Shown: one piece after another, positions 1 through 64,000 of the stretch | Layout of the letters: each line of letters begins with the position of its first letter | Numbering within the stretch: position 1 is the stretch's first letter | NCBI GenBank assembly: GCA_019694975.1 | Contig: JAIBAY010000001.1 | Span: 564,732 to 628,731, forward strand | Reading direction: 5' to 3' | Length of the DNA: 64,000 nt | Source of the DNA: Chitinophagales bacterium | GTDB taxonomy: Bacteria > Bacteroidota > Bacteroidia > Chitinophagales > UBA10324 | Position numbers and translations under genes: made by a program | Notes under the pieces: generated by a model | Database searches by the model: none | Told to the model about the DNA's origin: nothing | Seen by the model: the letters and a program-made list of their open reading frames with translations, nothing else

Positions 1-131
1 ACGGTGGCAGTTCCACCATCAAAATTGATAAAGTCGGCTGTAGCGACGGCTGACTCAAAGTCGATGGGCAATGATTGTGCGCGGACAAATGATCCGGCAA
101 ACAGAAAAATAATCAGCGTAATTTTTTTCAT
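1..131 (-). CDS. Secreted protein, N-terminal fragment (gene runs off the left edge)
   Basis: Only the first 43 codons are inside the window. The ATG is at 129-131 on the minus strand. The frame starts with MKKITLIIFLF, then a short hydrophobic stretch ending in VRAQS, a typical Bacteroidota Sec signal peptide with the common AQ cleavage context. The mature start reads LPIDFESAVATADF and then NFDGG. This resembles the beginning of secreted Bacteroidota carbohydrate-binding or T9SS cargo proteins, but the rest is missing, so no function is assigned. About 190 bases without a gene separate it from the terminator of the M4 protease gene. Confidence 0.7.
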   Translation of the reverse strand, partial: MKKITLIIFLFAGSFVRAQSLPIDFESAVATADFINFDGGTAT

Positions 132-325
132 GAACGATATTTAAATAATTACAAAATTGTCCATGTAAAATACGCATAGTATTCCAGCTTTGGCTTTATT
201 AAATTCAGCATTTTGAACTGCAGGTTGATCGTCGCAATCAGATCAGCAAATTCCTGTATCAATCTGTCCGGTGAATCATAATTAGGAAGAGATATTATGA
301 AAAAAACTGTTCAATAAAACATGAA

Positions 326-359
326 AATCCCGCCGGACAGTATAACGCCCGGCGGGATT
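326..359 (-). terminator. Rho-independent terminator of the M4 protease gene
   Basis: An 11-bp perfect inverted repeat (326-336 and 349-359, core CCCGCCGG/CCGGCGGG) with a 12-nt loop lies nine bases beyond the protease stop. Read on the minus strand it is followed by a T-rich stretch down to about 301. It probably ends transcription of the fibre-protein/protease pair. Confidence 0.8.
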
Positions 360-367
360 ATGGTACA

Positions 368-2662
368 CTAATGTTGTACAATCAGCTTCTGTATGTAAGA
401 GGCATCGCCTGATCTCAAAACACACAGGTATATGCCATTGGGAAATTCAGTTGTATTAACATCAGCTTTATAATGAGGCGTTTCAAGCTGCTCGTCATGA
501 AGCATCCATTGCATCACCCTTCCTGTTACATCGGTTACATACAAATCAAGCGGTTGCGTGTCATTCCAGTCAAACTCAATTGTTGTATTGTTGCCGGCCG
601 GATTTGGATAGATGCTGACTACCCGGTCGGCGGCAGGTTCATTCAACGCAGCTGCATTATCATGATCCGTTTTGAGATCACCCGGATTATAATCGCTTTT
701 CTCACAAGGATCAATCAAAGCGGTAAACAAGCTGCCGCTGAGTGCCGTGAATCCGGGATGGAACGAAATGATGCTACCGCTTTCCACGGTCACAACTGCT
801 CCGGTATTGACCGTAGTATTGCAGTCGGATAAAAAATTATTAAACAGGATCGATGCATTGCGCACTTCTTCGGCGGCATCAATGGATGCTACGGTGGCAT
901 AAGTGCCGCACATGGAAGCAAGGTTATAGGCAGTGTAATGCGTAATACCGGCTGCCATAAACGCTTCTCCTACTGAAATCACCTGCTGCGAGCAGCTGCC
1001 AAATAAATCCTTAGCCGACTGAATCCATGCATTGCGTGCCGTGACATATCCATCATCGCCATCCAGGTAGCTCATCATTGCCTGCCATGCAATATCACGT
1101 GCATCGGACCATCCGATACCTGTTACGTTGTACTCCCAGCCCTGATCATTGGTGCCGCTTCCTCCTTCAGCCAGGAGATAGAAGATATGGTTCTGCACGC
1201 CGCTGTTGGTATGCACGCCGCCGTTATCAGCACTGCCACTCTCCCAGTTCACACCCAGGTAGGTATCCGGTTGTCCCTGTGACTTGGGATCGGAAAAAGA
1301 GCGCAGGCCGCCATCTGATTTATCACCGCCAACATTCCAGTCAATAGAACCTTCCACATAGTTCTCCACCATTTCACCAAAAATATCAGCAAATGATTCG
1401 TTCAGCGCTCCGGACTCATCTGAATAATCCAAAGCATCAAAATGCGCATACTCAATAACGCCATGCGTGTATTCATGCCCAACGATATCGACTGTGTTGA
1501 AGTCATCTGTAGTACCAGATGAACAATCCCATCCGGCGCCAAAATTCAGGTTGTCGATGATGTTGGTGAAGTTGGCATTATGACAGTGTTGCGTGCCATC
1601 CGTGTTGGTGTATTTCCGGTTACTGAAAACGTCAATCAATCCATCACTGCCATCAAAGCTCTCATGGCCGTGAACATTCAGGTAATAATTATATGCCTTC
1701 TTGGTTGACCATAAAGAAGTCATTGTCATCTTGCTGCTGCCCGTCGCTGTCCAATTGTTGTCGGCGTCACATTTGAAGTAATCATCACCGGTAAAAGAAT
1801 CGGCAAACCAGCTTTTTATTTCCGTATCCGGATTACAATCGTCCCAGGAGAAATAGGCAATTTCCGTATCACCATCATAATCACAGGCAGCAACTGTGAA
1901 TTTAGTCTGCACGGTTTGCGTGCCGTTGAAGGTGGTTTGCGCTGTACCGTTTGAACAAAACACATCCAGTGAGCGGGACCGGAGTAATGCACCGGATTCC
2001 GCATCGATGTAAACATACTTCGCTGTCCATGGCTTTTCGGCAAATACCGCCACACGATACGCCAGTACATAATTGTCCGCGGACTTTTCGCCTTTGGTAT
2101 CCGCTTTCACAATCAGCAATTCGGCTTTCGGTTGCAACGTGGCATTGGGATCATTCTTTTTTATTTTATAATCTGCTTCGCTTACTGCGTTTTCCCAGAG
2201 ATATCTTTCTGCCGGCACTGCTTTCAGGGCAGTTGCAACTGCGGTTGATGCGTCAATAGCAGGCTGCACATTCATATCAAGGTCAGCTATGAAATCGCCG
2301 TTGGCCAGGTAAGCCCTTCCCTTTTTTTCATGCACAAGCTGTTCCACCATTTCCACTCTCACGCCCTTATAATACTGCCCATAGCGGAAGTGAACATTGC
2401 CGGCCGGATCTGTATGTTCGTTCATGACGCGCATCTCATCAAGGTTGCTGCGCAATCCAATCAGGTCAGGCTGTTCATTGAAGATATTAGCGGCAGTGTA
2501 AGGTGCATCATCCCTGAATTCAATCCAGCCCTGCCTGCTGTCAGGATGCAGATAACGGCTGAATTTTTTGTTGAGTAAATCAGTGCGCTGCAATTGCTGC
2601 GCCCGGATGCCCTGCATCATCAGTAACAGGATGAAGCAGGTTGTCATAAGTGTCCTTTTCAT
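368..2662 (-). CDS. Secreted M4 (thermolysin-family) zinc metalloprotease with T9SS sorting domain
   Basis: This 764-residue protein is predicted to be an extracellular endopeptidase. It has a signal peptide (1-21, ending IRAQ), an FTP/PepSY-type propeptide to about 230, and an M4 catalytic domain. The zinc site HEYTH is at 396-400 and the third ligand is E422 in GALNESFADIFG. After the catalytic domain, around 600-660, comes a Cys-bounded segment (GTYATV...SGSIISFHPGF...IDPC) like the '3-coathanger stack' domain of Bacteroidota secreted proteins. The C-terminus (about 680-764: IYPNPAGNNTTIEF, then NGIYLCVL and QKLIVQH) is a type A T9SS sorting domain, so export to the cell surface or medium is expected. 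The gene starts 33 bases after the fibre-like gene upstream and probably shares its promoter. The family call is firm; the substrate is unknown. Confidence 0.95.
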   Translation of the reverse strand: MKRTLMTTCFILLLMMQGIRAQQLQRTDLLNKKFSRYLHPDSRQGWIEFRDDAPYTAANIFNEQPDLIGLRSNLDEMRVMNEHTDPAGNVHFRYGQYYKGVRVEMVEQLVHEKKGRAYLANGDFIADLDMNVQPAIDASTAVATALKAVPAERYLWENAVSEADYKIKKNDPNATLQPKAELLIVKADTKGEKSADNYVLAYRVAVFAEKPWTAKYVYIDAESGALLRSRSLDVFCSNGTAQTTFNGTQTVQTKFTVAACDYDGDTEIAYFSWDDCNPDTEIKSWFADSFTGDDYFKCDADNNWTATGSSKMTMTSLWSTKKAYNYYLNVHGHESFDGSDGLIDVFSNRKYTNTDGTQHCHNANFTNIIDNLNFGAGWDCSSGTTDDFNTVDIVGHEYTHGVIEYAHFDALDYSDESGALNESFADIFGEMVENYVEGSIDWNVGGDKSDGGLRSFSDPKSQGQPDTYLGVNWESGSADNGGVHTNSGVQNHIFYLLAEGGSGTNDQGWEYNVTGIGWSDARDIAWQAMMSYLDGDDGYVTARNAWIQSAKDLFGSCSQQVISVGEAFMAAGITHYTAYNLASMCGTYATVASIDAAEEVRNASILFNNFLSDCNTTVNTGAVVTVESGSIISFHPGFTALSGSLFTALIDPCEKSDYNPGDLKTDHDNAAALNEPAADRVVSIYPNPAGNNTTIEFDWNDTQPLDLYVTDVTGRVMQWMLHDEQLETPHYKADVNTTEFPNGIYLCVLRSGDASYIQKLIVQH

Positions 2663-2695
2663 GATCTTTTTTTTTATGTATGAAATGAAACACTC

Positions 2696-4369
2696 TTACT
2701 GTTGTTGCTTTAAGGCATCAATCTGATCCTGCAGCTGAATGATGTAGAGTGAAAGTTCTTCCACCTTTTGCATCATCTTCGTCTGCATCTCACCTACTGA
2801 TAATCCCTGCTCTTTCATCTCATCAGCAGGCGGAATGCCGGGCAGGTGCTTGTTGGTGCTCACAAACTTTTTCAGTTCGCTGATGGATGGCATGGAATAG
2901 CCTTCATCAAAAACATAGTCAGGCCACGACTCCGATAGCTGTACTTTCAGCTCCTCACAAATAACCTTTCCATCTACACTCAACAAGTATCCGGTAGCAG
3001 GAACCGATGCACCAATCATCACGTTGCCTCCTGCATAACACATGGAGATGTCGCCGCCGTCATTGTTCAGATACAGTTTTGACACAGCGCCATTGTTGCG
3101 GGCCATAATTTCATTGTTGTCGATGGCGATATTGGAAGAAGCCATGCTGCCACTGATGATGTAACCGCCACCGGTTGGTTCAGCATCTTCACCATAATCA
3201 ACATGCAACTGCGCCTGCGGATTGGTTACGCCAATACCAACATTGCCGGTGCAATAAACTTTTCCATAAAGAAATGCCGAATAGCTCCCGCTGTTGTTCT
3301 CGTCAACTACGGAGAACAGACCGTAGTTCGTTCCTGTGGTGCTGGGAATATTTACATACACACCAGTCTTTGTATTACTGCCGGAAGCGGACGGAATTGA
3401 TATGTATTGCCCATACAAACTGCCGAGTCCCTGTATCGTTTTATAATCACCGTACAAGGTGCCTGACGCGCCGGAAGTCATTGAAGTATAATTGCCATAG
3501 TTTGTACCTGATCCAAGCAAATCCATGACGGTACGGTTACCATAACCTACACCTGTGCCATAATTCTGAATATCATTATAAATGCCATTCACCACACCGG
3601 AGGTTCCTGTAGTCTGCCACACCTGGTTATAAAATCCATATTTGGTTCCGGTGCTGGCTGTAGTTACAAAACTGTGGATACCTTCTGCCTGTCCGCTTGT
3701 ACTGTACGCAGTTTCAATATTTAATCCCTTTGAAGTGGTGGTATTATGCAAATCCAGTTTGCCACGCGTGCCGGCGAATGCAGGTGAACCCGTCCAGAGA
3801 TTCGTACCATTATCCTGCAGCACACCGGTTACCAGCGCCGACCCATTCCATTTGGGAACATAATTGGTCGTGTTGGTTCCTACCTGCGGATCTGTTTCTG
3901 CACCACCGCCACCACCGGCAGTAGATTGAATGGTACCATCAGCAAACTTAATATTGGTAACATAAGCATCTCTCCATTTGTAGACATCGCTGCCAAGGTC
4001 AATCGCTCCCGAAGCATTGGGTACCAATGAAAGATTGATGGCCGTTGCATTGAGGTTTGACAGGTCTTTCTTCAGCTGCAATACAGATTTCCAGCTGCTG
4101 CCGTCATAGTAATAAAAGCCGGGCTGACTGTTGGTTTGGTAAATAAGCAGGCCTTCTGTGGGCGCAGCAATTCCATCACGTTGCGTCTTTGTCATGCGCG
4201 GCAACAGCACACCTTTGGAGGTTGAGCTGATATCGAGCAATGAAGAACCATTCGGCGTTGTGGTTCCGATACCTGCTGCGCCGGATGAAGGAAATGTATT
4301 TTGCGCTGATGACTGTTGTATGGCTCCGCCTGTTAAGAACAGAACCAAAAGGATGATAATTTTTTTCAT
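2696..4369 (-). CDS. Secreted tail-fibre-like protein with GTxYGxY repeats and C-terminal coiled coil
   Basis: The 557-residue protein has a signal peptide (1-23, ending SSAQ) and the common Bacteroidota opening GIGTTTPNGSSLLDISS, then KGVLLPRMT, as in tail-fibre/chaperone-type surface proteins. A Gly/Thr-rich region at about 240-350 contains imperfect repeats of the form G-T-x-Y-G-x-Y (for example TGTKYGFYN, SGTNYGNYT, SGTLYGDYK, TGTNYGLFS), which suggests a fibrous beta structure. After GNVGIGVTNP (about 376-385), the C-terminus (about 475-557) has the WPDYVF...LPGIPPADEM pattern and a coiled coil (EELSLYIIQLQDQIDALKQ). In homologues this region often replaces a peptidase S74 intramolecular chaperone. 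No phage genes are nearby, so it is read as a cellular surface protein. It is the first gene of a likely operon with the M4 protease. Confidence 0.8.
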   Translation of the reverse strand: MKKIIILLVLFLTGGAIQQSSAQNTFPSSGAAGIGTTTPNGSSLLDISSTSKGVLLPRMTKTQRDGIAAPTEGLLIYQTNSQPGFYYYDGSSWKSVLQLKKDLSNLNATAINLSLVPNASGAIDLGSDVYKWRDAYVTNIKFADGTIQSTAGGGGGAETDPQVGTNTTNYVPKWNGSALVTGVLQDNGTNLWTGSPAFAGTRGKLDLHNTTTSKGLNIETAYSTSGQAEGIHSFVTTASTGTKYGFYNQVWQTTGTSGVVNGIYNDIQNYGTGVGYGNRTVMDLLGSGTNYGNYTSMTSGASGTLYGDYKTIQGLGSLYGQYISIPSASGSNTKTGVYVNIPSTTGTNYGLFSVVDENNSGSYSAFLYGKVYCTGNVGIGVTNPQAQLHVDYGEDAEPTGGGYIISGSMASSNIAIDNNEIMARNNGAVSKLYLNNDGGDISMCYAGGNVMIGASVPATGYLLSVDGKVICEELKVQLSESWPDYVFDEGYSMPSISELKKFVSTNKHLPGIPPADEMKEQGLSVGEMQTKMMQKVEELSLYIIQLQDQIDALKQQQ

Positions 4370-4403
4370 GATTGTTTTTTTTAGTGGTTGAATTAATTTT
4401 CGT

Positions 4404-4436
4404 CAAACATATCATGACGTGACAAGCCGTATCAAA
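4404..4436 (-). promoter_or_regulatory. Bacteroidota-type promoter of the fibre-like/M4 protease genes
   Basis: On the minus strand, TTTG (4436-4433), a 21-bp spacer and TATGTTTG (4411-4404) fit TTTG-N19..21-TAnnTTTG exactly. Transcription would start about 30 bases before the ATG at 4369. Confidence 0.7.
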
Positions 4437-4613
4437 TCGGTTTTGTGAACGGATGCTTTGAATTAGTGAAAGGAAATTAAAATGGCAGGCCGCCCCTTTT
4501 CTTTGCAGCGCCTATTGGAGAAAACAAAGGCTTTTCTAACCGCTTAAAAAATATTCCGGTGATATGCCTTGGAAAATAGTAACCTGAATAAATATCCGGC
4601 AATGTAAATTTAA

Positions 4614-4739
4614 TCAGTGAGCTGGCAGTTCGCCCACTTCAAGAATGTTGCCTTTGCCGATTAAGACCGGACAGTTCATCGCGAACTCACTGCAGTTAAA
4701 AAAAGCAAAGCGTCCGGTAATCATTTTTGCTGTCACCAT
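4614..4739 (-). CDS. Possible small protein (41 aa), unrecognised
   Basis: An ATG at 4737-4739 opens a 41-codon frame four bases after the stop of the SRPBCC gene. It starts MVTAKMITGRFAFFN and ends ILEVGELPAH. The tight spacing would suit translational coupling. The frame has no signal peptide, no clear hydrophobic segment and no motif I recognise. The same frame extends upstream into the SRPBCC gene, so the start is uncertain. It may be a chance frame. Confidence 0.3.
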   Translation of the reverse strand: MVTAKMITGRFAFFNCSEFAMNCPVLIGKGNILEVGELPAH

Positions 4740-4743
4740 CCTT

Positions 4744-5175
4744 TCATCGTTCGGCAATTTCTTTGATGTGATCGAGAAAGGCATCCATATTCGATTCCGT
4801 ATGATGATGCCCCTCTTCATTGGCAAATCCCTGCTGTGTCCAGGTTAACTGTGTCAACCCGTCACCCGACGCAGTGAGCGTGCAGGTGATGGTTGAATAA
4901 TTTTCCGGTTTGTCTTCAAGACCGGAAAAGCCGCTCCAATAACTATAGCTTAATTTTTCACTGGGAATATTATCCAGAATCCGTCCATGGTCACGGTATT
5001 GCTGACCATTGTATTCTCCGTGAAAAACAATTTCACTGCCCTTTAGCCAGTCGGTGACTGTTTCCGTACCAAACAAATATTCCTTGATTATTTCCGGCGT
5101 CGTCAGGCATTGCCATACCTTTTGACGGGAAGCTTTTATCAAAACAGATTTTTCAACTTTAAGATCTTGTCTCAT
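4744..5175 (-). CDS. SRPBCC / AHSA1-like domain protein
   Basis: The 143-residue protein starts MRQDLKVEKSVLIKASRQKVW and continues with LTTPEIIKEYLFGTETVTDW, the characteristic opening of the START-like AHSA1 (activator of Hsp90 homologue 1) family. The end, LTWTQQGFANEEG...MDAFLDHIKEIAE, matches the usual long C-terminal helix. Such proteins bind small hydrophobic ligands; the ligand here is unknown. The open frame extends upstream to 5343 and would overlap the 3' end of nadE; the Met codons at 5175 or 5184 give the normal family length, so the inner start is used. It lies 67 bases downstream of nadE on the same strand. Confidence 0.85.
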   Translation of the reverse strand: MRQDLKVEKSVLIKASRQKVWQCLTTPEIIKEYLFGTETVTDWLKGSEIVFHGEYNGQQYRDHGRILDNIPSEKLSYSYWSGFSGLEDKPENYSTITCTLTASGDGLTQLTWTQQGFANEEGHHHTESNMDAFLDHIKEIAER

Positions 5176-5242
5176 ACGCAGCATTAATAAGCGGTTAAAT
5201 GAAAAATGATTACACAAAGACAGTTTTTCAACTTCAATTTCT

Positions 5243-6883
5243 TTACGACAGGTATTTGGCAACAATCGGCAATCTTCTGCCTGAGCCAAACGCTTTCGAA
5301 GAAACCCGTAATACCGGCGGCGACTGATGCCGCTTATGCTCACTTGTATTTACCAGCTTCAATACACGGCTAACGAGTTGCCTTTCAAAACCCAGATCTA
5401 TCAGTTCTTTTGGCCCCTTTCGCTTTTCAATGTATTGAAACAATAATTTATCGAGTATTGGATAATCCGGCAGTGAATCAGCATCCTTCTGCCCATGACG
5501 CAGTTCAGCCGACGGAGGCTTTGAGATGATGTTTTCCGGTATCAGCTTTCTGTCGCGGTTGATGTGTTTCACCAGCTCATACACTTCTGTTTTATACACA
5601 TCGCCCAGCACAGCCAGTCCGCCGCACATGTCGCCATAAAGGGTTCCGTATCCAACCGCCATTTCACTTTTATTGGAAGTATTCAATAAGATAAAATGGT
5701 GTTTATTGGCAAAAGCCATCAGGTACAGGGCACGTATCCGTGCCTGCAGGTTCTCTTCCGTTACATCAAATGGTTTGTTATCAAAAAAAGGCGTCAGCAC
5801 CTTTAATGCTGCGTCGTATACTTCATGCAGTGGAAGTGTTTCATACGAAATGCCAAGGCGGCTGGCCAGTTCAACTGCATCATCCACCGAATGACCGGTA
5901 GAAAACTGAGATGGCATGATCAACGCCTTTACGTTTTCCTTTCCGAGTGCTTCAACGGCAAGACAGGCTACCACAGCGGAATCAATGCCACCGCTCAGGC
6001 CAATAATCGCTTTGCTGAAATTCAACTTGTTGAAATATTCACGGATGCCCACTACCAGCGTCTGAAAGATGAGCGGGATCTTATCCTTTGGTTGCTCGCG
6101 GTTTCCGAGATCATGGGCATGCATCACTTCATCCAGGTCATAGAGCTTCAGGTCCTCGCGGTAATACTCCATCTCATCGAATACTTCGCCATTCGGCGTA
6201 ATCACCACCGATCCACCATCGAAAATCAGTTCCGTCTGCGCGCCAACGCAATTGCAGTAGAAGATTGGCAGGCGGTAGCTCTTCGCGGTTTGCTTCAGCA
6301 AATCAATACGCTCACGTGAATGATGATAATCGAACGGCGATGCAGAAATGTTCAGCATATAATCAGGCTGAAAGGCTGCAATCCTTTCTACCGGTGTTGT
6401 GACATAAAGCGGATTAATACCAGCATTCCATAAATCTTCACAAACGGTGAACCCCAATTTTCTTCCCATAAACTCAAATGTGCCGAATTCATGGTTAGGT
6501 TCGAAATAACGATACTCATCGAATACATCATAATTCGGCAACAGCGATTTGTTGATTACCTGTTGTATGACACCATTGTAGAGGAAGTAAGCTGAGTTAT
6601 ACAGGTCTTTTCCCTCCGGCTTAGGGTTAACGGTTGGTGCACCGATTACTACAGCGATGCCCACCGCTTCACGGGCAATTAGCTGAACGGATGCCTTGCA
6701 CTGATCAATAAAATCACGGAACTCGAGGAAGTCGCGGGGTGGATAACCACAGACACTCAGTTCTGAAAATAACACGAGGTCAGCACCCATTTCCTTTGCG
6801 CGCCTGATCGCGCCGGTGATCTTCTTCCTGTTGCCCTCAAAGTCACCAATGAGGTAATTCTGCTGTGCCATGGCAATCTTCAT
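5243..6883 (-). CDS. nadE: Glutamine-dependent NAD+ synthetase
   Basis: The 546-residue cytoplasmic enzyme makes NAD+ from deamido-NAD+, ATP and glutamine. The N-terminal nitrilase-type glutaminase domain shows the catalytic triad: E41 (LFSELSVCGYPPRD), K112 (NKSLLPNYDVFDEYRYFE) and C148 (FTVCEDLW). The C-terminal synthetase domain has the ATP loop LSGGIDSA (296-303), then NTSNKSEMAVGYGTLYGD and the end HKRHQSPPVLRVSSKAFG. The ATG at 6883 (MKIAMAQQNY) is chosen over a longer frame to 6928 because homologues begin here. A TACATTTG -7 box lies at 6911-6904 on the minus strand, without a clear -33 element. Confidence 0.96.
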   Translation of the reverse strand: MKIAMAQQNYLIGDFEGNRKKITGAIRRAKEMGADLVLFSELSVCGYPPRDFLEFRDFIDQCKASVQLIAREAVGIAVVIGAPTVNPKPEGKDLYNSAYFLYNGVIQQVINKSLLPNYDVFDEYRYFEPNHEFGTFEFMGRKLGFTVCEDLWNAGINPLYVTTPVERIAAFQPDYMLNISASPFDYHHSRERIDLLKQTAKSYRLPIFYCNCVGAQTELIFDGGSVVITPNGEVFDEMEYYREDLKLYDLDEVMHAHDLGNREQPKDKIPLIFQTLVVGIREYFNKLNFSKAIIGLSGGIDSAVVACLAVEALGKENVKALIMPSQFSTGHSVDDAVELASRLGISYETLPLHEVYDAALKVLTPFFDNKPFDVTEENLQARIRALYLMAFANKHHFILLNTSNKSEMAVGYGTLYGDMCGGLAVLGDVYKTEVYELVKHINRDRKLIPENIISKPPSAELRHGQKDADSLPDYPILDKLLFQYIEKRKGPKELIDLGFERQLVSRVLKLVNTSEHKRHQSPPVLRVSSKAFGSGRRLPIVAKYLS

Positions 6884-7096
6884 ATCGTCGGTTTCTGATT
6901 GCTCAAATGTAAAGTTTCCACGCTGCAATTACATGCTGTGGCAAATGCAGATAGTACGGATGATTCATTTAAGACGATAATTTGCCGGTTACTCTCTATT
7001 CCCCACAATACGGTGCCTGCTGTTTATTCAGCACGAGCTTACCTTGTGCGGCGTAAACTCACCTTGCACGAATAAAATATTTTTTTGAAAAAAAAT

Positions 7097-7127
7097 TTTG
7101 CGGCGTCCGCTTTTCCTCCTTTCTTTG
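7097..7127 (+). promoter_or_regulatory. Promoter of the TetR/efflux operon
   Basis: TTTG (7097-7100), a 19-bp spacer and TTTCTTTG (7120-7127, one mismatch to TAnnTTTG) suit the Bacteroidota sigma factor. The predicted transcription start (about 7132) falls at the edge of the palindrome at 7133-7148, so a bound repressor would block initiation. Confidence 0.6.
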
Positions 7128-7132
7128 CAGCA

Positions 7133-7161
7133 TTAACCATTTGGTTAAATCATTTGGTTAA
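7133..7161 (+). promoter_or_regulatory. Probable TetR operator: perfect palindrome plus a third half-site
   Basis: TTAACCA-TT-TGGTTAA at 7133-7148 is a perfect 16-bp palindrome. The 10-mer ATTTGGTTAA from its right half (7139-7148) is repeated exactly at 7152-7161, giving three half-sites directly before the regulator's ATG at 7170. Position and symmetry are typical of an autoregulated TetR operator. Confidence 0.7.
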
Positions 7162-7169
7162 TTTGCCTT

Positions 7170-7784
7170 ATGCCGTCCCGCGACCTCTCTACCGAACAGA
7201 AAATTCTGTCTGCCGCCCGTAAAGTGTTTCTGTTACGCGGCATGCATGGTGCGCGCATGCAGGAGATTGCCGACACGGCCGGCATCAATAAAGCATTGCT
7301 GCATTACTATTTCAGAAACAAGAACCGGCTGTTTGAAGCGGTATTCAGGGAAGGATTCCAGCGCTTATTACCAAAATTTGAATTAATGGGTTCGCCTGAC
7401 CTCCCGTTATCCGGCAAAGTAGAACAGTTTGTACACGGTTATATGGATGTACTGATGGATAATCCGTTCCTGCCCGGATTTGTATTACATGAGATCAATC
7501 AGGATCCGGATAAATTTGAAAAGCTTTTTATGCCCAAAGGCGCCGTGAGCCGGAATAAAAAATTCATGCAGCAACTGGCAGATGATATCAAGAAAAAATC
7601 CACTGTACCGGTTGATCCCCGACAGCTGATGGTGAATATGCTTTCGCTCTGCATTTTTCCCTTCGCTGCAAAACCGATGATCTGTAAGATGATGGGAATG
7701 AGTGATAAAGAATTCAAACAATTCATAGCAATCAGAAAGCAGTTAATTCCTTCCATGATTCTTCAATCCATAAACAGGCAATGA
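7170..7784 (+). CDS. TetR/AcrR-family transcriptional regulator
   Basis: The 204-residue protein has an N-terminal TetR helix-turn-helix: TEQKILSAARKVFLLRG, then MQEIADTAGINKALLHYYF and RNKNRLFEAVF (about 8-60). The C-terminal part (about 80-204) is the variable ligand-binding and dimerisation domain. It is the first gene of the efflux operon and its stop overlaps the next start (ATGA at 7781-7784). It probably represses its own promoter through the palindrome at 7133-7161 and is released by an export substrate or a related signal. The inducer cannot be read from sequence. Confidence 0.93.
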   Translation: MPSRDLSTEQKILSAARKVFLLRGMHGARMQEIADTAGINKALLHYYFRNKNRLFEAVFREGFQRLLPKFELMGSPDLPLSGKVEQFVHGYMDVLMDNPFLPGFVLHEINQDPDKFEKLFMPKGAVSRNKKFMQQLADDIKKKSTVPVDPRQLMVNMLSLCIFPFAAKPMICKMMGMSDKEFKQFIAIRKQLIPSMILQSINRQ

Positions 7785-9085
7785 ATAAAAAGTCCAACCC
7801 GTCCATCCTGTGCAGCTTTCTTTCAATCATGTGGCTCAGCATGCTATCCGCAACAAACGCATTGGCGCAAAACGATGGCCAGCTTACTTTAGCCGGCTGC
7901 CAGCAGCTGGCCCGCCAAAACTATCCGCTGCTGAAACAGAAAGAACTCTTACAGCAGACGAATGACCTCACCATTGAAAATATCTCCAAAACCTATCTCC
8001 CTGCCTTTGAACTCAACGGGCAGGCAACCTATCAATCTGATGTGCTGAAAATTCCATTCTCGATTCCGGGCCAGGAAATTCCTGACTTCCCCAAAGATCA
8101 TTACCAGGTAACGCTCGACATTAAAGAAACTATCTATGATGGCGGCATTTCACGCGGACATAAAAAAGTGCAGGAAGCATCACTGCTCACCGATCAGCAA
8201 AAGGTGGAAGTGGAGTTGTACAAACTGCGGCAGCAGGTGAACCTCATCTACTTTGCCGTATTGCTGGGAGATAAAACTATTGATCAGCTTAACCTGACGA
8301 GGGATGACCTGCAGAAAAAATATGACCAGGTGAATGTTGCCGTGAAAAATGGTGCTTCGCTGAAAAGCAATGCAGAGCAGATTAAAGCGGAAATCCTCAG
8401 AACTGATCAGCGGATCACGGAAGCCGTATCCGTCAAATCAGCTTATCTGCAGTCGTTGTCGCTGCTCATCAATCAGCCCCTGGATGCTGCTACGGTCCGC
8501 CTGCAGACACCGGCTCCGCTGCCGGAAATGCCTGCCTATTCCATTGCCACACGCCCCGACCTGCTGCTGTTGCAGCACCAGCAAATGAACCTGGAAGCAA
8601 TGAAAAGCCTCACTAAAACGAGTACCACACCGAAAGCCGGTGCCTTTGCACAACTTGGCTACGGACTTCCCGGCCCTGATCCGTTCAATACGGAGTTTGC
8701 TCCTTTTTTCACCGGCGGACTGAAAATAAGCTGGAATATATGGAACTGGAATGCCTCTTCAAATGAACGGCAGATTTACACCATTCAACAGGATATGATC
8801 AACAGGCAGATCGAAGCGCTTGACATCAATGTTAAACTGCAGAGCATTCAGCAAATGGAAGAAATGCGGAAACTGACAACACTGATTGCACAGGACCAGG
8901 AACTGATTACGCTGCGTAAAAGCATCTCTAAAACGGCTTCCAACCAGGTCGACAACGGCGCCATCACCGTCACTGATTATCTCACCCAGGTAAACGCCCA
9001 ATACCTTGCGGAGATTACCTACAATACGCATGCATTACAGCTGATTTACGCGCAAATAAATTACCTGACTACCATCGGGCAATAG
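7781..9085 (+). CDS. TolC-like outer-membrane efflux protein
   Basis: The 434-residue protein has a signal peptide (about 1-29, ending ALAQ) followed by an outer-membrane efflux protein architecture. Long alpha-helical repeats (LAGCQQLARQNYPLLKQKELL in the first half; LITLRKSISKTASNQVDNG, then TVTDYLTQVNAQYLAEI in the second) alternate with beta strands such as LKISWNIWNWNASS. It would form the trimeric outer-membrane exit duct. It sits between the TetR regulator (4-bp overlap) and the HlyD-like adaptor, so it is the outer-membrane part of this ABC exporter. Confidence 0.92.
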   Translation: MNKKSNPSILCSFLSIMWLSMLSATNALAQNDGQLTLAGCQQLARQNYPLLKQKELLQQTNDLTIENISKTYLPAFELNGQATYQSDVLKIPFSIPGQEIPDFPKDHYQVTLDIKETIYDGGISRGHKKVQEASLLTDQQKVEVELYKLRQQVNLIYFAVLLGDKTIDQLNLTRDDLQKKYDQVNVAVKNGASLKSNAEQIKAEILRTDQRITEAVSVKSAYLQSLSLLINQPLDAATVRLQTPAPLPEMPAYSIATRPDLLLLQHQQMNLEAMKSLTKTSTTPKAGAFAQLGYGLPGPDPFNTEFAPFFTGGLKISWNIWNWNASSNERQIYTIQQDMINRQIEALDINVKLQSIQQMEEMRKLTTLIAQDQELITLRKSISKTASNQVDNGAITVTDYLTQVNAQYLAEITYNTHALQLIYAQINYLTTIGQ

Positions 9086-9188
9086 TTAAATGATGAAGCA
9101 ATCAATGCAACAACCGAAAGCGGTTTTTACGGCCGGAAAGAAATCAAGAGAATTTGCCGTCAGCATAAAATTAAACTACACCCTAATC

Positions 9189-10073
9189 ATGAAGCACTTC
9201 CTGTTACTTCCTGCACTGATCATTCTGCTATCTTCCTGCAACAACGGCAATGAAGCCGCAGACGCGTATGGAAATTTTGAAGCCACGGAAATCATGGTAG
9301 CCTCCCAGGCAGCCGGGCCGCTCATCGTATTTGATGTGAATGAAGGCTCCGTACTGAAAGCAGGTTCACTCGTTGGCATCGTAGACACCGTTGCCCTTGA
9401 TCTGAAACGTAAACAACTGCTGGCACAGAGAGAAGCCATAAGGTCAAAAAATCCGGGTGTCGCCGCACAGATTGCCGTACTGAATCAGCAGATGAAAAAT
9501 GCAAAGGTTGAACAGCAGCGCATACAGAATATGTATAGCGAAGGCGCAGCAACACAGAAACAACTGGATGATGTCAACGGTCAGCTTGATGTGATCGCAA
9601 GGCAAATCAGTTCTGTTGAATCACAGAATGCCGGTATTGCCGCTGAAATGAAAGCTATGGATGCACAGATCGAACAGGTCAACGATCAGCTCCGCCGTTG
9701 TTACATCTACAATCCTGCAGACGGCACGGTGCTTACCAAATATGCTGAACAAACTGAAATCACTGCGCCGGGAAAAAATCTGTATAAGATCGGCGACTTG
9801 GGCAAGATGGAGTTACGTGCTTACCTCGGTGGCAGCCAGCTCTCCTCGGTAAAAATCGGTTCAACGGTGCGTGTAAAATATGATACGGAAGGCGGACAGT
9901 CCGGTGAGACCACCGGCACCATTACCTGGATTGCCGCGGAAGCGGAGTTCACGCCTAAAATTGTACAGACCAAAGAACAACGCACCAACCTCGTCTATGC
10001 AATGAAGGTTAAAGTTGATAATGCGAACGGACCGATTAAAATCGGAATGCCCGGTGAAGTTTTTCTAAAATAA
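9189..10073 (+). CDS. HlyD-family periplasmic adaptor, lipoprotein
   Basis: The 294-residue membrane fusion protein starts at the ATG at 9189 (MKHFLLLPALIILLSSCNNG). The LSSC lipobox indicates an inner-membrane-anchored lipoprotein with Cys17 as the first mature residue. The biotinyl-lipoyl half-motifs (VASQAAGPLIVFDVNEGSV and YNPADGTVLTKYAE) flank a coiled-coil hairpin (about 75-165), followed by a beta-barrel domain to MPGEVFLK. A longer frame opens at 9090, but its first 33 codons lack a signal sequence and would bury the lipobox, so the inner start is used. It links the ABC transporter to the TolC-like channel. Confidence 0.93.
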   Translation: MKHFLLLPALIILLSSCNNGNEAADAYGNFEATEIMVASQAAGPLIVFDVNEGSVLKAGSLVGIVDTVALDLKRKQLLAQREAIRSKNPGVAAQIAVLNQQMKNAKVEQQRIQNMYSEGAATQKQLDDVNGQLDVIARQISSVESQNAGIAAEMKAMDAQIEQVNDQLRRCYIYNPADGTVLTKYAEQTEITAPGKNLYKIGDLGKMELRAYLGGSQLSSVKIGSTVRVKYDTEGGQSGETTGTITWIAAEAEFTPKIVQTKEQRTNLVYAMKVKVDNANGPIKIGMPGEVFLK

Positions 10074-10077
10074 AAAC

Positions 10078-11007
10078 ATGACAACACCACTCATCATAGA
10101 GCAGGTTGATAAGAACTTTGGCGATATCAAAGCACTGAGCGGGATTTCCCTGCAGGTGCAGCAGGGAGAACTGTTTGGGCTCATCGGACCTGACGGCGCG
10201 GGAAAAACAACACTCTTCCGCATCATGACTTCCCTGATGATTCCGGACAAAGGCAGTGCCACGGTGCTGGGCTTTGATGTGGTGAAAGATTATAAGCCGA
10301 TACGCAAAAAAACCGGCTACATGCCGGGCAGGTTTTCACTCTACCAGGATCTTACGGTCTCCGAAAACCTGCAATTCTTCGCCACCATCTTCGGGACGAC
10401 CATTGAAAAAAATTACGACCTCATCCGGGAAATTTATATACAGATCGAGCCATTCAAAAAACGGCGGGCAGGAAAACTATCCGGGGGCATGAAGCAGAAA
10501 CTCGCACTCTGCTGCTCACTCATTCATGCGCCGGAAATATTATTCCTCGATGAACCTACTACCGGCGTAGACCCCGTTTCAAGAAGGGAATTCTGGGAAA
10601 TGCTGCAACGGTTAAAACAGAAAGGAATCACCATTGTGGTTTCCACACCTTATATGGATGAAGCCACGCGCTGCGACAGGATGGCGCTCATGCAAAACGG
10701 TACCATTCTGCGGGTGCAGACGCCGGATGAAATCAGGAACAGCTTCGCAAAAAAACTCTTGCAAATCTCAGCAGTCAGCAAACCCAAACTCATCCGCGAT
10801 CTGCGTAACTATCCCTTTGCCGAAAGTGTTTTACCCTTCGGCGACGCCGTTCATTACACCGACTCGCGCAACGACTTATCAGCAGAAATGATCAGGGAAA
10901 TCAGCAACTATCTGAAGCAGCAAGGCCATCAGCAGGTGGCCGTTACCCTGATCAGTGCCACCATAGAAGATGTATTTATGCAACTCATGCAACAGGCAAC
11001 AACATGA
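10078..11007 (+). CDS. ABC transporter ATP-binding protein (first of two, YbhF N-half type)
   Basis: The 309-residue ATPase has Walker A GPDGAGKTT (about 38-46), signature LSGGMKQKLALCC, Walker B ILFLDEPTTGVDP and a switch region (VVSTPYMDEA). The 'GPDGAGKTT' form and a C-terminal extension of about 80 residues match the first ATPase half of YbhF-type drug exporters, which in E. coli is fused to a second half. Here the halves are separate genes overlapping by 4 bp (ATGA at 11004-11007). It energises the two ABC-2 permeases downstream. Confidence 0.94.
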   Translation: MTTPLIIEQVDKNFGDIKALSGISLQVQQGELFGLIGPDGAGKTTLFRIMTSLMIPDKGSATVLGFDVVKDYKPIRKKTGYMPGRFSLYQDLTVSENLQFFATIFGTTIEKNYDLIREIYIQIEPFKKRRAGKLSGGMKQKLALCCSLIHAPEILFLDEPTTGVDPVSRREFWEMLQRLKQKGITIVVSTPYMDEATRCDRMALMQNGTILRVQTPDEIRNSFAKKLLQISAVSKPKLIRDLRNYPFAESVLPFGDAVHYTDSRNDLSAEMIREISNYLKQQGHQQVAVTLISATIEDVFMQLMQQATT

Positions 11008-11744
11008 ATGATCCTATCATCAGGGTGAATAACCTGGCAAAAAAATTTGGCTCCTTTACGGCCGTTGATCATATCTCCTTCACGGTGCGCCGCGGAGAAA
11101 TATTCGGCTTCCTGGGCGCCAATGGTGCAGGCAAAACCACAGCTATCAAAATGCTCAATGGCCTGCTGCGACCGACGGCAGGCACCGCCACTGTGGCGGG
11201 CTTCGACGTATATACGGAAGCTGCACGTATCCGTGAAAATATCGGATATATGAGTCAGCGTTTTTCCCTCTATGAAGACCTTACGGTGAAAGAGAACTTC
11301 CGGTTTTATGCCGGTATCTATGGCTTAACCAGAAAAGTGATTGCCGAAAAAACGGATGAACTGCTGCATAAGCTGAACTTCATGCAAACAAAAAATCAGC
11401 TCATCGGATCATTGCCGCTTGGATGGAAACAGAAGCTGGCTTTTTCGCTCGCCGTTTTTCATGAACCGAAGGTGGTGTTTCTCGATGAACCCACGAGTGG
11501 TGTTGATCCCGTAACACGAAGGCAGTTTTGGGAGATGATTTATGAAGCAGCGGAAAACGGCATCACCGTTTTTGTAACCACGCATTATATGGATGAAGCA
11601 GAATACTGCGACCGGATTTCCATCATGGTGGATGGAAGAATCGATGCCATGGATACGCCGGCAGCGCTTAAAGAGAAGTTCGGTGCAGCAAATATTGATG
11701 AAGTTTTTGTGCAACTGGCAAGGCCTGCAGCCATCAGCAACTGA
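11004..11744 (+). CDS. ABC transporter ATP-binding protein (second, YbhF C-half type)
   Basis: The 246-residue ATPase has Walker A GANGAGKTT, Walker B VVFLDEPTSGVDP and the switch VTTHYMDEAEYCDR. The usual LSGGQ signature is replaced by LPLGWKQKLAFSL, as in the second half of YbhF-like proteins, which implies an asymmetric ATPase dimer with the preceding protein. Its start overlaps the upstream stop, pointing to coupled translation and 1:1 stoichiometry. About 56 non-coding bases separate it from the first permease. Confidence 0.94.
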   Translation: MNDPIIRVNNLAKKFGSFTAVDHISFTVRRGEIFGFLGANGAGKTTAIKMLNGLLRPTAGTATVAGFDVYTEAARIRENIGYMSQRFSLYEDLTVKENFRFYAGIYGLTRKVIAEKTDELLHKLNFMQTKNQLIGSLPLGWKQKLAFSLAVFHEPKVVFLDEPTSGVDPVTRRQFWEMIYEAAENGITVFVTTHYMDEAEYCDRISIMVDGRIDAMDTPAALKEKFGAANIDEVFVQLARPAAISN

Positions 11745-11800
11745 ATGATTACTATGGAAACTTATACAGCAACATTCACCATCAACCTTACAACGGGATC

Positions 11801-12907
11801 ATGAACAGGTTTCTTGGATTCGTTACAAAAGAATTTCGCCACATCTTCCGCGACTACCGCACGCTGATTATATTATTCGGCATGCCCATAGCGCAGATCA
11901 TGATATTCGGTTTCGCCATCTCCAATGAGATAAAGAATGCCAATATATCCATCCTCAATCAATCGGGCGATGAGGTATCACTTCGGCTTGAAAACAAGAT
12001 TCTTTCTTCCGGTTATTTCACTTTGCACAATTATCTGCAATCCAACAGCCAGATTGAAAATGAATTCAGGGAAGGCACGGTAAAAGAAGTAATCGTTATC
12101 GGGCCTGACTTCAGCCATCAGCTGGCTCACGATGGCAAGGCTGATATTCAGATCATAGCAGACGCCACCGATCCGAATACGGCCAATACGCTCACAAGTT
12201 ATACCATGGCAATCATCAGCGATTTCCAGCACGAACAGATGGCAGGGATCAATGTTCCATACACCGTCACGCCAGCGGTACGGTTCTATTACAACCCTGA
12301 ACTAAAGAGTGTTTTCATGTTTGTTCCCGGCCTTATCACGATCATCCTGATGCTGATATCCGCCATGATGACCTCCATTTCCATCACACGGGAAAAAGAA
12401 ACGGGTACAATGGAAATACTGATGGTGTCGCCGATGAAACCGTTGCAGATCATTGTCGGTAAAGTAATTCCTTACCTGTTGCTTTCATTCATCATCGCCA
12501 ACATCATCCTGCTGCTGGGCAGGTTTGTGTTTGAAGTGCCGGTAACCGGCAACATTATTTTGCTGGAAGCAATGGTCACGTTGTTTATCATCACCGCGCT
12601 ATCGCTGGGCATCATGATCTCTACGGTTACGGATAAGATGCAGGTAGCGATGATGATTTCCATGATCGGACTGATGATGCCGACGATTTTGCTCAGCGGT
12701 TTCATCTTCCCGATCAAAAATATGCCGCTGCTCCTGCAAGTGATCAGCAATGTAATTCCTGCAAGATGGTTTATCATCATTGTGCGCGGCATCATGCTGA
12801 AAGGAAACGGACTGGAATATATCTGGAAAGAAGCATTGATTCTTTCTGGCATGACTTTTTTCTTTTTAATGGTGAGTGCAAGAAGATACAAGGTGCGGCT
12901 GGAGTGA
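11801..12907 (+). CDS. ABC-2 type permease (YbhS-like)
   Basis: The 368-residue membrane protein has the ABC2_membrane_3 layout: one TM segment near the N-terminus (LIILFGMPIAQIMIFGFAI), a periplasmic domain of about 140 residues, then five TM segments from about 165 (VFMFVPGLITIILMLISAM onward). The cytosolic coupling motif REKETGTMEILMVSP is conserved after the second TM. It forms the membrane channel with the next gene and exports an unknown compound, possibly a drug, dye or lipid, through the HlyD/TolC conduit. Confidence 0.93.
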   Translation: MNRFLGFVTKEFRHIFRDYRTLIILFGMPIAQIMIFGFAISNEIKNANISILNQSGDEVSLRLENKILSSGYFTLHNYLQSNSQIENEFREGTVKEVIVIGPDFSHQLAHDGKADIQIIADATDPNTANTLTSYTMAIISDFQHEQMAGINVPYTVTPAVRFYYNPELKSVFMFVPGLITIILMLISAMMTSISITREKETGTMEILMVSPMKPLQIIVGKVIPYLLLSFIIANIILLLGRFVFEVPVTGNIILLEAMVTLFIITALSLGIMISTVTDKMQVAMMISMIGLMMPTILLSGFIFPIKNMPLLLQVISNVIPARWFIIIVRGIMLKGNGLEYIWKEALILSGMTFFFLMVSARRYKVRLE

Positions 12908-13026
12908 AAAAAACAGACCGGCGTTCTGCAGGCAGTTTATCACTCACTTGCGGAATGAACGGCTCACGGTGCTGATTACCCGTAAACATGCAACCATGAA
13001 AAACACAAATCCACATACTCCATAAA

Positions 13027-14148
13027 ATGCGCCGCATCGGATTCATCCTACAAAAAGAATTTCTGCAGATCTTCCGTACGCGCAGCATGATACTCATCAT
13101 TTTTGTGATGCCGGTGATTCAGCTGCTCATCCTCAGCAATGCGGTAACCTATGAAATCAGGAACATCAGTTTACATGTAATGGATGCGGATCAGAGTACG
13201 ATGTCGAGGCAGCTGATCAGTATGTTTACGGCTTCCGGTTATTTTCAACTCGTTGATCATTCCTTTGATTTTGCCAGGGCGAATGACAGGCTAGAGAAAA
13301 ATGAAGCGGAAATCATCGTTCGTATTCCACCGCATTTTGAACGCGATCTCATCCGCAATCAGCACAATGCTGTTGAGTTTATCATCAATGCAGTGGATGG
13401 AGCTGCCGGTGGACTGGCGAATGCATATGCTTCTCAGATTGTAAATGCATTCAGCAGGAACATACAGGCTGAACTGATGCCGGTAAGAGACAACCCATCC
13501 GCAGGCATAATCAGTGTCAACTATTCAAACTGGTTTAATCCGGATATGAACTACAAGACGTTCATGGTACCGGGCTTGGTGGTATTGCTGATTACACTGA
13601 TCGGTATGTTCCTTTGCGCCATGAATATTGTTCGTGAAAAAGAGATCGGAACCATTGAACAGTTGAATGTGACTCCGATTTCCAAAACTGAATTTATCAT
13701 CGGTAAATTACTTCCTTTCTGGATGCTGGCATTGCTGGAGCTGACGATCGGTTTACTCATTGGGAAGCTGGTCTTTAATATACCGATTGTGGGTAACATC
13801 GCATGGATTTATCTCTTCGCTGCTGTTTACCTCCTTGTCATCTTAGGAACAGGTCTCCTCATCTCCACTTTCACCGACACGCAACAGCAGGCCATGTTTC
13901 TCTCCTGGTTTTTCATGGTTCTCTTTATACTCATGAGTGGCTTGTTCACACCTATAGAAAGCATGCCACTGTGGGCGCAAAAAATTACACTCTTTAATCC
14001 AATTGCTTACTTCATTAAAGTGATGCGCATGGTAATGCTGAAGGGAAGCGGATTCCAGGATATCAAGCATTACCTGGCCATTATGCTGGCATTCGCATTA
14101 GTGATAAACGGTTTTGCCGTATTCAACTACCGGAAAACAACGGCTTGA
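13027..14148 (+). CDS. ABC-2 type permease (YbhR-like)
   Basis: The 373-residue protein is a paralogue of the preceding permease with the same topology: TM1 near 21-38 (MILIIFVMPVIQLLILS), a large extracytoplasmic loop, then five C-terminal TM segments with the coupling motif REKEIGTIEQLNVTP. The pair probably forms a heterodimer. A gap of 119 bases separates the two permease genes; it contains no convincing promoter, so the gene is read as the last in the tetR-led operon. Confidence 0.93.
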   Translation: MRRIGFILQKEFLQIFRTRSMILIIFVMPVIQLLILSNAVTYEIRNISLHVMDADQSTMSRQLISMFTASGYFQLVDHSFDFARANDRLEKNEAEIIVRIPPHFERDLIRNQHNAVEFIINAVDGAAGGLANAYASQIVNAFSRNIQAELMPVRDNPSAGIISVNYSNWFNPDMNYKTFMVPGLVVLLITLIGMFLCAMNIVREKEIGTIEQLNVTPISKTEFIIGKLLPFWMLALLELTIGLLIGKLVFNIPIVGNIAWIYLFAAVYLLVILGTGLLISTFTDTQQQAMFLSWFFMVLFILMSGLFTPIESMPLWAQKITLFNPIAYFIKVMRMVMLKGSGFQDIKHYLAIMLAFALVINGFAVFNYRKTTA

Positions 14149-14482
14149 AGAAATTTATACACAGCTCATTCCATGAGGCAGTTTTCAAGTCAACCTTACG
14201 GCAGATCATCCGGTCTGCCAAAGGGCACACCATACTTGGGGCAGGTGAAAAAAAGTAAATCGTCTTAATGAAACAAGCACAAATTATATCAGAAGCTATC
14301 GTAAAATACCTGGAGTCATCCTCCCGATTGATCAAGATCAGGATCTTTTCAATTCATGGACAGATGCCGAAATAAATCCGGCATGACCACATTGATTGCC
14401 TGTTATGAGCTAACTTCTGATTCACTGATCCGGTCTCTTTGGCTAGCGGCAACTGTCTTACATAATAACGCAGCAATGCACA
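14149..14482. other. Intergenic spacer after the efflux operon; weak hairpins only
   Basis: No convincing gene is present. A 6-bp inverted repeat GGCAGA/TCTGCC (14200-14205 and 14214-14219, 8-nt loop) and another ATGCCG/CGGCAT (14364-14369 and 14379-14384) are visible, but neither is followed by a T run on either strand. A 35-codon ATG frame (14268-14375) has no recognisable feature. The efflux operon and the minus-strand barrel gene converge here, so one of the hairpins may still act in termination. Confidence 0.4.
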
Positions 14483-15172
14483 CTAAAAATAGATGCCGAG
14501 CTGCAGCCGGAAATGCGTCAATGATGAAACTGTCTTGTAGTCTTTCGGATTATCAGTAACATCAATAAAACCATTGTGAAACTGAATGCCGGCCAACAGA
14601 GCCGTCTTACCACTGATCTCATATTCGATTCCGCCTCCAAGCAGCAAACCAAGATTACCAGGCGTCACATCCTTGCCAAAATCCACTTTCTCTTCGTCAA
14701 GCGCGGCGTTATAGGCATCAAGATCGGCCCTCGAACGGATGGCAATTCCACCTTGTAATCCAAACTGGCCAAAATAGGTGAGGTATCCAATCTGATTGGT
14801 GCGGAGCTTCATGCTCAATGGAATTTCAATATACTGTAACCTGTAATCTACATTGGTGCCTGCCGGATAAGTATTGTCGGGGTAAGTATTAAATTTTGTG
14901 GAATCAGTATAGGTCAGCTTACCGCCCTCATACGAAATCAGCAACCCTGTTGCAAAAGCATAGTTGGTGGGTATCAGGATATCCATCAGCAAACCATAGG
15001 AAAATCCAAGGTAAGATCCGTTTCCTTCCAGCCCCTTATCAACAGAGGATAACCAGCTGATCTGCGGTGACAGGGAAAGTCCGAACCGTACACCGGAATC
15101 CTGTGAGGTTCCCTGAGCGGAAGCTTTCATCATGCATACTCCGAGTAATACAATAAATAATGCTTTTTTCAT
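14483..15172 (-). CDS. Outer-membrane beta-barrel protein (PorT-like family)
   Basis: The 229-residue protein has a signal peptide (1-19, ending ASAQ) and alternating amphipathic beta strands ending in an aromatic C-terminus (FRLQLGIYF), typical of the OMP_b-brl_2 type. Recognisable family segments are SLSPQISWLSS near the mature start, YIEIPLSMKLRTN near 115, and LLLGGGIEYEISGKTALLAG near 180. It probably sits in the outer membrane; no transport or sorting role can be assigned. The next gene upstream on the same strand encodes a second, unrelated-looking barrel. Confidence 0.82.
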   Translation of the reverse strand: MKKALFIVLLGVCMMKASAQGTSQDSGVRFGLSLSPQISWLSSVDKGLEGNGSYLGFSYGLLMDILIPTNYAFATGLLISYEGGKLTYTDSTKFNTYPDNTYPAGTNVDYRLQYIEIPLSMKLRTNQIGYLTYFGQFGLQGGIAIRSRADLDAYNAALDEEKVDFGKDVTPGNLGLLLGGGIEYEISGKTALLAGIQFHNGFIDVTDNPKDYKTVSSLTHFRLQLGIYF

Positions 15173-15270
15173 TTTCTGCCGTGATTTGATGTGAAACGAT
15201 GATTGTATAAAATCAAGAGAGCACCAAGATAAGCCGAATTGAATAATGAAGTTTCACGAACGGATGGATT

Positions 15271-15993
15271 TTAAAAAGGAGAAACTGAAACTCCAATTGA
15301 GAACGGTGTAATGGCTGGCCCTTTACTTTCTTCAAAAAGATGGTTCAGCTGATAATATCCAAACAACCCGAATTTATAATACATCAGCCGAAGTGAAACA
15401 CCATAACGGAAAGGTGAAATATTTTCAATGCCATACACTTTAACCTTTTCCGCGCCGGCAACTGATGAATGATAGTTTAATTTCCAGAAGTCACCTGCCA
15501 GCACGCCTGCCCTGAATCCCGGAGCAATTAAAAAACCAAGTCTCCTGTTATTCGGTTTCAGGTGAATATGCACCTCCAGTGGTATTTCAAGATACGAAAC
15601 AGAGAGCTTGCTCTTTGTGTAAAGCGTATCATAAGGCTTCAGGTCGGTAAATAACACTTCACTGCCGCTGCTGTTAAACTCATAATCATAAACCGCATTA
15701 CTTTTTACACCGGATACGGAGTAACTGATGCCCGGTGCGATTCCCAGCTTGGAACTGATCACGTTAAACTCATAGAGGAAATTAATGTTCAGTCCGCCTG
15801 AAATGAGTTTAGTCTGCACATCATCCGGCGCATTCAGCCATGTGGTATTGCTGATATCAAAAAAGAAAAACTGTTTTGGAAAATTCAGCACACCGGCAAC
15901 CTGCGGCGGCATCATGGATGCGGTAGTATCATTCACCTGCGCAGATGCAGCAACGGTACAAACAAGGAAGAGAAAAACTAAACGGCATTTCAT
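15271..15993 (-). CDS. Probable outer-membrane beta-barrel protein
   Basis: The 240-residue protein starts at the ATG at 15993 (MKCRLVFLFLVCTVAAS), two codons inside a TTG-initiated frame. The signal peptide ends near SAQ. The body is rich in alternating hydrophobic/aromatic strands (LSVSYLEIPLEVHIHLKP, LGFLIAPGFRAGVLAG, YGVSLRLMYYKFGLFG), and the C-terminus ISVSPF ends in Phe as in BamA-inserted barrels. The 'YLEIPLEV' strand resembles the 'YIEIPLSM' strand of its neighbour, suggesting distant relationship. Function unknown. Confidence 0.72.
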   Translation of the reverse strand: MKCRLVFLFLVCTVAASAQVNDTTASMMPPQVAGVLNFPKQFFFFDISNTTWLNAPDDVQTKLISGGLNINFLYEFNVISSKLGIAPGISYSVSGVKSNAVYDYEFNSSGSEVLFTDLKPYDTLYTKSKLSVSYLEIPLEVHIHLKPNNRRLGFLIAPGFRAGVLAGDFWKLNYHSSVAGAEKVKVYGIENISPFRYGVSLRLMYYKFGLFGYYQLNHLFEESKGPAITPFSIGVSVSPF

Positions 15994-16098
15994 AGACAAA
16001 ATATTTCAGTAAAAATAGCTATTGAAGCGTTGACAAATGAGCAGGAGCATTTCAAATATTGACCGACTTTAATCAGCAAGCCAAACAAGCGGTATCCT

Positions 16099-16596
16099 TC
16101 ACTTCACTTGCTTTTGCCAATCATCAGCATTGCGTTGTATTTCCCGCATCACCCGTTCAAAGTGGCCCGTGTACAGATCGAGCAGGTCTTCCAAAGATAT
16201 CTGACCGTTGTCAGGATAGTTTACCGTATTCAGCCAAGCGTCCTGCGAAATATTTTTCAGTAACAGATAATTGCTTGCCCGCAGCAACCGGAACAGTTTC
16301 AGCGAAGCCTCCACCGGCTGATTATAATAAGGCAACGATTCCACCCACAAATCCTTATCAAATGCCATGATGCTCTCCGTCGGCTCGGCCACGGCTCTTC
16401 TGAAATTAACATAAGCCGTTGCTTCGAGATCTGCCAGGTGAATCACCATTTCATTGATGTTCCAGGCATCATAATGGGCACGGTATGACAGCACTTCTTC
16501 CGGAATATTTTGCAGCAACCCCGTTAAATGCTGATACCCGTTGCCAAAGGAACTGATCTTGGATTTTCGTTTTTCAGGCGAGGAAAAAGCGGTCAT
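16099..16596 (-). CDS. DinB-like four-helix protein
   Basis: The 165-residue cytoplasmic protein matches the DinB/DUF664-type fold. A first helix begins near GYQHLTGLLQNIPEEVLSY. AWNINEMVIHLADLEATAY follows, with a histidine in the expected metal-site position. The last helix contains LEDLLDLYTGHFERVMREI with another conserved His. Members bind a divalent metal through three His residues and include thiol-dependent S-transferases and stress proteins. The specific reaction is unknown. It has its own ATG at 16596 and no close same-strand partner. Confidence 0.8.
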   Translation of the reverse strand: MTAFSSPEKRKSKISSFGNGYQHLTGLLQNIPEEVLSYRAHYDAWNINEMVIHLADLEATAYVNFRRAVAEPTESIMAFDKDLWVESLPYYNQPVEASLKLFRLLRASNYLLLKNISQDAWLNTVNYPDNGQISLEDLLDLYTGHFERVMREIQRNADDWQKQVK

Positions 16597-16860
16597 GATA
16601 ACTGAATTGGATGAACAAGCTACAAATTTGCAAACATTCGCTGAATCGTTTCAGCTTAAGGTGGTTGCCTGTTGCAAAATCAGGAAGCCGTGCTGAATGA
16701 ACAACAGCAACAGCGTATTGGTAAGCGCATGCCGTTGTGGATGTACAAAGCTGACTGTTGCACCATGCAGGAGATAGTTGCTGAAACAAGCAGGTCACTG
16801 TTTAACCGTCATTTATTATTTTCACTGCTCATATCCTGACAGGTTCCGGCAACGGTATCT

Positions 16861-16868
16861 TATTTTTG
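16861..16868 (+). promoter_or_regulatory. -7 box of recG, very close to the start codon
   Basis: TATTTTTG matches TAnnTTTG exactly and ends six bases before the ATG at 16875, so the mRNA would be nearly leaderless. No TTTG is present at the -33 distance; the closest candidate region (16831-16841) is poor. Confidence 0.4.
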
Positions 16869-16874
16869 AAAGTT

Positions 16875-18989
16875 ATGGCACAAATTTATCAGCTGCTTGC
16901 TTCCCCCATTGAATACCTGAAGGGCGTAGGGCCACAGCGTGCCGATATGCTCAAAAAGGAACTGCACATCTTCACCTTTGCCGACCTGCTGCATCATTTT
17001 CCTTTCAGGTACATCGACCGTACTTCATTTTATAAAATAAATCAGCTCACGCCGCATACGCAATACGTTCAGATCATCGGCAAAGTGATGGAGAAAAACC
17101 TGGTAGGCGAAAACCGTGGAAAACGGTTTGTGGCTTACTTCGCCGACGAAACCGGTGAAATGGAACTGGTGTGGTTTCAGGGCATACGCTACGCTGAAAA
17201 GATGGTGGAGACCGGGAAAAAATATATCGTGTTTGGAAAGCCGGGCATTTTCAAAGGGGAATATTCCATAGTGCATCCCGACATCACACCTTTTGAAGAA
17301 GCTGCTGATAAGCCGGATGGCAGGCTGCAGCCGATGTACTCTTCCACTGAAAAACTAAAAGCGCGCGGACTGCATTCCAAAGGGCTGGAGAAACTCATTA
17401 CCACGCTCTTGGCCATGATCACTGCGCCTGACCTTCCGGAAAACCTGCCGGAGTCATTGCAGCAACGATTTCATTTCGTTTCACGGCACGAGGCTTTCCG
17501 GCAAATTCATTTTCCGGACAATGATGCCATGCTGGAAAAAGCGCGTAACCGTTTGAAGTTTGAAGAATTGTTTTTCAGTCAGCTGCAGATTTTACAATTG
17601 AAACTGGGGAGGAAACGTTCCTCAGCAGGCTTTCTCTTTGCAAAACTCGAACCCACTTTTAATCTTTTTTATCATAAGAAACTTCCTTATGAGCTTACTG
17701 CTGCACAAAAAAGAGTGATTAAGGAAATACGCATGGACCTGATCTCGGGCAAACAGATGAACCGGCTGTTGCAGGGTGATGTCGGGAGCGGTAAGACTAT
17801 CGTCAGCTTGCTGATCATGCTGATGGCTATTGATAATAATTTTCAGGCGGCCATGATGGTACCCACTGAACTGCTCGCCCTGCAGCATTACCGTAATCTC
17901 ACTTTGCTGACGGATGGACTTGGCCTGCGTGTAGACCTGCTTACTGCCTCCGTAAAAGGAGCTGACAGGAAAAAGACCTTGTCGGCATTACAGCATGGCG
18001 AAACCAACATCGTGATTGGAACACATGCCCTGATTGAAGAAAAAGTCATTTTCAGTAACCTTGGACTGATTGTAATTGATGAACAACATCGCTTTGGTGT
18101 TGAACAGCGTGCAAGCCTCTGGACAAAAAATCATTTACCGCCGCATGTGCTGGTGATGACGGCCACGCCCATTCCAAGGACATTAGCCATGACTTTGTAT
18201 GGAGACCTTGATATATCAACTATTGATGAACTGCCGCCGGGAAGAAAACCCATTACAACTGTTCACCGCTTCGACGCATCGAGGCTCCGTGTCTTTGGAT
18301 TCATCAAAGAACAAATTCAACAGGGGCGGCAGATCTATATCGTTTATCCGTTGATTGAAGAGTCGGAGAAACAGGATTATAAATTTCTTATGGATGGCTA
18401 CGAAAGTATCGCAAGGGCTTTTCCATTGCCGGATTATGCCATCAGCATCGTACACGGTAAGATGAAAGCTGATGCACGTGACCTTGAAATGCAACGGTTC
18501 ATCCGTAATGAGACGCAGATCATGGTAGCCACCACGGTAATTGAAGTTGGTGTGGATGTTCCGAATGCAAGTGTGATGGTGATTGAAAGTGCTGAACGGT
18601 TCGGACTATCACAACTTCATCAGCTGCGTGGCCGCGTAGGCCGCGGAGCGGAACACTCCTACTGCATTCTGCTGACGGGTGATAAGCTCTCTGCCGAAGC
18701 ACGCGCACGCATGAACATTCTCACGCAGACCAACGATGGCTTCCGCATTGCGGAAGAAGACTTAAGATTGCGAGGGCCCGGCGACCTGGAAGGAACGCAG
18801 CAATCCGGGCTGGTGCCCTTTCAACTGGCAGATCTCGCCAGAGATCAGAAGATACTCGCACTGGCAAGAAGTGAAGCGGAACAATTGCTGGAGGCAGATC
18901 CATTGCTGGAGTCATCAGATAATTTAGGGCTGAAAAACTTTATTGCTGCACATCACAAAAAGGATAAAAAGTGGAGCCGAATTTCCTGA
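16875..18989 (+). CDS. recG: ATP-dependent DNA helicase RecG
   Basis: The 704-residue superfamily 2 helicase remodels stalled replication forks and branched recombination intermediates. The N-terminal wedge/OB region opens with PIEYLKGVGPQRADMLKKEL. Helicase motifs follow in order: Walker A LLQGDVGSGKTIVSL (about 297-311), motif II VIDEQHRFGVEQRA, motif III TATPIPRTLAMTLYGDLDIS, motif V TTVIEVGVDVPNASVM and motif VI QLRGRVGRG. The C-terminal family signature EEDLRLRGPGDLEGTQQSG is intact. The ATG at 16875 is used; the frame continues to a TTG nine bases earlier that lies inside the -7 box. Confidence 0.97.
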   Translation: MAQIYQLLASPIEYLKGVGPQRADMLKKELHIFTFADLLHHFPFRYIDRTSFYKINQLTPHTQYVQIIGKVMEKNLVGENRGKRFVAYFADETGEMELVWFQGIRYAEKMVETGKKYIVFGKPGIFKGEYSIVHPDITPFEEAADKPDGRLQPMYSSTEKLKARGLHSKGLEKLITTLLAMITAPDLPENLPESLQQRFHFVSRHEAFRQIHFPDNDAMLEKARNRLKFEELFFSQLQILQLKLGRKRSSAGFLFAKLEPTFNLFYHKKLPYELTAAQKRVIKEIRMDLISGKQMNRLLQGDVGSGKTIVSLLIMLMAIDNNFQAAMMVPTELLALQHYRNLTLLTDGLGLRVDLLTASVKGADRKKTLSALQHGETNIVIGTHALIEEKVIFSNLGLIVIDEQHRFGVEQRASLWTKNHLPPHVLVMTATPIPRTLAMTLYGDLDISTIDELPPGRKPITTVHRFDASRLRVFGFIKEQIQQGRQIYIVYPLIEESEKQDYKFLMDGYESIARAFPLPDYAISIVHGKMKADARDLEMQRFIRNETQIMVATTVIEVGVDVPNASVMVIESAERFGLSQLHQLRGRVGRGAEHSYCILLTGDKLSAEARARMNILTQTNDGFRIAEEDLRLRGPGDLEGTQQSGLVPFQLADLARDQKILALARSEAEQLLEADPLLESSDNLGLKNFIAAHHKKDKKWSRIS

Positions 18990-19091
18990 TCTATGGAATC
19001 TCGATTACATCCTTGCATGCTTCAAAACTTTCAGCTTGTATAATTACAATGCTTCAGCTCCGGCAACATGTTGCTGATGAAAATGACTGTT

Positions 19092-19247
19092 TTATTTCTT
19101 CTTCATTGCCGGCGGAAACAATTCCATTTTCTTTGCCTTGGTACCAGAAGTGCCCGTTGCTTCGCCATTCAGATACGCCGGGCAAACAGACCTGTTGCAG
19201 GATGCAATAATTATTAATACAAAGAGTGCCGCAATTATCTTCTTCAT
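19092..19247 (-). CDS. Small lipoprotein (51 aa)
   Basis: The frame starts at the ATG at 19247 with MKKIIAALFVLIIIASCNRS, a clear lipoprotein signal with lipobox IASC. The mature part is only about 35 residues. It contains VCPAYLNGEATG and ends AMKKK. Such tiny lipoproteins with a 'CPAY' segment are common in Bacteroidota and have no known function. The longer frame to 19280 is rejected because it would precede the signal peptide with a polar extension. It converges with recG. Confidence 0.65.
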   Translation of the reverse strand: MKKIIAALFVLIIIASCNRSVCPAYLNGEATGTSGTKAKKMELFPPAMKKK

Positions 19248-19645
19248 ACCAGGCAAATTTAACTGATATTGAAATAGCACCTCAGCTTTTGTGTTGACAT
19301 TCCCCTGTCATCCCGGAATTTTCTATCGAACAATCCTGCAAGACTACAGCCTTATTGTCTCGTCATTGCTCATTCCCACCGAAGAAATTCAAGAACAATA
19401 ACCAGGCACTGCCGCTTTTTGCATGTCGTGAAAGAGCGAATTTTTCATGACAAAATATGGTTGCGCATGAAAGCCTTTGCCAGTAAGCGTTTCAGACATC
19501 AGTTGAAAGCGTGCAGCGTTTGCACTTAGCACGCCTTCCTGCAATAAATGCTGCGATAAGCTGCTGCTTTTACAAGGTATAAAAATTCATAATGCTTTTA
19601 AATGCTTGTCCCGTAAGCATTTCATCAAAATAACAGGCCAAATGA
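19248..19645. other. Intergenic spacer upstream of HU with an imperfect inverted repeat
   Basis: No gene is seen. TGTCGTGAAA (19424-19433) and TTTCATGACA (19443-19452) form a 10-bp inverted repeat with one mismatch around a 9-nt centre, resembling a protein-binding site. A second element, GCGTGC/GCACGC (19509-19514 and 19529-19534), could form a short stem. The first repeat lies about 195 bases upstream of the HU -33 element, so any link to HU control is speculative. Confidence 0.35.
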
Positions 19646-19676
19646 TTTGGAATATTCTCAAAAGCATATATTTTTG
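19646..19676 (+). promoter_or_regulatory. Consensus promoter of the HU gene
   Basis: TTTG (19646-19649), a 19-bp spacer and TATTTTTG (19669-19676) match the Bacteroidota consensus at every defined position. The predicted start near 19681 gives a leader of about 43 bases that is A/T-rich before the ATG at 19724. Confidence 0.8.
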
Positions 19677-19723
19677 ATGCGCTAAAGAACTTAAAACTAT
19701 TTCACAAAAAAATTTTCATTCTT

Positions 19724-19996
19724 ATGAACAAAGGTCAACTCATTGCTAAAATGGCTGCTGATTCCAAAGTTTCAAAAGCACAGGCAGGTGCTGCGCTGGA
19801 CTCATTTATTAATACCACGATGAGCACCCTGAAAAAAGGCGACAAGGTGACCTTGGTCGGCTTTGGCACTTTCAGTGTTTCAAGACGATCTGCTCGAAAA
19901 GGCAGAAACCCGCAAACCGGAAAATCCATCAATATACCTGCACGCAAAGTGGCAAAATTCAAAGCAGGAAAAGAGTTCGCTGCTAAAGTTAAATAG
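19724..19996 (+). CDS. HU-family DNA-binding protein
   Basis: The 90-residue nucleoid protein has the complete HU/IHF fold. The N-terminal helices [18 protein letters not shown] and [16 protein letters not shown] are followed by [20 protein letters not shown]. The DNA-binding arm [14 protein letters not shown] is intact and the end reads [14 protein letters not shown]. It would dimerise, bend DNA and help organise the chromosome. The gene is monocistronic: a consensus promoter precedes it and a strong terminator follows 27 bases after the stop. Confidence 0.96.
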
Positions 19997-20023
19997 TAGT
20001 ATTTAATTTAGTCAGCATCAGAT

Positions 20024-20055
20024 AAACGCATTCCAGGTACGGAATGCGTTTTTTA
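20024..20055 (+). terminator. Rho-independent terminator of the HU gene
   Basis: A perfect 11-bp stem (20024-20034 AAACGCATTCC with 20041-20051) with a 6-nt loop AGGTAC is followed by a run of T residues to 20055. Confidence 0.88.
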
Positions 20056-20142
20056 TTTGCGGGTTTAAAAATCCTCATCAATATTCACAGATTTTTATTC
20101 ACCTTTGCGCATCCTGATCATTCACTAAAAAACAAATAATTC

Positions 20143-20322
20143 ATGGGCAGAGGTGATAAAAGAACCAAACGCGGAAAGATTACCATTGGCTCTTTCGGCA
20201 ACAGCAGAAAGGCAAGATCCGCCAAGCGGATTGCAGTGAAACCGGTGGCGGCCGTAAAAGAAACTGATGCAGCACCGAAAGAGGCACCGAAGAAAAGAGC
20301 ACCCAAGAAAAAAGAAAAGTAA
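20143..20322 (+). CDS. 30S ribosomal protein THX (bS31-type), 59 aa
   Basis: This short frame is on the plus strand. It starts MGRGDKRTKRGKITIGSFGN and continues SRKARSAKR, matching the bacterial THX signature (MGKGDKKTRRGKI..GS.G..R). A lysine/alanine-rich tail with PKK repeats follows and ends KKKEK. THX is a small, very basic peptide that sits in the head of the 30S subunit. The tail here is longer than the minimal Thermus peptide. The gene lies between the HU terminator and its own terminator at 20347, consistent with a separate transcription unit. A partial -7 match (CACCTTTG, 20100-20107) lies 35 bases upstream of the ATG. Confidence 0.82.
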   Translation: MGRGDKRTKRGKITIGSFGNSRKARSAKRIAVKPVAAVKETDAAPKEAPKKRAPKKKEK

Positions 20323-20346
20323 CATGCAGTGATTGCCGCATGAAGC

Positions 20347-20375
20347 TGTCCCGACTGTGTTGGGACACTTTTTTT
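20347..20375 (+). terminator. Terminator after the THX gene
   Basis: TGTCCC (20347-20352) and GGGACA (20362-20367) form a 6-bp stem with a 9-nt loop followed by CTTTTTTT. It lies 24 bases after the THX stop and touches the end of the convergent pdxH gene. Confidence 0.75.
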
Positions 20376-21021
20376 ATGGGGCAAGCCGTTCGAGCTTCCA
20401 TTCCTCTCCCAGGCGTGTAAATAACAACCTGTCATGCAACCGGTTCTCACGCCGCTGCCAAAACTCAATACTGTAAGGAACCACTTTGTATCCGCCCCAA
20501 TGCGCAGGGCGCCGTATATCCTCTGAAATTAATTCCTTTTGAAGACGCATCCGTTCATCTTCCAGCACAGACCTGCCGGCGATGACCTCACTCTGCGGAG
20601 AAACAATTGCGCTGAGTTGACTGGCTGAAGGCCGGCTGTGAAAGTAGGCATCTGATGCTTCGTTCGGCATCTTCTCAATTCTGCCTTCGATGCGCACCTG
20701 ACGGTTCAGTTCATTCCAGAAAAAAAGCAGTGCGGCATACGGATTCCACAAAAGTTCTTTCCCTTTCCTGCTATTGTAATTTGTAAAAAACATAAACTTC
20801 CCGTCTTCGACCCCTTTCAGCAACACCATGCGCGCCGACGGTTTGAAATCTATTCCACAGGTAGCGAGTGTCATGGCATCAGCCTGCGGAATGCCGGCTG
20901 ATATTGCTTCCTGCAACCACTGCTGAAACTGACGGACCGGATCGCTGTTCACGGATTGTTCGTCAAGAATAGCCATGGGATTTTCCACCTGCCGGCTTCC
21001 GCGTTTTTCATTTTCCGTCAT
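20374..21021 (-). CDS. pdxH: Pyridoxamine 5'-phosphate oxidase
   Basis: The 215-residue FMN enzyme oxidises pyridoxine or pyridoxamine 5'-phosphate to pyridoxal 5'-phosphate, the last step of vitamin B6 synthesis and salvage. Motifs in order: DAMTLATCGIDFKPSARMVLLKG, FFTNYNSRKGKELLWNPYAA and QVRIEGRIEKMP. SDAYFHSRPSASQLSAIVSPQS follows, then WGGYKVVPYSIEFWQ and the end RLHDRLLFTR....W..ERLAP. Length and C-terminus are those of the complete family. It converges on the THX gene and shares its terminator region. Confidence 0.96.
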   Translation of the reverse strand: MTENEKRGSRQVENPMAILDEQSVNSDPVRQFQQWLQEAISAGIPQADAMTLATCGIDFKPSARMVLLKGVEDGKFMFFTNYNSRKGKELLWNPYAALLFFWNELNRQVRIEGRIEKMPNEASDAYFHSRPSASQLSAIVSPQSEVIAGRSVLEDERMRLQKELISEDIRRPAHWGGYKVVPYSIEFWQRRENRLHDRLLFTRLGEEWKLERLAP

Positions 21022-21111
21022 GTCCGTTTATTATTGGTGTGAGAGAATAGTAAACCGTCAGATTGTGTTGCCTGCATCCCGATACGTTCCTACATGAAGG
21101 AAGAACAAATC

Positions 21112-21142
21112 TTTCTGCAATTTAGATTTTAAACTAAATTTG
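21112..21142 (+). promoter_or_regulatory. Promoter of the tRNA-Pro/tRNA-Thr unit
   Basis: TTTC (21112-21115), a 19-bp spacer and TAAATTTG (21135-21142) form a promoter with a perfect -7 box. It is followed directly by CCGTCCC (21143-21149), also found at the same place before tRNA-Asn. The start would lie about 50 bases before the first tRNA. Confidence 0.6.
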
Positions 21143-21196
21143 CCGTCCCGCTAAATGATCATAGTATTATTTTGCTTTTTAAGTAAGTTAAGCATT

Positions 21197-21270
21197 CGGG
21201 GTGTAGCGCAGTTGGCTAGCGTGCCACGTTCGGGACGTGGAGGTCGGAGGTTCGAGTCCTCTCACCCCGA
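21197..21270 (+). tRNA. tRNA-Pro (anticodon CGG)
   Basis: The 74-nt cloverleaf has acceptor CGGGGTG paired with CACCCCG, D-arm GCGCAGTTGGCTAGCGT, and anticodon stem CCACG/CGTGG with loop TTCGGGA. The T-arm contains GGTTCGAGTCC and the discriminator is A. CCA is not encoded. Confidence 0.95.
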
Positions 21271-21278
21271 CTATTTTC

Positions 21279-21351
21279 GCCTCCTTAGCTCAGTTGGTAG
21301 AGCAATTGATTCGTAATCAGTAGGTCGAGGGTTCAAGTCCCTTGGGAGGCT
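21279..21351 (+). tRNA. tRNA-Thr (anticodon CGT)
   Basis: The 73-nt cloverleaf has acceptor GCCTCCT paired with GGGAGGC (one G-T pair), D-arm with AGTTGGTAGAGC, anticodon loop TTCGTAA, T-arm GGGTTCAAGTCCC and discriminator T. It lies 8 bases after tRNA-Pro and is probably co-transcribed. Confidence 0.95.
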
Positions 21352-21511
21352 CTCTTATTTTATTGCTATGTATTATGCATACATTATTCAATCAGATCCA
21401 TCCGGATGTTGGTACTACTGAGTTTCACACAATCCATTTTTGCGATTACAGCAACATAATGACTAAACAAATATTTCAACAAGTAACTATCATTACTCCT
21501 CCCTCCTCCTG

Positions 21512-23011
21512 TCACGAATTCCCTTCTTCCTCTTCTTCCCCGATTCCAAAATTCATCATACTGCCCAACAGGTCCTTGAACTGAATGCCTTCTTCCAGCC
21601 GATGCTTACTCAGCTGTGAAAATTCGGCAAGACCGTGCAGCGCGAATTCCATCATGAATATCTGCTCCTGCTTTGCCGCGCGCGGAAAATAAAGTTTCAC
21701 CAGCTCAGGCAACCCTTTCACAAAGAGCAGTGATTTTTCATAGGCTGCCTGCGGTGCATCCTTGATTATGTCCGCTTTGTTTCCTTCATTGAACCAGTTG
21801 ATCACCTCGGCATAAGGACTTACTGTCTTTGTCTTGCTTTTCTTGTTTTTTTCCGGGTTTGGGAAAATGCCGGCAAACTGTTTTCGTAAGGCCTTTCCGA
21901 TCAGCATGGTGGCAACAGTGGCAATGCCTTCCACTTCGCCTTCATACACCAATTCCACCTTCCCGGTAATGGATGGCAGAATACCATAAATATCAGCGAT
22001 CCGCGCATACCCTTTGGATTCTTTATTGATGAGCATTCTCCGCTCAATCGTGCTGTACAGGTTTTCGAGTGCGGAAATGGTGAGACGGGCCGACACTCCG
22101 CTTTTCTTATCTACAAAATCACTTTCACGTGCTTCGAATGCCACCTGCTCAATGAGATCATTCAAAATGGAAGGAACCGTTATAGATTCGCGCTGTGCAA
22201 CGGTAATGTCCGATTCCTGTTCCGTGATGGCACGCGATGTTTCAATGCTCTTCGGATAATGCGTGAGTATCTGACTGTCGATACGGTCTTTTAATGGCGT
22301 AACAATCGATCCGCGGTTGGTATAATCTTCAGGGTTGGCGGTAAACACAAACTGAATATCCAACGGCAGCCGCATCTTGAACCCGCGGATCTGAATATCG
22401 CCTTCCTGCAAAATATTAAACAGCGAAACCTGTATGCGCGCCTGCAAATCCGGTAATTCATTGATAACAAAAATGCTGCGGTGTGAGCGAGGTATGATAC
22501 CGTAATGTATTACCCTTTCATCGGCATAATTGAGCTTCAGCGAAGCAGCCTTGATAGGATCCACATCGCCAATCAGGTCAGCCACCGATACGTCAGGCGT
22601 GGCCAGCTTTTCCGCATAACGCTGATCACGGTGCAGCCAGTCAACCGGTGTTTGCCCACCCCATTCCGCGACGAGGTCTTTTGCATACCTGGAAATGGGC
22701 TGCAAAGGATCATCATTCATCTCCGACCCTTTCACTACCGGAATTTCTTCGTCGAGCAGATGCACCATCAGCCGGGCCAGGCGGGTTTTAGCCTGTCCGC
22801 GTAATCCCAGCAGAATAATGTTATGACGGGAAAGAATGGCAGTCTGCAGCTGAGGAATAACCGACTCATCATATCCCTGTATGCCTTCAAACACATTTCT
22901 TTTATCCTTCAGCGCGGCGACCAGGTTATCACGCATCTCCTCTTTAATAGGTTTGGGTTGATAACCGGCTGCCTTTAACGCGCCCAATGTGGTAATCTTC
23001 TCTCTGTTCAT
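21512..23011 (-). CDS. MoxR/ChlI-type AAA+ ATPase
   Basis: The 499-residue cytoplasmic protein resembles magnesium-chelatase ATPase subunits. Walker A is GLRGQAKTR (about 79-87). Walker B/sensor segments are SIFVINELPDLQARIQVSLF and IQFVFTANPEDYTNRGSIVTP, followed by LKDRIDSQILTHYP. The C-terminal 200 residues are helical and end in an acidic tail (GIGEEEEEGNS). Bacteroidota encode this protein next to a VWA protein, as here (the VWA gene ends 42 bases upstream on the same strand). The pair probably works as a chaperone/insertase-like complex. No porphyrin or bacteriochlorophyll genes are nearby, so a role as true Mg-chelatase is unlikely. Confidence 0.88.
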   Translation of the reverse strand: MNREKITTLGALKAAGYQPKPIKEEMRDNLVAALKDKRNVFEGIQGYDESVIPQLQTAILSRHNIILLGLRGQAKTRLARLMVHLLDEEIPVVKGSEMNDDPLQPISRYAKDLVAEWGGQTPVDWLHRDQRYAEKLATPDVSVADLIGDVDPIKAASLKLNYADERVIHYGIIPRSHRSIFVINELPDLQARIQVSLFNILQEGDIQIRGFKMRLPLDIQFVFTANPEDYTNRGSIVTPLKDRIDSQILTHYPKSIETSRAITEQESDITVAQRESITVPSILNDLIEQVAFEARESDFVDKKSGVSARLTISALENLYSTIERRMLINKESKGYARIADIYGILPSITGKVELVYEGEVEGIATVATMLIGKALRKQFAGIFPNPEKNKKSKTKTVSPYAEVINWFNEGNKADIIKDAPQAAYEKSLLFVKGLPELVKLYFPRAAKQEQIFMMEFALHGLAEFSQLSKHRLEEGIQFKDLLGSMMNFGIGEEEEEGNS

Positions 23012-23053
23012 GATCGGTGGTGTAATAGAAAAATGTATCTGTGGAATAAAAAA

Positions 23054-24148
23054 TCAATGCAGGTGCTTTCTCCTGTTGCGGACAAAATCTTCGAACAGAT
23101 ATGTGCCGACATTATCAGGTGATGCATAAAATGCCTTTCCGTTGTTAATTGCTGTAAACTCGCGTACAAACTGTTGGAGGTATGCATCTTCCGCAATCAT
23201 GAAGGTAGTGATGGGAATATTCAACCGCTTGCATTGCGCTGCCTTGTTTAAAGTCTTATTGACGATCTTCCGGTCGAGACCAAAGCTGTTCTTATAGTAC
23301 TTTCCATGTTCCTTCAGGCAGGATGGTTTGCCATCGGTAATCATAAAGATCTGTTTGTTACTTGCTTTCTTTCTGCGTAACAACTCCATCGCAAGATCGA
23401 GGCCGGCGCAGGTATTGGTGTGGTACGGCCCGACCTGCAGAAACGGCAGGTCCTTAATCTCCACCTTCCACGCATCATCACCGAATACAATGATATCCAG
23501 CGTATCCTTGGGATAACGCGTAGTGATTAACTCGGCAAGCGCCATGGCCACTTTTTTAGCGGGAGTGATGCGGTCTTCGCCATAGAGGATCATGCTGTGA
23601 GAAATGTCTATCATGAGCGCAGTGGAGGTCTGCGTCTTCAGCTCACGTTCCTGTATCTCCAGGTCATCTTCCGTGAGCCGGAATTCTTCAGTGCCATGAT
23701 TGATCTGCGCATTCCGGATAGAAGAAGTGATATTGATATGATCAATGGAGTCGCCAAAGGTGAATGGCCGTGCATCAGTGGTGAGATCATCTCCCTGCCC
23801 TGAATAAGTGGTCTTATGATGGCCGGGCCTTGATCTTTTCAGCTTTCCAAAGATCTCCTCCAAAGACCGTTTCCGGATTACCTGCCCTGCTTTTTCAGTT
23901 ACGGAAAAATTGCCGTTGGCAGGATGCTCCTCTATGTAACCCTTGTCTTTCAGATCTTCAATAAAATCACCCATGCCGTATTCATCATCCGTCATCTTGT
24001 ATTCCTTGTCCAGCTCATTCATCCAATCCAGTGCTTCATACACATCTCCTTTAGTGTATTGTAACAGTTGCAGAAACAAATCGAGGAGCCGTTTAAAGGG
24101 ATCACCTCCATCGGCAGGCGGAATGTAATTGGTGAATCGGAGGTTCAA
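23054..24148 (-). CDS. VWA-domain protein, partner of the MoxR-type ATPase
   Basis: The 364-residue protein has an N-terminal helical region (LRFTNYIPPADGGDPFKRLL...) and a C-terminal von Willebrand A domain from about 170. The MIDAS motif DISHS is in STALMIDISHSMILYG, with the later Thr/Asp positions in NTCAGLDLAMELL and IFMITDGKPSC. It resembles ChlD/CoxE-type partners of MoxR ATPases. The only start that gives the conserved N-terminus is TTG at 24146-24148: a TAA stands three codons upstream in frame and the next Met is 42 codons in. It is the first gene of the pair. Confidence 0.85.
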   Translation of the reverse strand: MNLRFTNYIPPADGGDPFKRLLDLFLQLLQYTKGDVYEALDWMNELDKEYKMTDDEYGMGDFIEDLKDKGYIEEHPANGNFSVTEKAGQVIRKRSLEEIFGKLKRSRPGHHKTTYSGQGDDLTTDARPFTFGDSIDHINITSSIRNAQINHGTEEFRLTEDDLEIQERELKTQTSTALMIDISHSMILYGEDRITPAKKVAMALAELITTRYPKDTLDIIVFGDDAWKVEIKDLPFLQVGPYHTNTCAGLDLAMELLRRKKASNKQIFMITDGKPSCLKEHGKYYKNSFGLDRKIVNKTLNKAAQCKRLNIPITTFMIAEDAYLQQFVREFTAINNGKAFYASPDNVGTYLFEDFVRNRRKHLH

Positions 24149-24342
24149 AGGAAATTATTAGGTTGATTAATTGATTTAGTCAGTTGAAGATTAAAAGTAA
24201 AACAATCCTGCAGGAAAAAGTTCATTCATTGATGCAAAGAACTGCAATTGGCAGGTGCCGGCACCTTCCTTCCTGATGGATGGATATTCCGCATCCGTCC
24301 TTTCGCTATTAGTTTCCCCGCGCTGCCATTTCTGAACTAAAG

Positions 24343-24373
24343 TTTTCTTTTTTGAGCGAAAACTCTATTTTTG
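24343..24373 (+). promoter_or_regulatory. Promoter of tRNA-Asn
   Basis: TATTTTTG (24366-24373) matches the -7 consensus. TTTT/TTTC (24343-24347) lies 18-19 bp upstream. The box is followed by CCGTCCC (24374-24380), giving the same TTTGCCGTCCC block as the tRNA-Pro/Thr promoter. Confidence 0.6.
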
Positions 24374-24435
24374 CCGTCCCATTTACCGCAGCAATGCGAC
24401 GAATTTCAGGGAAAAATATCAAAAGGAAATTATAC

Positions 24436-24509
24436 TCCTCCTTAGCTCAGTTGGTTAGAGCGGCTGACTGTTAATCAGTAGGTCCCAGGTTCAAGTCCTG
24501 GAGGGGGAG
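24436..24509 (+). tRNA. tRNA-Asn (anticodon GTT)
   Basis: The 74-nt cloverleaf has acceptor TCCTCCT paired with AGGGGGA (one T-G pair), D-arm with AGTTGGTTAGAGC, and anticodon stem GCTGA/TCAGT with loop CTGTTAA. The T-arm is CCAGGTTCAAGTCCTGG and the discriminator is G, as usual for Asn. CCA is not encoded. Confidence 0.96.
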
Positions 24510-24512
24510 CAG

Positions 24513-24545
24513 GAAGGCAGTCATCCGTGGCTGCCTTCTTTTTTA
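24513..24545 (+). terminator. Terminator of tRNA-Asn
   Basis: GAAGGCAG (24513-24520) and CTGCCTTC (24531-24538) form a perfect 8-bp stem with a 10-nt loop followed by TTTTTT. It begins four bases after the tRNA. Confidence 0.88.
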
Positions 24546-24596
24546 TACGCTTCAGCCATCGTAAACCGGCAATATCAGTTTTGCCATGACGGTGCA

Positions 24597-25439
24597 TCAG
24601 ACAGTCTGATGATAAGCCACCAGTTCCTCAATGGGTGACCGGCTAACAGCCTGAATATGGACATTATATTCTTTTGCTGTTTCCAGCAGGCACTCTTTAA
24701 AAATAGATGCTACAGAGCCGGTGCAACACATAGGTTGGTTTTGATAGCCTGCATAATGACTGATGAGGTGTTTGAAAAAGTCGTTAAAGGATTCTTTCAC
24801 GAGCTGCCGCAAATAAGGATCTGAAAGATGATTGACTGCAAAAGGAACAAAGGAAGCAAGGAATCGGTTTGGAGATGGTTTTGTATACAACTGCTGCAGC
24901 ACCTGTTCACGGTCGAACGGACAGAGCTGTGCGAATTCATTATGCATTTGCTCCGGCAGATAGCCTCGTAAGAAGTCGCGCAAAAGTTTTCTGCCAATCG
25001 CTGCACCACTGCCCTCATCGCCTAAAAGATAACCGAGCGAATCGATGCTTTGTACAATCTGGCGGCCATCATACCTGCCACTGTTGGTTCCGGTTCCGAG
25101 GATAACCGCAAAACCCGGCTCATGCTTCAGCAGGCTCCTCGCGGCCCCTAACAAATCGGTGGCAATGCTGATGGCCGCTCCCGGGAAAAACCGGTTGAGC
25201 ACATTGCCGACCTGTTGCTTCCTGCTGTCTGTGCCACACCCTGCACCATAGAAATAGATGCTGCCTACCATTTGGCCGGCTGTATGCGGTAGCACTTGCA
25301 ACCGGATGATTGTTTCAAATTCATCTGTATTGATAAAATAAGGGTTTAATCCCTGCGTCGGGAAGCCGGTAATCTTATCTGCTTCCACAGCCCGCCAATC
25401 CGCCTTGGTTGAACCCGAATCAACAATTAACTGAATCAT
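24597..25439 (-). CDS. BadF/BadG-family ATPase, N-acetylglucosamine kinase-like
   Basis: The 280-residue protein belongs to the ASKHA (actin/hexokinase) fold. Its phosphate-1 motif is LIVDSGSTKADWRAVE (near 4-19), and the phosphate-2/adenosine regions include FAVILGTGTNSGRYDG and LGDEGSGAAIGRKLL. CCTGSVASIF near the C-terminus is the adenosine-binding segment. Eukaryotic GlcNAc kinase and bacterial amino-sugar kinases share this pattern; in Bacteroidota it probably phosphorylates GlcNAc or a related sugar released from the cell wall. The substrate is inferred from the family only. It is transcribed divergently from the PfkB kinase gene. Confidence 0.85.
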   Translation of the reverse strand: MIQLIVDSGSTKADWRAVEADKITGFPTQGLNPYFINTDEFETIIRLQVLPHTAGQMVGSIYFYGAGCGTDSRKQQVGNVLNRFFPGAAISIATDLLGAARSLLKHEPGFAVILGTGTNSGRYDGRQIVQSIDSLGYLLGDEGSGAAIGRKLLRDFLRGYLPEQMHNEFAQLCPFDREQVLQQLYTKPSPNRFLASFVPFAVNHLSDPYLRQLVKESFNDFFKHLISHYAGYQNQPMCCTGSVASIFKECLLETAKEYNVHIQAVSRSPIEELVAYHQTV

Positions 25440-25604
25440 GCAGCGCGGTCATTTACCGGGCAAATTACAAAATAGGATGGTGAGCATGGAATGGTTAGCA
25501 CATAGTGATAATATTCATGAGCAGAATGTGAATTTTTTGTGAACTTCGCCGCGCGAACAGGCCTCATGCCAGCAACTGTTCGGCCAACAAACAAAAATCA
25601 CCGT

Positions 25605-26585
25605 ATGTCGATATTGGATTCCATCCAAAAAACTTTTCAGCCACAAGTGCCCAAATCATCTTCCCTGGTTGTAGTAGGTACCGTTGCATTTGATTCCATC
25701 GAAACACCCTTCGGTAAATCAGAGCGTATTATCGGCGGCGCTGCCACGTATATTTCTCTGGCAGCCTCCTACTTTGGCAAGAATATTAACCTGATCTCTG
25801 TAGTCGGTGGCGACTTCCCCAGAGAGCAGATTCTGCTGATGAATGCGCGTGGTGTTAAGACGGACGGGCTGCAGGTGAAGGAAGGCGAAAAATCTTTTTT
25901 CTGGAAAGGATCCTATCATCTAGACATGAATACCCGCGATACGCTGGTGACAGATCTGAATGTGCTGGCTACCTTCGATCCCATTGTACCGGAAAGCTAC
26001 CAGGACTGTGAATTCCTGATGCTCGGCAACCTCACGCCCACCATACAGATTACCGTAATCAACCGGTTGCGCCGCCGCCCGAAGCTCATCGTGCTCGACA
26101 CCATGAATTTCTGGATGGAACATACGCCAAAGGAACTGGCTGAAGTGCTGACCATGATTGACGTATTAACCATCAACGATGCAGAAGCGCGTGAACTTTC
26201 CGGTGAATATTCGCTGGTAAAAGCGGCGAAGAAGATACTCGAACGCGGGCCCAAATACCTGATCATTAAAAAAGGTGAACATGGCGCTTTGCTCTTTCAT
26301 GAAAACAATGTGTTCTTCGCACCTGCATTACCACTTGAAGAAGTGTTTGATCCAACCGGTGCCGGTGATGCTTTTGCCGGAGGATTTATTGGGTACCTGG
26401 CGCAAACGAATGATATCAGTTATGAAAATATGAAACGCGCCATCATCTATGGTTCCACAATGGCCTCTTTCTGCGTGGAGAAATTCGGCACCGAACGGCT
26501 TGTCGGCATCACGGAAGATGATATCGAAGAAAGGGTGCAGGATTTTGTTGACCTCGTTCAGTTCGACATCTCACTGGTTGAATAG
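25605..26585 (+). CDS. PfkB-family carbohydrate/nucleoside kinase
   Basis: The 326-residue ribokinase-like protein starts at the ATG at 25605 (MSILDSIQKTFQ); the longer frame begins at GTG 25539 with a non-conserved extension. Its N-terminal substrate lid includes VVVGTVAFDSIETPFG and IIGGAATYISLAASYFG (PfkB signature 1 region). The C-terminal signature 2 FDPTGAGDAFAGGFIGYLA contains the catalytic Asp. The family ranges over ribokinase, adenosine kinase and fructokinase; the early sequence 'ETPFGKSERIIGGAATY' matches a Bacteroidota subgroup often labelled sugar kinase. Substrate not assigned. Confidence 0.92.
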   Translation: MSILDSIQKTFQPQVPKSSSLVVVGTVAFDSIETPFGKSERIIGGAATYISLAASYFGKNINLISVVGGDFPREQILLMNARGVKTDGLQVKEGEKSFFWKGSYHLDMNTRDTLVTDLNVLATFDPIVPESYQDCEFLMLGNLTPTIQITVINRLRRRPKLIVLDTMNFWMEHTPKELAEVLTMIDVLTINDAEARELSGEYSLVKAAKKILERGPKYLIIKKGEHGALLFHENNVFFAPALPLEEVFDPTGAGDAFAGGFIGYLAQTNDISYENMKRAIIYGSTMASFCVEKFGTERLVGITEDDIEERVQDFVDLVQFDISLVE

Positions 26586-26649
26586 ACAACGGTACTTTCA
26601 GGATCCACGAATCCTTTCTATTCGGGTCTCCACCGGATTGCATAAGCAG

Positions 26650-26675
26650 CATCTGCTCCAAACTAGAAGCAGATG
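26650..26675. repeat. Inverted repeat between convergent genes, possible weak bidirectional terminator
   Basis: CATCTGCT (26650-26657) and AGCAGATG (26668-26675) form a perfect 8-bp stem with a 10-nt loop, between the end of the PfkB gene and the end of the cytochrome b5-like gene. No T run follows on either strand, so the termination role is uncertain. Confidence 0.45.
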
Positions 26676-26755
26676 TATTCCCACCGGCGCAGCTACCATG
26701 TAAGTGACCTTTCGCTTTAATCAGAAAATTTCAGGAATGATCATCAACGGGAATG

Positions 26756-26989
26756 TCAGATCAGTATCCCCACCTTTTCCCAACCTTCAAATACCTGCTC
26801 CGTATGTGGAGCATCTTTCAATTCTTCTGTCAGATCCTGTCCGGCCCAATGCTCGTAATGGTGGCCATTGCGCCAAAGCCGGCTATCGGTCAGATCATAG
26901 ATGAACCCTTTATAAGCAACCCAAATCTGTGGCTTATCCTGTCCGTTGCGGAGCGCAAGTTGTGAACGGGTGAATGCAGGCAGGGACAA
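26756..26989 (-). CDS. Cytochrome b5-like haem/steroid-binding domain protein (77 aa)
   Basis: This single-domain protein reads LPAFTRSQLALRNGQDKPQI, then WVAYKGFIYDLTDSRLWRNG, HHYEHWAGQDLTEEL and DAPHTEQVFEGWEKVG. This is the prokaryotic b5-like/steroid-binding subfamily, in which the eukaryotic HPGG haem loop is replaced by a His-rich HHYEHWAG segment. The His in DAPHTEQ is the candidate second ligand. The start is TTG at 26987-26989; no ATG is available between it and the upstream TAA, and homologues begin with the LP.FTRSQL segment. It follows the serine hydrolase gene by 39 bases. Electron-transfer partner unknown. Confidence 0.82.
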   Translation of the reverse strand: MSLPAFTRSQLALRNGQDKPQIWVAYKGFIYDLTDSRLWRNGHHYEHWAGQDLTEELKDAPHTEQVFEGWEKVGILI

Positions 26990-27028
26990 TGGCGTAAGTG
27001 ATAGGTCAGCAGGAAATTAGAATTGGTA

Positions 27029-28540
27029 TTACAGCCTGATAAACGGCAACTGGTAATAAGCATCATGCACCTTGAATCCGAGCCTGTACGTTCCGTGCGG
27101 CAATGCCGCAACATTGATACTTCCTGAAACCGCTGGCGCCGTGTACCATAAGTTACCATAAATATCATAGATGGTGATCTTCTCCATGTTACGAAGTCCG
27201 TCCGGTATAGACGAATGCACCGTCAACCAGTCTATTGCCGGATTGGGCACAATTTCAAAATCACTTACTTGCCTTGGATCTGTTGCCGCCGCACAGTTTA
27301 GCAGGTCGGCGTACACCGCATCAAATATCTCCTTTTCTACCGTATAAAAAGCAGAACCTGCACCAACCACATAGGGGAATTTACTGCCGTTAGTAATGAA
27401 GATCACGCCATTCTTTACGCTGTCAAAATACATGTCGCTGATCAAACCGTACGCTTCGCCCGGATGCCCTGCCATAGTACGGCCGGGAAAAACAATATCG
27501 CTGCCTGCTGTATTGGTCGTAAGGTGCAAACCCAATCCCCATGCTTTAAACAATCCGTAATAGTCGTTGCCATTGCTGCCATTATATTGCCACTGAACGT
27601 CGTGCATTAGTGCTGCGGTAGTACTCTGAAGAATTGCCGTGTTGTTATAGGTTCCATCGTTTGCCAGCATCAACATGAAGGTGGCAAGATCGTTTGCACT
27701 GATGCGAAGGCCGCCCTGCGGGCTGAAGATGAAACCGTTGTTTCCCACCACATATTGACTGAGGTTTAACGGCGGCGGCATCACACCGTTATAATTATCA
27801 GCCTGTGGCAACCAGTTGTTCCCCGAGTACCGGTACAGAACAGCCACATCAGAAATGTCGGGCAAATCCTGAACATTAAAACTTCCCGTTATACCCAATG
27901 GATCGAGTATATGCTGCTTGCAGAAAATATCGAATCTCTGCCCGCTTATCTTTTCAATCAATGTCCCGATCAGGCCAAAATTGGAATTACTGTAACTGAA
28001 GTACTGGCCTGGCTTCTTATTCAGAAAAATATTGCCGGTATAATAACTTCCACCTGCCACGAAATAAGTGCTGATGGAAGGAGGAGGATTTTGAGCGTAA
28101 GTAGCGCTTAGAAAATTATCATACTTGCTTCCATCCACAATAGAAGAAGTATGTGACAGCAACATCCGGAAGGTGATCGGATCATTTGGGTAATGCCAGT
28201 TACGAATCGAATAACCGAGATAATTATTGATATCGTCATCCAGGTCAAAAAACCCCTGATCATATAAAATCATCAAAGCCGTTGCAGTTACCGATTTTGA
28301 AACAGACGCAATTCTGTAAAAGGTGTTGCCGGTGACCGGAATATTGTCATCATAGTCGGCGAGGCCGTATGCCCCCGAGAAATTCACTTGTCCTTCGCAT
28401 ACTTCCACAACAGACATCCCCATCAGTTGATAATCGTTCAGGATTTGCGCCAACTCAGTGTCCAGTGACTGAGCAGATACAGGCCGCAGAACCGGCAACT
28501 GACAAAGCAAAAAACAGGTGATGAAATACTTGCTGAACAT
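27029..28540 (-). CDS. Secreted serine hydrolase (beta-lactamase/class C-like) with T9SS tail
   Basis: The 503-residue protein starts at the ATG at 28540 (MFSKYFITCFLLCQLP, signal ending VSAQS); the frame continues 14 codons upstream without signal features. The catalytic SxxK is in RIASVSKSVTATALMI and the Tyr motif is YSNSNFGLIGTLIEK, as in D-Ala-D-Ala carboxypeptidases, esterases and class C beta-lactamases. A third motif, HPGEAYG, takes the place of KTG. The end (about 420-503: EIVPNPAIDWLTVHSS, then NLWYTA and GTYRLGFKV) is a T9SS sorting domain. Hydrolytic target unknown; peptide or ester cleavage at the surface is most likely, and antibiotic resistance is not implied. Confidence 0.9.
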   Translation of the reverse strand: MFSKYFITCFLLCQLPVLRPVSAQSLDTELAQILNDYQLMGMSVVEVCEGQVNFSGAYGLADYDDNIPVTGNTFYRIASVSKSVTATALMILYDQGFFDLDDDINNYLGYSIRNWHYPNDPITFRMLLSHTSSIVDGSKYDNFLSATYAQNPPPSISTYFVAGGSYYTGNIFLNKKPGQYFSYSNSNFGLIGTLIEKISGQRFDIFCKQHILDPLGITGSFNVQDLPDISDVAVLYRYSGNNWLPQADNYNGVMPPPLNLSQYVVGNNGFIFSPQGGLRISANDLATFMLMLANDGTYNNTAILQSTTAALMHDVQWQYNGSNGNDYYGLFKAWGLGLHLTTNTAGSDIVFPGRTMAGHPGEAYGLISDMYFDSVKNGVIFITNGSKFPYVVGAGSAFYTVEKEIFDAVYADLLNCAAATDPRQVSDFEIVPNPAIDWLTVHSSIPDGLRNMEKITIYDIYGNLWYTAPAVSGSINVAALPHGTYRLGFKVHDAYYQLPFIRL

Positions 28541-28594
28541 AAGATAAAGCAGGCTTTGGTTTTTAGGTATAATACATTCCAAAAGGAATGAAGT

Positions 28595-29602
28595 TTAATG
28601 AACTGCTTTTGCACCCGCTAATTTCGCCGACACCAAATATTCTGCAATCTGCACGGCATTGGTGGCGGCACCTTTGCGCAGATTGTCGGCAACAATCCAG
28701 CAGTTTAATGTTTTGGGCTGAGAAAGATCGCGGCGGATGCGTCCGACAAAGACTTCATCCTTTCCTTCGGCATACAATGGCATGGGATAAATATTCCTTG
28801 CAGGATCATCCTGTACAACCACTCCTTGTGTATGCCGGAGCAGTGCATAGATATCCTCCAGCTCAAAATCATATTCAAACTGAACATTCACACTTTCAGA
28901 ATGACCGCCCTTCACCGGCACCCGAACCGTAGTTGGCGAAACCTGTATATCAGGTGATCGCATAATCTTGCGTGTTTCATTCACCATTTTCATCTCTTCT
29001 TTCGTATAGCCGTTTTCCAAAAACACATCGATATGCGGAAGGCAATTCAGATCAATCGGATGCGGATATGCCATCACTGTCTTTTCTCCCTTTCGTTCCT
29101 GCATGAGTTGATCAACTGCCTTTACGCCTGTTCCGCTCACCGACTGATAGGTGGAAACCACGATGCGTTTAACCTGGTACTTCAGGTGCAGCGGATGCAG
29201 TATCATCACCATCTGAATGGTGGAACAGTTGGGATTGGCAATAATCCGGTCGTTAGCTGTGAGCACATCCCCATTTATTTCAGGAACAATCAAGGGAACA
29301 GCAGGATCCATACGCCAGCAAGATGAATTATCAATTACGGTGGTTCCTGCTGCTGCAAACTTTGGCGCCCATTCACGTGATACGGCAGCGCCTGCAGAGA
29401 ACAATGCAATATCAGGTTCCTGCCTTACCGCTTCCTCCAGCCCGATTACGGTATACTTTGTATGCCGGAAGGTTAGTGCTTTTCCGGCTGACTGCTCGGA
29501 AGCAACAACGAGCAATTCATCGAGGGGAAAATGACGCTCCTCCAATATCTTTAGCATCGTATTCCCAACCAACCCGGTGGCACCAACAACGGCTACTTTC
29601 AT
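28595..29602 (-). CDS. asd: Aspartate-semialdehyde dehydrogenase
   Basis: The 335-residue enzyme reduces aspartyl-4-phosphate to aspartate semialdehyde with NADPH, at the branch to Lys/diaminopimelate, Thr and Met. It has the NADP loop VAVVGATGLVGNTML (3-17), the catalytic Cys126 in IIANPNCSTIQMVMIL, the substrate segment YQSVSGTGVKAVDQL and the general base His in VPVKGGHSESVNV. The ATG at 29602 (MKVAVVGATG) is used; a frame extension to 29668 adds 22 residues not found in the family. It lies 54 bases upstream of the serine hydrolase on the same strand. Confidence 0.96.
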   Translation of the reverse strand: MKVAVVGATGLVGNTMLKILEERHFPLDELLVVASEQSAGKALTFRHTKYTVIGLEEAVRQEPDIALFSAGAAVSREWAPKFAAAGTTVIDNSSCWRMDPAVPLIVPEINGDVLTANDRIIANPNCSTIQMVMILHPLHLKYQVKRIVVSTYQSVSGTGVKAVDQLMQERKGEKTVMAYPHPIDLNCLPHIDVFLENGYTKEEMKMVNETRKIMRSPDIQVSPTTVRVPVKGGHSESVNVQFEYDFELEDIYALLRHTQGVVVQDDPARNIYPMPLYAEGKDEVFVGRIRRDLSQPKTLNCWIVADNLRKGAATNAVQIAEYLVSAKLAGAKAVH

Positions 29603-29828
29603 AAAAAGTGAATTTGAATCGTAAAAATACATATTGCTGTAATGCAGTGCTGAATCCATATTGGCCAAAAAATACTTTTAGAACATGTATTTGCAAGACT
29701 ATATAGATTGAACAACGGATGGCAGGCGCCCATCGCAGTTGGGTTACTTCAACGACTATGCATGAGATCAAGCAAGCACCACTTTTATCTTATTGATAAA
29801 TCATCACACCATATATTCACCAAGATTA

Positions 29829-29861
29829 TTTGCAGGAAGAAAATGATTCTGCTTAGGTTTG
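29829..29861 (+). promoter_or_regulatory. Promoter of the small membrane protein gene
   Basis: TTTG (29829-29832), a 21-bp spacer and TAGGTTTG (29854-29861) match the Bacteroidota consensus. The start would be about 15 bases before the ATG at 29880. Confidence 0.65.
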
Positions 29862-29879
29862 CGCCTCCATTATCATGAA

Positions 29880-30107
29880 ATGAATCTGTTCCACATCATA
29901 CTGCTGATTGGCGGCATCCTTGTACTGATATTCGGCATAGTCACCTTTTCAGGTAAAACCGCATTAGGGAAGCGATCCTATTTTTTCTCCGGTACCGAAC
30001 TCGACAAAACCGTGATGGGAATTTTGTTTTTCCTGATAGGTATGCTGCTCATCATCACTTTCCTGATTGAAGTGGTGGGGCCGCATTTTAAAAAGGAAGG
30101 GTTATAA
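29880..30107 (+). CDS. Small two-TM membrane protein (75 aa)
   Basis: The frame starts at the ATG at 29880 (MNLFHIILLIGG). Two hydrophobic segments, at about 3-21 (FHIILLIGGILVLIFGIVTF) and 45-64 (MGILFFLIGMLLIITFLIEV), flank a short polar loop with GKRSYFFSGTELDKT. The C-terminus GPHFKKEGL is basic and probably cytoplasmic. A consensus promoter precedes the gene, which supports it being real. I do not recognise a family. It converges on the sulfotransferase gene with an 11-base gap. Confidence 0.72.
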   Translation: MNLFHIILLIGGILVLIFGIVTFSGKTALGKRSYFFSGTELDKTVMGILFFLIGMLLIITFLIEVVGPHFKKEGL

Positions 30108-30118
30108 ATTCCGCCGTA

Positions 30119-31123
30119 TTATTTCAGCCGTTTCTTCAAGGTCTCCATTATATTCTTCATCCGGTGCAGGTTCAGCAAGAAGGCAAATCCAAGTTTCACA
30201 GGGAAAATTAGGTAGTAGAAAAAAATGATCACCGGATTCGCAGCCACCTTCACTGGCTCATAACCGTAAGCCTGCATATAATTGCAGCAGGTTCGCTGGC
30301 AAAACCAGATTTCTGTGGCGCTCAAACCTCCTTTGCTCCAGCTTTGTGACCGGTCGGGATTAATTCCCTTCACATCCTTTTTATCCATGCCACTGGATGA
30401 ACCCACCTGGGGCACATCCTTCAGTTTGGCGGAAAAAGGAAGCTGCAGGAAAAAACAGATATTCTCTATCATATTATCAGGATTTTCCAGCAGCTTTTCA
30501 AACTGAACGCTCATTACTCGCTTGTCCTTTACATTTTCGCGGGCGCGAATAGCCGAGTTCCAGAGTTTGCTGATGGTAAGCGGGTGATAGTTGGTCCATG
30601 CACGGATGGTTTCATACCAGGTGGCATGCGAGCCACCCAAAAAACGGCGCTTCCATTTTCGCTTTTGCGACAATAAAACATCGCGCGGATCGCGGACCAT
30701 ATTAATGAAATAGGAATCAGGGAAAGCATCGAGCACTTCCCGGATATAAAAAACATTCTGTGGTGTCTGATCACAGGGAAATTGCTTCCCCTGCTTTAGG
30801 GATTCATGCTGAATAACGGCTGCGAAAATACGCAGCGAGGTAAGTTCATTTTGCCGGATCGCTGTCACTATCTCCTTTGCTTCAGTCTCATATTTTTCAG
30901 GTTCCTTCTTTGCAAAATATCCGGCTGCGGAAATATTGAGCAACCTGGCAGCGAGCTTTAATGCCTCTTCAAATGATAAGATTTTGCCTTTGTCTTTGCC
31001 CGACCACATCTGTTCAAAGAAATGCAACTCCGGAAAAGTATGCACCTGTTCATGATTGTTGAGTATCCTCCCCATCATGGTGGTACCGCTCCTGCTGTTT
31101 CCTACTACAAAAATAAATGGCAT
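30119..31123 (-). CDS. Sulfotransferase-family protein (Sulfotransfer_3 type)
   Basis: The 334-residue protein starts at the ATG at 31123 (MPFIFVVGNSRSGTTMM); the longer frame begins at a TTG inside the -7 box. The 5'-phosphosulfate loop NSRSGTTM is at 9-16 and the 3'-phosphate motif is MVRDPRDVLLSQKRKWKRR. It belongs to a different branch from the six enzymes at 39.6-49.4 kb, closer to the Sulfotransfer_3/tyrosylprotein group. A hydrophobic, basic C-terminus (NPVIIFFYYLIFPVKLGFAF) could touch the membrane. PAPS-dependent sulfation of a lipid, glycan or protein is inferred; the acceptor is unknown. Confidence 0.85.
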   Translation of the reverse strand: MPFIFVVGNSRSGTTMMGRILNNHEQVHTFPELHFFEQMWSGKDKGKILSFEEALKLAARLLNISAAGYFAKKEPEKYETEAKEIVTAIRQNELTSLRIFAAVIQHESLKQGKQFPCDQTPQNVFYIREVLDAFPDSYFINMVRDPRDVLLSQKRKWKRRFLGGSHATWYETIRAWTNYHPLTISKLWNSAIRARENVKDKRVMSVQFEKLLENPDNMIENICFFLQLPFSAKLKDVPQVGSSSGMDKKDVKGINPDRSQSWSKGGLSATEIWFCQRTCCNYMQAYGYEPVKVAANPVIIFFYYLIFPVKLGFAFLLNLHRMKNIMETLKKRLK

Positions 31124-31144
31124 GACTGCGCTATGGATTTTGCG

Positions 31145-31176
31145 CAAAGGTAAAGGAAGCGCTCAGAGAGTCTAAA
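31145..31176 (-). promoter_or_regulatory. Probable promoter of the sulfotransferase gene at 30.1-31.1 kb
   Basis: On the minus strand TACCTTTG (31152-31145) matches the -7 box. TTTA (31176-31173) lies 20 bp upstream, one base off TTTG. The leader would be about 17 bases. Confidence 0.5.
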
Positions 31177-31205
31177 TAGTTTGACAGGTTTTTCGGGCAA
31201 CCCGG

Positions 31206-31634
31206 TCACTGGCCGGCAATATAGCTTTGAAGATGTTCAATAATGCCCTTTTGTTCTTCGATCAGCAACTTCACCACATCGCCAATAGAAATAAGGCCGA
31301 TCACCTTTCCGTTTTCCATCACCGGAAGGTGACGGATGTTTTTTTCTGTCATCATTTTCATACATTCATCAATCTCCGTATCCCTGCTGACGGTGCGTAC
31401 CTGTGCAGTCATCACCTCTGTAATTGGTGTGTCTTTGGAGGCACGTCCGAGCAAGATCACTTTGCGTGCATAATCCCGCTCCGTAAAAATGCCATTCAGC
31501 TGATCCCCCTGCATCACGAGCACACCTCCAAGGTTCTTTTCAGCCATCAGGCTCAGGGCATCATAAACGGTACCTTCCGGGCTAACGGCAAAAATCTGGT
31601 TACTCTTGCGGCGAAGTATGTCATTTACTTTCAT
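31206..31634 (-). CDS. CBS-domain pair protein
   Basis: The 142-residue protein consists of two CBS repeats. The first (about 8-65) includes VSPEGTVYDALSLMAEKNLG and GIFTERDYARKVIL. The second (about 73-130) includes VSRDTEIDECMKMMTEKNIRHLPVME and GLISIGDVVKLLIEE. The GIFTERDYARK motif is typical of stand-alone CBS proteins that bind adenine nucleotides and sense energy state. No enzymatic domain is fused. Target unknown. Confidence 0.93.
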   Translation of the reverse strand: MKVNDILRRKSNQIFAVSPEGTVYDALSLMAEKNLGGVLVMQGDQLNGIFTERDYARKVILLGRASKDTPITEVMTAQVRTVSRDTEIDECMKMMTEKNIRHLPVMENGKVIGLISIGDVVKLLIEEQKGIIEHLQSYIAGQ

Positions 31635-31820
31635 GATCAGTCAATTGAAGGTGTAAAAAAAGGTGTCGCTATGAAGTTAGTAAAAATCCCTCAACCTGCA
31701 ATATCTGATTTGTTTATGGTTTCCACTTAAAATAATCAAAGCTACTGACCGCGATGCACGTTTTTTATTATTCAGTTTTGACTGCTTAATTTTTACTTTC
31801 GCAATGCCACACCGTTACAC

Positions 31821-33770
31821 ATGATATACTTTTCCCGCCGCCATTTTTTTCTGCTTACCACAGGAGTCGTGATACTGCTGTTTATTTTTTCAGCAGGGAA
31901 AAACGACGCACAACCATTTCACAGCAGGATAGAGATGGACTATTTTGAAGAGGAAGGCATACGGTCTCCCATTGATTCCGGACAGTATTTCCTCGTTTCC
32001 GCACGCTGCAAAGGTTGCCATGGATATGATACGCTGCAGGTTGCCAATGTTGATTCAAACGGTGTTGACATCAACCTGTATGACGACTGGCAAACAACCA
32101 TGATGGCCAATTCAGCCAAAGACCCGCTCTGGCGTGCAAAGGTCAGCCATGAGATCCTTGTAAATCCGGGCCATGCAGCTGAATTACAGACAAAGTGTAC
32201 CGCCTGCCATGCCCCGCTCGGGCATTTCACGGCAATGTTTCATGGGTCAGATACTTACACCATAGACGATCTGATCAATGACACGCTTGGCCTCGATGGT
32301 GTTTCCTGCGGCGGTTGTCATGAAATAGGCATTGAAAATTTAGGGAAGACATTTTCTGGAGCCATTCCATACGACACCAGTAAAAAGGAGTTTGGGCCAT
32401 TTGAAAATCCGCTTACCGGGCCGATGCAGCTGTATGAAGGACTCACGCCAACCTTCAGCACGCACATGAGCACCTCACAGGTTTGTTCACCGTGCCATAC
32501 ACTCATCACGCATACGGCCGACCTGGAGGGCAATTATACCGGCAGTACTTTTATTGAGCAGGCTACTTATCATGAATGGCTGAACTCTGCATTTTCGGCT
32601 GATAATATTACCTGCCAGAAATGCCACATGCCACAACTGAAAGATTCCATTATCATTGCCAATAACATCCTCGCACTGGGGCCACGCTCACCATTCAATC
32701 AGCATCAGTTCGCCGGTGGCAATGCATTTATGATCAGTATGATCAAAGAAAACAAAACATCGCTGAACATTACCTCACCGGATAAGAACTTTGATTCAAC
32801 ATTAGCTGCCACATACAGGTTGTTACAACAAAATACAGTTGGCCTGTTCATGTTTCTCGACAGCATTACAGCAGATACCCTGTACCTGAGAGTGCGTGTG
32901 TCAAACAAGGCCGGCCATAAATTTCCGTCAGGCTATCCAAGCCGCAGGGCAGTATTGCAACTCGTGATTACGGATCAAAACGAAGACACCGTCTTTCAAA
33001 CCGGCACCTTTGATTCGAACTATGAAGTGCATGCGATCAATGCAGGCTATGAGCCACACTATAATATCATCAGCAGTGAATCGCAGGTTCAATTATATGA
33101 AATGATAATGGGTGATGTAAACAATAATGTCACCACCGTGCTGGAAAGGGCTGATCATATGATCAAGGATAATCGCCTTCCGCCGGAAGGTTTTACATCG
33201 TCGCATCCTGTTTACGATACGGTGCGCATTACAGGTGAAGCAGCTGAGGATGCTGATTTCAATAAATCAGGCGTGGCAGAAGGCACCGGTATGGACTTCG
33301 TTCATTTTCACATTCCAATAAACGGCGTAAATGGCATCTTAAACATTTATGCGGGCATGTATTTCCAGGCTGTCCCGCCGCGTTATGTGACTGATATGTT
33401 TGGATACAGCGGTGCGGCAATTGATTCTTTTAAGCATATGTACCTTGAAGCAGACCGCACTCCGGTGTTGCTGACTGCTGCACAAATTCAGACGCCTTTC
33501 ATTTTGTCGGAAGTACAACCTGCCGGAACAGCGACGATCAGCATTGTTAATACAGTCAGCCATTCAGGTGATGTGCAATTGATGAACCTTCAACACCTGA
33601 TGATAGAATCCATCAGGATCTATCAGCCCGGCGGTGTGTTGCTCTCTCATGCATCACCGCATGATAACGATGCCATGCATTCAGTTACATTACCCGTTCA
33701 AGCCGGAATTTACCTGGTTGAGATTTATGCCAATGGCCAACGGTTTGTATTCAAAGCCATCCGGCTGTAA
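31821..33770 (+). CDS. Pentahaem cytochrome c with probable T9SS sorting tail
   Basis: The 649-residue protein has an N-terminal hydrophobic signal (about 7-25, ending near DAQ) and five CXXCH haem sites: 63-67 CKGCH, 126-130 CTACH, 163-167 CGGCH, 222-226 CSPCH and 265-269 CQKCH. Spacing and extra His residues (HAAELQ, HFTAMFH, HMSTSQ) suit a cytochrome c554/multihaem fold with bis-His ligation. The remaining 380 residues are beta-rich; the segment after the haems includes VSNKAGHKFPSGYPSRRAV. The last 75 residues (IRIYQPGGVLLS, GIYLVEIYANGQRFVFKAIR) have the strand pattern of a type A T9SS sorting domain. This implies a surface-exposed or secreted redox protein. The FG-GAP gene follows by 85 bases. 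Confidence 0.87.
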   Translation: MIYFSRRHFFLLTTGVVILLFIFSAGKNDAQPFHSRIEMDYFEEEGIRSPIDSGQYFLVSARCKGCHGYDTLQVANVDSNGVDINLYDDWQTTMMANSAKDPLWRAKVSHEILVNPGHAAELQTKCTACHAPLGHFTAMFHGSDTYTIDDLINDTLGLDGVSCGGCHEIGIENLGKTFSGAIPYDTSKKEFGPFENPLTGPMQLYEGLTPTFSTHMSTSQVCSPCHTLITHTADLEGNYTGSTFIEQATYHEWLNSAFSADNITCQKCHMPQLKDSIIIANNILALGPRSPFNQHQFAGGNAFMISMIKENKTSLNITSPDKNFDSTLAATYRLLQQNTVGLFMFLDSITADTLYLRVRVSNKAGHKFPSGYPSRRAVLQLVITDQNEDTVFQTGTFDSNYEVHAINAGYEPHYNIISSESQVQLYEMIMGDVNNNVTTVLERADHMIKDNRLPPEGFTSSHPVYDTVRITGEAAEDADFNKSGVAEGTGMDFVHFHIPINGVNGILNIYAGMYFQAVPPRYVTDMFGYSGAAIDSFKHMYLEADRTPVLLTAAQIQTPFILSEVQPAGTATISIVNTVSHSGDVQLMNLQHLMIESIRIYQPGGVLLSHASPHDNDAMHSVTLPVQAGIYLVEIYANGQRFVFKAIRL

Positions 33771-33855
33771 TGCAGCCTGCAGGAATTATATTTACAGTGA
33801 ACATCCGGGATTTATTTACTTTTAATTTTCCTTTACAGCCACAATCATTTTAAAC

Positions 33856-36723
33856 ATGCAATTTTTTACAAAACTTAAGCTGATCGCTATCGCTGCTGTC
33901 TGCTGCTGCTGCGGAAATGTATCCGCGCAGGTGAGTTTCCTCAATGCCAACGCCAAACTTTCTGCTACCAATATTCACAGCGGATGCCCGGTTGGTGTGG
34001 CTGATATCAATGGCGATGGTCTCGATGATATTGTGCGACTGGATCAGGCACACCTCCTTTATATAGACTATCAACGTCCCGGCTTGCTTTTCGATCATCA
34101 TTATATCGGCGACTACGGCGGTGGCGTGTCATGGGCCTGGGGACTGTGTATTGCAGACGTTGACCACAATGGCTATAAAGACATCGTGGCAGGTGGTTAC
34201 GGACCGTCTGTCAAGATCATGAAACTAAACAGTACCGGAACAGGTGGCACCTTGTACAGCCTTCCTTCTTCGAACTTCTTTCTTCAAAACATAAATTTTG
34301 CCGACATCAACAACGATGGATGGGAAGATATTTTTGGCTGTGATGATAATGCCGAAAGCCATATCTGGCTGAACAACGGCAGCGGAAACTTTACCGTGTC
34401 TTCCATTATTGATTTTGATGTTACCGGCACGGATGACTCAGGCAATTACGGCAGCGTGTGGACTGATTTTGACAACGACGGAGATATTGATCTTTACATC
34501 GCTAAGTGCAGGCAGGCAGTGAATGACCCTAACGACGGCAGGCGGATTGATGTGCTGTTTGTGAATGACGGCAACAACAACTACACTTCCGATGCCGCTG
34601 CCTACGGGCTGGCCGACAGTGCACAAACCTGGACCGCCAATTTTGCCGACATCGACAATGACGGAGACCTTGATGTCATTCAAACAGATTATGATGTGCC
34701 CGCCAAACTGCTGGAGAATGATGGTACCGGGCATATGACAAATATCACGGCGGGATCAGGTTTTAACATGACGGTGATTCCTATTGAATCGGTGATGGAG
34801 GATTTTGACAATGATGGATTTGTTGATATACTTGTTTCCGGCAGCGACTATCAGTTTTTTCATAATGACGGTGATAAAACTTTCACCAAACTGCCGGGCA
34901 TCTTCGGAACAAGCAACATGGAGTCATTTGCCATTGGTGATCTTAATCACGATGGCAAGGTTGATGTGTATGCCAGTTACGCCAACATTTACACCACGCC
35001 CACATCAGTTGATGATATATACTGGCTGAACAGTTCTTCCAACGGAAATCATTTTATCACCATCAATTTGACAGGAACCACCAGTAATGCCGGAGCGCTG
35101 GGAGCACGTGCTACCATTTATGGAGCATGGGGAAAACAAGTGCGGGAAGTGCATGCGGGCGAAAGCTATGGTACCTGCAATACAAGCAGCCTTCACTTTG
35201 GTACAGGTTCAGCGTCAGTTATAGATTCGATAGTGATCAACTGGCCTTCCGGTGCCGTCACTTCTATCATGAATCCGGCCGTTGATCAGTTTATTGATGT
35301 GGTGGAAAATGAATGCACGACGCCTGATTTAACCATAAGCAACAGCGGGGGAACAGTCATCTGCCCGGGCGAAACAGTTACACTTTCAGCTTCAGCAGTT
35401 CCATCAGACTATTCATATCTATGGTCCAACGGAGCCACTACACAGTCTGTGGAAGTAGGCGAAACCGGTGATTACAGTGTGAAAATATCGTCTTCCTCCA
35501 ATAACTGTTTTACCACTTCTCCGACGATCACGATCACACAAAATCCGGTGGAAGTACCGGCTGTAACCGTATCCGGTGCATTAACCTTTTGCGACGGCGG
35601 CAGTGTTGAATTATCTGCTCCGGCTGCCACTTCATATGCCTGGTCAAACGGTGCAACCACTCAATCCATCACCGTAACATCATCCGGCAGCTATACTGTC
35701 AGTATTCCGGGTACGTGCCAGTTGATTTCGTCAACTCCCGTGGAAGTAAATGTTTTGATTTCTCCGTCACCTGCAGCAGCTGATGTCCATCTTACTACTC
35801 CCGGAACAGCTACGCTCACCGCCACCGGCGACCTGGTGAACTGGTACAGTGAACCCATTGGAGGCACATTGCTCAGCACCGGCAATCAATTCATTACGCC
35901 TATACTGTATGACACCACTGTTTATTTTGCCGACAACACAACAGCGTTTGGTGCTGATACTTTCTATACCGGCCAGCCATATCATCAGGGTGTGTTGTAC
36001 AGTGGCAGCAACAGCACCAACAGCAGCATAATTTTTAATGTTTATCAGCCTTGCGTATTGAAATCAGTGAAAGTTTATACCGATACGCCCGGCGAGCGGC
36101 TGATAGAATGGAGAAATCACAATGGAAGTGTGCTGCAGAGTGTATTGATCAATATCCCGATGGATTCAAGCCGTATTACACTTGACTTCAACCTCGTGCC
36201 TGGAGAAGATTATGAGCTCACCACCAATAAAACGCAGAATAACCTGTTATGGGGTTTTGACAGCCCGCGGCTGCAGCGCAGTGATGCCGGTGTCAGCTAT
36301 CCTTATGTGATACAGGACTTCGTTTCCTTAACCGGCTCACCTAATGGAAGCAACCTGTTCTATTATTTTTATGACTGGGAAGTAGATAAAATTCCGACGC
36401 TGTGTATCAGCGATCGTGTGCCGGTGACTGTATTTGTCGACCTTGCCTCAGGCATCGCTGCTGCTCATGAAAACATGATACTAAACGTCTTTCCTAACCC
36501 ATCTTCTGGCATTGTGAATATTGCAGGCGGCAGTATGATGCCTGATCAGGTTAACATACAACTACAGGATATAACCGGTAAATTGTTGCTTTCACAATCA
36601 GCGAAGGCCATGAGCAGCGGAGAAAACTTACAGCTCGACCTCAGCAGTTTTCCGGGTGGAATTTACCTGTTGAATATTGAAACGGAAGGCTCCGTGCAGC
36701 AACATAAAATAGTCATTCAGTAA
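33856..36723 (+). CDS. FG-GAP/VCBS repeat protein with UnbV (ASPIC) domain and T9SS tail
   Basis: The 955-residue secreted protein has a signal peptide (1-23, ending VSAQ) and seven Asp-rich calcium-loop repeats. Examples are DINGDGLDDIV, DVDHNGYKDIV, DINNDGWEDIF, DFDNDGDIDLY, DIDNDGDLDVI and DLNHDGKVDVY. Together they form an integrin-like beta-propeller (about 45-390). An ASPIC/UnbV domain follows (about 405-480: GALGARATIYGAWGKQVREV, HAGESYGTCNTSSLHFG). Ig-like or CUB-like linker repeats come next (about 480-700; YLWSNGATTQSVEV and YAWSNGATTQSITV are near-identical copies), then a jelly-roll-like part. The C-terminal T9SS domain starts at NVFPNPSSGIVNI. It likely binds ligands or partners at the cell surface. 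The close spacing suggests co-expression with the multihaem cytochrome. Confidence 0.93.
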   Translation: MQFFTKLKLIAIAAVCCCCGNVSAQVSFLNANAKLSATNIHSGCPVGVADINGDGLDDIVRLDQAHLLYIDYQRPGLLFDHHYIGDYGGGVSWAWGLCIADVDHNGYKDIVAGGYGPSVKIMKLNSTGTGGTLYSLPSSNFFLQNINFADINNDGWEDIFGCDDNAESHIWLNNGSGNFTVSSIIDFDVTGTDDSGNYGSVWTDFDNDGDIDLYIAKCRQAVNDPNDGRRIDVLFVNDGNNNYTSDAAAYGLADSAQTWTANFADIDNDGDLDVIQTDYDVPAKLLENDGTGHMTNITAGSGFNMTVIPIESVMEDFDNDGFVDILVSGSDYQFFHNDGDKTFTKLPGIFGTSNMESFAIGDLNHDGKVDVYASYANIYTTPTSVDDIYWLNSSSNGNHFITINLTGTTSNAGALGARATIYGAWGKQVREVHAGESYGTCNTSSLHFGTGSASVIDSIVINWPSGAVTSIMNPAVDQFIDVVENECTTPDLTISNSGGTVICPGETVTLSASAVPSDYSYLWSNGATTQSVEVGETGDYSVKISSSSNNCFTTSPTITITQNPVEVPAVTVSGALTFCDGGSVELSAPAATSYAWSNGATTQSITVTSSGSYTVSIPGTCQLISSTPVEVNVLISPSPAAADVHLTTPGTATLTATGDLVNWYSEPIGGTLLSTGNQFITPILYDTTVYFADNTTAFGADTFYTGQPYHQGVLYSGSNSTNSSIIFNVYQPCVLKSVKVYTDTPGERLIEWRNHNGSVLQSVLINIPMDSSRITLDFNLVPGEDYELTTNKTQNNLLWGFDSPRLQRSDAGVSYPYVIQDFVSLTGSPNGSNLFYYFYDWEVDKIPTLCISDRVPVTVFVDLASGIAAAHENMILNVFPNPSSGIVNIAGGSMMPDQVNIQLQDITGKLLLSQSAKAMSSGENLQLDLSSFPGGIYLLNIETEGSVQQHKIVIQ

Positions 36724-36769
36724 ACAGGCGATTCTTTACCTGGTTGATTTCATTAACCATGCACAGCTG

Positions 36770-37138
36770 CTATTTCCTGAAAATAAAATACACCGCAAGT
36801 ACCAGGAAAGAGAAGCCGACAAAATGATTCCACTTCAGCGCTTCATTCTTAAAAAACAAGACCGTAAAAATCGTGAACACGACAAGTGTCACGACTTCCT
36901 GTATAACTTTCAGCTGCACCAGTGAAAATGGCCCGCCATTCTCCTTAAAACCAATTCGATTCGCGGGTACCTGAAAGCAATATTCAAGCAAGGCGATTCC
37001 CCAACTGATCAGCACTACTGCTATAAGCGGCAAGGCGGCAAACCATTTGAATTCACGGAATTTCAGGTGTCCATACCATGCCAACGTCATAAAAATATTG
37101 GACAGAATAAGCAACCCGATGGTTTGTACTGATTTCAT
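36770..37138 (-). CDS. DMT-family small membrane protein (DUF486)
   Basis: The 122-residue protein has four hydrophobic segments and the characteristic family sequence ILSNIFMTLAWYGHLKF near the N-terminus, then ALLEYCFQVPANRIG and GPFSLVQLKVIQEVVTLVVF. It ends in KWNHFVGFSFLVLAVYFIF. DUF486 proteins resemble half-size drug/metabolite transporters and probably dimerise in the inner membrane. The substrate is unknown. It is a single gene converging on the UnbV protein gene. Confidence 0.9.
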   Translation of the reverse strand: MKSVQTIGLLILSNIFMTLAWYGHLKFREFKWFAALPLIAVVLISWGIALLEYCFQVPANRIGFKENGGPFSLVQLKVIQEVVTLVVFTIFTVLFFKNEALKWNHFVGFSFLVLAVYFIFRK

Positions 37139-37320
37139 TTAAACAGCTTTTTATTGAGAGTGCAAAAACAATGTAACAAAGTAGGTGCCGGCCAGGAAGA
37201 AATCATTCAGCATTATAGAAGCTGAAAACAATTCCCGAATAATGAAAAATCACATGCTGAAAAGGGCTGGCATTGCATCCGAAATGGATTACACCAATTT
37301 CAACATGCCATGTTCAGCGT

Positions 37321-38301
37321 TTAGACAGTTGCCTTCTTTTTCAAATACCGCAACATATCCTGAATAGTCTCTTCCAGGGAATATTGTTGTTTCCAGCCGG
37401 TATCCTTTTTAAGTCGCGTACTGTCGCCATAGATGATGGGTTCGTCCGTTGGCCTGAGCAACGCCGGATCTGTTTCGATATTCAGCTTCATGCCGGTCGC
37501 TTTTTCAATAAGCGGAATCAGCTCTTTCACCTGGTACACCTTTTCACCACTCACATTATAAACTTCACCGGCAGTTCCCTTATCTGCGAGCAATACCAGG
37601 GCTGAGACAAGGTCGCGCACATCGGTAATAGAGCGTTTTGTTTCCAGCGTTCCTACTTTAAACTTATTCTCTGCGCCCTTCATAATCCTGTAAGCACGCA
37701 GTACGAAATCCGATGTAACATCATTGGTTTTACGGGCACCGGTAGTATTAAAAATACGGACACGGATACAACGGATGCCGAAGTTCTGGAAATACTGAAA
37801 GGAAAGGAGGTCCTGCCCCACCTTGCTCACACCATAAGGATGCAATGGCAATAGCGCGGTGTCCTCCTTAACCGGCGTATTCTCCGGTGTTAATGACAAT
37901 CCGTATTCAGCACTCGAACAGGCCACCACGACCATCGGATCATAATCCGGCTCTGTCAGGCGTATTTTTTTGACAGCTTCAAACACATTCACCGTGCCAT
38001 TCATATTGGTGTTAATCGTTTCAATAGGCTTCTCCCAGGAAACGGTAGGATAGCTTTGCGCCGCCAGATGAAAAATGCGGGAAGGACGAAACTGATTGAT
38101 GATGGAAAAGACTTTCCCGGCATCGGTTACGTCGCATTCGATGGCATTGCAAACCGGCAGGATGTCAGTTACATCAATGGTAGGTTTGAAATATGTGCCA
38201 ATAATATTTTCCTTAGGCAAAAGGCTGCGGTAGTGATCAATCAGATGCGATCCAACCATACCTGCTGATCCGGTAATCATGACATGTTCTGTTGCTGACA
38301 T
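37321..38301 (-). CDS. GDP-mannose 4,6-dehydratase-like SDR (nucleotide-sugar epimerase/dehydratase)
   Basis: The 326-residue extended SDR has the NAD(P) loop ITGSAGMVGSHLID (about 9-22). FHLAAQSYPTVSWEKPIETI and NTNMNGTVNVFEAVK follow, then Ser/Tyr/Lys catalysis in VACSSAEYG and YGVSKVGQDLL. The segment KFKVGTLETKRSITDVRDLVSAL is as in GDP-mannose dehydratase/GDP-4-keto-6-deoxymannose reductase (RMD) proteins. It is shorter than classic Gmd (about 350-370), so RMD-like or another sugar-nucleotide activity remains possible. It is the last gene of the polysaccharide locus, 104 bases after the GT4 gene, and would supply a deoxyhexose donor. Confidence 0.82.
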   Translation of the reverse strand: MSATEHVMITGSAGMVGSHLIDHYRSLLPKENIIGTYFKPTIDVTDILPVCNAIECDVTDAGKVFSIINQFRPSRIFHLAAQSYPTVSWEKPIETINTNMNGTVNVFEAVKKIRLTEPDYDPMVVVACSSAEYGLSLTPENTPVKEDTALLPLHPYGVSKVGQDLLSFQYFQNFGIRCIRVRIFNTTGARKTNDVTSDFVLRAYRIMKGAENKFKVGTLETKRSITDVRDLVSALVLLADKGTAGEVYNVSGEKVYQVKELIPLIEKATGMKLNIETDPALLRPTDEPIIYGDSTRLKKDTGWKQQYSLEETIQDMLRYLKKKATV

Positions 38302-38405
38302 GCGAAGCGATTGTTAATTGATTATTGTAAATTGTTATGTGATTCGGACTGCTGAATGCATTGATGCTTTCGATTAACAGCAGACGAATCCTGCCCTGCC
38401 AACGG

Positions 38406-39590
38406 CTAAGCGCTGTTACTCAGTGCCAATCGGTAAATTTCATTCACCCTGCTGCCAATGAGTTGCCAGCTGAACTTTTCATCTGCGGTTTTTTTTGCCT
38501 GCATGCGCAGGCGTTTCATTTTTTCTTCATCCTGCAGCAAGGCCATTATTTTTTCCGCAAGGTCTTTTTCGTCTTCATTCCGGAACATCACTCCATTCTC
38601 TCCTTCCACAATTATTTTTTTAAACGTATCGAGGTCGGAGGAAACGATGGCCGCGCTGTAATCGAGTGAACGGATCATCACGCCACTGGAATAAATCTCC
38701 CGGTAAGGAAGCGTTACGATATCCGCTGCCGCGAAATAGTATGGAATGATTTCATTCGGCACATAGGAATAGTTGAGGATGCAATCCTTTTCCAAATTCT
38801 TCTCCTGTACGATTGCATCAAATTCCTCCTGTTCCACTTTCCACGGCTTGCCGACCACGAGCAGTTTTACATTGGGCATCTTATCGCGAACGATGGCATG
38901 TGCGCGCAGCAGCACATCGAGGCCTTTTACCTTTTTTATTTGTCCGAAGAAAAGCACCAGTTGCTGATCCATGGGCAAGTTCAGCTTTTGCCTGGCTTCT
39001 TCCTTCGTGATGGGTTTATTGAAAAGAAAATCAGAATCACCATGCGGAACAATGTGAATGTCGTGTTCCGGAAAACCGGGGAAATATTTTTCCAGGGATG
39101 TTTTTGCATAGTCAGAATGAACGATGATCTGATCAATAGCATGGCGGAATTTGCCGTATTTGCGCGGATTGATCTCCTGCCCGTATTTATCAAAGCTTTC
39201 AATGTCGTGAATGGTAGCCACCACCCTGAACCCTTTTCTCCTGAAGAGGAAAAAGTTCAGGTATTCCCTTAACGCAAAATGATACACGTGAAAGTGAACC
39301 ACTTTCGCACCGGCTTTAGCGGCATCCTGAGCAGCATGCCATGCGCCGATGGCGTAACGGACACCGCGGATCAGCTTGTTATCTTGTCCGTAAATTTTCT
39401 TAAACGGTTTTATCGTGCGGAAAGGAAAGCTGAATTTGGTATCGAGATCGGTTTCATCGCAGGTATAGAAACTGAGTTCTGTTCCCTGGTCGGCCACCGC
39501 CTTGCATAAACCAAAATCATAAAAGTCATTACCGCTGTGTCCGCCGATGGGTTCAACCATGGCAACCCTTAACTTATTATTTTCACTCAT
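38406..39590 (-). CDS. Glycosyltransferase family 4 (GT-B fold)
   Basis: The 394-residue protein shows a GT4 layout. The N-terminal Rossmann domain opens with LRVAMVEPIGGHSGNDFYDF and contains VVATIHDIESFDKYG. The C-terminal donor-binding domain has LVLFFGQIKKVKGLDVLLRA, then YVPNEIIPYYFAAADIVTLP and YSSGVMIRSLDYSAAIVSSD. The phosphate loop is typical, although the E of the EX7E motif is not obvious. It adds a sugar to the lipid-linked repeat unit on the cytoplasmic face. Its start overlaps the end of the upstream sulfotransferase by 8 bases, so the two are translationally linked. Confidence 0.9.
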   Translation of the reverse strand: MSENNKLRVAMVEPIGGHSGNDFYDFGLCKAVADQGTELSFYTCDETDLDTKFSFPFRTIKPFKKIYGQDNKLIRGVRYAIGAWHAAQDAAKAGAKVVHFHVYHFALREYLNFFLFRRKGFRVVATIHDIESFDKYGQEINPRKYGKFRHAIDQIIVHSDYAKTSLEKYFPGFPEHDIHIVPHGDSDFLFNKPITKEEARQKLNLPMDQQLVLFFGQIKKVKGLDVLLRAHAIVRDKMPNVKLLVVGKPWKVEQEEFDAIVQEKNLEKDCILNYSYVPNEIIPYYFAAADIVTLPYREIYSSGVMIRSLDYSAAIVSSDLDTFKKIIVEGENGVMFRNEDEKDLAEKIMALLQDEEKMKRLRMQAKKTADEKFSWQLIGSRVNEIYRLALSNSA

Positions 39591-40464
39591 ACCAGCGGCT
39601 TAGATCTTTATGGAGCAATTTTTCAAGTTGCATGATATCAGGTTGGAAGATGGCATGCATGCGGTCCACCGTGGCATCATGCTTGTCTTGCTTTTTGCTG
39701 CGGGTGAGAAACAGGTTCTTAATGGATTCCACCCGGTGATCCGGGATGATTTTACGGGCAAGCGTACGCAGATTCTTCTGCGAATAGATGGCACGTATGA
39801 TGCTGTTGCGCGGCGTTGAATAGGTATTGTACTTGCCTTCCAGGTCCGGCAAAAAGGAAGGATCAATCTGGAGAAAATGCAGCAGCTCAACAATCATGGC
39901 TCCCATATTTTCTGATAATTCATCGTAAATAAAGATCCTGACGTTCTCTTTTCCGAATGTATCGAGGTAACGCTTTACCTGTTCATAGTAGAGGCCCAGT
40001 TCAACATATTGCTGATACCAGAGGTGAGCAAATTTGTGCTTTGACTTTTTACTGACGATATCTTCCAGCGAATCATTCACATAACCCAGCTTATGCTCCA
40101 TGAAATAATGCGAGAAGGCACGGTCAACAGGATTGCGCAGCGACATGATGATTTTTGCGTCGGGCACCAGTTCTTTGATTTTGGCAGGAACCGGCGGATA
40201 GAAAAGATAAGAGACACTTGCTTCACCGATGGCCTTGTGCCGTCCGTTGGCGGCTTCGAAAAGTTGCATGTACTCCTGCAGGGTTCCAACCCCTTTCTCT
40301 TTGTGATACAGGCTTTGTTTCACTGTTTCGTCATAGGAGAAATAGTTGGGTTCCTTCACCGGACTCATATACACTTCCGGATGTTTCTTCAGGTAATAAT
40401 ACAGGGAAGTAGTGCCGGCTTTAGGAGCACCTACAATAAAAAAGTTGGGCAATTTCTTTGTCAT
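39583..40464 (-). CDS. PAPS-dependent sulfotransferase (polysaccharide locus)
   Basis: The 293-residue protein has the 5'-phosphosulfate-binding loop PKAGTTSL (14-21), the conserved KEPNYFS segment and the 3'-phosphate motif RNPVDRAFSHY (110-120). The C-terminal helix ends DIMQLEKLLHKDLSRWYE, shared by the other sulfotransferases in this locus. This is the heparan-sulfate N-deacetylase/sulfotransferase-like Sulfotransfer_1 type, here as a single soluble domain. It would transfer sulfate from PAPS to a hydroxyl or amine of the polysaccharide. It lies 3 bases after the next sulfotransferase upstream and overlaps the GT4 gene by 8 bases. Confidence 0.92.
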   Translation of the reverse strand: MTKKLPNFFIVGAPKAGTTSLYYYLKKHPEVYMSPVKEPNYFSYDETVKQSLYHKEKGVGTLQEYMQLFEAANGRHKAIGEASVSYLFYPPVPAKIKELVPDAKIIMSLRNPVDRAFSHYFMEHKLGYVNDSLEDIVSKKSKHKFAHLWYQQYVELGLYYEQVKRYLDTFGKENVRIFIYDELSENMGAMIVELLHFLQIDPSFLPDLEGKYNTYSTPRNSIIRAIYSQKNLRTLARKIIPDHRVESIKNLFLTRSKKQDKHDATVDRMHAIFQPDIMQLEKLLHKDLSRWYE

Positions 40465-40467
40465 AGT

Positions 40468-41391
40468 TCAGCTTAACCAATCAGGCAACTGTGCAATCCC
40501 TTTCCCCCTCAGGAATTCAGCTAACCGTTTATTGTAGGGTTCATAAATTTCATTCAGCAGGTTCCGTTCTTCTTCCGTCATCTTTTCCCGTGCGCCGGCA
40601 TTGGCATTTATCTTTTTATACAAGCCACGTAAAGTTCGCTTCAATCCCACATTTTTTCTCCAGAATGATTCAAACGTTTTGTTAATCCGCAGCATGGTCT
40701 TGTGCATCCAGCGGTTCCTGTAAGCGATGGTTTGGTTTTCAATGACAAAATCCTCCGGTTTATACCGGCTGAAATCAAGCTGCAGCCAGGCACACAGCTG
40801 TTGCATGAAACCCATTGCATCCTTCTTCAGGTCTTCGAAAAAAAGTATTTTCAGGTTTTCACCATATACATCAAACCAGGCAGGCAGGTAATCGATATAG
40901 TAACCTTCGCTGATGCCCCGCATGAAAAGCGCTTCTTCGTCTTCACGGTGTTCATCCGGCCCGGCATCTGTGTAGGCAAGGGATTTCCGGATAAAATCGG
41001 TGAAAGTGGTGTTGACGGAAAGGTAGGCATTTGCCTTTTTTCGCTCGTAAAAAGAAAACAAGCGGTCGGCAGGATTACGGAAGATGAATATTATTTTCAC
41101 TTCATTGCCAAGTTCCTTCAAAATGCGGGATGCAATAATTTCTTTGCCATAAAGATAGCTCGGGCTTGCCTCCAGGCGATATCTTTTGCCTGCATCACAA
41201 TGCGTAAAGTAGGCTGCATATTTTTCCATTGGCGGAATTTCGCGGCCATATCTAAGCGGCATAAAGAAGCCGATCTCTTTGGCCGATGATCCGCAAACGG
41301 CAGGATGCAAGGAGAGATAAGTATAAACCGACGTAGTACCGGCTTTATGAACACCTCCGATAATCAGGTTGGGCAATCGCGAATCAGTCAT
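40468..41391 (-). CDS. PAPS-dependent sulfotransferase (polysaccharide locus)
   Basis: The 307-residue protein starts at the ATG at 41391 (MTDSRLPNLIIGG); the longer frame begins at TTG 41400. The phosphosulfate loop is HKAGTTSV (15-22) with His instead of Pro at its start, and the 3'-phosphate motif is RNPADRLFSFYERKK (from 105). The C-terminus differs from its paralogues, ending IYEPYNKRLAEFL...LPDWLS rather than a -RDLS-W- motif. It may therefore act on a different position or sugar. It sits directly after the Wzy-like gene. Confidence 0.9.
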   Translation of the reverse strand: MTDSRLPNLIIGGVHKAGTTSVYTYLSLHPAVCGSSAKEIGFFMPLRYGREIPPMEKYAAYFTHCDAGKRYRLEASPSYLYGKEIIASRILKELGNEVKIIFIFRNPADRLFSFYERKKANAYLSVNTTFTDFIRKSLAYTDAGPDEHREDEEALFMRGISEGYYIDYLPAWFDVYGENLKILFFEDLKKDAMGFMQQLCAWLQLDFSRYKPEDFVIENQTIAYRNRWMHKTMLRINKTFESFWRKNVGLKRTLRGLYKKINANAGAREKMTEEERNLLNEIYEPYNKRLAEFLRGKGIAQLPDWLS

Positions 41392-41400
41392 CAGAGTCAA

Positions 41401-42762
41401 TCAGTTTAAAACCTGCTTATTGGCCCAACGGTAATTCCTGTCAGGGTGGCGCTGGATGTAATAGAAGAAATAATGAATGGCCACGAATGATGCGGCTATG
41501 GCAATGCCCGGGTCAAAAAAGCTTCCTCCTGTCGGTATGCCACGGATAAAAAAGAAAATGATGAAAAACAAAATCGACTGGTAGAAATAATCTTTTCTGA
41601 ATTCCAGGTTCAGTTTTCTATGCGTCCGGTACACGAGCCAGTATTGCAACAAACCTATAAACAAGCCCAGTACGCCAAATTGATAGATCACCCCCAATAC
41701 ACCGATATCCGAAGCGTAGAAGTGGCCTAATTCGGCAGTGGGACCGCCCAGCCAGTCGTTATTGATTTTTCCGTTCCCGAAAAACCAGCTGAAAGAATGC
41801 TTGTTGAAATATTTGAATGCGATAGCTGTTTCACGGATTCGTGCATCTGCTGAAGCCTCACCTGTTTCTTGTCCCTGCAGGGCAAGAATAACGTCGGTAT
41901 ACATTAATATAACCCTGTCAAGAATATCAGGCCGCAGTAACCACAGGCCTCCCAACGCGGCGGCAATAAAAAGAATGAAAGAAGCAGTATAGTAAACGAT
42001 TTTCTCCCAGCTGAGATAAAGCAGGAAATACAAACCTACCGTTCCGAGTAAGGCAATGGAAGTACCTCTTTTCTGATTGATAAAAAAGATATATGCATAA
42101 AAACCGATAAAGAACAGTGCATATTTTATATGATTGGTTCTTACATAACGGATAAAATAATAGATGGTGGCGAAGGCAAATCCGAAGATGTCAAACTCAA
42201 ACTGGCAGCCCCCTTTAATCGAATTGCAATACACGAACAAGGTTCCTGCAAACTGGTTGGGGTTAAGCGCCAGTATCATGGCAAGGTAAAAAGGCAGGTT
42301 AAACCAGGCACCGAACAACAACGCATCGCGTACAATAGTTAGATCAATAGATTTTGATTTTAACAGGTAGAACATGAATATACCTGATAGTATGGCCAGC
42401 CATGATTTTTCTGCCGACATACCCAGAAACACCGGCTGCCCGAAATAGAAGTTGGTAACGAAGCCTGCCTGCAGCATGATATACGTCAGCAACACCAGGA
42501 TAATGATCTCATAGATGTTAAACCCTGCTTTTTTAACTATGAGCTTATCTACCAAATAGATGGAAGTAAATGTCAGATAAACAAAAAGCATCGGATATCC
42601 GCCAAATACGAGATAGATCAGCGAAACCGGGCTTTTAATAAGGGTGCCGAAAATATTGATGAACAGCAGGTAAATCAAAAATACTTTAATACGACGCCGC
42701 CAGGTATTGTGGATGGCCTCAGCAAAATGTAATGGCGTTGTGAGTTCTAATCCCTGCTGCAC
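41401..42762 (-). CDS. Wzy-like polysaccharide polymerase / O-antigen ligase-type membrane protein
   Basis: The 453-residue protein has about 11-12 hydrophobic segments and a larger soluble loop near 290-350 (ADARIRETAIAFKYFNKHS, then FGNGKINNDWLGGPTAELG), as in O-antigen polymerase/ligase families. That pattern, and its place between glycosyltransferases, sulfotransferases and a flippase, supports a role in joining repeat units on the periplasmic face. Such proteins diverge strongly, so the call rests on topology and context. The only available start is GTG at 42760-42762 (an in-frame TAA stands nine codons upstream); it overlaps the GT2 gene by 16 bases. Confidence 0.78.
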   Translation of the reverse strand: MQQGLELTTPLHFAEAIHNTWRRRIKVFLIYLLFINIFGTLIKSPVSLIYLVFGGYPMLFVYLTFTSIYLVDKLIVKKAGFNIYEIIILVLLTYIMLQAGFVTNFYFGQPVFLGMSAEKSWLAILSGIFMFYLLKSKSIDLTIVRDALLFGAWFNLPFYLAMILALNPNQFAGTLFVYCNSIKGGCQFEFDIFGFAFATIYYFIRYVRTNHIKYALFFIGFYAYIFFINQKRGTSIALLGTVGLYFLLYLSWEKIVYYTASFILFIAAALGGLWLLRPDILDRVILMYTDVILALQGQETGEASADARIRETAIAFKYFNKHSFSWFFGNGKINNDWLGGPTAELGHFYASDIGVLGVIYQFGVLGLFIGLLQYWLVYRTHRKLNLEFRKDYFYQSILFFIIFFFIRGIPTGGSFFDPGIAIAASFVAIHYFFYYIQRHPDRNYRWANKQVLN

Positions 42763-43835
42763 GTTCTTTTTCCCAGTAGTATTTTAAGGATTAACAGGGA
42801 TTCCTTTGCATTTCCCTCTGTAAGATTTTTTAAGGCTTTCCCTGCCAGGCGTATGACGGGTGCGAAGATAAGATACGGATAGTAAAGTTGGTAAAATAAC
42901 ATCCAACCTCGGTATTTGCAGCACATAAAAAATAACGGCCTTTGCTTGCTCTTGATTTCTTTGCCGGTAGTAACTCCTTGCTTGTGATAAATAATGCTTT
43001 GGTAACAATAACCATGTTGCCAGCCTTTGCGCAAGGCTCTTACTTCCCAGTCCATCTCTTCAAAATAGGCATAGTAAACATCATTCATCAGCCCCACATC
43101 CTGCAAAAATTCTTTCCGGATAAAAATAGAAGCACCGTAGACATAATCAAACTTCACATCATCCCTGTCGTACTGACCATGGTCCACTTCCCGCACCCCA
43201 AGATGGTATGACCAGGTTGTCCATTTATTAAACATGCCGCCAATGGCATTGATCTTATCCGGCCAGCGGTACCAACGCAGCTTGGAACCAATCATCCCTA
43301 CCTTTTTTCCGGCAGCCTGATATGCAGCAGCCTTTTCCACGAGGTGTTTTAAGGCATCATACTCCAGCGTGGTGTCGTTATTCAACAGCCACACAAAGTC
43401 TCCATCGGCTTTTTGCAAAGCATAACGGGAACCCACATTGTTTCCACCCGCAAAACCGATATCGCTGAGCGCCTGCACAAAGATGAGCGGATACTTAAAC
43501 GGCGCTTCGGCATTTTCCGCAATTTGTGCTTCCAGCTCCTTTTCCTTCCTGCCATCACCACCCTTTTCAGCCTCAGCCACCTCATAGCTAAGCCAGCGAG
43601 CAGGTTTGTTACAGGCCGGTGCGGAATACTGACTGATCTCTGCAGGCGGATTGAATTCCATCACGCGGCTGCCGTTCGCCCATTCCTTAATAATCTGCAG
43701 CGAGGAAGGCGTATGGTTATCCACCACCACAATCTGAAACTCTTTGTAAGATTGTTTGGCCAGGCTTTCCATGGTTTCCACGGTATTGTTGTGGCCATTA
43801 AAATTCACCAGTACGATGTATATCTTCGGTTGCAT
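42747..43835 (-). CDS. Glycosyltransferase family 2 (rhamnosyltransferase-like)
   Basis: The 362-residue GT-A enzyme starts at the ATG at 43835 (MQPKIYIVLVNFNGHNNTVE). The nucleotide-binding motifs include VVVDNHTPSS, the donor/metal segment GFAGGNNVGSRYALQ and DFVWLLNNDTTLEYDAL, and the acceptor-side YAYFEEMDWEVRALRKGW. This NND/EEMDW arrangement is typical of WcaA/RfbN-like rhamnosyl- and related transferases. A charged insert (AEAEKGGDGRKEKELEAQ, near 90-107) is unusual. It works with the GT4 protein on the repeat unit. The longer TTG-initiated frame is rejected. Confidence 0.9.
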   Translation of the reverse strand: MQPKIYIVLVNFNGHNNTVETMESLAKQSYKEFQIVVVDNHTPSSLQIIKEWANGSRVMEFNPPAEISQYSAPACNKPARWLSYEVAEAEKGGDGRKEKELEAQIAENAEAPFKYPLIFVQALSDIGFAGGNNVGSRYALQKADGDFVWLLNNDTTLEYDALKHLVEKAAAYQAAGKKVGMIGSKLRWYRWPDKINAIGGMFNKWTTWSYHLGVREVDHGQYDRDDVKFDYVYGASIFIRKEFLQDVGLMNDVYYAYFEEMDWEVRALRKGWQHGYCYQSIIYHKQGVTTGKEIKSKQRPLFFMCCKYRGWMLFYQLYYPYLIFAPVIRLAGKALKNLTEGNAKESLLILKILLGKRTCSRD

Positions 43836-43933
43836 CTTGCTCAATTTGAAACAGCTAATCCCTTTATGGGGAAATATCTTAATCCTTTAACTTCCTAATT
43901 TAGGTGACTATGGCAACTGCTTGCTGCACATAT

Positions 43934-44920
43934 TCACTTCACCCATCCGCTGAGGTCGCGGTTCAGCAACGTGCCGAGTTTCATTACATCATCGCGAAAG
44001 ATATCAGCCAGGAATTTGCGTTCTTCAACAGTGATTTTCGGCAGATCCTTATCGGTATAAAAAGTCTTCTTGAAGGCAGACTTCATTGATTTGGGAAGCA
44101 CGCCCTTCAGCCAGTCTTTCACCTTCTTCTGCGTATTCAGCTTGCCGATGAGTTTATTTTTAGGAATGAAGGAAGGGTTGAATTTTTGGGAATAATCAAT
44201 ATCCACGTCAGGATCAACACCAAGAAAAGAGAACATATCCTTCACCACTGCACCGGGATTCTTCTTGAAATCATCGAAGATATAAATGCGCAGCTGCTGC
44301 GCCGGGAAAACATCCATGAACCGCTTCACCTGCCCGGCATACATGCCTATTTCCACATACAGGTTAGAAATACCCCAGCCTTTCGGGTTTCGTGCCATAT
44401 CCTTCCTGAGCGCTGTCATGAAATCCTCAGTCTCATAACCTATCCGCAAATCCATCAGGTAGTGGCTGAAAGCCCGCTCAACAGGATTGCGCAGCATCAT
44501 AATAATTTTTGCATCCGGGAATTGCCGGATGATATTTCCGGCAGCTGCTGCTGAATAGAGGTAGGAGTTGGTGATTTCGCCCACCGCCTTTTCATCCTTT
44601 ACATTTTTAAAAAGCTGAACATACTGATCCCAGTCTTTCACGAAGGCATGAAAGATGCCTTCCTGCATATCGGACTCTAAAAATCTGGTCAGGTCTTTAT
44701 TCAGCGACCTTGCATAATTGGGCCGGAACTTTGTATTGTCGATGTCAGTAGAAAAATGATGTGTTTCCTTGATGGGTGCCATGTAAATCTGCGGATGCAT
44801 CTTCATGTACTCATATAAGGAAGTAGTGCCCGATTTTGCCGCACCCACCACAAAAAAATTAGGAAGTTTTGATTCCCCTGTTGTATTCGTTTTCATCTCA
44901 GTTTTTTTTCCGGCTTCCAT
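43934..44920 (-). CDS. PAPS-dependent sulfotransferase (polysaccharide locus)
   Basis: The 328-residue protein has a polar N-terminal extension, the phosphosulfate loop AKSGTTSL (28-35), the MAPIKETHHFS segment and the 3'-phosphate motif RNPVERAFSHYLMDLR. It ends VMKLGTLLNRDLSGWVK. It is about 20-30 residues longer than its paralogues, partly in the segment after HHFSTDIDNTKF. It is predicted to be cytoplasmic and sulfates the nascent glycan. A gap of 98 bases separates it from the GT2 gene downstream. Confidence 0.92.
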   Translation of the reverse strand: MEAGKKTEMKTNTTGESKLPNFFVVGAAKSGTTSLYEYMKMHPQIYMAPIKETHHFSTDIDNTKFRPNYARSLNKDLTRFLESDMQEGIFHAFVKDWDQYVQLFKNVKDEKAVGEITNSYLYSAAAAGNIIRQFPDAKIIMMLRNPVERAFSHYLMDLRIGYETEDFMTALRKDMARNPKGWGISNLYVEIGMYAGQVKRFMDVFPAQQLRIYIFDDFKKNPGAVVKDMFSFLGVDPDVDIDYSQKFNPSFIPKNKLIGKLNTQKKVKDWLKGVLPKSMKSAFKKTFYTDKDLPKITVEERKFLADIFRDDVMKLGTLLNRDLSGWVK

Positions 44921-44990
44921 TCACTGCATCAGCTTCTTTGATCTTCTGCAGTTCACAGCTACATAGGCCTGCAGTGATCCTTCTGTGGTA

Positions 44991-45917
44991 TTAATTAATC
45001 CAACTGCTTAAGTCTCGCTTGATGAGTTCCTGCAGTTTTAACACATCGGCGCGGTAGACCTTCTTTAACTGTTGCCTTGTTTCAGGCTGCAGTTCTTTCT
45101 TTTCAAGATTGTATTTATACACAGTACTCTGCACCTTTAAACGCATTTTGCGGCGCAAATCTTTCGGCAGCAGCTTACCCAGGAAATTCTTCACCGGGTT
45201 GGGTTTTTTCAGGAACCGGTTCAGTGATTCCGATTTCGGTTCACCGCTGGCATTCAGTTCATCACCAAAATCAAGCGGACAACGGTCAATCAGCAGGAAA
45301 TCTTCCAGCGATTGAATGAGGCCGGAAGCGTCCGTACGCAAATCTTCATGCAGGTACACTTTCACATTCCTGAAATTTTCCATGTAGGCTTTCACCTGCT
45401 CATAGTACATGCCGCGGCCGGTATACTGATAGTCGAAATGCCAGTTATCCTTCATGCGCTGTGATTCTGTTTTCAGGGCCGCTTCAAAATCGAGCGATTC
45501 GGCGCCATCCCGGAGTTTATGCATATACTGGGAAAATGCACGCTCTGCCGGATTACGCAGCACGATCACAATGTTCACACTTTGCGGATCCGGATGAATG
45601 CGTTTGATATTCGCAATCGTTTTCGCATAGAAATAAAGGTAGGTGGTCGACGACTCACCACGGATTTTTTTATCCGCTCCTTCTTCAAACAGCGAGAGAT
45701 ATTCATCGAGGTGATTGACGAGGAAACGCGGCCTGGTGACGAGCTTACCGTTATTGATAAAAGACAAATCCTCTTCCGGCCAGGCGAAATAGCCGGGCTC
45801 CTTTTTCCTGCTCATAAAAACCTGCGGATGCTGATCGAGTGCATAATGCAATGAAGTAGTACCTGCCTTCGCAGCACCTGCTATTAAAAGATTTGGCCAG
45901 CATTTCTTATCTGTCAT
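44991..45917 (-). CDS. PAPS-dependent sulfotransferase (polysaccharide locus)
   Basis: The 308-residue protein has the phosphosulfate loop AKAGTTSL (16-23), SRKKEPGYFAW, the strand GESSTTYLYFYAKTI, the 3'-phosphate motif RNPAERAFSQYMHKLRDG and the end VLKLQELIKRDLSSWIN. It is closest in layout to the sulfotransferase at 45968-46858, with 50 bases between the genes, so a tandem duplication is likely. Divergence in the middle region suggests a different acceptor position. Confidence 0.92.
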   Translation of the reverse strand: MTDKKCWPNLLIAGAAKAGTTSLHYALDQHPQVFMSRKKEPGYFAWPEEDLSFINNGKLVTRPRFLVNHLDEYLSLFEEGADKKIRGESSTTYLYFYAKTIANIKRIHPDPQSVNIVIVLRNPAERAFSQYMHKLRDGAESLDFEAALKTESQRMKDNWHFDYQYTGRGMYYEQVKAYMENFRNVKVYLHEDLRTDASGLIQSLEDFLLIDRCPLDFGDELNASGEPKSESLNRFLKKPNPVKNFLGKLLPKDLRRKMRLKVQSTVYKYNLEKKELQPETRQQLKKVYRADVLKLQELIKRDLSSWIN

Positions 45918-45967
45918 ACTATTATTTGTTATTCATGCGGAGCAGCCGGCACCTGCACGTTTATCAT

Positions 45968-46858
45968 TTATGATGCACTGCGCCCATACCACGTGCTCAG
46001 GTCTCTGTGAATCAGTTGCTCGAGCTGATGTATATCGCTGATGAAAAATTTATCAATCAATTCCATTTCCTTCCTGCTGTCAAGCCGTGCATTTTCCGCA
46101 ACGACGGCGTTCTTGCTGGCGATAAATCGTTGCAACCATTTTCTCATGGTTGAAGGCAACAATTTACCGAGCATGCTTCGCAGCGGATTTTTTTTCCTGG
46201 TAAGCTCATGCACGGCCTTGCTTCTCGGTGCAGCGGCTTCATTGCTTCTGATCTGCAGGTTCAGTTCCGCATGCTTAACACCGAGGAAATCCTGGATACG
46301 GTTAAATGTTTCCAATCGGTTCTTAATAAAGTCGTCTTCAAAAACCAGGCAGAGTATATTCTCTTCCTTAAAATATTTTCTGAACCGGTTGAGTTGCGCA
46401 GTATAGTAGCCCCTGGAGATATAGCTGAAGTTAAATTTCTGTGAAGGGTTTGATTTCAGGCGATCTGCTTCCGCGGCAACAGCGGCATCAAATGAAAGAT
46501 CCTCAAAACCTTTCCGCTGCGACATCAGATAATGGGAATACGCACGGGCCGCAGGATTTCTGAAGATGAAGATCAGTTTGACATCATTTCCCAACGACTC
46601 ATAGATGCGCTGCGCGGCTTTTTCTTCATACATCATGGCAGGATCCACTTCCCCTATGGCCGCCTGCATGCCATATTCGCTAAAGTATTCCTTCTCATAA
46701 AACTTCAGCCCTTTGGCATACTTTTCCGCATTCACAAAAAACTTAGTCTCCTTCACTTTTTGAGGGAGAAAGATATCGGGATGTTGTTTAAGAATTTCGT
46801 AAAGTGTAGTTGTTCCTGCTTTTTGCGCGCCCACACACAGGAAATTGGGTACAGCCAT
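45968..46858 (-). CDS. PAPS-dependent sulfotransferase (polysaccharide locus)
   Basis: The 296-residue protein starts at the ATG at 46858 (MAVPNFLCVGAQKAGTTTLY); a GTG two codons earlier is less likely. The phosphosulfate loop is QKAGTTTL (12-19), followed by KVKETKFF and the 3'-phosphate motif RNPAARAYSHYLMSQRKG. The end is IHQLEQLIHRDLSTWYG. A consensus -7 box with a spaced -33 element stands 31-61 bases upstream, so this gene probably begins a transcription unit running to the end of the locus. Confidence 0.92.
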   Translation of the reverse strand: MAVPNFLCVGAQKAGTTTLYEILKQHPDIFLPQKVKETKFFVNAEKYAKGLKFYEKEYFSEYGMQAAIGEVDPAMMYEEKAAQRIYESLGNDVKLIFIFRNPAARAYSHYLMSQRKGFEDLSFDAAVAAEADRLKSNPSQKFNFSYISRGYYTAQLNRFRKYFKEENILCLVFEDDFIKNRLETFNRIQDFLGVKHAELNLQIRSNEAAAPRSKAVHELTRKKNPLRSMLGKLLPSTMRKWLQRFIASKNAVVAENARLDSRKEMELIDKFFISDIHQLEQLIHRDLSTWYGRSAS

Positions 46859-46888
46859 CAGCACTATCCGGTTTTGTTACCAAAGGCG

Positions 46889-46919
46889 CAAATGTAACAA
46901 AAAGTGCAAGGAGGAGAAA
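46889..46919 (-). promoter_or_regulatory. Internal promoter of the polysaccharide locus (sulfotransferase unit)
   Basis: On the minus strand TTTC (46919-46916), a 19-bp spacer and TACATTTG (46896-46889) are followed by CGC. The block TTACATTTGCGC is identical to that of the MBOAT promoter. The start would be about 26 bases before the ATG at 46858. Confidence 0.6.
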
Positions 46920-46979
46920 GGCCGAAGCCCGATACTGTTTGCCGGTAAACCAATGCAATGATAAAGAGGAACCTGCAGA

Positions 46980-48449
46980 TCAGTCTATGCTGCCTACCTG
47001 ATCTTCTACCGTAGTTTCCTTTTCTGAGTCGCCCTTCTTTTTCTTTTCCGGCTTTATTGCCTGCCGTATCTGCCTGACAAAGGTTTTCGGATTCACCTTA
47101 AATAATTCGGTGAAGTCGAGTGTATAGAAACCATAATAATATTTTATCAGGAAGAAGGGAACCAGGTTCATGATAATGATGCCGAACGTATTGACGCAGG
47201 CCGCGCCAACAATACCAAACCGCGGAATAAAGATGAGATCGAGCACGATGGCCAATATCGTGGTAGCAACCATGAGGTTACGGTTGAGCTTTTGCCTGCC
47301 TGTCATCATGAGGATGTTGCTCACCGGGCCGGTGGCGGCGTTAATGAACTGCCCGACCGATAAAATGATGAGCGCTTCGGTGCCGGCAAGAAATTCCTTA
47401 CCAAAAATGCCCATGATAAACGGCGCCAGCAGAATCACGCCTGCGAGTATAGGTGCAGAGCACCAGAAAATGATCTTAGTGGCAAACTGTGCAGATTCTC
47501 CAAGTTCCTTCATCTTTCCCTGTGAAAACAATTCGGCAAACTTTGGCGCAGCAGGTACCAGGAAGGCCGTCAGCGCAATGCGCGTGATGGTAGCCACTTT
47601 AAAGGCATTGCGGTAAATTCCGACATCCTCAATTGTGGCATATCTGCCAAGTATGAACGTATCGGCATAGCCGCGAATGAGCGAGGCGAGAGAAGCGACA
47701 AACAACGAAATGCCGATCAGGAATTTTTCGTTGAACTCGAGTCCCTGCTCCACCTGTGTGGATGAGTAATTGGAATATTTCAGAAAAAAGTAGCCGCTCA
47801 GGATGCCGCCAATGGTAACGAATGCGACATAGGTGATGACGGGCACCACCTTATCATCAGTGACAAAATACAAGACAGAAATGATGATACAGCCAAAGAA
47901 AAAGTTACTGACGTTTTGCAGCATTGCATAAATACGGATCTTCTTCAATCCGCGCAGGCCGCCATTGGAGATGTTGAAGATAGTAACAGGCAGCAAGGCT
48001 AAGGTTGCAATACGGAAGGCCCTGATTAGGTCGGCATCCTGCTTCTGAAATACTTTGGTGGCAATCAGCGGTGCCAGGAAATAAAGTGCCGTGGAAAATA
48101 ATATGGCCAATGGTACTGATACCATCAGCGACTTATTATACAGATCCTTAATCCATCCGAATTTTTTCTGTGCGTTATACTGCGCACCATAACGCGTCAT
48201 CAACGTATCGCTGCCCAGCTTGGTAATGCTGGCGGTGAATGTCATCAGGCTTTGCGACAGGTTATAAACTCCGTTTCCGGCGGCGCCATACATCCTGGAG
48301 ATCAGGAAAGTGAACAGATAGCTGAATCCCATGCCTACCAGGCGGGTAGTAAAGGCGGAGACGCCTCCTTTTACAATCTCATTTTGATGCGCTTTATCCG
48401 CTGGCTCTGCCCGCTGCTTTTCATCCATATGATCATCGGTGCTATTCAT
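46980..48449 (-). CDS. Polysaccharide flippase (Wzx/MVF-type)
   Basis: The 489-residue membrane protein has about 12-14 hydrophobic segments and starts, after a polar N-terminus, with VKGGVSAFTTRLVGMGFSYL, then FTFLISRMYGAAGNGVYNLSQ. This is the typical Wzx/polysaccharide biosynthesis family opening. Segments such as ILGRYATIEDVGIYRNAFKV and LAGTEALIILSVGQFINAATGP are characteristic. The C-terminal 40 residues are highly charged (KPEKKKKGDSEKE). It would move the lipid-linked repeat unit across the inner membrane for the Wzy-like polymerase. It sits between sulfotransferase genes, so sulfation may occur before flipping. Confidence 0.92.
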   Translation of the reverse strand: MNSTDDHMDEKQRAEPADKAHQNEIVKGGVSAFTTRLVGMGFSYLFTFLISRMYGAAGNGVYNLSQSLMTFTASITKLGSDTLMTRYGAQYNAQKKFGWIKDLYNKSLMVSVPLAILFSTALYFLAPLIATKVFQKQDADLIRAFRIATLALLPVTIFNISNGGLRGLKKIRIYAMLQNVSNFFFGCIIISVLYFVTDDKVVPVITYVAFVTIGGILSGYFFLKYSNYSSTQVEQGLEFNEKFLIGISLFVASLASLIRGYADTFILGRYATIEDVGIYRNAFKVATITRIALTAFLVPAAPKFAELFSQGKMKELGESAQFATKIIFWCSAPILAGVILLAPFIMGIFGKEFLAGTEALIILSVGQFINAATGPVSNILMMTGRQKLNRNLMVATTILAIVLDLIFIPRFGIVGAACVNTFGIIIMNLVPFFLIKYYYGFYTLDFTELFKVNPKTFVRQIRQAIKPEKKKKGDSEKETTVEDQVGSID

Positions 48450-48474
48450 CTGCCCTGATAGAAGAATTTAATTG

Positions 48475-49353
48475 TTACTGCAGCCAGTTGTCAAGATTCC
48501 GGCCGGTGATTTTTGAGAGCTTTTCGATATCACTCCGGAAGAAGGCAATAAGTTTCTGGCGGGTTGCAGGCTTCATCGGTTCTGTTTGCTCCATAAAATT
48601 CTTCGTAAAGAATTCATTGGTCCTTACACCCTGCCGCTTCGGAAAAAATAATTTGTATCCCTTCTTGAAAATATTATCTGACATGAACAGCCAGCGCAGG
48701 ACCGGATTCTTCCACTTCTTACCGCCTTTATTCCACTGCCTTGAATAGTCAATACTGACCTCAGGATCTATCCCGAGGAAGGTAAAGACACCTTTCAATA
48801 CTTCCTGCGGGTTACGCCTGAATTCATCGTACCACATGATGTGCACATTCCTGAAATTATCCAGGTATGCTTTCACCGCATCGGCATACAGGCCCATCGA
48901 CTTGTACTGCATGAACAGCGATGCGTGGTTGGCAAACCGTTCCTCTTCCAGCGCCAGCGCATCTTCAAAAGAATATTTCTCATCAGGATTATTGACATGC
49001 ACGAAGTTGTATGCCGAATAAGCACGTTCAACAGGATTGCGCAGGATCATGAGGATCCGGACATCATCACCCAGGTATTTCCTGATATTTTCAATTGCCT
49101 GCTTGTAGAAGAACAGGTACATCACGCTGGCTTCACCTATTGCTTTCTTACCGGCCGAGCCGTCGAACAGCTTCTCATACTGATCATAATTTTCCACCCA
49201 TTTCTGTATCCTGTTCCTCACCTCATCTGCCACAAAGAACTGCGGCTCCTTTACCTTAGGCATAAATACCTGAGGATGCTGCGTCATATAGTTATATAAC
49301 GATCGTGTAGCAGATTTACCTGCTCCTACTAATAAGAAATTAGGCAGTGCCAT
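48475..49353 (-). CDS. Sulfotransferase with divergent phosphosulfate loop
   Basis: The 292-residue protein starts at the ATG at 49353 (MALPNFLLVGAGKSATRSLY); the longer frame begins at GTG 49374. The loop reads GKSATRSL (12-19), where the usual G-T-T is replaced by A-T-R, while the Lys is kept. The 3'-phosphate motif RNPVERAYSAYNFV and the end IEKLSKITGRNLDNWLQ are recognisable but also drifted. It may be an active variant with altered PAPS contact or a weakened enzyme. It is 25 bases upstream of the flippase gene on the same strand. Confidence 0.88.
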   Translation of the reverse strand: MALPNFLLVGAGKSATRSLYNYMTQHPQVFMPKVKEPQFFVADEVRNRIQKWVENYDQYEKLFDGSAGKKAIGEASVMYLFFYKQAIENIRKYLGDDVRILMILRNPVERAYSAYNFVHVNNPDEKYSFEDALALEEERFANHASLFMQYKSMGLYADAVKAYLDNFRNVHIMWYDEFRRNPQEVLKGVFTFLGIDPEVSIDYSRQWNKGGKKWKNPVLRWLFMSDNIFKKGYKLFFPKRQGVRTNEFFTKNFMEQTEPMKPATRQKLIAFFRSDIEKLSKITGRNLDNWLQ

Positions 49354-49479
49354 TTTGTTCGGGTTTACCAACACAACATTTTTTGCGTACCGTCATTGCC
49401 TTCTTCTTTTTTTGACAATGAACTGCTGTGCCTGCTGAATTGCCTCATTTTTTTGTAAGCTACTATTAAATAGCTGATT

Positions 49480-50532
49480 TTAATGATGCGCGAATTGCTT
49501 CTTCACATCACTTGCCAGGTTTTTTGAAAACAGGTTCGCACCATCTTTATTCATGTGATTATCAAAAAAGTATTCAATCTTATTGTATTGCAGATCCTGG
49601 CTGTAGTCTTTGAATGGAACATTGTATTTGCTGCAAACATCCAGTATAGCCTGGTAAGAAGGCTCCATGGCAAACGGAGCCAGTGCCGGAGACATACTCA
49701 CATACACCTTTGTTCCCTTTGCGGTGAGCGATGTAAAAATTTCTTCCAACCCTTTTACCTTATTCGGATCCACAATCTTATTTTTTTCATTGCGAAGTTT
49801 GGCATTCTCCCTGATCAGCTCATTTGCCTTTTCCTGTGTTATCACTCCTTTCAGCGGCTTGAATCCGGAATCAGATTTTCTGTTCTTGAAAATACCGGTG
49901 AGCACATCGAGCAGGGATGAATTATACCGGTAAATCATCGACAGCATTTTGAATCGCTCGGCATTAAATGGAATTGCATATTGTTCCATTGCTCCGTGGG
50001 TCATCCAAAAATCTGCGGCCACAGATTCAGATGGTCCTACCAGAAATTTACCTGATGTCTGCCGGTCACGGATACCCTTCAGCAGATAGATATCACGCAC
50101 TTCCGGGTAATCTTTATAGTAGGGCGCAAGTACATTCAGCCGGTCGTAATGAACGTCCTTGTAATACATTTCCTCAGGGTTCAGATCAAGGATAACAAGT
50201 TTTGGTGTATAACGACTGAGCGCCATCCGGATAATCGCCTGCTCATAAAAGATAGTCTGGCCGTCATGCCCTGCATTGTAACAGGATATGCCCAGCGAAT
50301 CGGCGATAAACTGCGGGTTATAGTTTCTCCTTCCTCTTGATGAACCGAGAATAACAGCGTCCTGGTTCATCTTCGTAAACGTGAAGGTGGATTCCGCTTC
50401 CGGGCCATTCTTCTGCGCGAAATACATCTGTTGCAGGATCATGCCAATCATTTGATCGGATACAATAACAGTCAGCAGCAGCAGCAAGCCGTTGCGAAAG
50501 AATATCCATGTACCGTTAGTAGTCTTCTTCAT
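49480..50532 (-). CDS. SGNH-like membrane-anchored protein, partner of the MBOAT acyltransferase
   Basis: The 350-residue protein starts at the ATG at 50532, with one N-terminal TM segment (about 9-36) and a periplasmic domain. The motif AVILGSSRGRRNYNP (59-73) fits the nucleophile block of DltD/AlgJ-like SGNH proteins. The C-terminal FFDNHMNKDGANLFS fits the catalytic Asp/His block. Its gene follows the MBOAT stop by 4 bases, the standard pairing for O-acylation of exported glycans, where MBOAT brings the acyl group across the membrane and the SGNH protein transfers it. An upstream ATG at 50568 inside the MBOAT gene is less likely. The acyl group is unknown, most often acetyl. Confidence 0.75.
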   Translation of the reverse strand: MKKTTNGTWIFFRNGLLLLLTVIVSDQMIGMILQQMYFAQKNGPEAESTFTFTKMNQDAVILGSSRGRRNYNPQFIADSLGISCYNAGHDGQTIFYEQAIIRMALSRYTPKLVILDLNPEEMYYKDVHYDRLNVLAPYYKDYPEVRDIYLLKGIRDRQTSGKFLVGPSESVAADFWMTHGAMEQYAIPFNAERFKMLSMIYRYNSSLLDVLTGIFKNRKSDSGFKPLKGVITQEKANELIRENAKLRNEKNKIVDPNKVKGLEEIFTSLTAKGTKVYVSMSPALAPFAMEPSYQAILDVCSKYNVPFKDYSQDLQYNKIEYFFDNHMNKDGANLFSKNLASDVKKQFAHH

Positions 50533-50536
50533 CGGC

Positions 50537-51979
50537 TTAGAATTGGAAGTAGATGAACTGGCTGGCATCGAAAACGCCGATTAACAAGATAATTGAAATG
50601 ACGCCGGCATAAAAAAGGTATTTAAGCGACCTGTTTTTAGGCTCAGGGAAAATTGCATTCTTGTCTTTTGTCCAGTCTTCCTGGTAGATCTCAACGAGAA
50701 AAAGACAGATAATAGCAAACATGCCATACCACATGGTGGAAGCATCACCATCATAAAATTTTGTGCCCCGGAAACTAAACATCTGCCCGTAATAATACAA
50801 TGCATCGGAAACGGTAGGCGAACGGAAAAAAATGTAGGAGAAGATACCACAATGAAATGCCATGATGGTACCTACGATACGGCCAAACATCGGGTGAATG
50901 CCATATACGAGGTTGTCGAATGCCGTTATCTGCTTCTTGATAACAAGCCGTGATGCCAGGAATACAAAAAATACCAGGAAGCAAAGTACATATGTCCAGT
51001 TGGCGCCATGCCACAAGCCGGCGAGGAACATCAGGACGCCAAGATTAAAGATGCCTCTCCATTTTCCTTTCCTGTAGCCGCCCAATGGCTTAAAAACATA
51101 ATCGCCAAACCAGGTGGTAAGTGATATGTGCCATCGCTGCCATACTTCGCCGACAGACTGCCCGAGGTATGGCCGGCGGAAATTCGTCATCAGCGTAAAG
51201 CCCATAACCCGTGCAGAGCCGATGGCTATATCGCTGTAACCGCCGAAATCGCAATATAGCTGAATGGCAAAAAACCAGGCCGCCACCCAGAAAGTAAGCG
51301 GTTCGCCATCATGCTGATGCGGAAAATTAAACACGTTGGCCACATACGATCCCAGCCTGTCGGCCACCACCACTTTCTTAAACAGGCCCCAGAGCATCAG
51401 CTTTAATCCTGATACGACACGATCATAATCAAATTCATGCTTTTCATAAAACTGGTGAATGAGATTCTGCGGCCGTTCGATAGGGCCTGCCACGAGCTGT
51501 GGATAGAACATGACATATAGCGAGTAAATACCGAAGTCGCGTACCGGTTTGAAATTGCCACGGTAAACTTCAATGGTATAGCTCATGGCCTGAAACGTGT
51601 GAAAAGAAAGGCCTATGGGCAGTATAATATTCAGGTAAGGAATATCGAGCTTAATCCCGAACAAATCGGTAAGCCAGTTAAGATTGCCCAGAAAAAAATT
51701 GTAATACTTGAAAACAGCCAATACACCTACATTGGCAGCGATGCTCATCAGCAGGTAAGCCTTTCGTCGCTTTCCTGTTGCCTGATCTATCCAGATTCCC
51801 GCATAGTAATCGATAACAATGGTGAAGAGGAGTATGAGAATATACACCGGTATAAAAAACATGTAGAACACACAACTGCTCATCAGCAGGTGGAACCACC
51901 TGTATTTATGCGGAAGCAAAAAATAAATGATGGTGACAAGCGGGAAAAACAATAAGAAACTGAAAGAGTTAAAAACCAT
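50537..51979 (-). CDS. MBOAT-family membrane O-acyltransferase (AlgI/PatA-like)
   Basis: The 480-residue membrane protein has about 11 hydrophobic segments. The MBOAT core includes PIGLSFHTFQAMSYTIEVYRG, VMFYPQLVAGPIERPQN and QLYCDFGGYSDIAIGSAR. RPYLGQSVGEVWQRWHISL (with H284) and MFLAGLWHGANWTYVL (catalytic His H324) follow. This is the AlgI/DltB/PatA group that transfers acyl groups to extracytoplasmic polysaccharides. The SGNH partner lies immediately downstream. A promoter candidate at 52036-52066 precedes it. It probably O-acetylates the product of this locus. Confidence 0.95.
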   Translation of the reverse strand: MVFNSFSFLLFFPLVTIIYFLLPHKYRWFHLLMSSCVFYMFFIPVYILILLFTIVIDYYAGIWIDQATGKRRKAYLLMSIAANVGVLAVFKYYNFFLGNLNWLTDLFGIKLDIPYLNIILPIGLSFHTFQAMSYTIEVYRGNFKPVRDFGIYSLYVMFYPQLVAGPIERPQNLIHQFYEKHEFDYDRVVSGLKLMLWGLFKKVVVADRLGSYVANVFNFPHQHDGEPLTFWVAAWFFAIQLYCDFGGYSDIAIGSARVMGFTLMTNFRRPYLGQSVGEVWQRWHISLTTWFGDYVFKPLGGYRKGKWRGIFNLGVLMFLAGLWHGANWTYVLCFLVFFVFLASRLVIKKQITAFDNLVYGIHPMFGRIVGTIMAFHCGIFSYIFFRSPTVSDALYYYGQMFSFRGTKFYDGDASTMWYGMFAIICLFLVEIYQEDWTKDKNAIFPEPKNRSLKYLFYAGVISIILLIGVFDASQFIYFQF

Positions 51980-52035
51980 GATTTCCCCGGTGCTGTGAAG
52001 CTGCTTGTTATGAGTTGCGGCAGAAAAAAGCCGCG

Positions 52036-52066
52036 CAAATGTAAAAATTATCTTGTGATGGGAAAA
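52036..52066 (-). promoter_or_regulatory. Internal promoter before the MBOAT gene
   Basis: On the minus strand TTTT (52066-52063), a 19-bp spacer and TACATTTG (52043-52036) are followed by CGCGG. It shares TTACATTTGCGC with the promoter at 46889. The leader would be about 52 bases. Confidence 0.55.
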
Positions 52067-52185
52067 GGCGCCGGGCAGGGCAGGTACAGGCAGAACGAAG
52101 AGGCTGCTTCCTGTATAAGATGATGGTTATTGCTTACCATCATTGATCAGGCACCGGCTTGTATTGGCAACAAATGAAGTTTCGC

Positions 52186-52962
52186 TCAGAACTCCACGAT
52201 GAAAAAAGGATTCAGCAGATTCTCCTTGTTGTATTGCAACGGTTGCTTGGTTTCCCAGTTGAGCACCTTCCCTCCTGCTATTGCCACCACGGCATGTCCT
52301 GCGGCGGTATCCCATTCCATTGTAGGACCAAATCTCGGATAGACATCTGCTTTACCTTCCGCTACCAGGCAGAATTTAAGTGAACTGCCGGAAGACACAA
52401 ATTCAACCTCTTTGCCCTGCTTTTTCAACTCCTCTACAAACTGCAGGGTTTCTTCGCTCATATGTGAACGACTGCCTACCACATTCACTTTTTGCAGGTC
52501 ACGCCAATTGGCTCCTTTGCGCAATGGCATGCGTGTCCCGTCTTCATTTATCATGAAACTGCCTTCTCCCTTTACGCCGTACCACATACGTTTTTGGGCC
52601 GGTGCGAATACCACTCCTGCCACCGGTTCGCTGTCACTCATCAGTGCGATGTTCACGGTAAACTCTCCGTTCTTTTTAATAAACTCCTTGGTTCCGTCGA
52701 GCGGATCAACCAGCCAGTATTCCTTCCAGTTTTTCCGATCCGCATACGCCATCACTTTCGTTTCCTCAGAAATAATGGGTATGTCCGGATACAGATTCTT
52801 TAAAGCTGTCACGATAATACCATTCGCCCTTTGATCGGCCATGGTGAGCGGCGAATTATCGCCCTTTAATTCCACTGAAAAATCCTGCGCATAGATCACC
52901 ATGATCTCTTCTCCGGCCTTATGCGCGATGTCGATGATTTTATTGATATCAATGTTTGTCAT
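52186..52962 (-). CDS. cysQ: 3'(2'),5'-bisphosphate nucleotidase (PAP phosphatase)
   Basis: The 258-residue inositol-monophosphatase-fold enzyme has metal-site motifs SEETK (65-69, with E66/E67), DPLDGTKEF (86-94) and EWDTAAGHAVVAIAGG near the C-terminus. CysQ hydrolyses 3'-phosphoadenosine 5'-phosphate (PAP), the by-product of every sulfotransferase reaction, to AMP, relieving product inhibition. Its place within a locus of six sulfotransferases is strong functional context for sulfate transfer. It is preceded by its own promoter candidate and followed by the MBOAT unit after about 206 bases. Confidence 0.94.
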   Translation of the reverse strand: MTNIDINKIIDIAHKAGEEIMVIYAQDFSVELKGDNSPLTMADQRANGIIVTALKNLYPDIPIISEETKVMAYADRKNWKEYWLVDPLDGTKEFIKKNGEFTVNIALMSDSEPVAGVVFAPAQKRMWYGVKGEGSFMINEDGTRMPLRKGANWRDLQKVNVVGSRSHMSEETLQFVEELKKQGKEVEFVSSGSSLKFCLVAEGKADVYPRFGPTMEWDTAAGHAVVAIAGGKVLNWETKQPLQYNKENLLNPFFIVEF

Positions 52963-52990
52963 TGGTTGTTCGGCTGTATTTTTTGCGCGG

Positions 52991-53021
52991 CAAATGTAAG
53001 AAAGAAAATGTTGCAGCGAAA
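52991..53021 (-). promoter_or_regulatory. Promoter of cysQ
   Basis: On the minus strand TTTC (53021-53018), a 19-bp spacer and TACATTTG (52998-52991) followed by CCGCGC. The element matches those at 46889 and 52036 in both boxes. The start would be about 25 bases before the ATG. Confidence 0.6.
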
Positions 53022-53097
53022 TGAAGCGACCAACCGCTGCACGATTCCTCTAAGTTAAACAGCACCGATTTCCTGCGTCAGGTGTTGAAGAGATGAT

Positions 53098-53838
53098 TTA
53101 AAGTGTGCTGTTCAGCAACTTAACGGATGAAAGTAACCGGATAAAATGGCTGTCGCGCTGCACGTTTTGTAATACCTGCAAATGTTTTTGCTTGTGAAGG
53201 TCTGTACCCGCAAACTCAACCATTTCATGCCTGATCAGCGCTCTGGCAGCATCACGAATGCTATTGTTGTAGTAACCGGTGAGTGACATGAGGTTAAGCT
53301 GAAAATAAACGCCGTAATCTTTCAGCTTCCCGTATTCGCGCATACTGCTTTCATGAAAATAGGGATACCGTTCCGGATGTGCCAGCACAGGTTTATAGTC
53401 ATTCAGGTTCAGGTTAAATATCACTTCCTCCATCATGGATGGTCTGCTGTTTACGGGCAGCTCAAACAGCACATAGTTGTTGCCGAAAGTGAGTAATTGC
53501 TTCTTTTGCGCCAGCTCAAAAAAATTATGGTCGAAAAAATATTCGGCAGCTGCTTCCAGCAAAATCGGGATGGAGTTTCTTTCACAGATATCCCTAAGCC
53601 TGGCCAGTCCGCTAAGAATGGTAGCGGGTGTGTTATTGTAAAGGCCGGGATAACAATGCGGCGTAATGATGCATTTATGGTATCCCAGGTCGAGCAAGCC
53701 ATTCAGCAACTGCAATGCTTCTTCATCCGATTGTGCTCCGTCATCAATGGCGGGAATTAAATGTGAATGCAGATCAGTACGGAGAGGCGGAGCAGGCTGC
53801 GACGGGTTATTGTTTTTCCCTATTAAGAAATTCCACAC
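53098..53838 (-). CDS. CpsB/YwqE-type tyrosine-protein phosphatase (PHP domain)
   Basis: The 246-residue protein has PHP-domain metal motifs: TDLHSHLIPAIDDGAQSDEE (about 20-39), CIITPHCYPGLY, PVLAHPERYPYF and FAGTDLHKQKHLQVL. This manganese-dependent phosphatase family dephosphorylates tyrosine kinases that control capsule chain length. The only workable start is GTG at 53836-53838. It begins 11 bases after the Wzz-like gene stop, so the two are co-transcribed. No BY-kinase (Walker-type tyrosine kinase) gene is present in the window, so its substrate is probably encoded elsewhere. Confidence 0.9.
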   Translation of the reverse strand: MWNFLIGKNNNPSQPAPPLRTDLHSHLIPAIDDGAQSDEEALQLLNGLLDLGYHKCIITPHCYPGLYNNTPATILSGLARLRDICERNSIPILLEAAAEYFFDHNFFELAQKKQLLTFGNNYVLFELPVNSRPSMMEEVIFNLNLNDYKPVLAHPERYPYFHESSMREYGKLKDYGVYFQLNLMSLTGYYNNSIRDAARALIRHEMVEFAGTDLHKQKHLQVLQNVQRDSHFIRLLSSVKLLNSTL

Positions 53839-53849
53839 GACGGATAGGA

Positions 53850-55010
53850 TCAGGCAGCAGCTGTATCACCGTTATTTTGCCCTAACAATTCCTGTCTTTC
53901 CCTGAATTTCCGGTTGGATTCAGCCACCGTACGTGCCACGATGGTAAAGATACTTCCCAGGAATATGCCAATGATACCGCCAACGATGAATGCCGCAATT
54001 TTAGATACAAAAGAGACGTTGGTAGAGAATACAGGATCATCAATCACCTGCAGGATGGGTGCGGTAGTGAGAATGGTTACTTTCGCCAGCTCCACATTAT
54101 TCACAGCGGCGGCATATTGTTCATTCAGCAAATCGCGGTCGCGGGTAGCTGACGTTACACCAACCCTTCCTTTTTGACGGATCAGGTTATTCGTCATATC
54201 CTGCATATTGGCAACACGGTAATCGAGCGATTTGAGTGCGCGGCCCAATGAATCAACACGGCTGTCGGCGATACCAAGGTTTTTCCGGTTCAGTTCATAT
54301 ACATCCTCGATAAAGTATTTGGCAGACTTATCTACCATCAGCTTCATCATATGCATTGAAAAATCGTAATCCCTGGTGGTGAAAGTGGCCGTATTAAAAG
54401 GGCTCGACTCATCATATTCCATCGTGAGATTATTATCAATAATACTTTGATAAATCACGGTGAGCACACTGTCTTCCAGGCGGTTCAGCTGTTCAAGTGG
54501 CTTTGGCACAAATTTGAAATCCTTTAACACCGGGCTTTCATTCCATCCCTTTTTCAGAAGGCTCCCGGTGCGCCATTTATACAATTCAATATAATGATTG
54601 GCCATGAGGTCTTTCTTGCCATCCATAAGGCCTTCCTGCATCAGCGACTCTTTAACCACCCTGCGTGACTGAATGAGGCTGGCGAAGAATTTATTGTCGA
54701 AACCACCACCACCTTTTCCCGTAGTTCCCGATAAACCGAGTGCATTGGCAAGAGAAAGTGATGAACTCAATAATCCGCTTGATGCGCTCTGCCCCTGTGT
54801 GGCAAAACTGGTGGTTGCAATATATTTAGTGCCGTACCACCATGCATACAACAGGCCCAGCCCGCCAAAAACAAGCAACCAGATCAATAGCAGGTACCAC
54901 TTGCGCAGCAGGTAATAGAATGATTGCTTAATACCGGTCCATAGCGGACCCAAATGAATTTCTTCATCGTCCTGGTAAGCGGGTTGTATCTTGTAATTAT
55001 CCTGGGCCAT
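53850..55010 (-). CDS. Wzz/GNVR-type polysaccharide chain-length determinant
   Basis: The 386-residue inner-membrane protein has two TM segments: one near 38-58 (WYLLLIWLLVFGGLGLLYA) and one near 335-355 (IAAFIVGGIIGIFLGSIFTI). The large periplasmic domain between them is helical. The Wzz-family region after TM1 and the proline-rich approach to TM2 (TTAPILQVIDDPVFSTN) are present. There is no cytoplasmic Walker kinase domain, so this is a class without fused BY-kinase. It regulates the length of polymer made by the Wzy-like protein and contacts the Wza-like exporter encoded 22 bases upstream. Confidence 0.88.
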   Translation of the reverse strand: MAQDNYKIQPAYQDDEEIHLGPLWTGIKQSFYYLLRKWYLLLIWLLVFGGLGLLYAWWYGTKYIATTSFATQGQSASSGLLSSSLSLANALGLSGTTGKGGGGFDNKFFASLIQSRRVVKESLMQEGLMDGKKDLMANHYIELYKWRTGSLLKKGWNESPVLKDFKFVPKPLEQLNRLEDSVLTVIYQSIIDNNLTMEYDESSPFNTATFTTRDYDFSMHMMKLMVDKSAKYFIEDVYELNRKNLGIADSRVDSLGRALKSLDYRVANMQDMTNNLIRQKGRVGVTSATRDRDLLNEQYAAAVNNVELAKVTILTTAPILQVIDDPVFSTNVSFVSKIAAFIVGGIIGIFLGSIFTIVARTVAESNRKFRERQELLGQNNGDTAAA

Positions 55011-55032
55011 GAAGGCAAGAAGATTTTTTCCG

Positions 55033-57462
55033 TTAGAAATTAATTCTTGTTACTAAGATGTATAAGGTAAGCAACCCGGTTATTTTAACCATGGCACTTT
55101 CGATAAACTGATTTACATCAAATGGTTCTGCAGGCGCCTGCGGAGCCGCCAAAGGATCAACACTTGGGATATAAGGAACAACGATATAGGCACCCTTTTC
55201 CACTTTGGGATATTTCCGGATAAACGTCCAGCGACGCGGATCTTCCACCGTTCCACCAGGCTGTATTACATAGGTGCGTACCCGTTTGGCGCCATCGGCA
55301 AAACCCAATCCGTAACGCTTGATATAGAATTTTGCGCGATGTCCTTCATGATAAGGAGCATTTAAGAATCCCATGGAATCAGCGTATGGATAATTAATCA
55401 TTCCGGAAATACTCACGAGGTCGTTCGTGGTTGGAATATTGATCTTGTCGCCCGGGCGCAGGATGAAGTTGTATTCACTGCCCGGATCTTTCATCGCCTT
55501 TTCCAGCTCCATGAAAATGATGCCGCGGTCGCCTTCCGCACGAACGAGTGTTGCCTGATTGGCATTAGCCCATTGTGATAATCCACCGGCGCGGTTAATA
55601 ACATCTACCAGTTTTTCTTCCTTGTCATTCATCAGGTAATCGCCCGGATAGGTCACTTCACCGGAGATATTGACCATGCCAGGTGACACACCTGAAAGCA
55701 ACGACCTAACAAAAACAATGTCATAAGGTTCCAGCTGAAACGATTGCGCATCGCTGCCAATCATCAGTGAAGAGTCGATGGGGAAAGAAGCCACCACTCT
55801 TTCCTGTGGCGCCGACTTACCGTTATCACCCTTATATCTTGACACTTCAATTTTGGTATTGGCAGCTTCCCGTTTGATACCACCGGCTGTATAAAGCAGA
55901 TCGTACAATGTCATGCCTTTCGCATAAGTATATTTACCCGGCAGCCTGATTGCACCGTTGATGCTCACTGTCACAGAATCAATGAACGTGGTTTTATCAT
56001 ACAGGTAAATTTCATCGAGGTTTTTCAGCAACAGGTTGTCGACTGATCTTGTATCCTTAATCACATTAGACGGATTAAAAGGAATATATGATGAGGTGAG
56101 ATCATCATTCTTGCGAATTACGTAAGCGCGATCGGCCAGTGCATCACCACGAAGGCCATGTGCTTTGGCCAGCACATCGCTGATACGAAGTCCTTCCATA
56201 TAGTTGAATTCACCCGGCTGCATTACAGCACCGCTGATTTTTACAAACTGGTATAGCTGCCCGGGAACGGTGCTGATAAAAACTTCATCGCCACTGAATA
56301 ATTCATATTTGCCTTTGATGCGGGCAAGACTGTCGACATTGACATCCAGCAGATTCAGCCGGTTACCAACGTAGCGTTTTACCTGCACCGACTTTGTATA
56401 CGCTTTCGGTGTCATTCCGCCGGCATAATTAATGAGTGTCATAAGGTCTTCACCGTCGATCAACTCATACTTCATCGGGCGCTTCACTTCACCGGTAATA
56501 GAAACTGTTTTGCCTATGGGCGGAACAAAAATGTAGTCATTGTTTTGGAGGAAATAATCATCGCCGGTTCCGGGATTCAGCAGGTAAGCATACACATCCA
56601 GCGTTTTCACCGTCTGTCCCTGCCGTTTGATATAGATTTTACGCAATGATCCAAGATCAGTTGGGCCGTTGGCAGCGAGCAATGCATTGAATGCCGTATT
56701 CAGTGCGGGAATAGAATAGGTTCCCGGATTAAAAACTTCACCCACGATATTGACACCAATCACCCTTGAGTAAATAATCGTCACCTCAATCTGCGAATTA
56801 GGCATATCCAGATAAGTAGCAAAACGGCTGCGGATCAGCGCCTTTGCCTTATCAAGTGTTAAGCCTTTCACATATATTTTGCCTACACCTTCCGGGAATA
56901 CAGATCCTGTCTGATCTACGGTATAGCTTCCGCTGAAACTGGAATAACCCCAGACATTAATGCCAATCTGATCACCCACTCCAATGATGTAGTTGCCTCC
57001 TGCCTGTGCATCCAGTGCACGGTCGAACATATTGATGGTTTTGTTGCGGAAAAAACTATAACCATAAAGTTCTGATGCAGGGAGCAGGGTGGTATCACGA
57101 TAAGCACGTGGAGAATCGGTAGCCGCAGTCGGTGTAACTGCCGGTGCTGCACCAGTGGTGGTGATTGGGTTTGTGGTATTCTTGGGCGCAGCTTCGGAAG
57201 ATGCCGGTGCAACGTCTGTTGATGTTGCCGGTGTGCCGGTTGCGGGAGTAGTTGTTGTAGCGGCTTTCTTCGTGTTTTTTACCTGGATGGGATTGATGCC
57301 CAATAGTTGAAGGGAAGCTGCATTTTCAGTGATGGCTGCTTGAATGGTGCCGCTGCTGGAAGGAGCATTTTTGGGTGGTTCATCTTGCGCAAAGGCTGAT
57401 TGCGATATTGATAATTGACCAAGTACAACAAACAGTAGTGATAGCCGTAGCAACACGTTCAT
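55033..57462 (-). CDS. Wza-like polysaccharide export protein with SLBB repeats
   Basis: The 809-residue protein has a signal peptide (1-26, ending AFAQ) with no lipobox Cys. A Thr/Ala/Pro-rich linker (about 65-118) follows, then a poly_export domain (from about 155: GGNYIIGVGDQIGINVWGY) and about six SLBB domains. The SLBB domains are recognisable by repeats such as VNIVGEVFNPGTYSIP, VSITGEVKRPMKYELI, VKISGAVMQPGEFNYM, VSINGAIRLPGKYTYA and VNISGEVTYPGDYLMN. A hydrophobic C-terminal helix (AMVKITGLLTLYILVTRI) follows. It forms the outer-membrane/periplasmic exit for the polymer. It is longer than E. coli Wza (about 380), as usual in Bacteroidota. Confidence 0.93.
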   Translation of the reverse strand: MNVLLRLSLLFVVLGQLSISQSAFAQDEPPKNAPSSSGTIQAAITENAASLQLLGINPIQVKNTKKAATTTTPATGTPATSTDVAPASSEAAPKNTTNPITTTGAAPAVTPTAATDSPRAYRDTTLLPASELYGYSFFRNKTINMFDRALDAQAGGNYIIGVGDQIGINVWGYSSFSGSYTVDQTGSVFPEGVGKIYVKGLTLDKAKALIRSRFATYLDMPNSQIEVTIIYSRVIGVNIVGEVFNPGTYSIPALNTAFNALLAANGPTDLGSLRKIYIKRQGQTVKTLDVYAYLLNPGTGDDYFLQNNDYIFVPPIGKTVSITGEVKRPMKYELIDGEDLMTLINYAGGMTPKAYTKSVQVKRYVGNRLNLLDVNVDSLARIKGKYELFSGDEVFISTVPGQLYQFVKISGAVMQPGEFNYMEGLRISDVLAKAHGLRGDALADRAYVIRKNDDLTSSYIPFNPSNVIKDTRSVDNLLLKNLDEIYLYDKTTFIDSVTVSINGAIRLPGKYTYAKGMTLYDLLYTAGGIKREAANTKIEVSRYKGDNGKSAPQERVVASFPIDSSLMIGSDAQSFQLEPYDIVFVRSLLSGVSPGMVNISGEVTYPGDYLMNDKEEKLVDVINRAGGLSQWANANQATLVRAEGDRGIIFMELEKAMKDPGSEYNFILRPGDKINIPTTNDLVSISGMINYPYADSMGFLNAPYHEGHRAKFYIKRYGLGFADGAKRVRTYVIQPGGTVEDPRRWTFIRKYPKVEKGAYIVVPYIPSVDPLAAPQAPAEPFDVNQFIESAMVKITGLLTLYILVTRINF

Positions 57463-57487
57463 GGAAGGATTTTTAATCTGCGAGATG

Positions 57488-57495
57488 CAAAAATA
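57488..57495 (-). promoter_or_regulatory. -7 box upstream of the Wza-like gene
   Basis: TATTTTTG on the minus strand matches TAnnTTTG and lies 25 bases before the ATG at 57462. No TTTG was found at 19-21 bp upstream, so the promoter is tentative. The spacer 57463-57698 is A/T-rich and holds no gene. Confidence 0.4.
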
Positions 57496-57698
57496 GAATT
57501 AGTTTTCAATTTACGCGACCAATGTACTCATTTTTTCAATCTGAAATGCCCGCCAGCATTATATTTCAGGCAACTCTTATCTGTAAAAACAAACTTTAAA
57601 GTATCCTGTTTTTGAAGCGGAACAGCCAGTATTATTTCTTTGATAACTATATATAATTAAACTAACTTTTTGCGGTAATGCCCGGCATCGATCGAATA

Positions 57699-58670
57699 TC
57701 ACCGGTTCAATAAGATTCGCAGACCATCTTCCAGTCTGACAGCCGGCCGGTATTTCAGCAACCTGGCGGCCTTTGAGATATCGGCAAGAGAATGCTGAAT
57801 ATCACCTTGTCGTGCAGTTTCAAAACGGGGAAGCATCCTGCAATTTAAAAAGTGGCAGATGAAATCAAACAGTTGACGGATCGAATATTGTTCGCCAACT
57901 GCGACATTGTAGACCTCGTTCAATGCAAGGGCATCTTCAACAAACAGTGCCCTGATGTTAGCCTGTACCGCATTTTCAACAAAGGTAAAATCGCGACTGT
58001 TCAAACCATCACCATAGATGAGGGGCGCAACACCACTTTGTATATCACGGATGAAGGCAGGCACTACAGCAGCATAAGGTCCATCAGGGTTTTGCCGCGG
58101 GCCAAAAACATTAAAATAACGGAGGCCGATTATTTCCATGCCATAATTTCTTGCAAACACGCCTGCGTAGAGCTCATTTGAACACTTTGATACAGCATAA
58201 GGTGATAATGGACGGCCCGTTTGTGCTTCCACTTTTGGCAATACCGGGTGATCGCCATAAACCGAAGAAGACGAAGCGTAAACCACACGCTTTACCTGTT
58301 GCTCTTTAGCCGCCCAGAGGATGTTCAGAAATCCACCAGTGTTAATGCTGTCTGTGGTAACCGGATCAAGTATGGATCGCTGCACCGAACCAAGCGCAGC
58401 CTGATGCAATACAAAGTCAATCCCGCTACAGGCTTGCCGGCAATCTTCGCTTTCGCGTATGTCGCCTTCCAGCCATTCATAGGCGGGATGATGCCGGAAT
58501 AACGCTATGTTATCCTTTGAGCCCGTCATCAGGTTATCCATCACCCGCACCTTTCCCGCACCATGCTTCAATAAATACTCAACGAGATGTGAACCGATAA
58601 ATCCCGCACCGCCTGTTACCAGGAATTTTTTTTCGGACAGGCAACCGGGATGAAATGCAGATTCGTACAA
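57699..58670 (-). CDS. UDP-HexNAc 4-epimerase, WbpP/TviC type
   Basis: The 323-residue extended SDR has the NAD loop VTGGAGFIGSHLVEYLLKHG (about 18-37), catalytic ASSSSVYG and YAVSKCSNELY, and FNVFGPRQNPDGPYAAVVPA with the SRDFTFVENAVQAN segment. This subgroup interconverts UDP-GlcNAc/UDP-GalNAc or their uronic acids. Together with the TviB-type dehydrogenase two genes upstream it would make UDP-N-acetyl-galactosaminuronic acid. The reading frame has no ATG; TTG at 58668-58670 is the only upstream start before an in-frame TAA. About 121 bases separate it from rmlB. Confidence 0.88.
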   Translation of the reverse strand: MYESAFHPGCLSEKKFLVTGGAGFIGSHLVEYLLKHGAGKVRVMDNLMTGSKDNIALFRHHPAYEWLEGDIRESEDCRQACSGIDFVLHQAALGSVQRSILDPVTTDSINTGGFLNILWAAKEQQVKRVVYASSSSVYGDHPVLPKVEAQTGRPLSPYAVSKCSNELYAGVFARNYGMEIIGLRYFNVFGPRQNPDGPYAAVVPAFIRDIQSGVAPLIYGDGLNSRDFTFVENAVQANIRALFVEDALALNEVYNVAVGEQYSIRQLFDFICHFLNCRMLPRFETARQGDIQHSLADISKAARLLKYRPAVRLEDGLRILLNR

Positions 58671-58791
58671 GAATGAAAATATTTAGGACTGCCAGTGAGA
58701 AAAAAAATAAGACGGATAAGTGAAACAACTTATTTGCAGCGCCTTGCTTTGTGGCAAGTCAAAATCAACTGCATACCGGCGCATGTGCAAC

Positions 58792-59874
58792 TTATCTTTT
58801 TTCATATTGTTCAACATAGTAGTGCTGATAATCACCGGATGTAACATGTTCAAGCCATTCTGCATTGGCAAGGTACCAGTCTACCGTTTTTGAAAGGCCT
58901 TCTTCAAAGGTAAGAGAAGGTTTCCATCCAAGTTCCGCAGTAATCTTTGATGAATCGATGGCATAACGCAGATCATGACCTGCACGGTCCTTTACATACG
59001 TGAGCAACTTTTCCGCAGATCCTTTGGCACGGCCAAGTTTCTCATCCATAATTGTGCAAAGTTGCTGGATCAGGTCAATATTTTTCCGCTCGTTGAAGCC
59101 ACCGATGTTATACGTAGTGCCGGGTTTCCCTTTGTGAAAAACCAGATCAATGGCAGCGGCATGATCTTCCACCCACAACCAGTCGCGCACGTTTTCTCCT
59201 TTGCCATAGATGGGTACAGCCTTGTTGTTTTTTATGTTATTGATGGCAAGGGGTATTAATTTTTCAGGAAACTGATACGCACCATAGTTGTTGGAACAAT
59301 TGGTAATCACCACAGGCAGCCGATAGGTATGTCCATAGGCGCGCACGAGATGATCAGCGCTTGCCTTGGAGGCTGAGTAAGGTGACCGCGGATCATATGG
59401 TGTGGTCTCGGTAAAGTAACCGCCATGGTCAAGCGAGCCATATACTTCATCGGTTGACACCTGGTAAAAAAGATGCCGGCGGGAAAGTGCACTATCCGCT
59501 TTTTCCTGCTGCCATGACTGCCTTGCTGCATTCAGCAGATTGACAGTGCCTACGATATTGGTAAAAATAAAATCCGTGGGAGCAACAATAGAACGATCAA
59601 CGTGGCTCTCCGCGGCAAGGTGAATAACAGCATCAAACTTATGCTGCCGGAACAACTGCTCAATGAATGCCGCATCCACAATATCGCCTTTGATAAACCG
59701 GTAATTGGCTGCCTGCTGCACATCACGCAGGTTTTCCAGGTTACCGGCATAGGTTAATTTGTCAAGATTGTAAATGAGGTAATGCGGATATCGGTGAATG
59801 AACCTGCGCACTACATGCGAGCCGATAAATCCTGCTCCGCCCGTAATCAATACTTTTAACTGAGTTTCTGACAT
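58792..59874 (-). CDS. rmlB: dTDP-glucose 4,6-dehydratase
   Basis: The 360-residue SDR has the NAD loop VLITGGAGFIGSHVVRRF, then DKLTYAGNLENLRDV. HLAAESHVDRSI, the active-site YQVSTDEVYGSL, and YSASKASADHLVRAY with CSNNYGAYQFPEKLIPLAI follow; these are all RmlB hallmarks. It makes dTDP-4-keto-6-deoxyglucose, the precursor of rhamnose and of many amino-deoxysugars. RmlA, RmlC and RmlD are not in the window. If the hexapeptide acetyltransferase in this cluster is of the QdtC/FdtC type, the pathway could lead to an N-acetylated 3-amino-deoxyhexose. Confidence 0.95.
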   Translation of the reverse strand: MSETQLKVLITGGAGFIGSHVVRRFIHRYPHYLIYNLDKLTYAGNLENLRDVQQAANYRFIKGDIVDAAFIEQLFRQHKFDAVIHLAAESHVDRSIVAPTDFIFTNIVGTVNLLNAARQSWQQEKADSALSRRHLFYQVSTDEVYGSLDHGGYFTETTPYDPRSPYSASKASADHLVRAYGHTYRLPVVITNCSNNYGAYQFPEKLIPLAINNIKNNKAVPIYGKGENVRDWLWVEDHAAAIDLVFHKGKPGTTYNIGGFNERKNIDLIQQLCTIMDEKLGRAKGSAEKLLTYVKDRAGHDLRYAIDSSKITAELGWKPSLTFEEGLSKTVDWYLANAEWLEHVTSGDYQHYYVEQYEKR

Positions 59875-59898
59875 CCGCTCTTTTTATGTCAACTGATT

Positions 59899-61188
59899 TT
59901 ACAACGACCAATACATCATCCTGGTAATCTTATTCCTGAAATTTCCCTTCACATCCACAAATAATGCTTTCGGTTTGGTGATGGAAAGAAAATAATCTTC
60001 CGAAAGGTTATGAAATTCACGGTGATTCACTGCCATGATTACGGCATCATAATCGGCTGCCGGTGATGGAACAAGCCTGAAACCATATTGCTGCAGTACT
60101 TCATCACCTGATGCGTGCGGATCCATCACTTCCACTTTGAGGGAGAAAGCTTTCAGTTCTTTGATCAGGTCAACCACTTTTGAATTGCGCAGGTCTGTGA
60201 TATTTTCTTTGAAAGTAGCGCCCATCACCAACACCTTTGCTTTGCCCGGATCTTTGCCGAGTTTCGTGAGCAACTGCACGGTTTTGCGCGCGATATAAGG
60301 GCCCATGTCGTCGTTGATACGCCTTCCGCTGGTAATCACTTCCGGCTCATATCCCAATGCATTGGCTTTATAGGTGAGATAATACGGATCTACACTGATG
60401 CAATGACCTCCGACAAGCCCTGGATAAAATTTCAGGAAGTTCCATTTGGTGGCAGCCGCTTCAATCACATCGTAGGTATTAATTCCCAATAAATGAAAAA
60501 TGAGTGACAGCTCATTCATCAATGCGATATTCACATCGCGCTGCGTGTTTTCAATAATCTTGGCAGCCTCTGCTACTTTAATGCTTGGTGCTTTGTGTAT
60601 GCCGGCCTTCACGGCAATGCTATACACTTTAGAAATCACATCCAGCGACTCTTCATCGCAACCGGCAACCACTTTTGTAATTTTCTCCAGTGTATGTTCC
60701 TTATCACCCGGATTAATCCGTTCCGGTGAATAACCAATTTTAAAACCGGTCTTCACCTTCAGGCCCGACCATTTTTCAATAACCGGCAGGCAATCTTCTT
60801 CCGTACAGCCGGGATAGGTAGTTGATTCAAATACCACGTAATCGCCCCTCTTCAAAACTTTGCCAATTGTTGCCGCGGCCAGTAACAATAACTGCAGGTC
60901 GGGAACATTGTGAACATCAACGGGTGTGGGCACCGCTACAATGAAAAAGCGGGCTTCCTTCAACACTTCTGTGCTATCGGTAAAGATGATATCGCAATGC
61001 TCAAAAGCTTCCGGATTCAGTTCGCTGCTCGGATCAATTTTGTTATTCAGCAATGCAATCCGCTTTGCGTTGATATCAAATCCGATGACGCTGATATGCC
61101 TTGCAAAAGCCAGCGCTACCGGCAATCCCACATAACCAAGACCGATAACTGCGAGTTTTGCTTTTTTCTCTAGGAGATCTTCAACCAT
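59899..61188 (-). CDS. UDP-N-acetylhexosamine 6-dehydrogenase, TviB/WbpO type
   Basis: The 429-residue nucleotide-sugar dehydrogenase has the N-terminal Rossmann loop LAVIGLGYVGLPVALAFAR (12-30). VPTPVDVHNVPDL and VFESTTYPGCTEE follow, then the central region GYSPERINPGDKEHTLEKI and the catalytic Cys263 in GLVGGHCISVDPYYLTY. 'GDKEHTLEKI', 'IENTQRDVNIALMNEL' and 'ATKWNFLKFYPG' are characteristic of the TviB/VipA/WbpO branch that oxidises UDP-GlcNAc or UDP-GalNAc to the uronic acid. The product adds negative charge to the polymer. The gene starts 33 bases after the acetyltransferase gene. Confidence 0.93.
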   Translation of the reverse strand: MVEDLLEKKAKLAVIGLGYVGLPVALAFARHISVIGFDINAKRIALLNNKIDPSSELNPEAFEHCDIIFTDSTEVLKEARFFIVAVPTPVDVHNVPDLQLLLLAAATIGKVLKRGDYVVFESTTYPGCTEEDCLPVIEKWSGLKVKTGFKIGYSPERINPGDKEHTLEKITKVVAGCDEESLDVISKVYSIAVKAGIHKAPSIKVAEAAKIIENTQRDVNIALMNELSLIFHLLGINTYDVIEAAATKWNFLKFYPGLVGGHCISVDPYYLTYKANALGYEPEVITSGRRINDDMGPYIARKTVQLLTKLGKDPGKAKVLVMGATFKENITDLRNSKVVDLIKELKAFSLKVEVMDPHASGDEVLQQYGFRLVPSPAADYDAVIMAVNHREFHNLSEDYFLSITKPKALFVDVKGNFRNKITRMMYWSL

Positions 61189-61221
61189 GATTCAATCTAT
61201 TTTGCTACGGACACCCTCCGG

Positions 61222-61812
61222 TTATGGTTTGAGTTTTTCAACTGCCTCGTCAAGCAGTACGTAAATGGCGCCGCTTTCAGGACAGACCGCCCTGTTGTTT
61301 TCATCAAAACGCAGGCGATGACCAAATTCACTCATCCATCCTGTCTGTCTGCCCGGGTTACCAACGATTAAAGCATACGGTTTCACATCCTTTGTCACGA
61401 CAGTGCCCGCGCCGATAAATGCAAATTCTCCAATCGTATGCCCGCAAATCACAGTTGCATTGGCACCAATAGTTGCACCTTTTTTGACGAGTGTTTTGCC
61501 AAACTGGTTTTTCCTGGAAATGGCGCTTCTTGGGTTAATCACATTGGTAAATACCATCGACGGGCCCAGGAAAACATCATCTTCACAAACGACGCCTGAA
61601 TAGATGGATACATTATTCTGAATCTTTACATTGCTTCCCAACACTACACCGGGACTGACCACTACGTTCTGCCCGAGATTACAGTTTTCACCGATCACAC
61701 AGCCTGACATGATATGGCTGAAATGCCAGATATGCGTGCCTGCTCCAATAGAACAACCCTCATCAATCACCGCGGTTTCGTGGGCAAAATATATATGTTC
61801 ATTCACTGGCAT
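61222..61812 (-). CDS. Left-handed beta-helix N-acetyltransferase (WbpD/QdtC-like)
   Basis: The 196-residue protein starts at the ATG at 61812 ([17 protein letters not shown]); the longer frame to 61932 adds a hydrophobic but non-conserved extension. Hexapeptide repeats form a left-handed beta-helix: [44 protein letters not shown] and [18 protein letters not shown]. The helix ends with [18 protein letters not shown] and [19 protein letters not shown]. This acetyl-CoA enzyme group acts on 3-amino sugar nucleotides (WbpD on UDP-GlcNAc(3NH2)A; QdtC/FdtC on dTDP-3-amino-deoxysugars). Which one applies cannot be told; the needed aminotransferase is not in the window. Confidence 0.87.
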
Positions 61813-61981
61813 CTGACGATGATACGGCGTTTTCTGCAGTATCGTATAAAGGCAAAAAACAAATACTGCAATTCCCCCTGCAAGCGGCGCAAACTTAACA
61901 GATTTCAAACAGATTTTAACGGGCGGCAGCATCAGGTGGAAATATATGACTATCTTTAAACACCCATAAAACTTTCTACAG

Positions 61982-63274
61982 ATGAAAAAAATTTACACTA
62001 CATTCCTAAGCGCCGCATTACTCTGCATCATGCTGCCGCAACAGTCTAAAGGACAACTGGTGGTGGATACAGCGATCTCGGTTTCCACCATGCTGCATGA
62101 TTTTTTCGATAATACCTGTGTAACCATCAGCAATATCACTTACAATGGTGATCCTGCGGCAGTGGGATTTTTCGACGGCTCCGGCACTAACCTGGGCATC
62201 AATGCCGGCATCATGATGACGAGCGGCAGTGTGTTTAATGCCATTGGTCCGAATAACACAGGTTCCATCAGTGTGGCAAACAATCTTCCCGGCGATCCTG
62301 CGCTCGATTTGATTGCCGCCTTTACGACGTATGATGCCTGCGTTATTGAGATGGATATCGTGCCATCGCTCGATACGCTCTATTTCAAGTATTCATTCGG
62401 TTCGGAAGAATATTCAGAATGGGTGAACACTGCCTTCAACGATGTGTTTGCCTTTTATATCAGTGGCCCGGGCATAACAGGTGAACAGAATATTGCACTC
62501 GTTCCGGGAAACAACAATCCGGTAACGGTCAGCTCCATTAACTGCATCAGTTCCAACCAGGCTTATTATGTCTGCAACAGTCTTTTTGATTGCCCAGCAC
62601 CTTCCTCCTGCCCGGGCGATATCAATGAGACGACCATTCAATATGACGGATTCACGGTGCCGCTCACCGCGCAGATTACGGTTGTACCTGAATCTACCTA
62701 TCATGTGAAACTGGCCATTGCTGATGCCGGTGACGGCATACTGGATTCAGGAATTTTCATCGGCGTAGAGAGCCTTTGTGGCGATGGACAACTGAAACCT
62801 GTTGCAGGCTATAGTTTTTCACAGAATGATAACCTCGTTCAGTTTCATAACGAATCACGTTACGGCACGAGTTACACCTGGGATTTTGGTGATGGCATAA
62901 CATCCACGGAAGCCAATCCTTCCCACACTTACGCTGAACCGGGTTTTTATAATGTATCCCTCAGTGTCCATAATTATTGCTGTGACAATGCGGCAACAGA
63001 AACACTGAATATCGGAATGGCTACAGGTTTGCAGCAAACCAATGAGGATAAAGTGTCGGTATTCCCTAATCCTTCAACAGGGCTTGTTACCATTCAACTG
63101 GAAAACAATCAGGCAGGCATCGTTACATTATATAATTATGCGGGAACGATGATAGATTCATACGAACTGAATAATTCCACCACACTTGATCTGTCAGGAT
63201 ATCAGAAAGGCATCCTGTTTATGCAGGTGATTACAAATGATAAGGTATACCTGAAGAAGTTAGCGCTGAAGTGA
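61982..63274 (+). CDS. Secreted choice-of-anchor L/PKD protein with T9SS tail
   Basis: The 430-residue protein has a signal peptide (1-24, ending SKGQ). A choice-of-anchor L domain (about 45-265) shows the typical segments [20 protein letters not shown] and [21 protein letters not shown] domain follows (about 275-350: [20 protein letters not shown], then [13 protein letters not shown]). The C-terminal T9SS sorting domain is at about 358-430 ([16 protein letters not shown]). The role is adhesion or surface structure by family analogy. It is the only plus-strand gene among the minus-strand polysaccharide genes and has its own terminator. Confidence 0.93.
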
Positions 63275-63292
63275 CAGGAATAGCTGCAAAGA

Positions 63293-63324
63293 CAAAAGGC
63301 GCTGCGTGGCGCCTTTTGCTTTTT
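63293..63324 (+). terminator. Terminator of the choice-of-anchor L gene
   Basis: CAAAAGGCGC (63293-63302) and GCGCCTTTTG (63309-63318) form a perfect 10-bp stem with a 6-nt loop, followed by CTTTTT. It lies 18 bases after the stop and also faces the end of the convergent epimerase gene. Confidence 0.88.
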
Positions 63325-63359
63325 GCACGGATTAAATTCAGTTGAACTCAGGGTTTGAA

Positions 63360-64000
63360 TCAATTACCGAGTGCTTTCCTGAAATATTCATAGGTGATTT
63401 TCAAACCTTCGCTGCGCTGCACTTTTGGTTCCCAGCCTAAAATGGTACGCGCTTTTGTAATCTCCGGTTGGCGTTGTTTAGGATCATCTACGGGAAGCGG
63501 TTTATACACCACCTTTTGATTTGTTTTCGTAAGGGCGATGATTTCTTCCGCAAACTGACTGATCGTGATTTCATCAGGATTACCCACATTCACCGGCAGG
63601 GCATAATCGCTGAACAACAGGCGATAGATGCCGTCTACTAAATCACTCACATAACAAAATGACCTTGTCTGTGATCCGTCGCCGTACACCGTAATATCCG
63701 ATCCGGTAATGGCCTGGTAGAAGAAGTTAGGAAGTACCCTTCCGTCATTGAGCCGCATCCTCGGGCCATATGTGTTAAAAATTCTCACAATACGTGTTTC
63801 CAGCTTATGCGCATTGTGATAGGCCATAGTAATCGCTTCCTGGAATCGTTTGGCTTCGTCATACATGCTGCGCGGGCCAACCGGATTTACATTGCCCCAG
63901 TATTCTTCTGTCTGCGGATGAACCAATGGATCACCATACACTTCACTTGTGGACGCGACAAGAATACGCGCCTTTTTTGCCCGGGCAAGTCCAAGGCAAT
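63360..64000 (-). CDS. UDP-glucuronate decarboxylase (UXS-type SDR), 5' end outside the window
   Basis: The visible 213 codons cover the C-terminal two thirds of an SDR that continues beyond 64000. The frame reads [15 protein letters not shown], then [20 protein letters not shown], which includes the Y-x-x-x-K catalytic pair. [20 protein letters not shown] and [20 protein letters not shown] follow. The '[11 protein letters not shown]' and 'RMRLNDGRV' segments mark UDP-xylose synthase-type decarboxylases, which convert UDP-glucuronate to UDP-xylose. It is probably part of the same polysaccharide locus. It converges on the choice-of-anchor L gene across a shared terminator. Confidence 0.92.

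Follow-up and report, generated by a model that had tools for sequence, protein, structure and literature searches.

The window analyzed here, a 64,000-nucleotide stretch of a Chitinophagales genome, encodes a pentahaem c-type cytochrome (31821..33770, + strand) that ends in a diverged sorting domain of the type IX secretion system (T9SS). The gene lies 85 nucleotides upstream of a second gene (33856..36723, +), whose 955-residue product carries a predicted FG-GAP propeller, ASPIC/UnbV and Ig_7 domains and a T9SS tail of its own. The conservation of this arrangement across Bacteroidota suggests that cytochrome and propeller protein make up a two-gene exported module. Sequence and structural models support the haem motifs and fold of the cytochrome, the sorting domains, the presence of T9SS machinery and the conservation of the gene pair. 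The full reading, in which the exported pair is a redox module that transfers electrons beyond the outer membrane, we judge about evenly balanced between right and wrong.

A cytochrome with five invariant haem motifs

The cytochrome gene is an ATG-initiated open reading frame of 649 codons with homologues throughout the family described below. Its five haem motifs are CKGCH (residues 63-67; 32007..32021), CTACH (126-130; 32196..32210), CGGCH (163-167; 32307..32321), CSPCH (222-226; 32484..32498) and CQKCH (265-269; 32613..32627), all on the + strand and each invariant in 82 sequences. The protein is cysteine-free outside these motifs, and every other open reading frame of the window has at most one CXXCH. 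Five such motifs inside 207 residues are not a product of chance, and the count was exactly five in all 88 homologous open reading frames that we collected. The original prediction, which was made from the sequence of this DNA, thus gave the correct coordinates and haem count, and the beta-rich region that it placed after the haem motifs is present at residues 340-557 in an AlphaFold model of high confidence (mean pLDDT 90.6). A redox function is likely for a protein with these features.

The first 30 or so residues (31821..31910, +) form a predicted export signal. Both the sequence and the model give a hydrophobic N-terminal helix, placed at residues 6-24 by the model; there is no lipobox cysteine, and orthologues keep the kind of segment rather than its sequence. 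Although the N-terminal SRRHFF could be read as a twin-arginine signal, we dropped this reading, as the orthologues lack the arginine pair. We also rejected a cis-regulatory RNA upstream of the gene, as an Rfam search placed none there.

The core resembles pentahaem cytochromes of known structure

The AlphaFold model was built from 82 sequences and contains no haems; an earlier model from 13 sequences (pLDDT 53.6) was set aside. The best fold match of the 82-sequence model in the PDB was cytochrome c552 of Thermochromatium tepidum (5ze8; E 2.7e-16, TM 0.64 by target, 16% identity), which was also recovered by the family sequence profile. In both proteins five haems are followed by an Ig-like beta domain, which in the window cytochrome spans residues ~340-557 (32838..33491, +), is made of predicted strands and can be aligned to the C-terminal portion of 5ze8. 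The cytochrome therefore has the haem count as well as the haem-domain and Ig-like-domain fold of the c552/PHC family. The T9SS tail and the propeller partner, in contrast, are extras of the Bacteroidota protein; 5ze8 is 435 residues long and so has no such tail.

The same family profile matched MccSep (9wt8) at its GHxxPxGxP loop. A phmmer search of the PDB with the single cytochrome sequence returned only chance matches to MCM3 and weak matches to MccSep, and the ExtKL model NF040886, whose cut-off is 250 bits, gave 17.4. We therefore regard the cytochrome as a relative of ExtKL and not as a member of that model. Its similarity to the pentahaem (seleno)cytochromes ExtKL and MccSep is distant, with weak profile matches, and consists of the loop and the beta domain; no ext-like gene cluster lies near the cytochrome gene in the window. 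ExtKL, Gsu2801 and cable-bacterial proteins have been grouped as one pentahaem family, members of which are structurally homologous to the T. tepidum protein (PMC11976967).

In the window cytochrome the loop reads HKFPSGYPSRR (residues 366-376; 32916..32948, +). His366 and Tyr372 are invariant, and Tyr372 occupies the position of selenocysteine 325 in MccSep, so that tyrosine replaces Sec throughout the family. Many invariant polar residues ring the loop. These features could be those of an extracellular redox enzyme unwired to the respiratory chain, which would use extracellular donors to act on a small substrate (an oxyanion, nitrogen oxide, peroxide or phenolic) near the loop. The Sec-containing relative ExtKL of Geobacter, which preliminary data link to selenite reduction (PMC5877670), counts in the same direction. 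Against such an enzyme, the catalytic CXXCK motif is absent, and six conserved non-motif histidines (110, 215, 251, 295, 366 and 413; 91-100%) could ligate all five haems, which would leave no obvious open haem site. These six would suffice as second axial ligands for every haem, as expected for an electron carrier. We rate the enzyme as possible, though short of probable.

The histidines bear on another alternative. T. tepidum c552 has been proposed as a relative of the archaeal nanowire AvECN, as reported in PMC11976967, and it is the closest solved fold to our cytochrome. By analogy, copies of the cytochrome could assemble extracellularly into a filament that conducts electrons, anchored or capped by the propeller protein. 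The model was made for a monomer. Within a single subunit the conserved histidines suffice for every haem; a ligand supplied in trans is therefore unneeded, and we consider a filament very improbable.

The C-terminal tail is a diverged T9SS sorting domain

The original prediction had noted a C-terminal strand pattern typical of T9SS cargo; the domain lies at residues ~572-649 (33534..33767, +). On the window protein itself, a profile search was borderline: TIGR04183 scored 17.1 bits for the whole protein and 21.4 bits for a 110-residue tail against a cut-off of 23, and neither PF18962 nor any other Pfam model matched the tail. The usual PNP motif is missing, and a GIYLVEI...KAIRL pattern is retained at the C-terminus. 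The family as a whole gave the clearer answer. TIGR04183 matched 78 of 82 relatives and PF18962 matched 69 of 82 (E <= 0.01), whereas PF18962 matched none of 11 natural tail-less relatives used as a control. In the PDB, the family profile also hit 8glk_D, the solved Endonuclease I sorting domain (E 1.2e-4, positions 581-654). In the AlphaFold model the tail is a beta-sandwich (pLDDT ~90) that superposes on the RemA/RemZ sorting domains of T9SS complexes (8gl6/8gl8) with a TM of 0.78 by target and on mirolase 8qb1 with a TM of 0.69. The predicted strand pattern was thus borne out, and homologues settle the identity of the window cytochrome's own tail as a diverged T9SS domain. The protein resembles T9SS type A cargo (TIGR04183, PF18962) in carrying a beta-sandwich at its very end, with profile and fold matches across the family, and differs in that its own copy has diverged to below the cut-off.

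The genome from which the window comes encodes full-length SprA (2545.6 bits) and has 150 or more sorting domains that exceed the cut-off. Together with the homologues and the fold, these findings give good support to the earlier claim that the protein is T9SS cargo and hence exposed or released beyond the outer membrane. The cytochrome is very probably exported through the T9SS.

One clade lacks the tail and adjoins a cytochrome-barrel fusion

Tail-less five-haem cores form one clade from 11 genomes (L105-L115), with open reading frames of 556-590 residues. In an unrooted tree a strongly supported branch sets the clade apart, beside a tail-bearing sequence and far from the window sequence, and a single loss of the tail is therefore the simplest account. 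SprA was found in all 26 genomes tested, the tail-less clade included. The tail was therefore not lost for want of a T9SS, and we rejected that explanation.

These sequences bear on whether the window cytochrome could itself be periplasmic, with a tail that is vestigial in this organism. The sub-threshold TIGR04183 score and the missing PNP motif would fit such a protein, as would a tail-free core in 11 genomes that still have the T9SS. On the other hand, the fold of the window tail is predicted with high confidence and its terminal pattern is retained, close orthologues have clear tails, and the tail-less clade is a single distant branch. We therefore regard periplasmic retention as unlikely.

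In all 11 tail-less genomes, the product of the gene immediately upstream of the cytochrome combines a single class I haem domain with a beta-rich stretch behind it; in L114 this stretch matches the outer-membrane barrel family PF13557. This fusion has a Cyc2-like layout of one haem domain plus barrel, here adjoining a pentahaem gene. Examples at L109:3730-4929 and L114:6536-7780 each comprise a monohaem domain and a probable 240-residue barrel with a conserved WDWFDGG-type tail. Across 395 genomes, the fusion was detected in those 11 and in three more distant cases; none of the genomes with a tail-bearing cytochrome in this survey, the window's genome included, has one. We infer that the fusion may act as an electron conduit. 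From their sequences, the tailed cytochrome with its propeller and the tail-less cytochrome with its cytochrome-barrel neighbor look like two outer-membrane arrangements of one core.

The cytochrome is paired with a predicted exported propeller protein

Profile searches of the partner located its ASPIC/UnbV domain at residues 414-479 (35095..35292, +; PF07593, 60 bits) and its T9SS sorting domain at residues 878-955 (36487..36720, +; TIGR04183, 38.2 bits; PF18962, 53.4 bits). There are exactly seven DxDxDG-type loops, as expected if the FG-GAP repeats build a seven-bladed Ca-binding propeller. TIGR04183 also matched each of the 37 partner tails tested.

Of 82 informative loci, 52 have a relative of the partner beside the cytochrome gene, in the same orientation at 44 and convergent at eight; the 82 include four second copies from genomes already counted, without which the figure is ~48/78. 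The paired loci come from records named Chitinophagales, Saprospiraceae, Lewinella and Flavobacteriales, the pair of the cultivable Lewinella cohaerens (L060) being one example, and adjacency changed state at least six times on the tree. With just five UnbV/ASPIC genes in the 4.3 Mb of the window's genome, chance adjacency is excluded. The partner is missing from 30 of the 82 loci and is therefore not obligatory. No multihaem cytochrome lies beside the other UnbV/ASPIC genes of this genome. No terminator-like site was found between the cytochrome and partner genes, which is weak evidence that they may form an operon. Overall, the pairing makes a functional link between the two proteins probable. 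Elsewhere in the genome (L126:4100-11403), two tandem ASPIC/UnbV open reading frames of ~1200 residues have lipoprotein-like starts and no visible sorting tail.

The propeller also invites a different view, in which the cytochrome is a haem-rich adhesion protein, or a store of haem or iron, whose haems take no part in electron transfer. T9SS cargo proteins are often adhesins, and the partner's propeller presumably resembles integrin-type adhesion folds. Against this, conservation at the haem motifs and the candidate distal ligands is among the highest in the protein, beyond what storage would lead one to expect, and we give such a role very little credence.

Electron supply and a possible route beyond the outer membrane

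The window's genome has an alternative complex III, with an ActA containing six CXXCH motifs, upstream of oxidase-like genes. Two further multihaem cytochromes, at L129:6422-8659 (eight CXXCH) and L130:4550-6481 (seven CXXCH), are fused to C-terminal TPR repeats and lack sorting tails, in a list of the genome's multihaem genes that may be incomplete. A search for an MtrB/PioB porin (PF11854) found no match in the genome. As the cytochrome-barrel fusion is absent as well, there is no recognized electron route across the outer membrane. This lack of a conduit in our searches makes the extracellular enzyme a serious rival to an electron relay, and any direct wiring of the cytochrome to respiration is putative. 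The porin-cytochrome conduits (MtrCAB, Pcc) and Cyc2 presumably serve the same end as our system, which is to bring cytochrome chemistry to the outer face of the cell. In contrast to these systems, the window cytochrome would be delivered by secretion and not by way of a barrel. Of the extracellular electron transfer first proposed for this protein, the placement outside the cell holds up, whereas the transfer step lacks a recognized conduit in the genome.

Extracellular electron transfer by the cytochrome is nevertheless plausible. We put the prospect that it moves electrons at or outside the surface, as a relay or as a terminal reductase or oxidase, at around an even chance. The cytochrome would be exported by Sec and receive its haems in the periplasm, and the folded holoprotein would then cross the outer membrane through the T9SS by means of its C-terminal domain. 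That domain would probably be removed afterwards, and the cytochrome would stay on the surface or be released. The FG-GAP/ASPIC propeller, probably Ca-loaded, would follow the same route; its fold hints that it most likely docks the cytochrome in a complex or binds the redox substrate. Outside the cell, the pair could then relay electrons to an acceptor or from a donor, or act on it as terminal reductase/oxidase; candidates are metals, quinone-like compounds and a further redox protein of the surface. More tentatively, export through the T9SS with a propeller partner may be a route peculiar to Bacteroidota for locating respiratory cytochromes extracellularly, for which a sister lineage swapped in the fusion. 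This would amount to two independent solutions for extracellular electron transfer, and we hold it as a possibility that falls well short of probable.

Distribution, earlier reports and surrounding genes

A scan of named genomes found at least 566 relatives, and the 80 that were retained are all from Bacteroidota, with names that include Chitinophagales, Saprospiraceae, Flavobacteriales and Lewinella among others. The family was matched in 27 of 395 genomes drawn evenly from the phylum and in 14 of 61 nearest relatives, a distribution that is widespread but patchy. At one locus (L118:4913-8500), pentahaem genes are duplicated in tandem; one copy is tailed and the other apparently lacks a sorting tail.

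The original prediction called extracellular electron transfer or surface redox chemistry rarely described for this phylum, which is half right. Reports of multihaem proteins predicted to be extracellular in Bacteroidota do exist (PMC11495043; PMC6344600), and the general idea is therefore not new. For the present family and its partner, the literature searched, mostly outside subscription journals, contained no description of T9SS-exported multihaem cytochromes or of FG-GAP partners. The cytochrome family, the two-gene module and the tail-less switch thus appear undescribed in the searchable literature. The earlier predictions came without a delivery mechanism or a partner. In the present family, the tail that tags the protein for secretion, the conserved neighboring gene and a clade that serves as a natural tail-less control make export and redox function testable. 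Two questions stand out: whether the type IX system exports a haem-loaded protein, and whether widespread Bacteroidota exchange redox equivalents with their surroundings.

Several neighbors of the pair deserve mention. A gene at 27029-28582 (-) encodes a beta-lactamase-fold serine hydrolase (PF00144), the last 75 residues of which are T9SS-tail-like and under the cut-off. A Sulfotransfer_3 gene at 30119-31147 (-) was confirmed by domain match. About six similar sulfotransferase-like open reading frames, recognized by sequence only, lie between 39583 and 49374 (-; at 39583, 40468, 43934, 44991, 45968 and 48475). They are interleaved with apparent glycosyltransferase, flippase, MBOAT and polysaccharide-export genes up to 61 kb, and the region looks like a sulfated exopolysaccharide locus.
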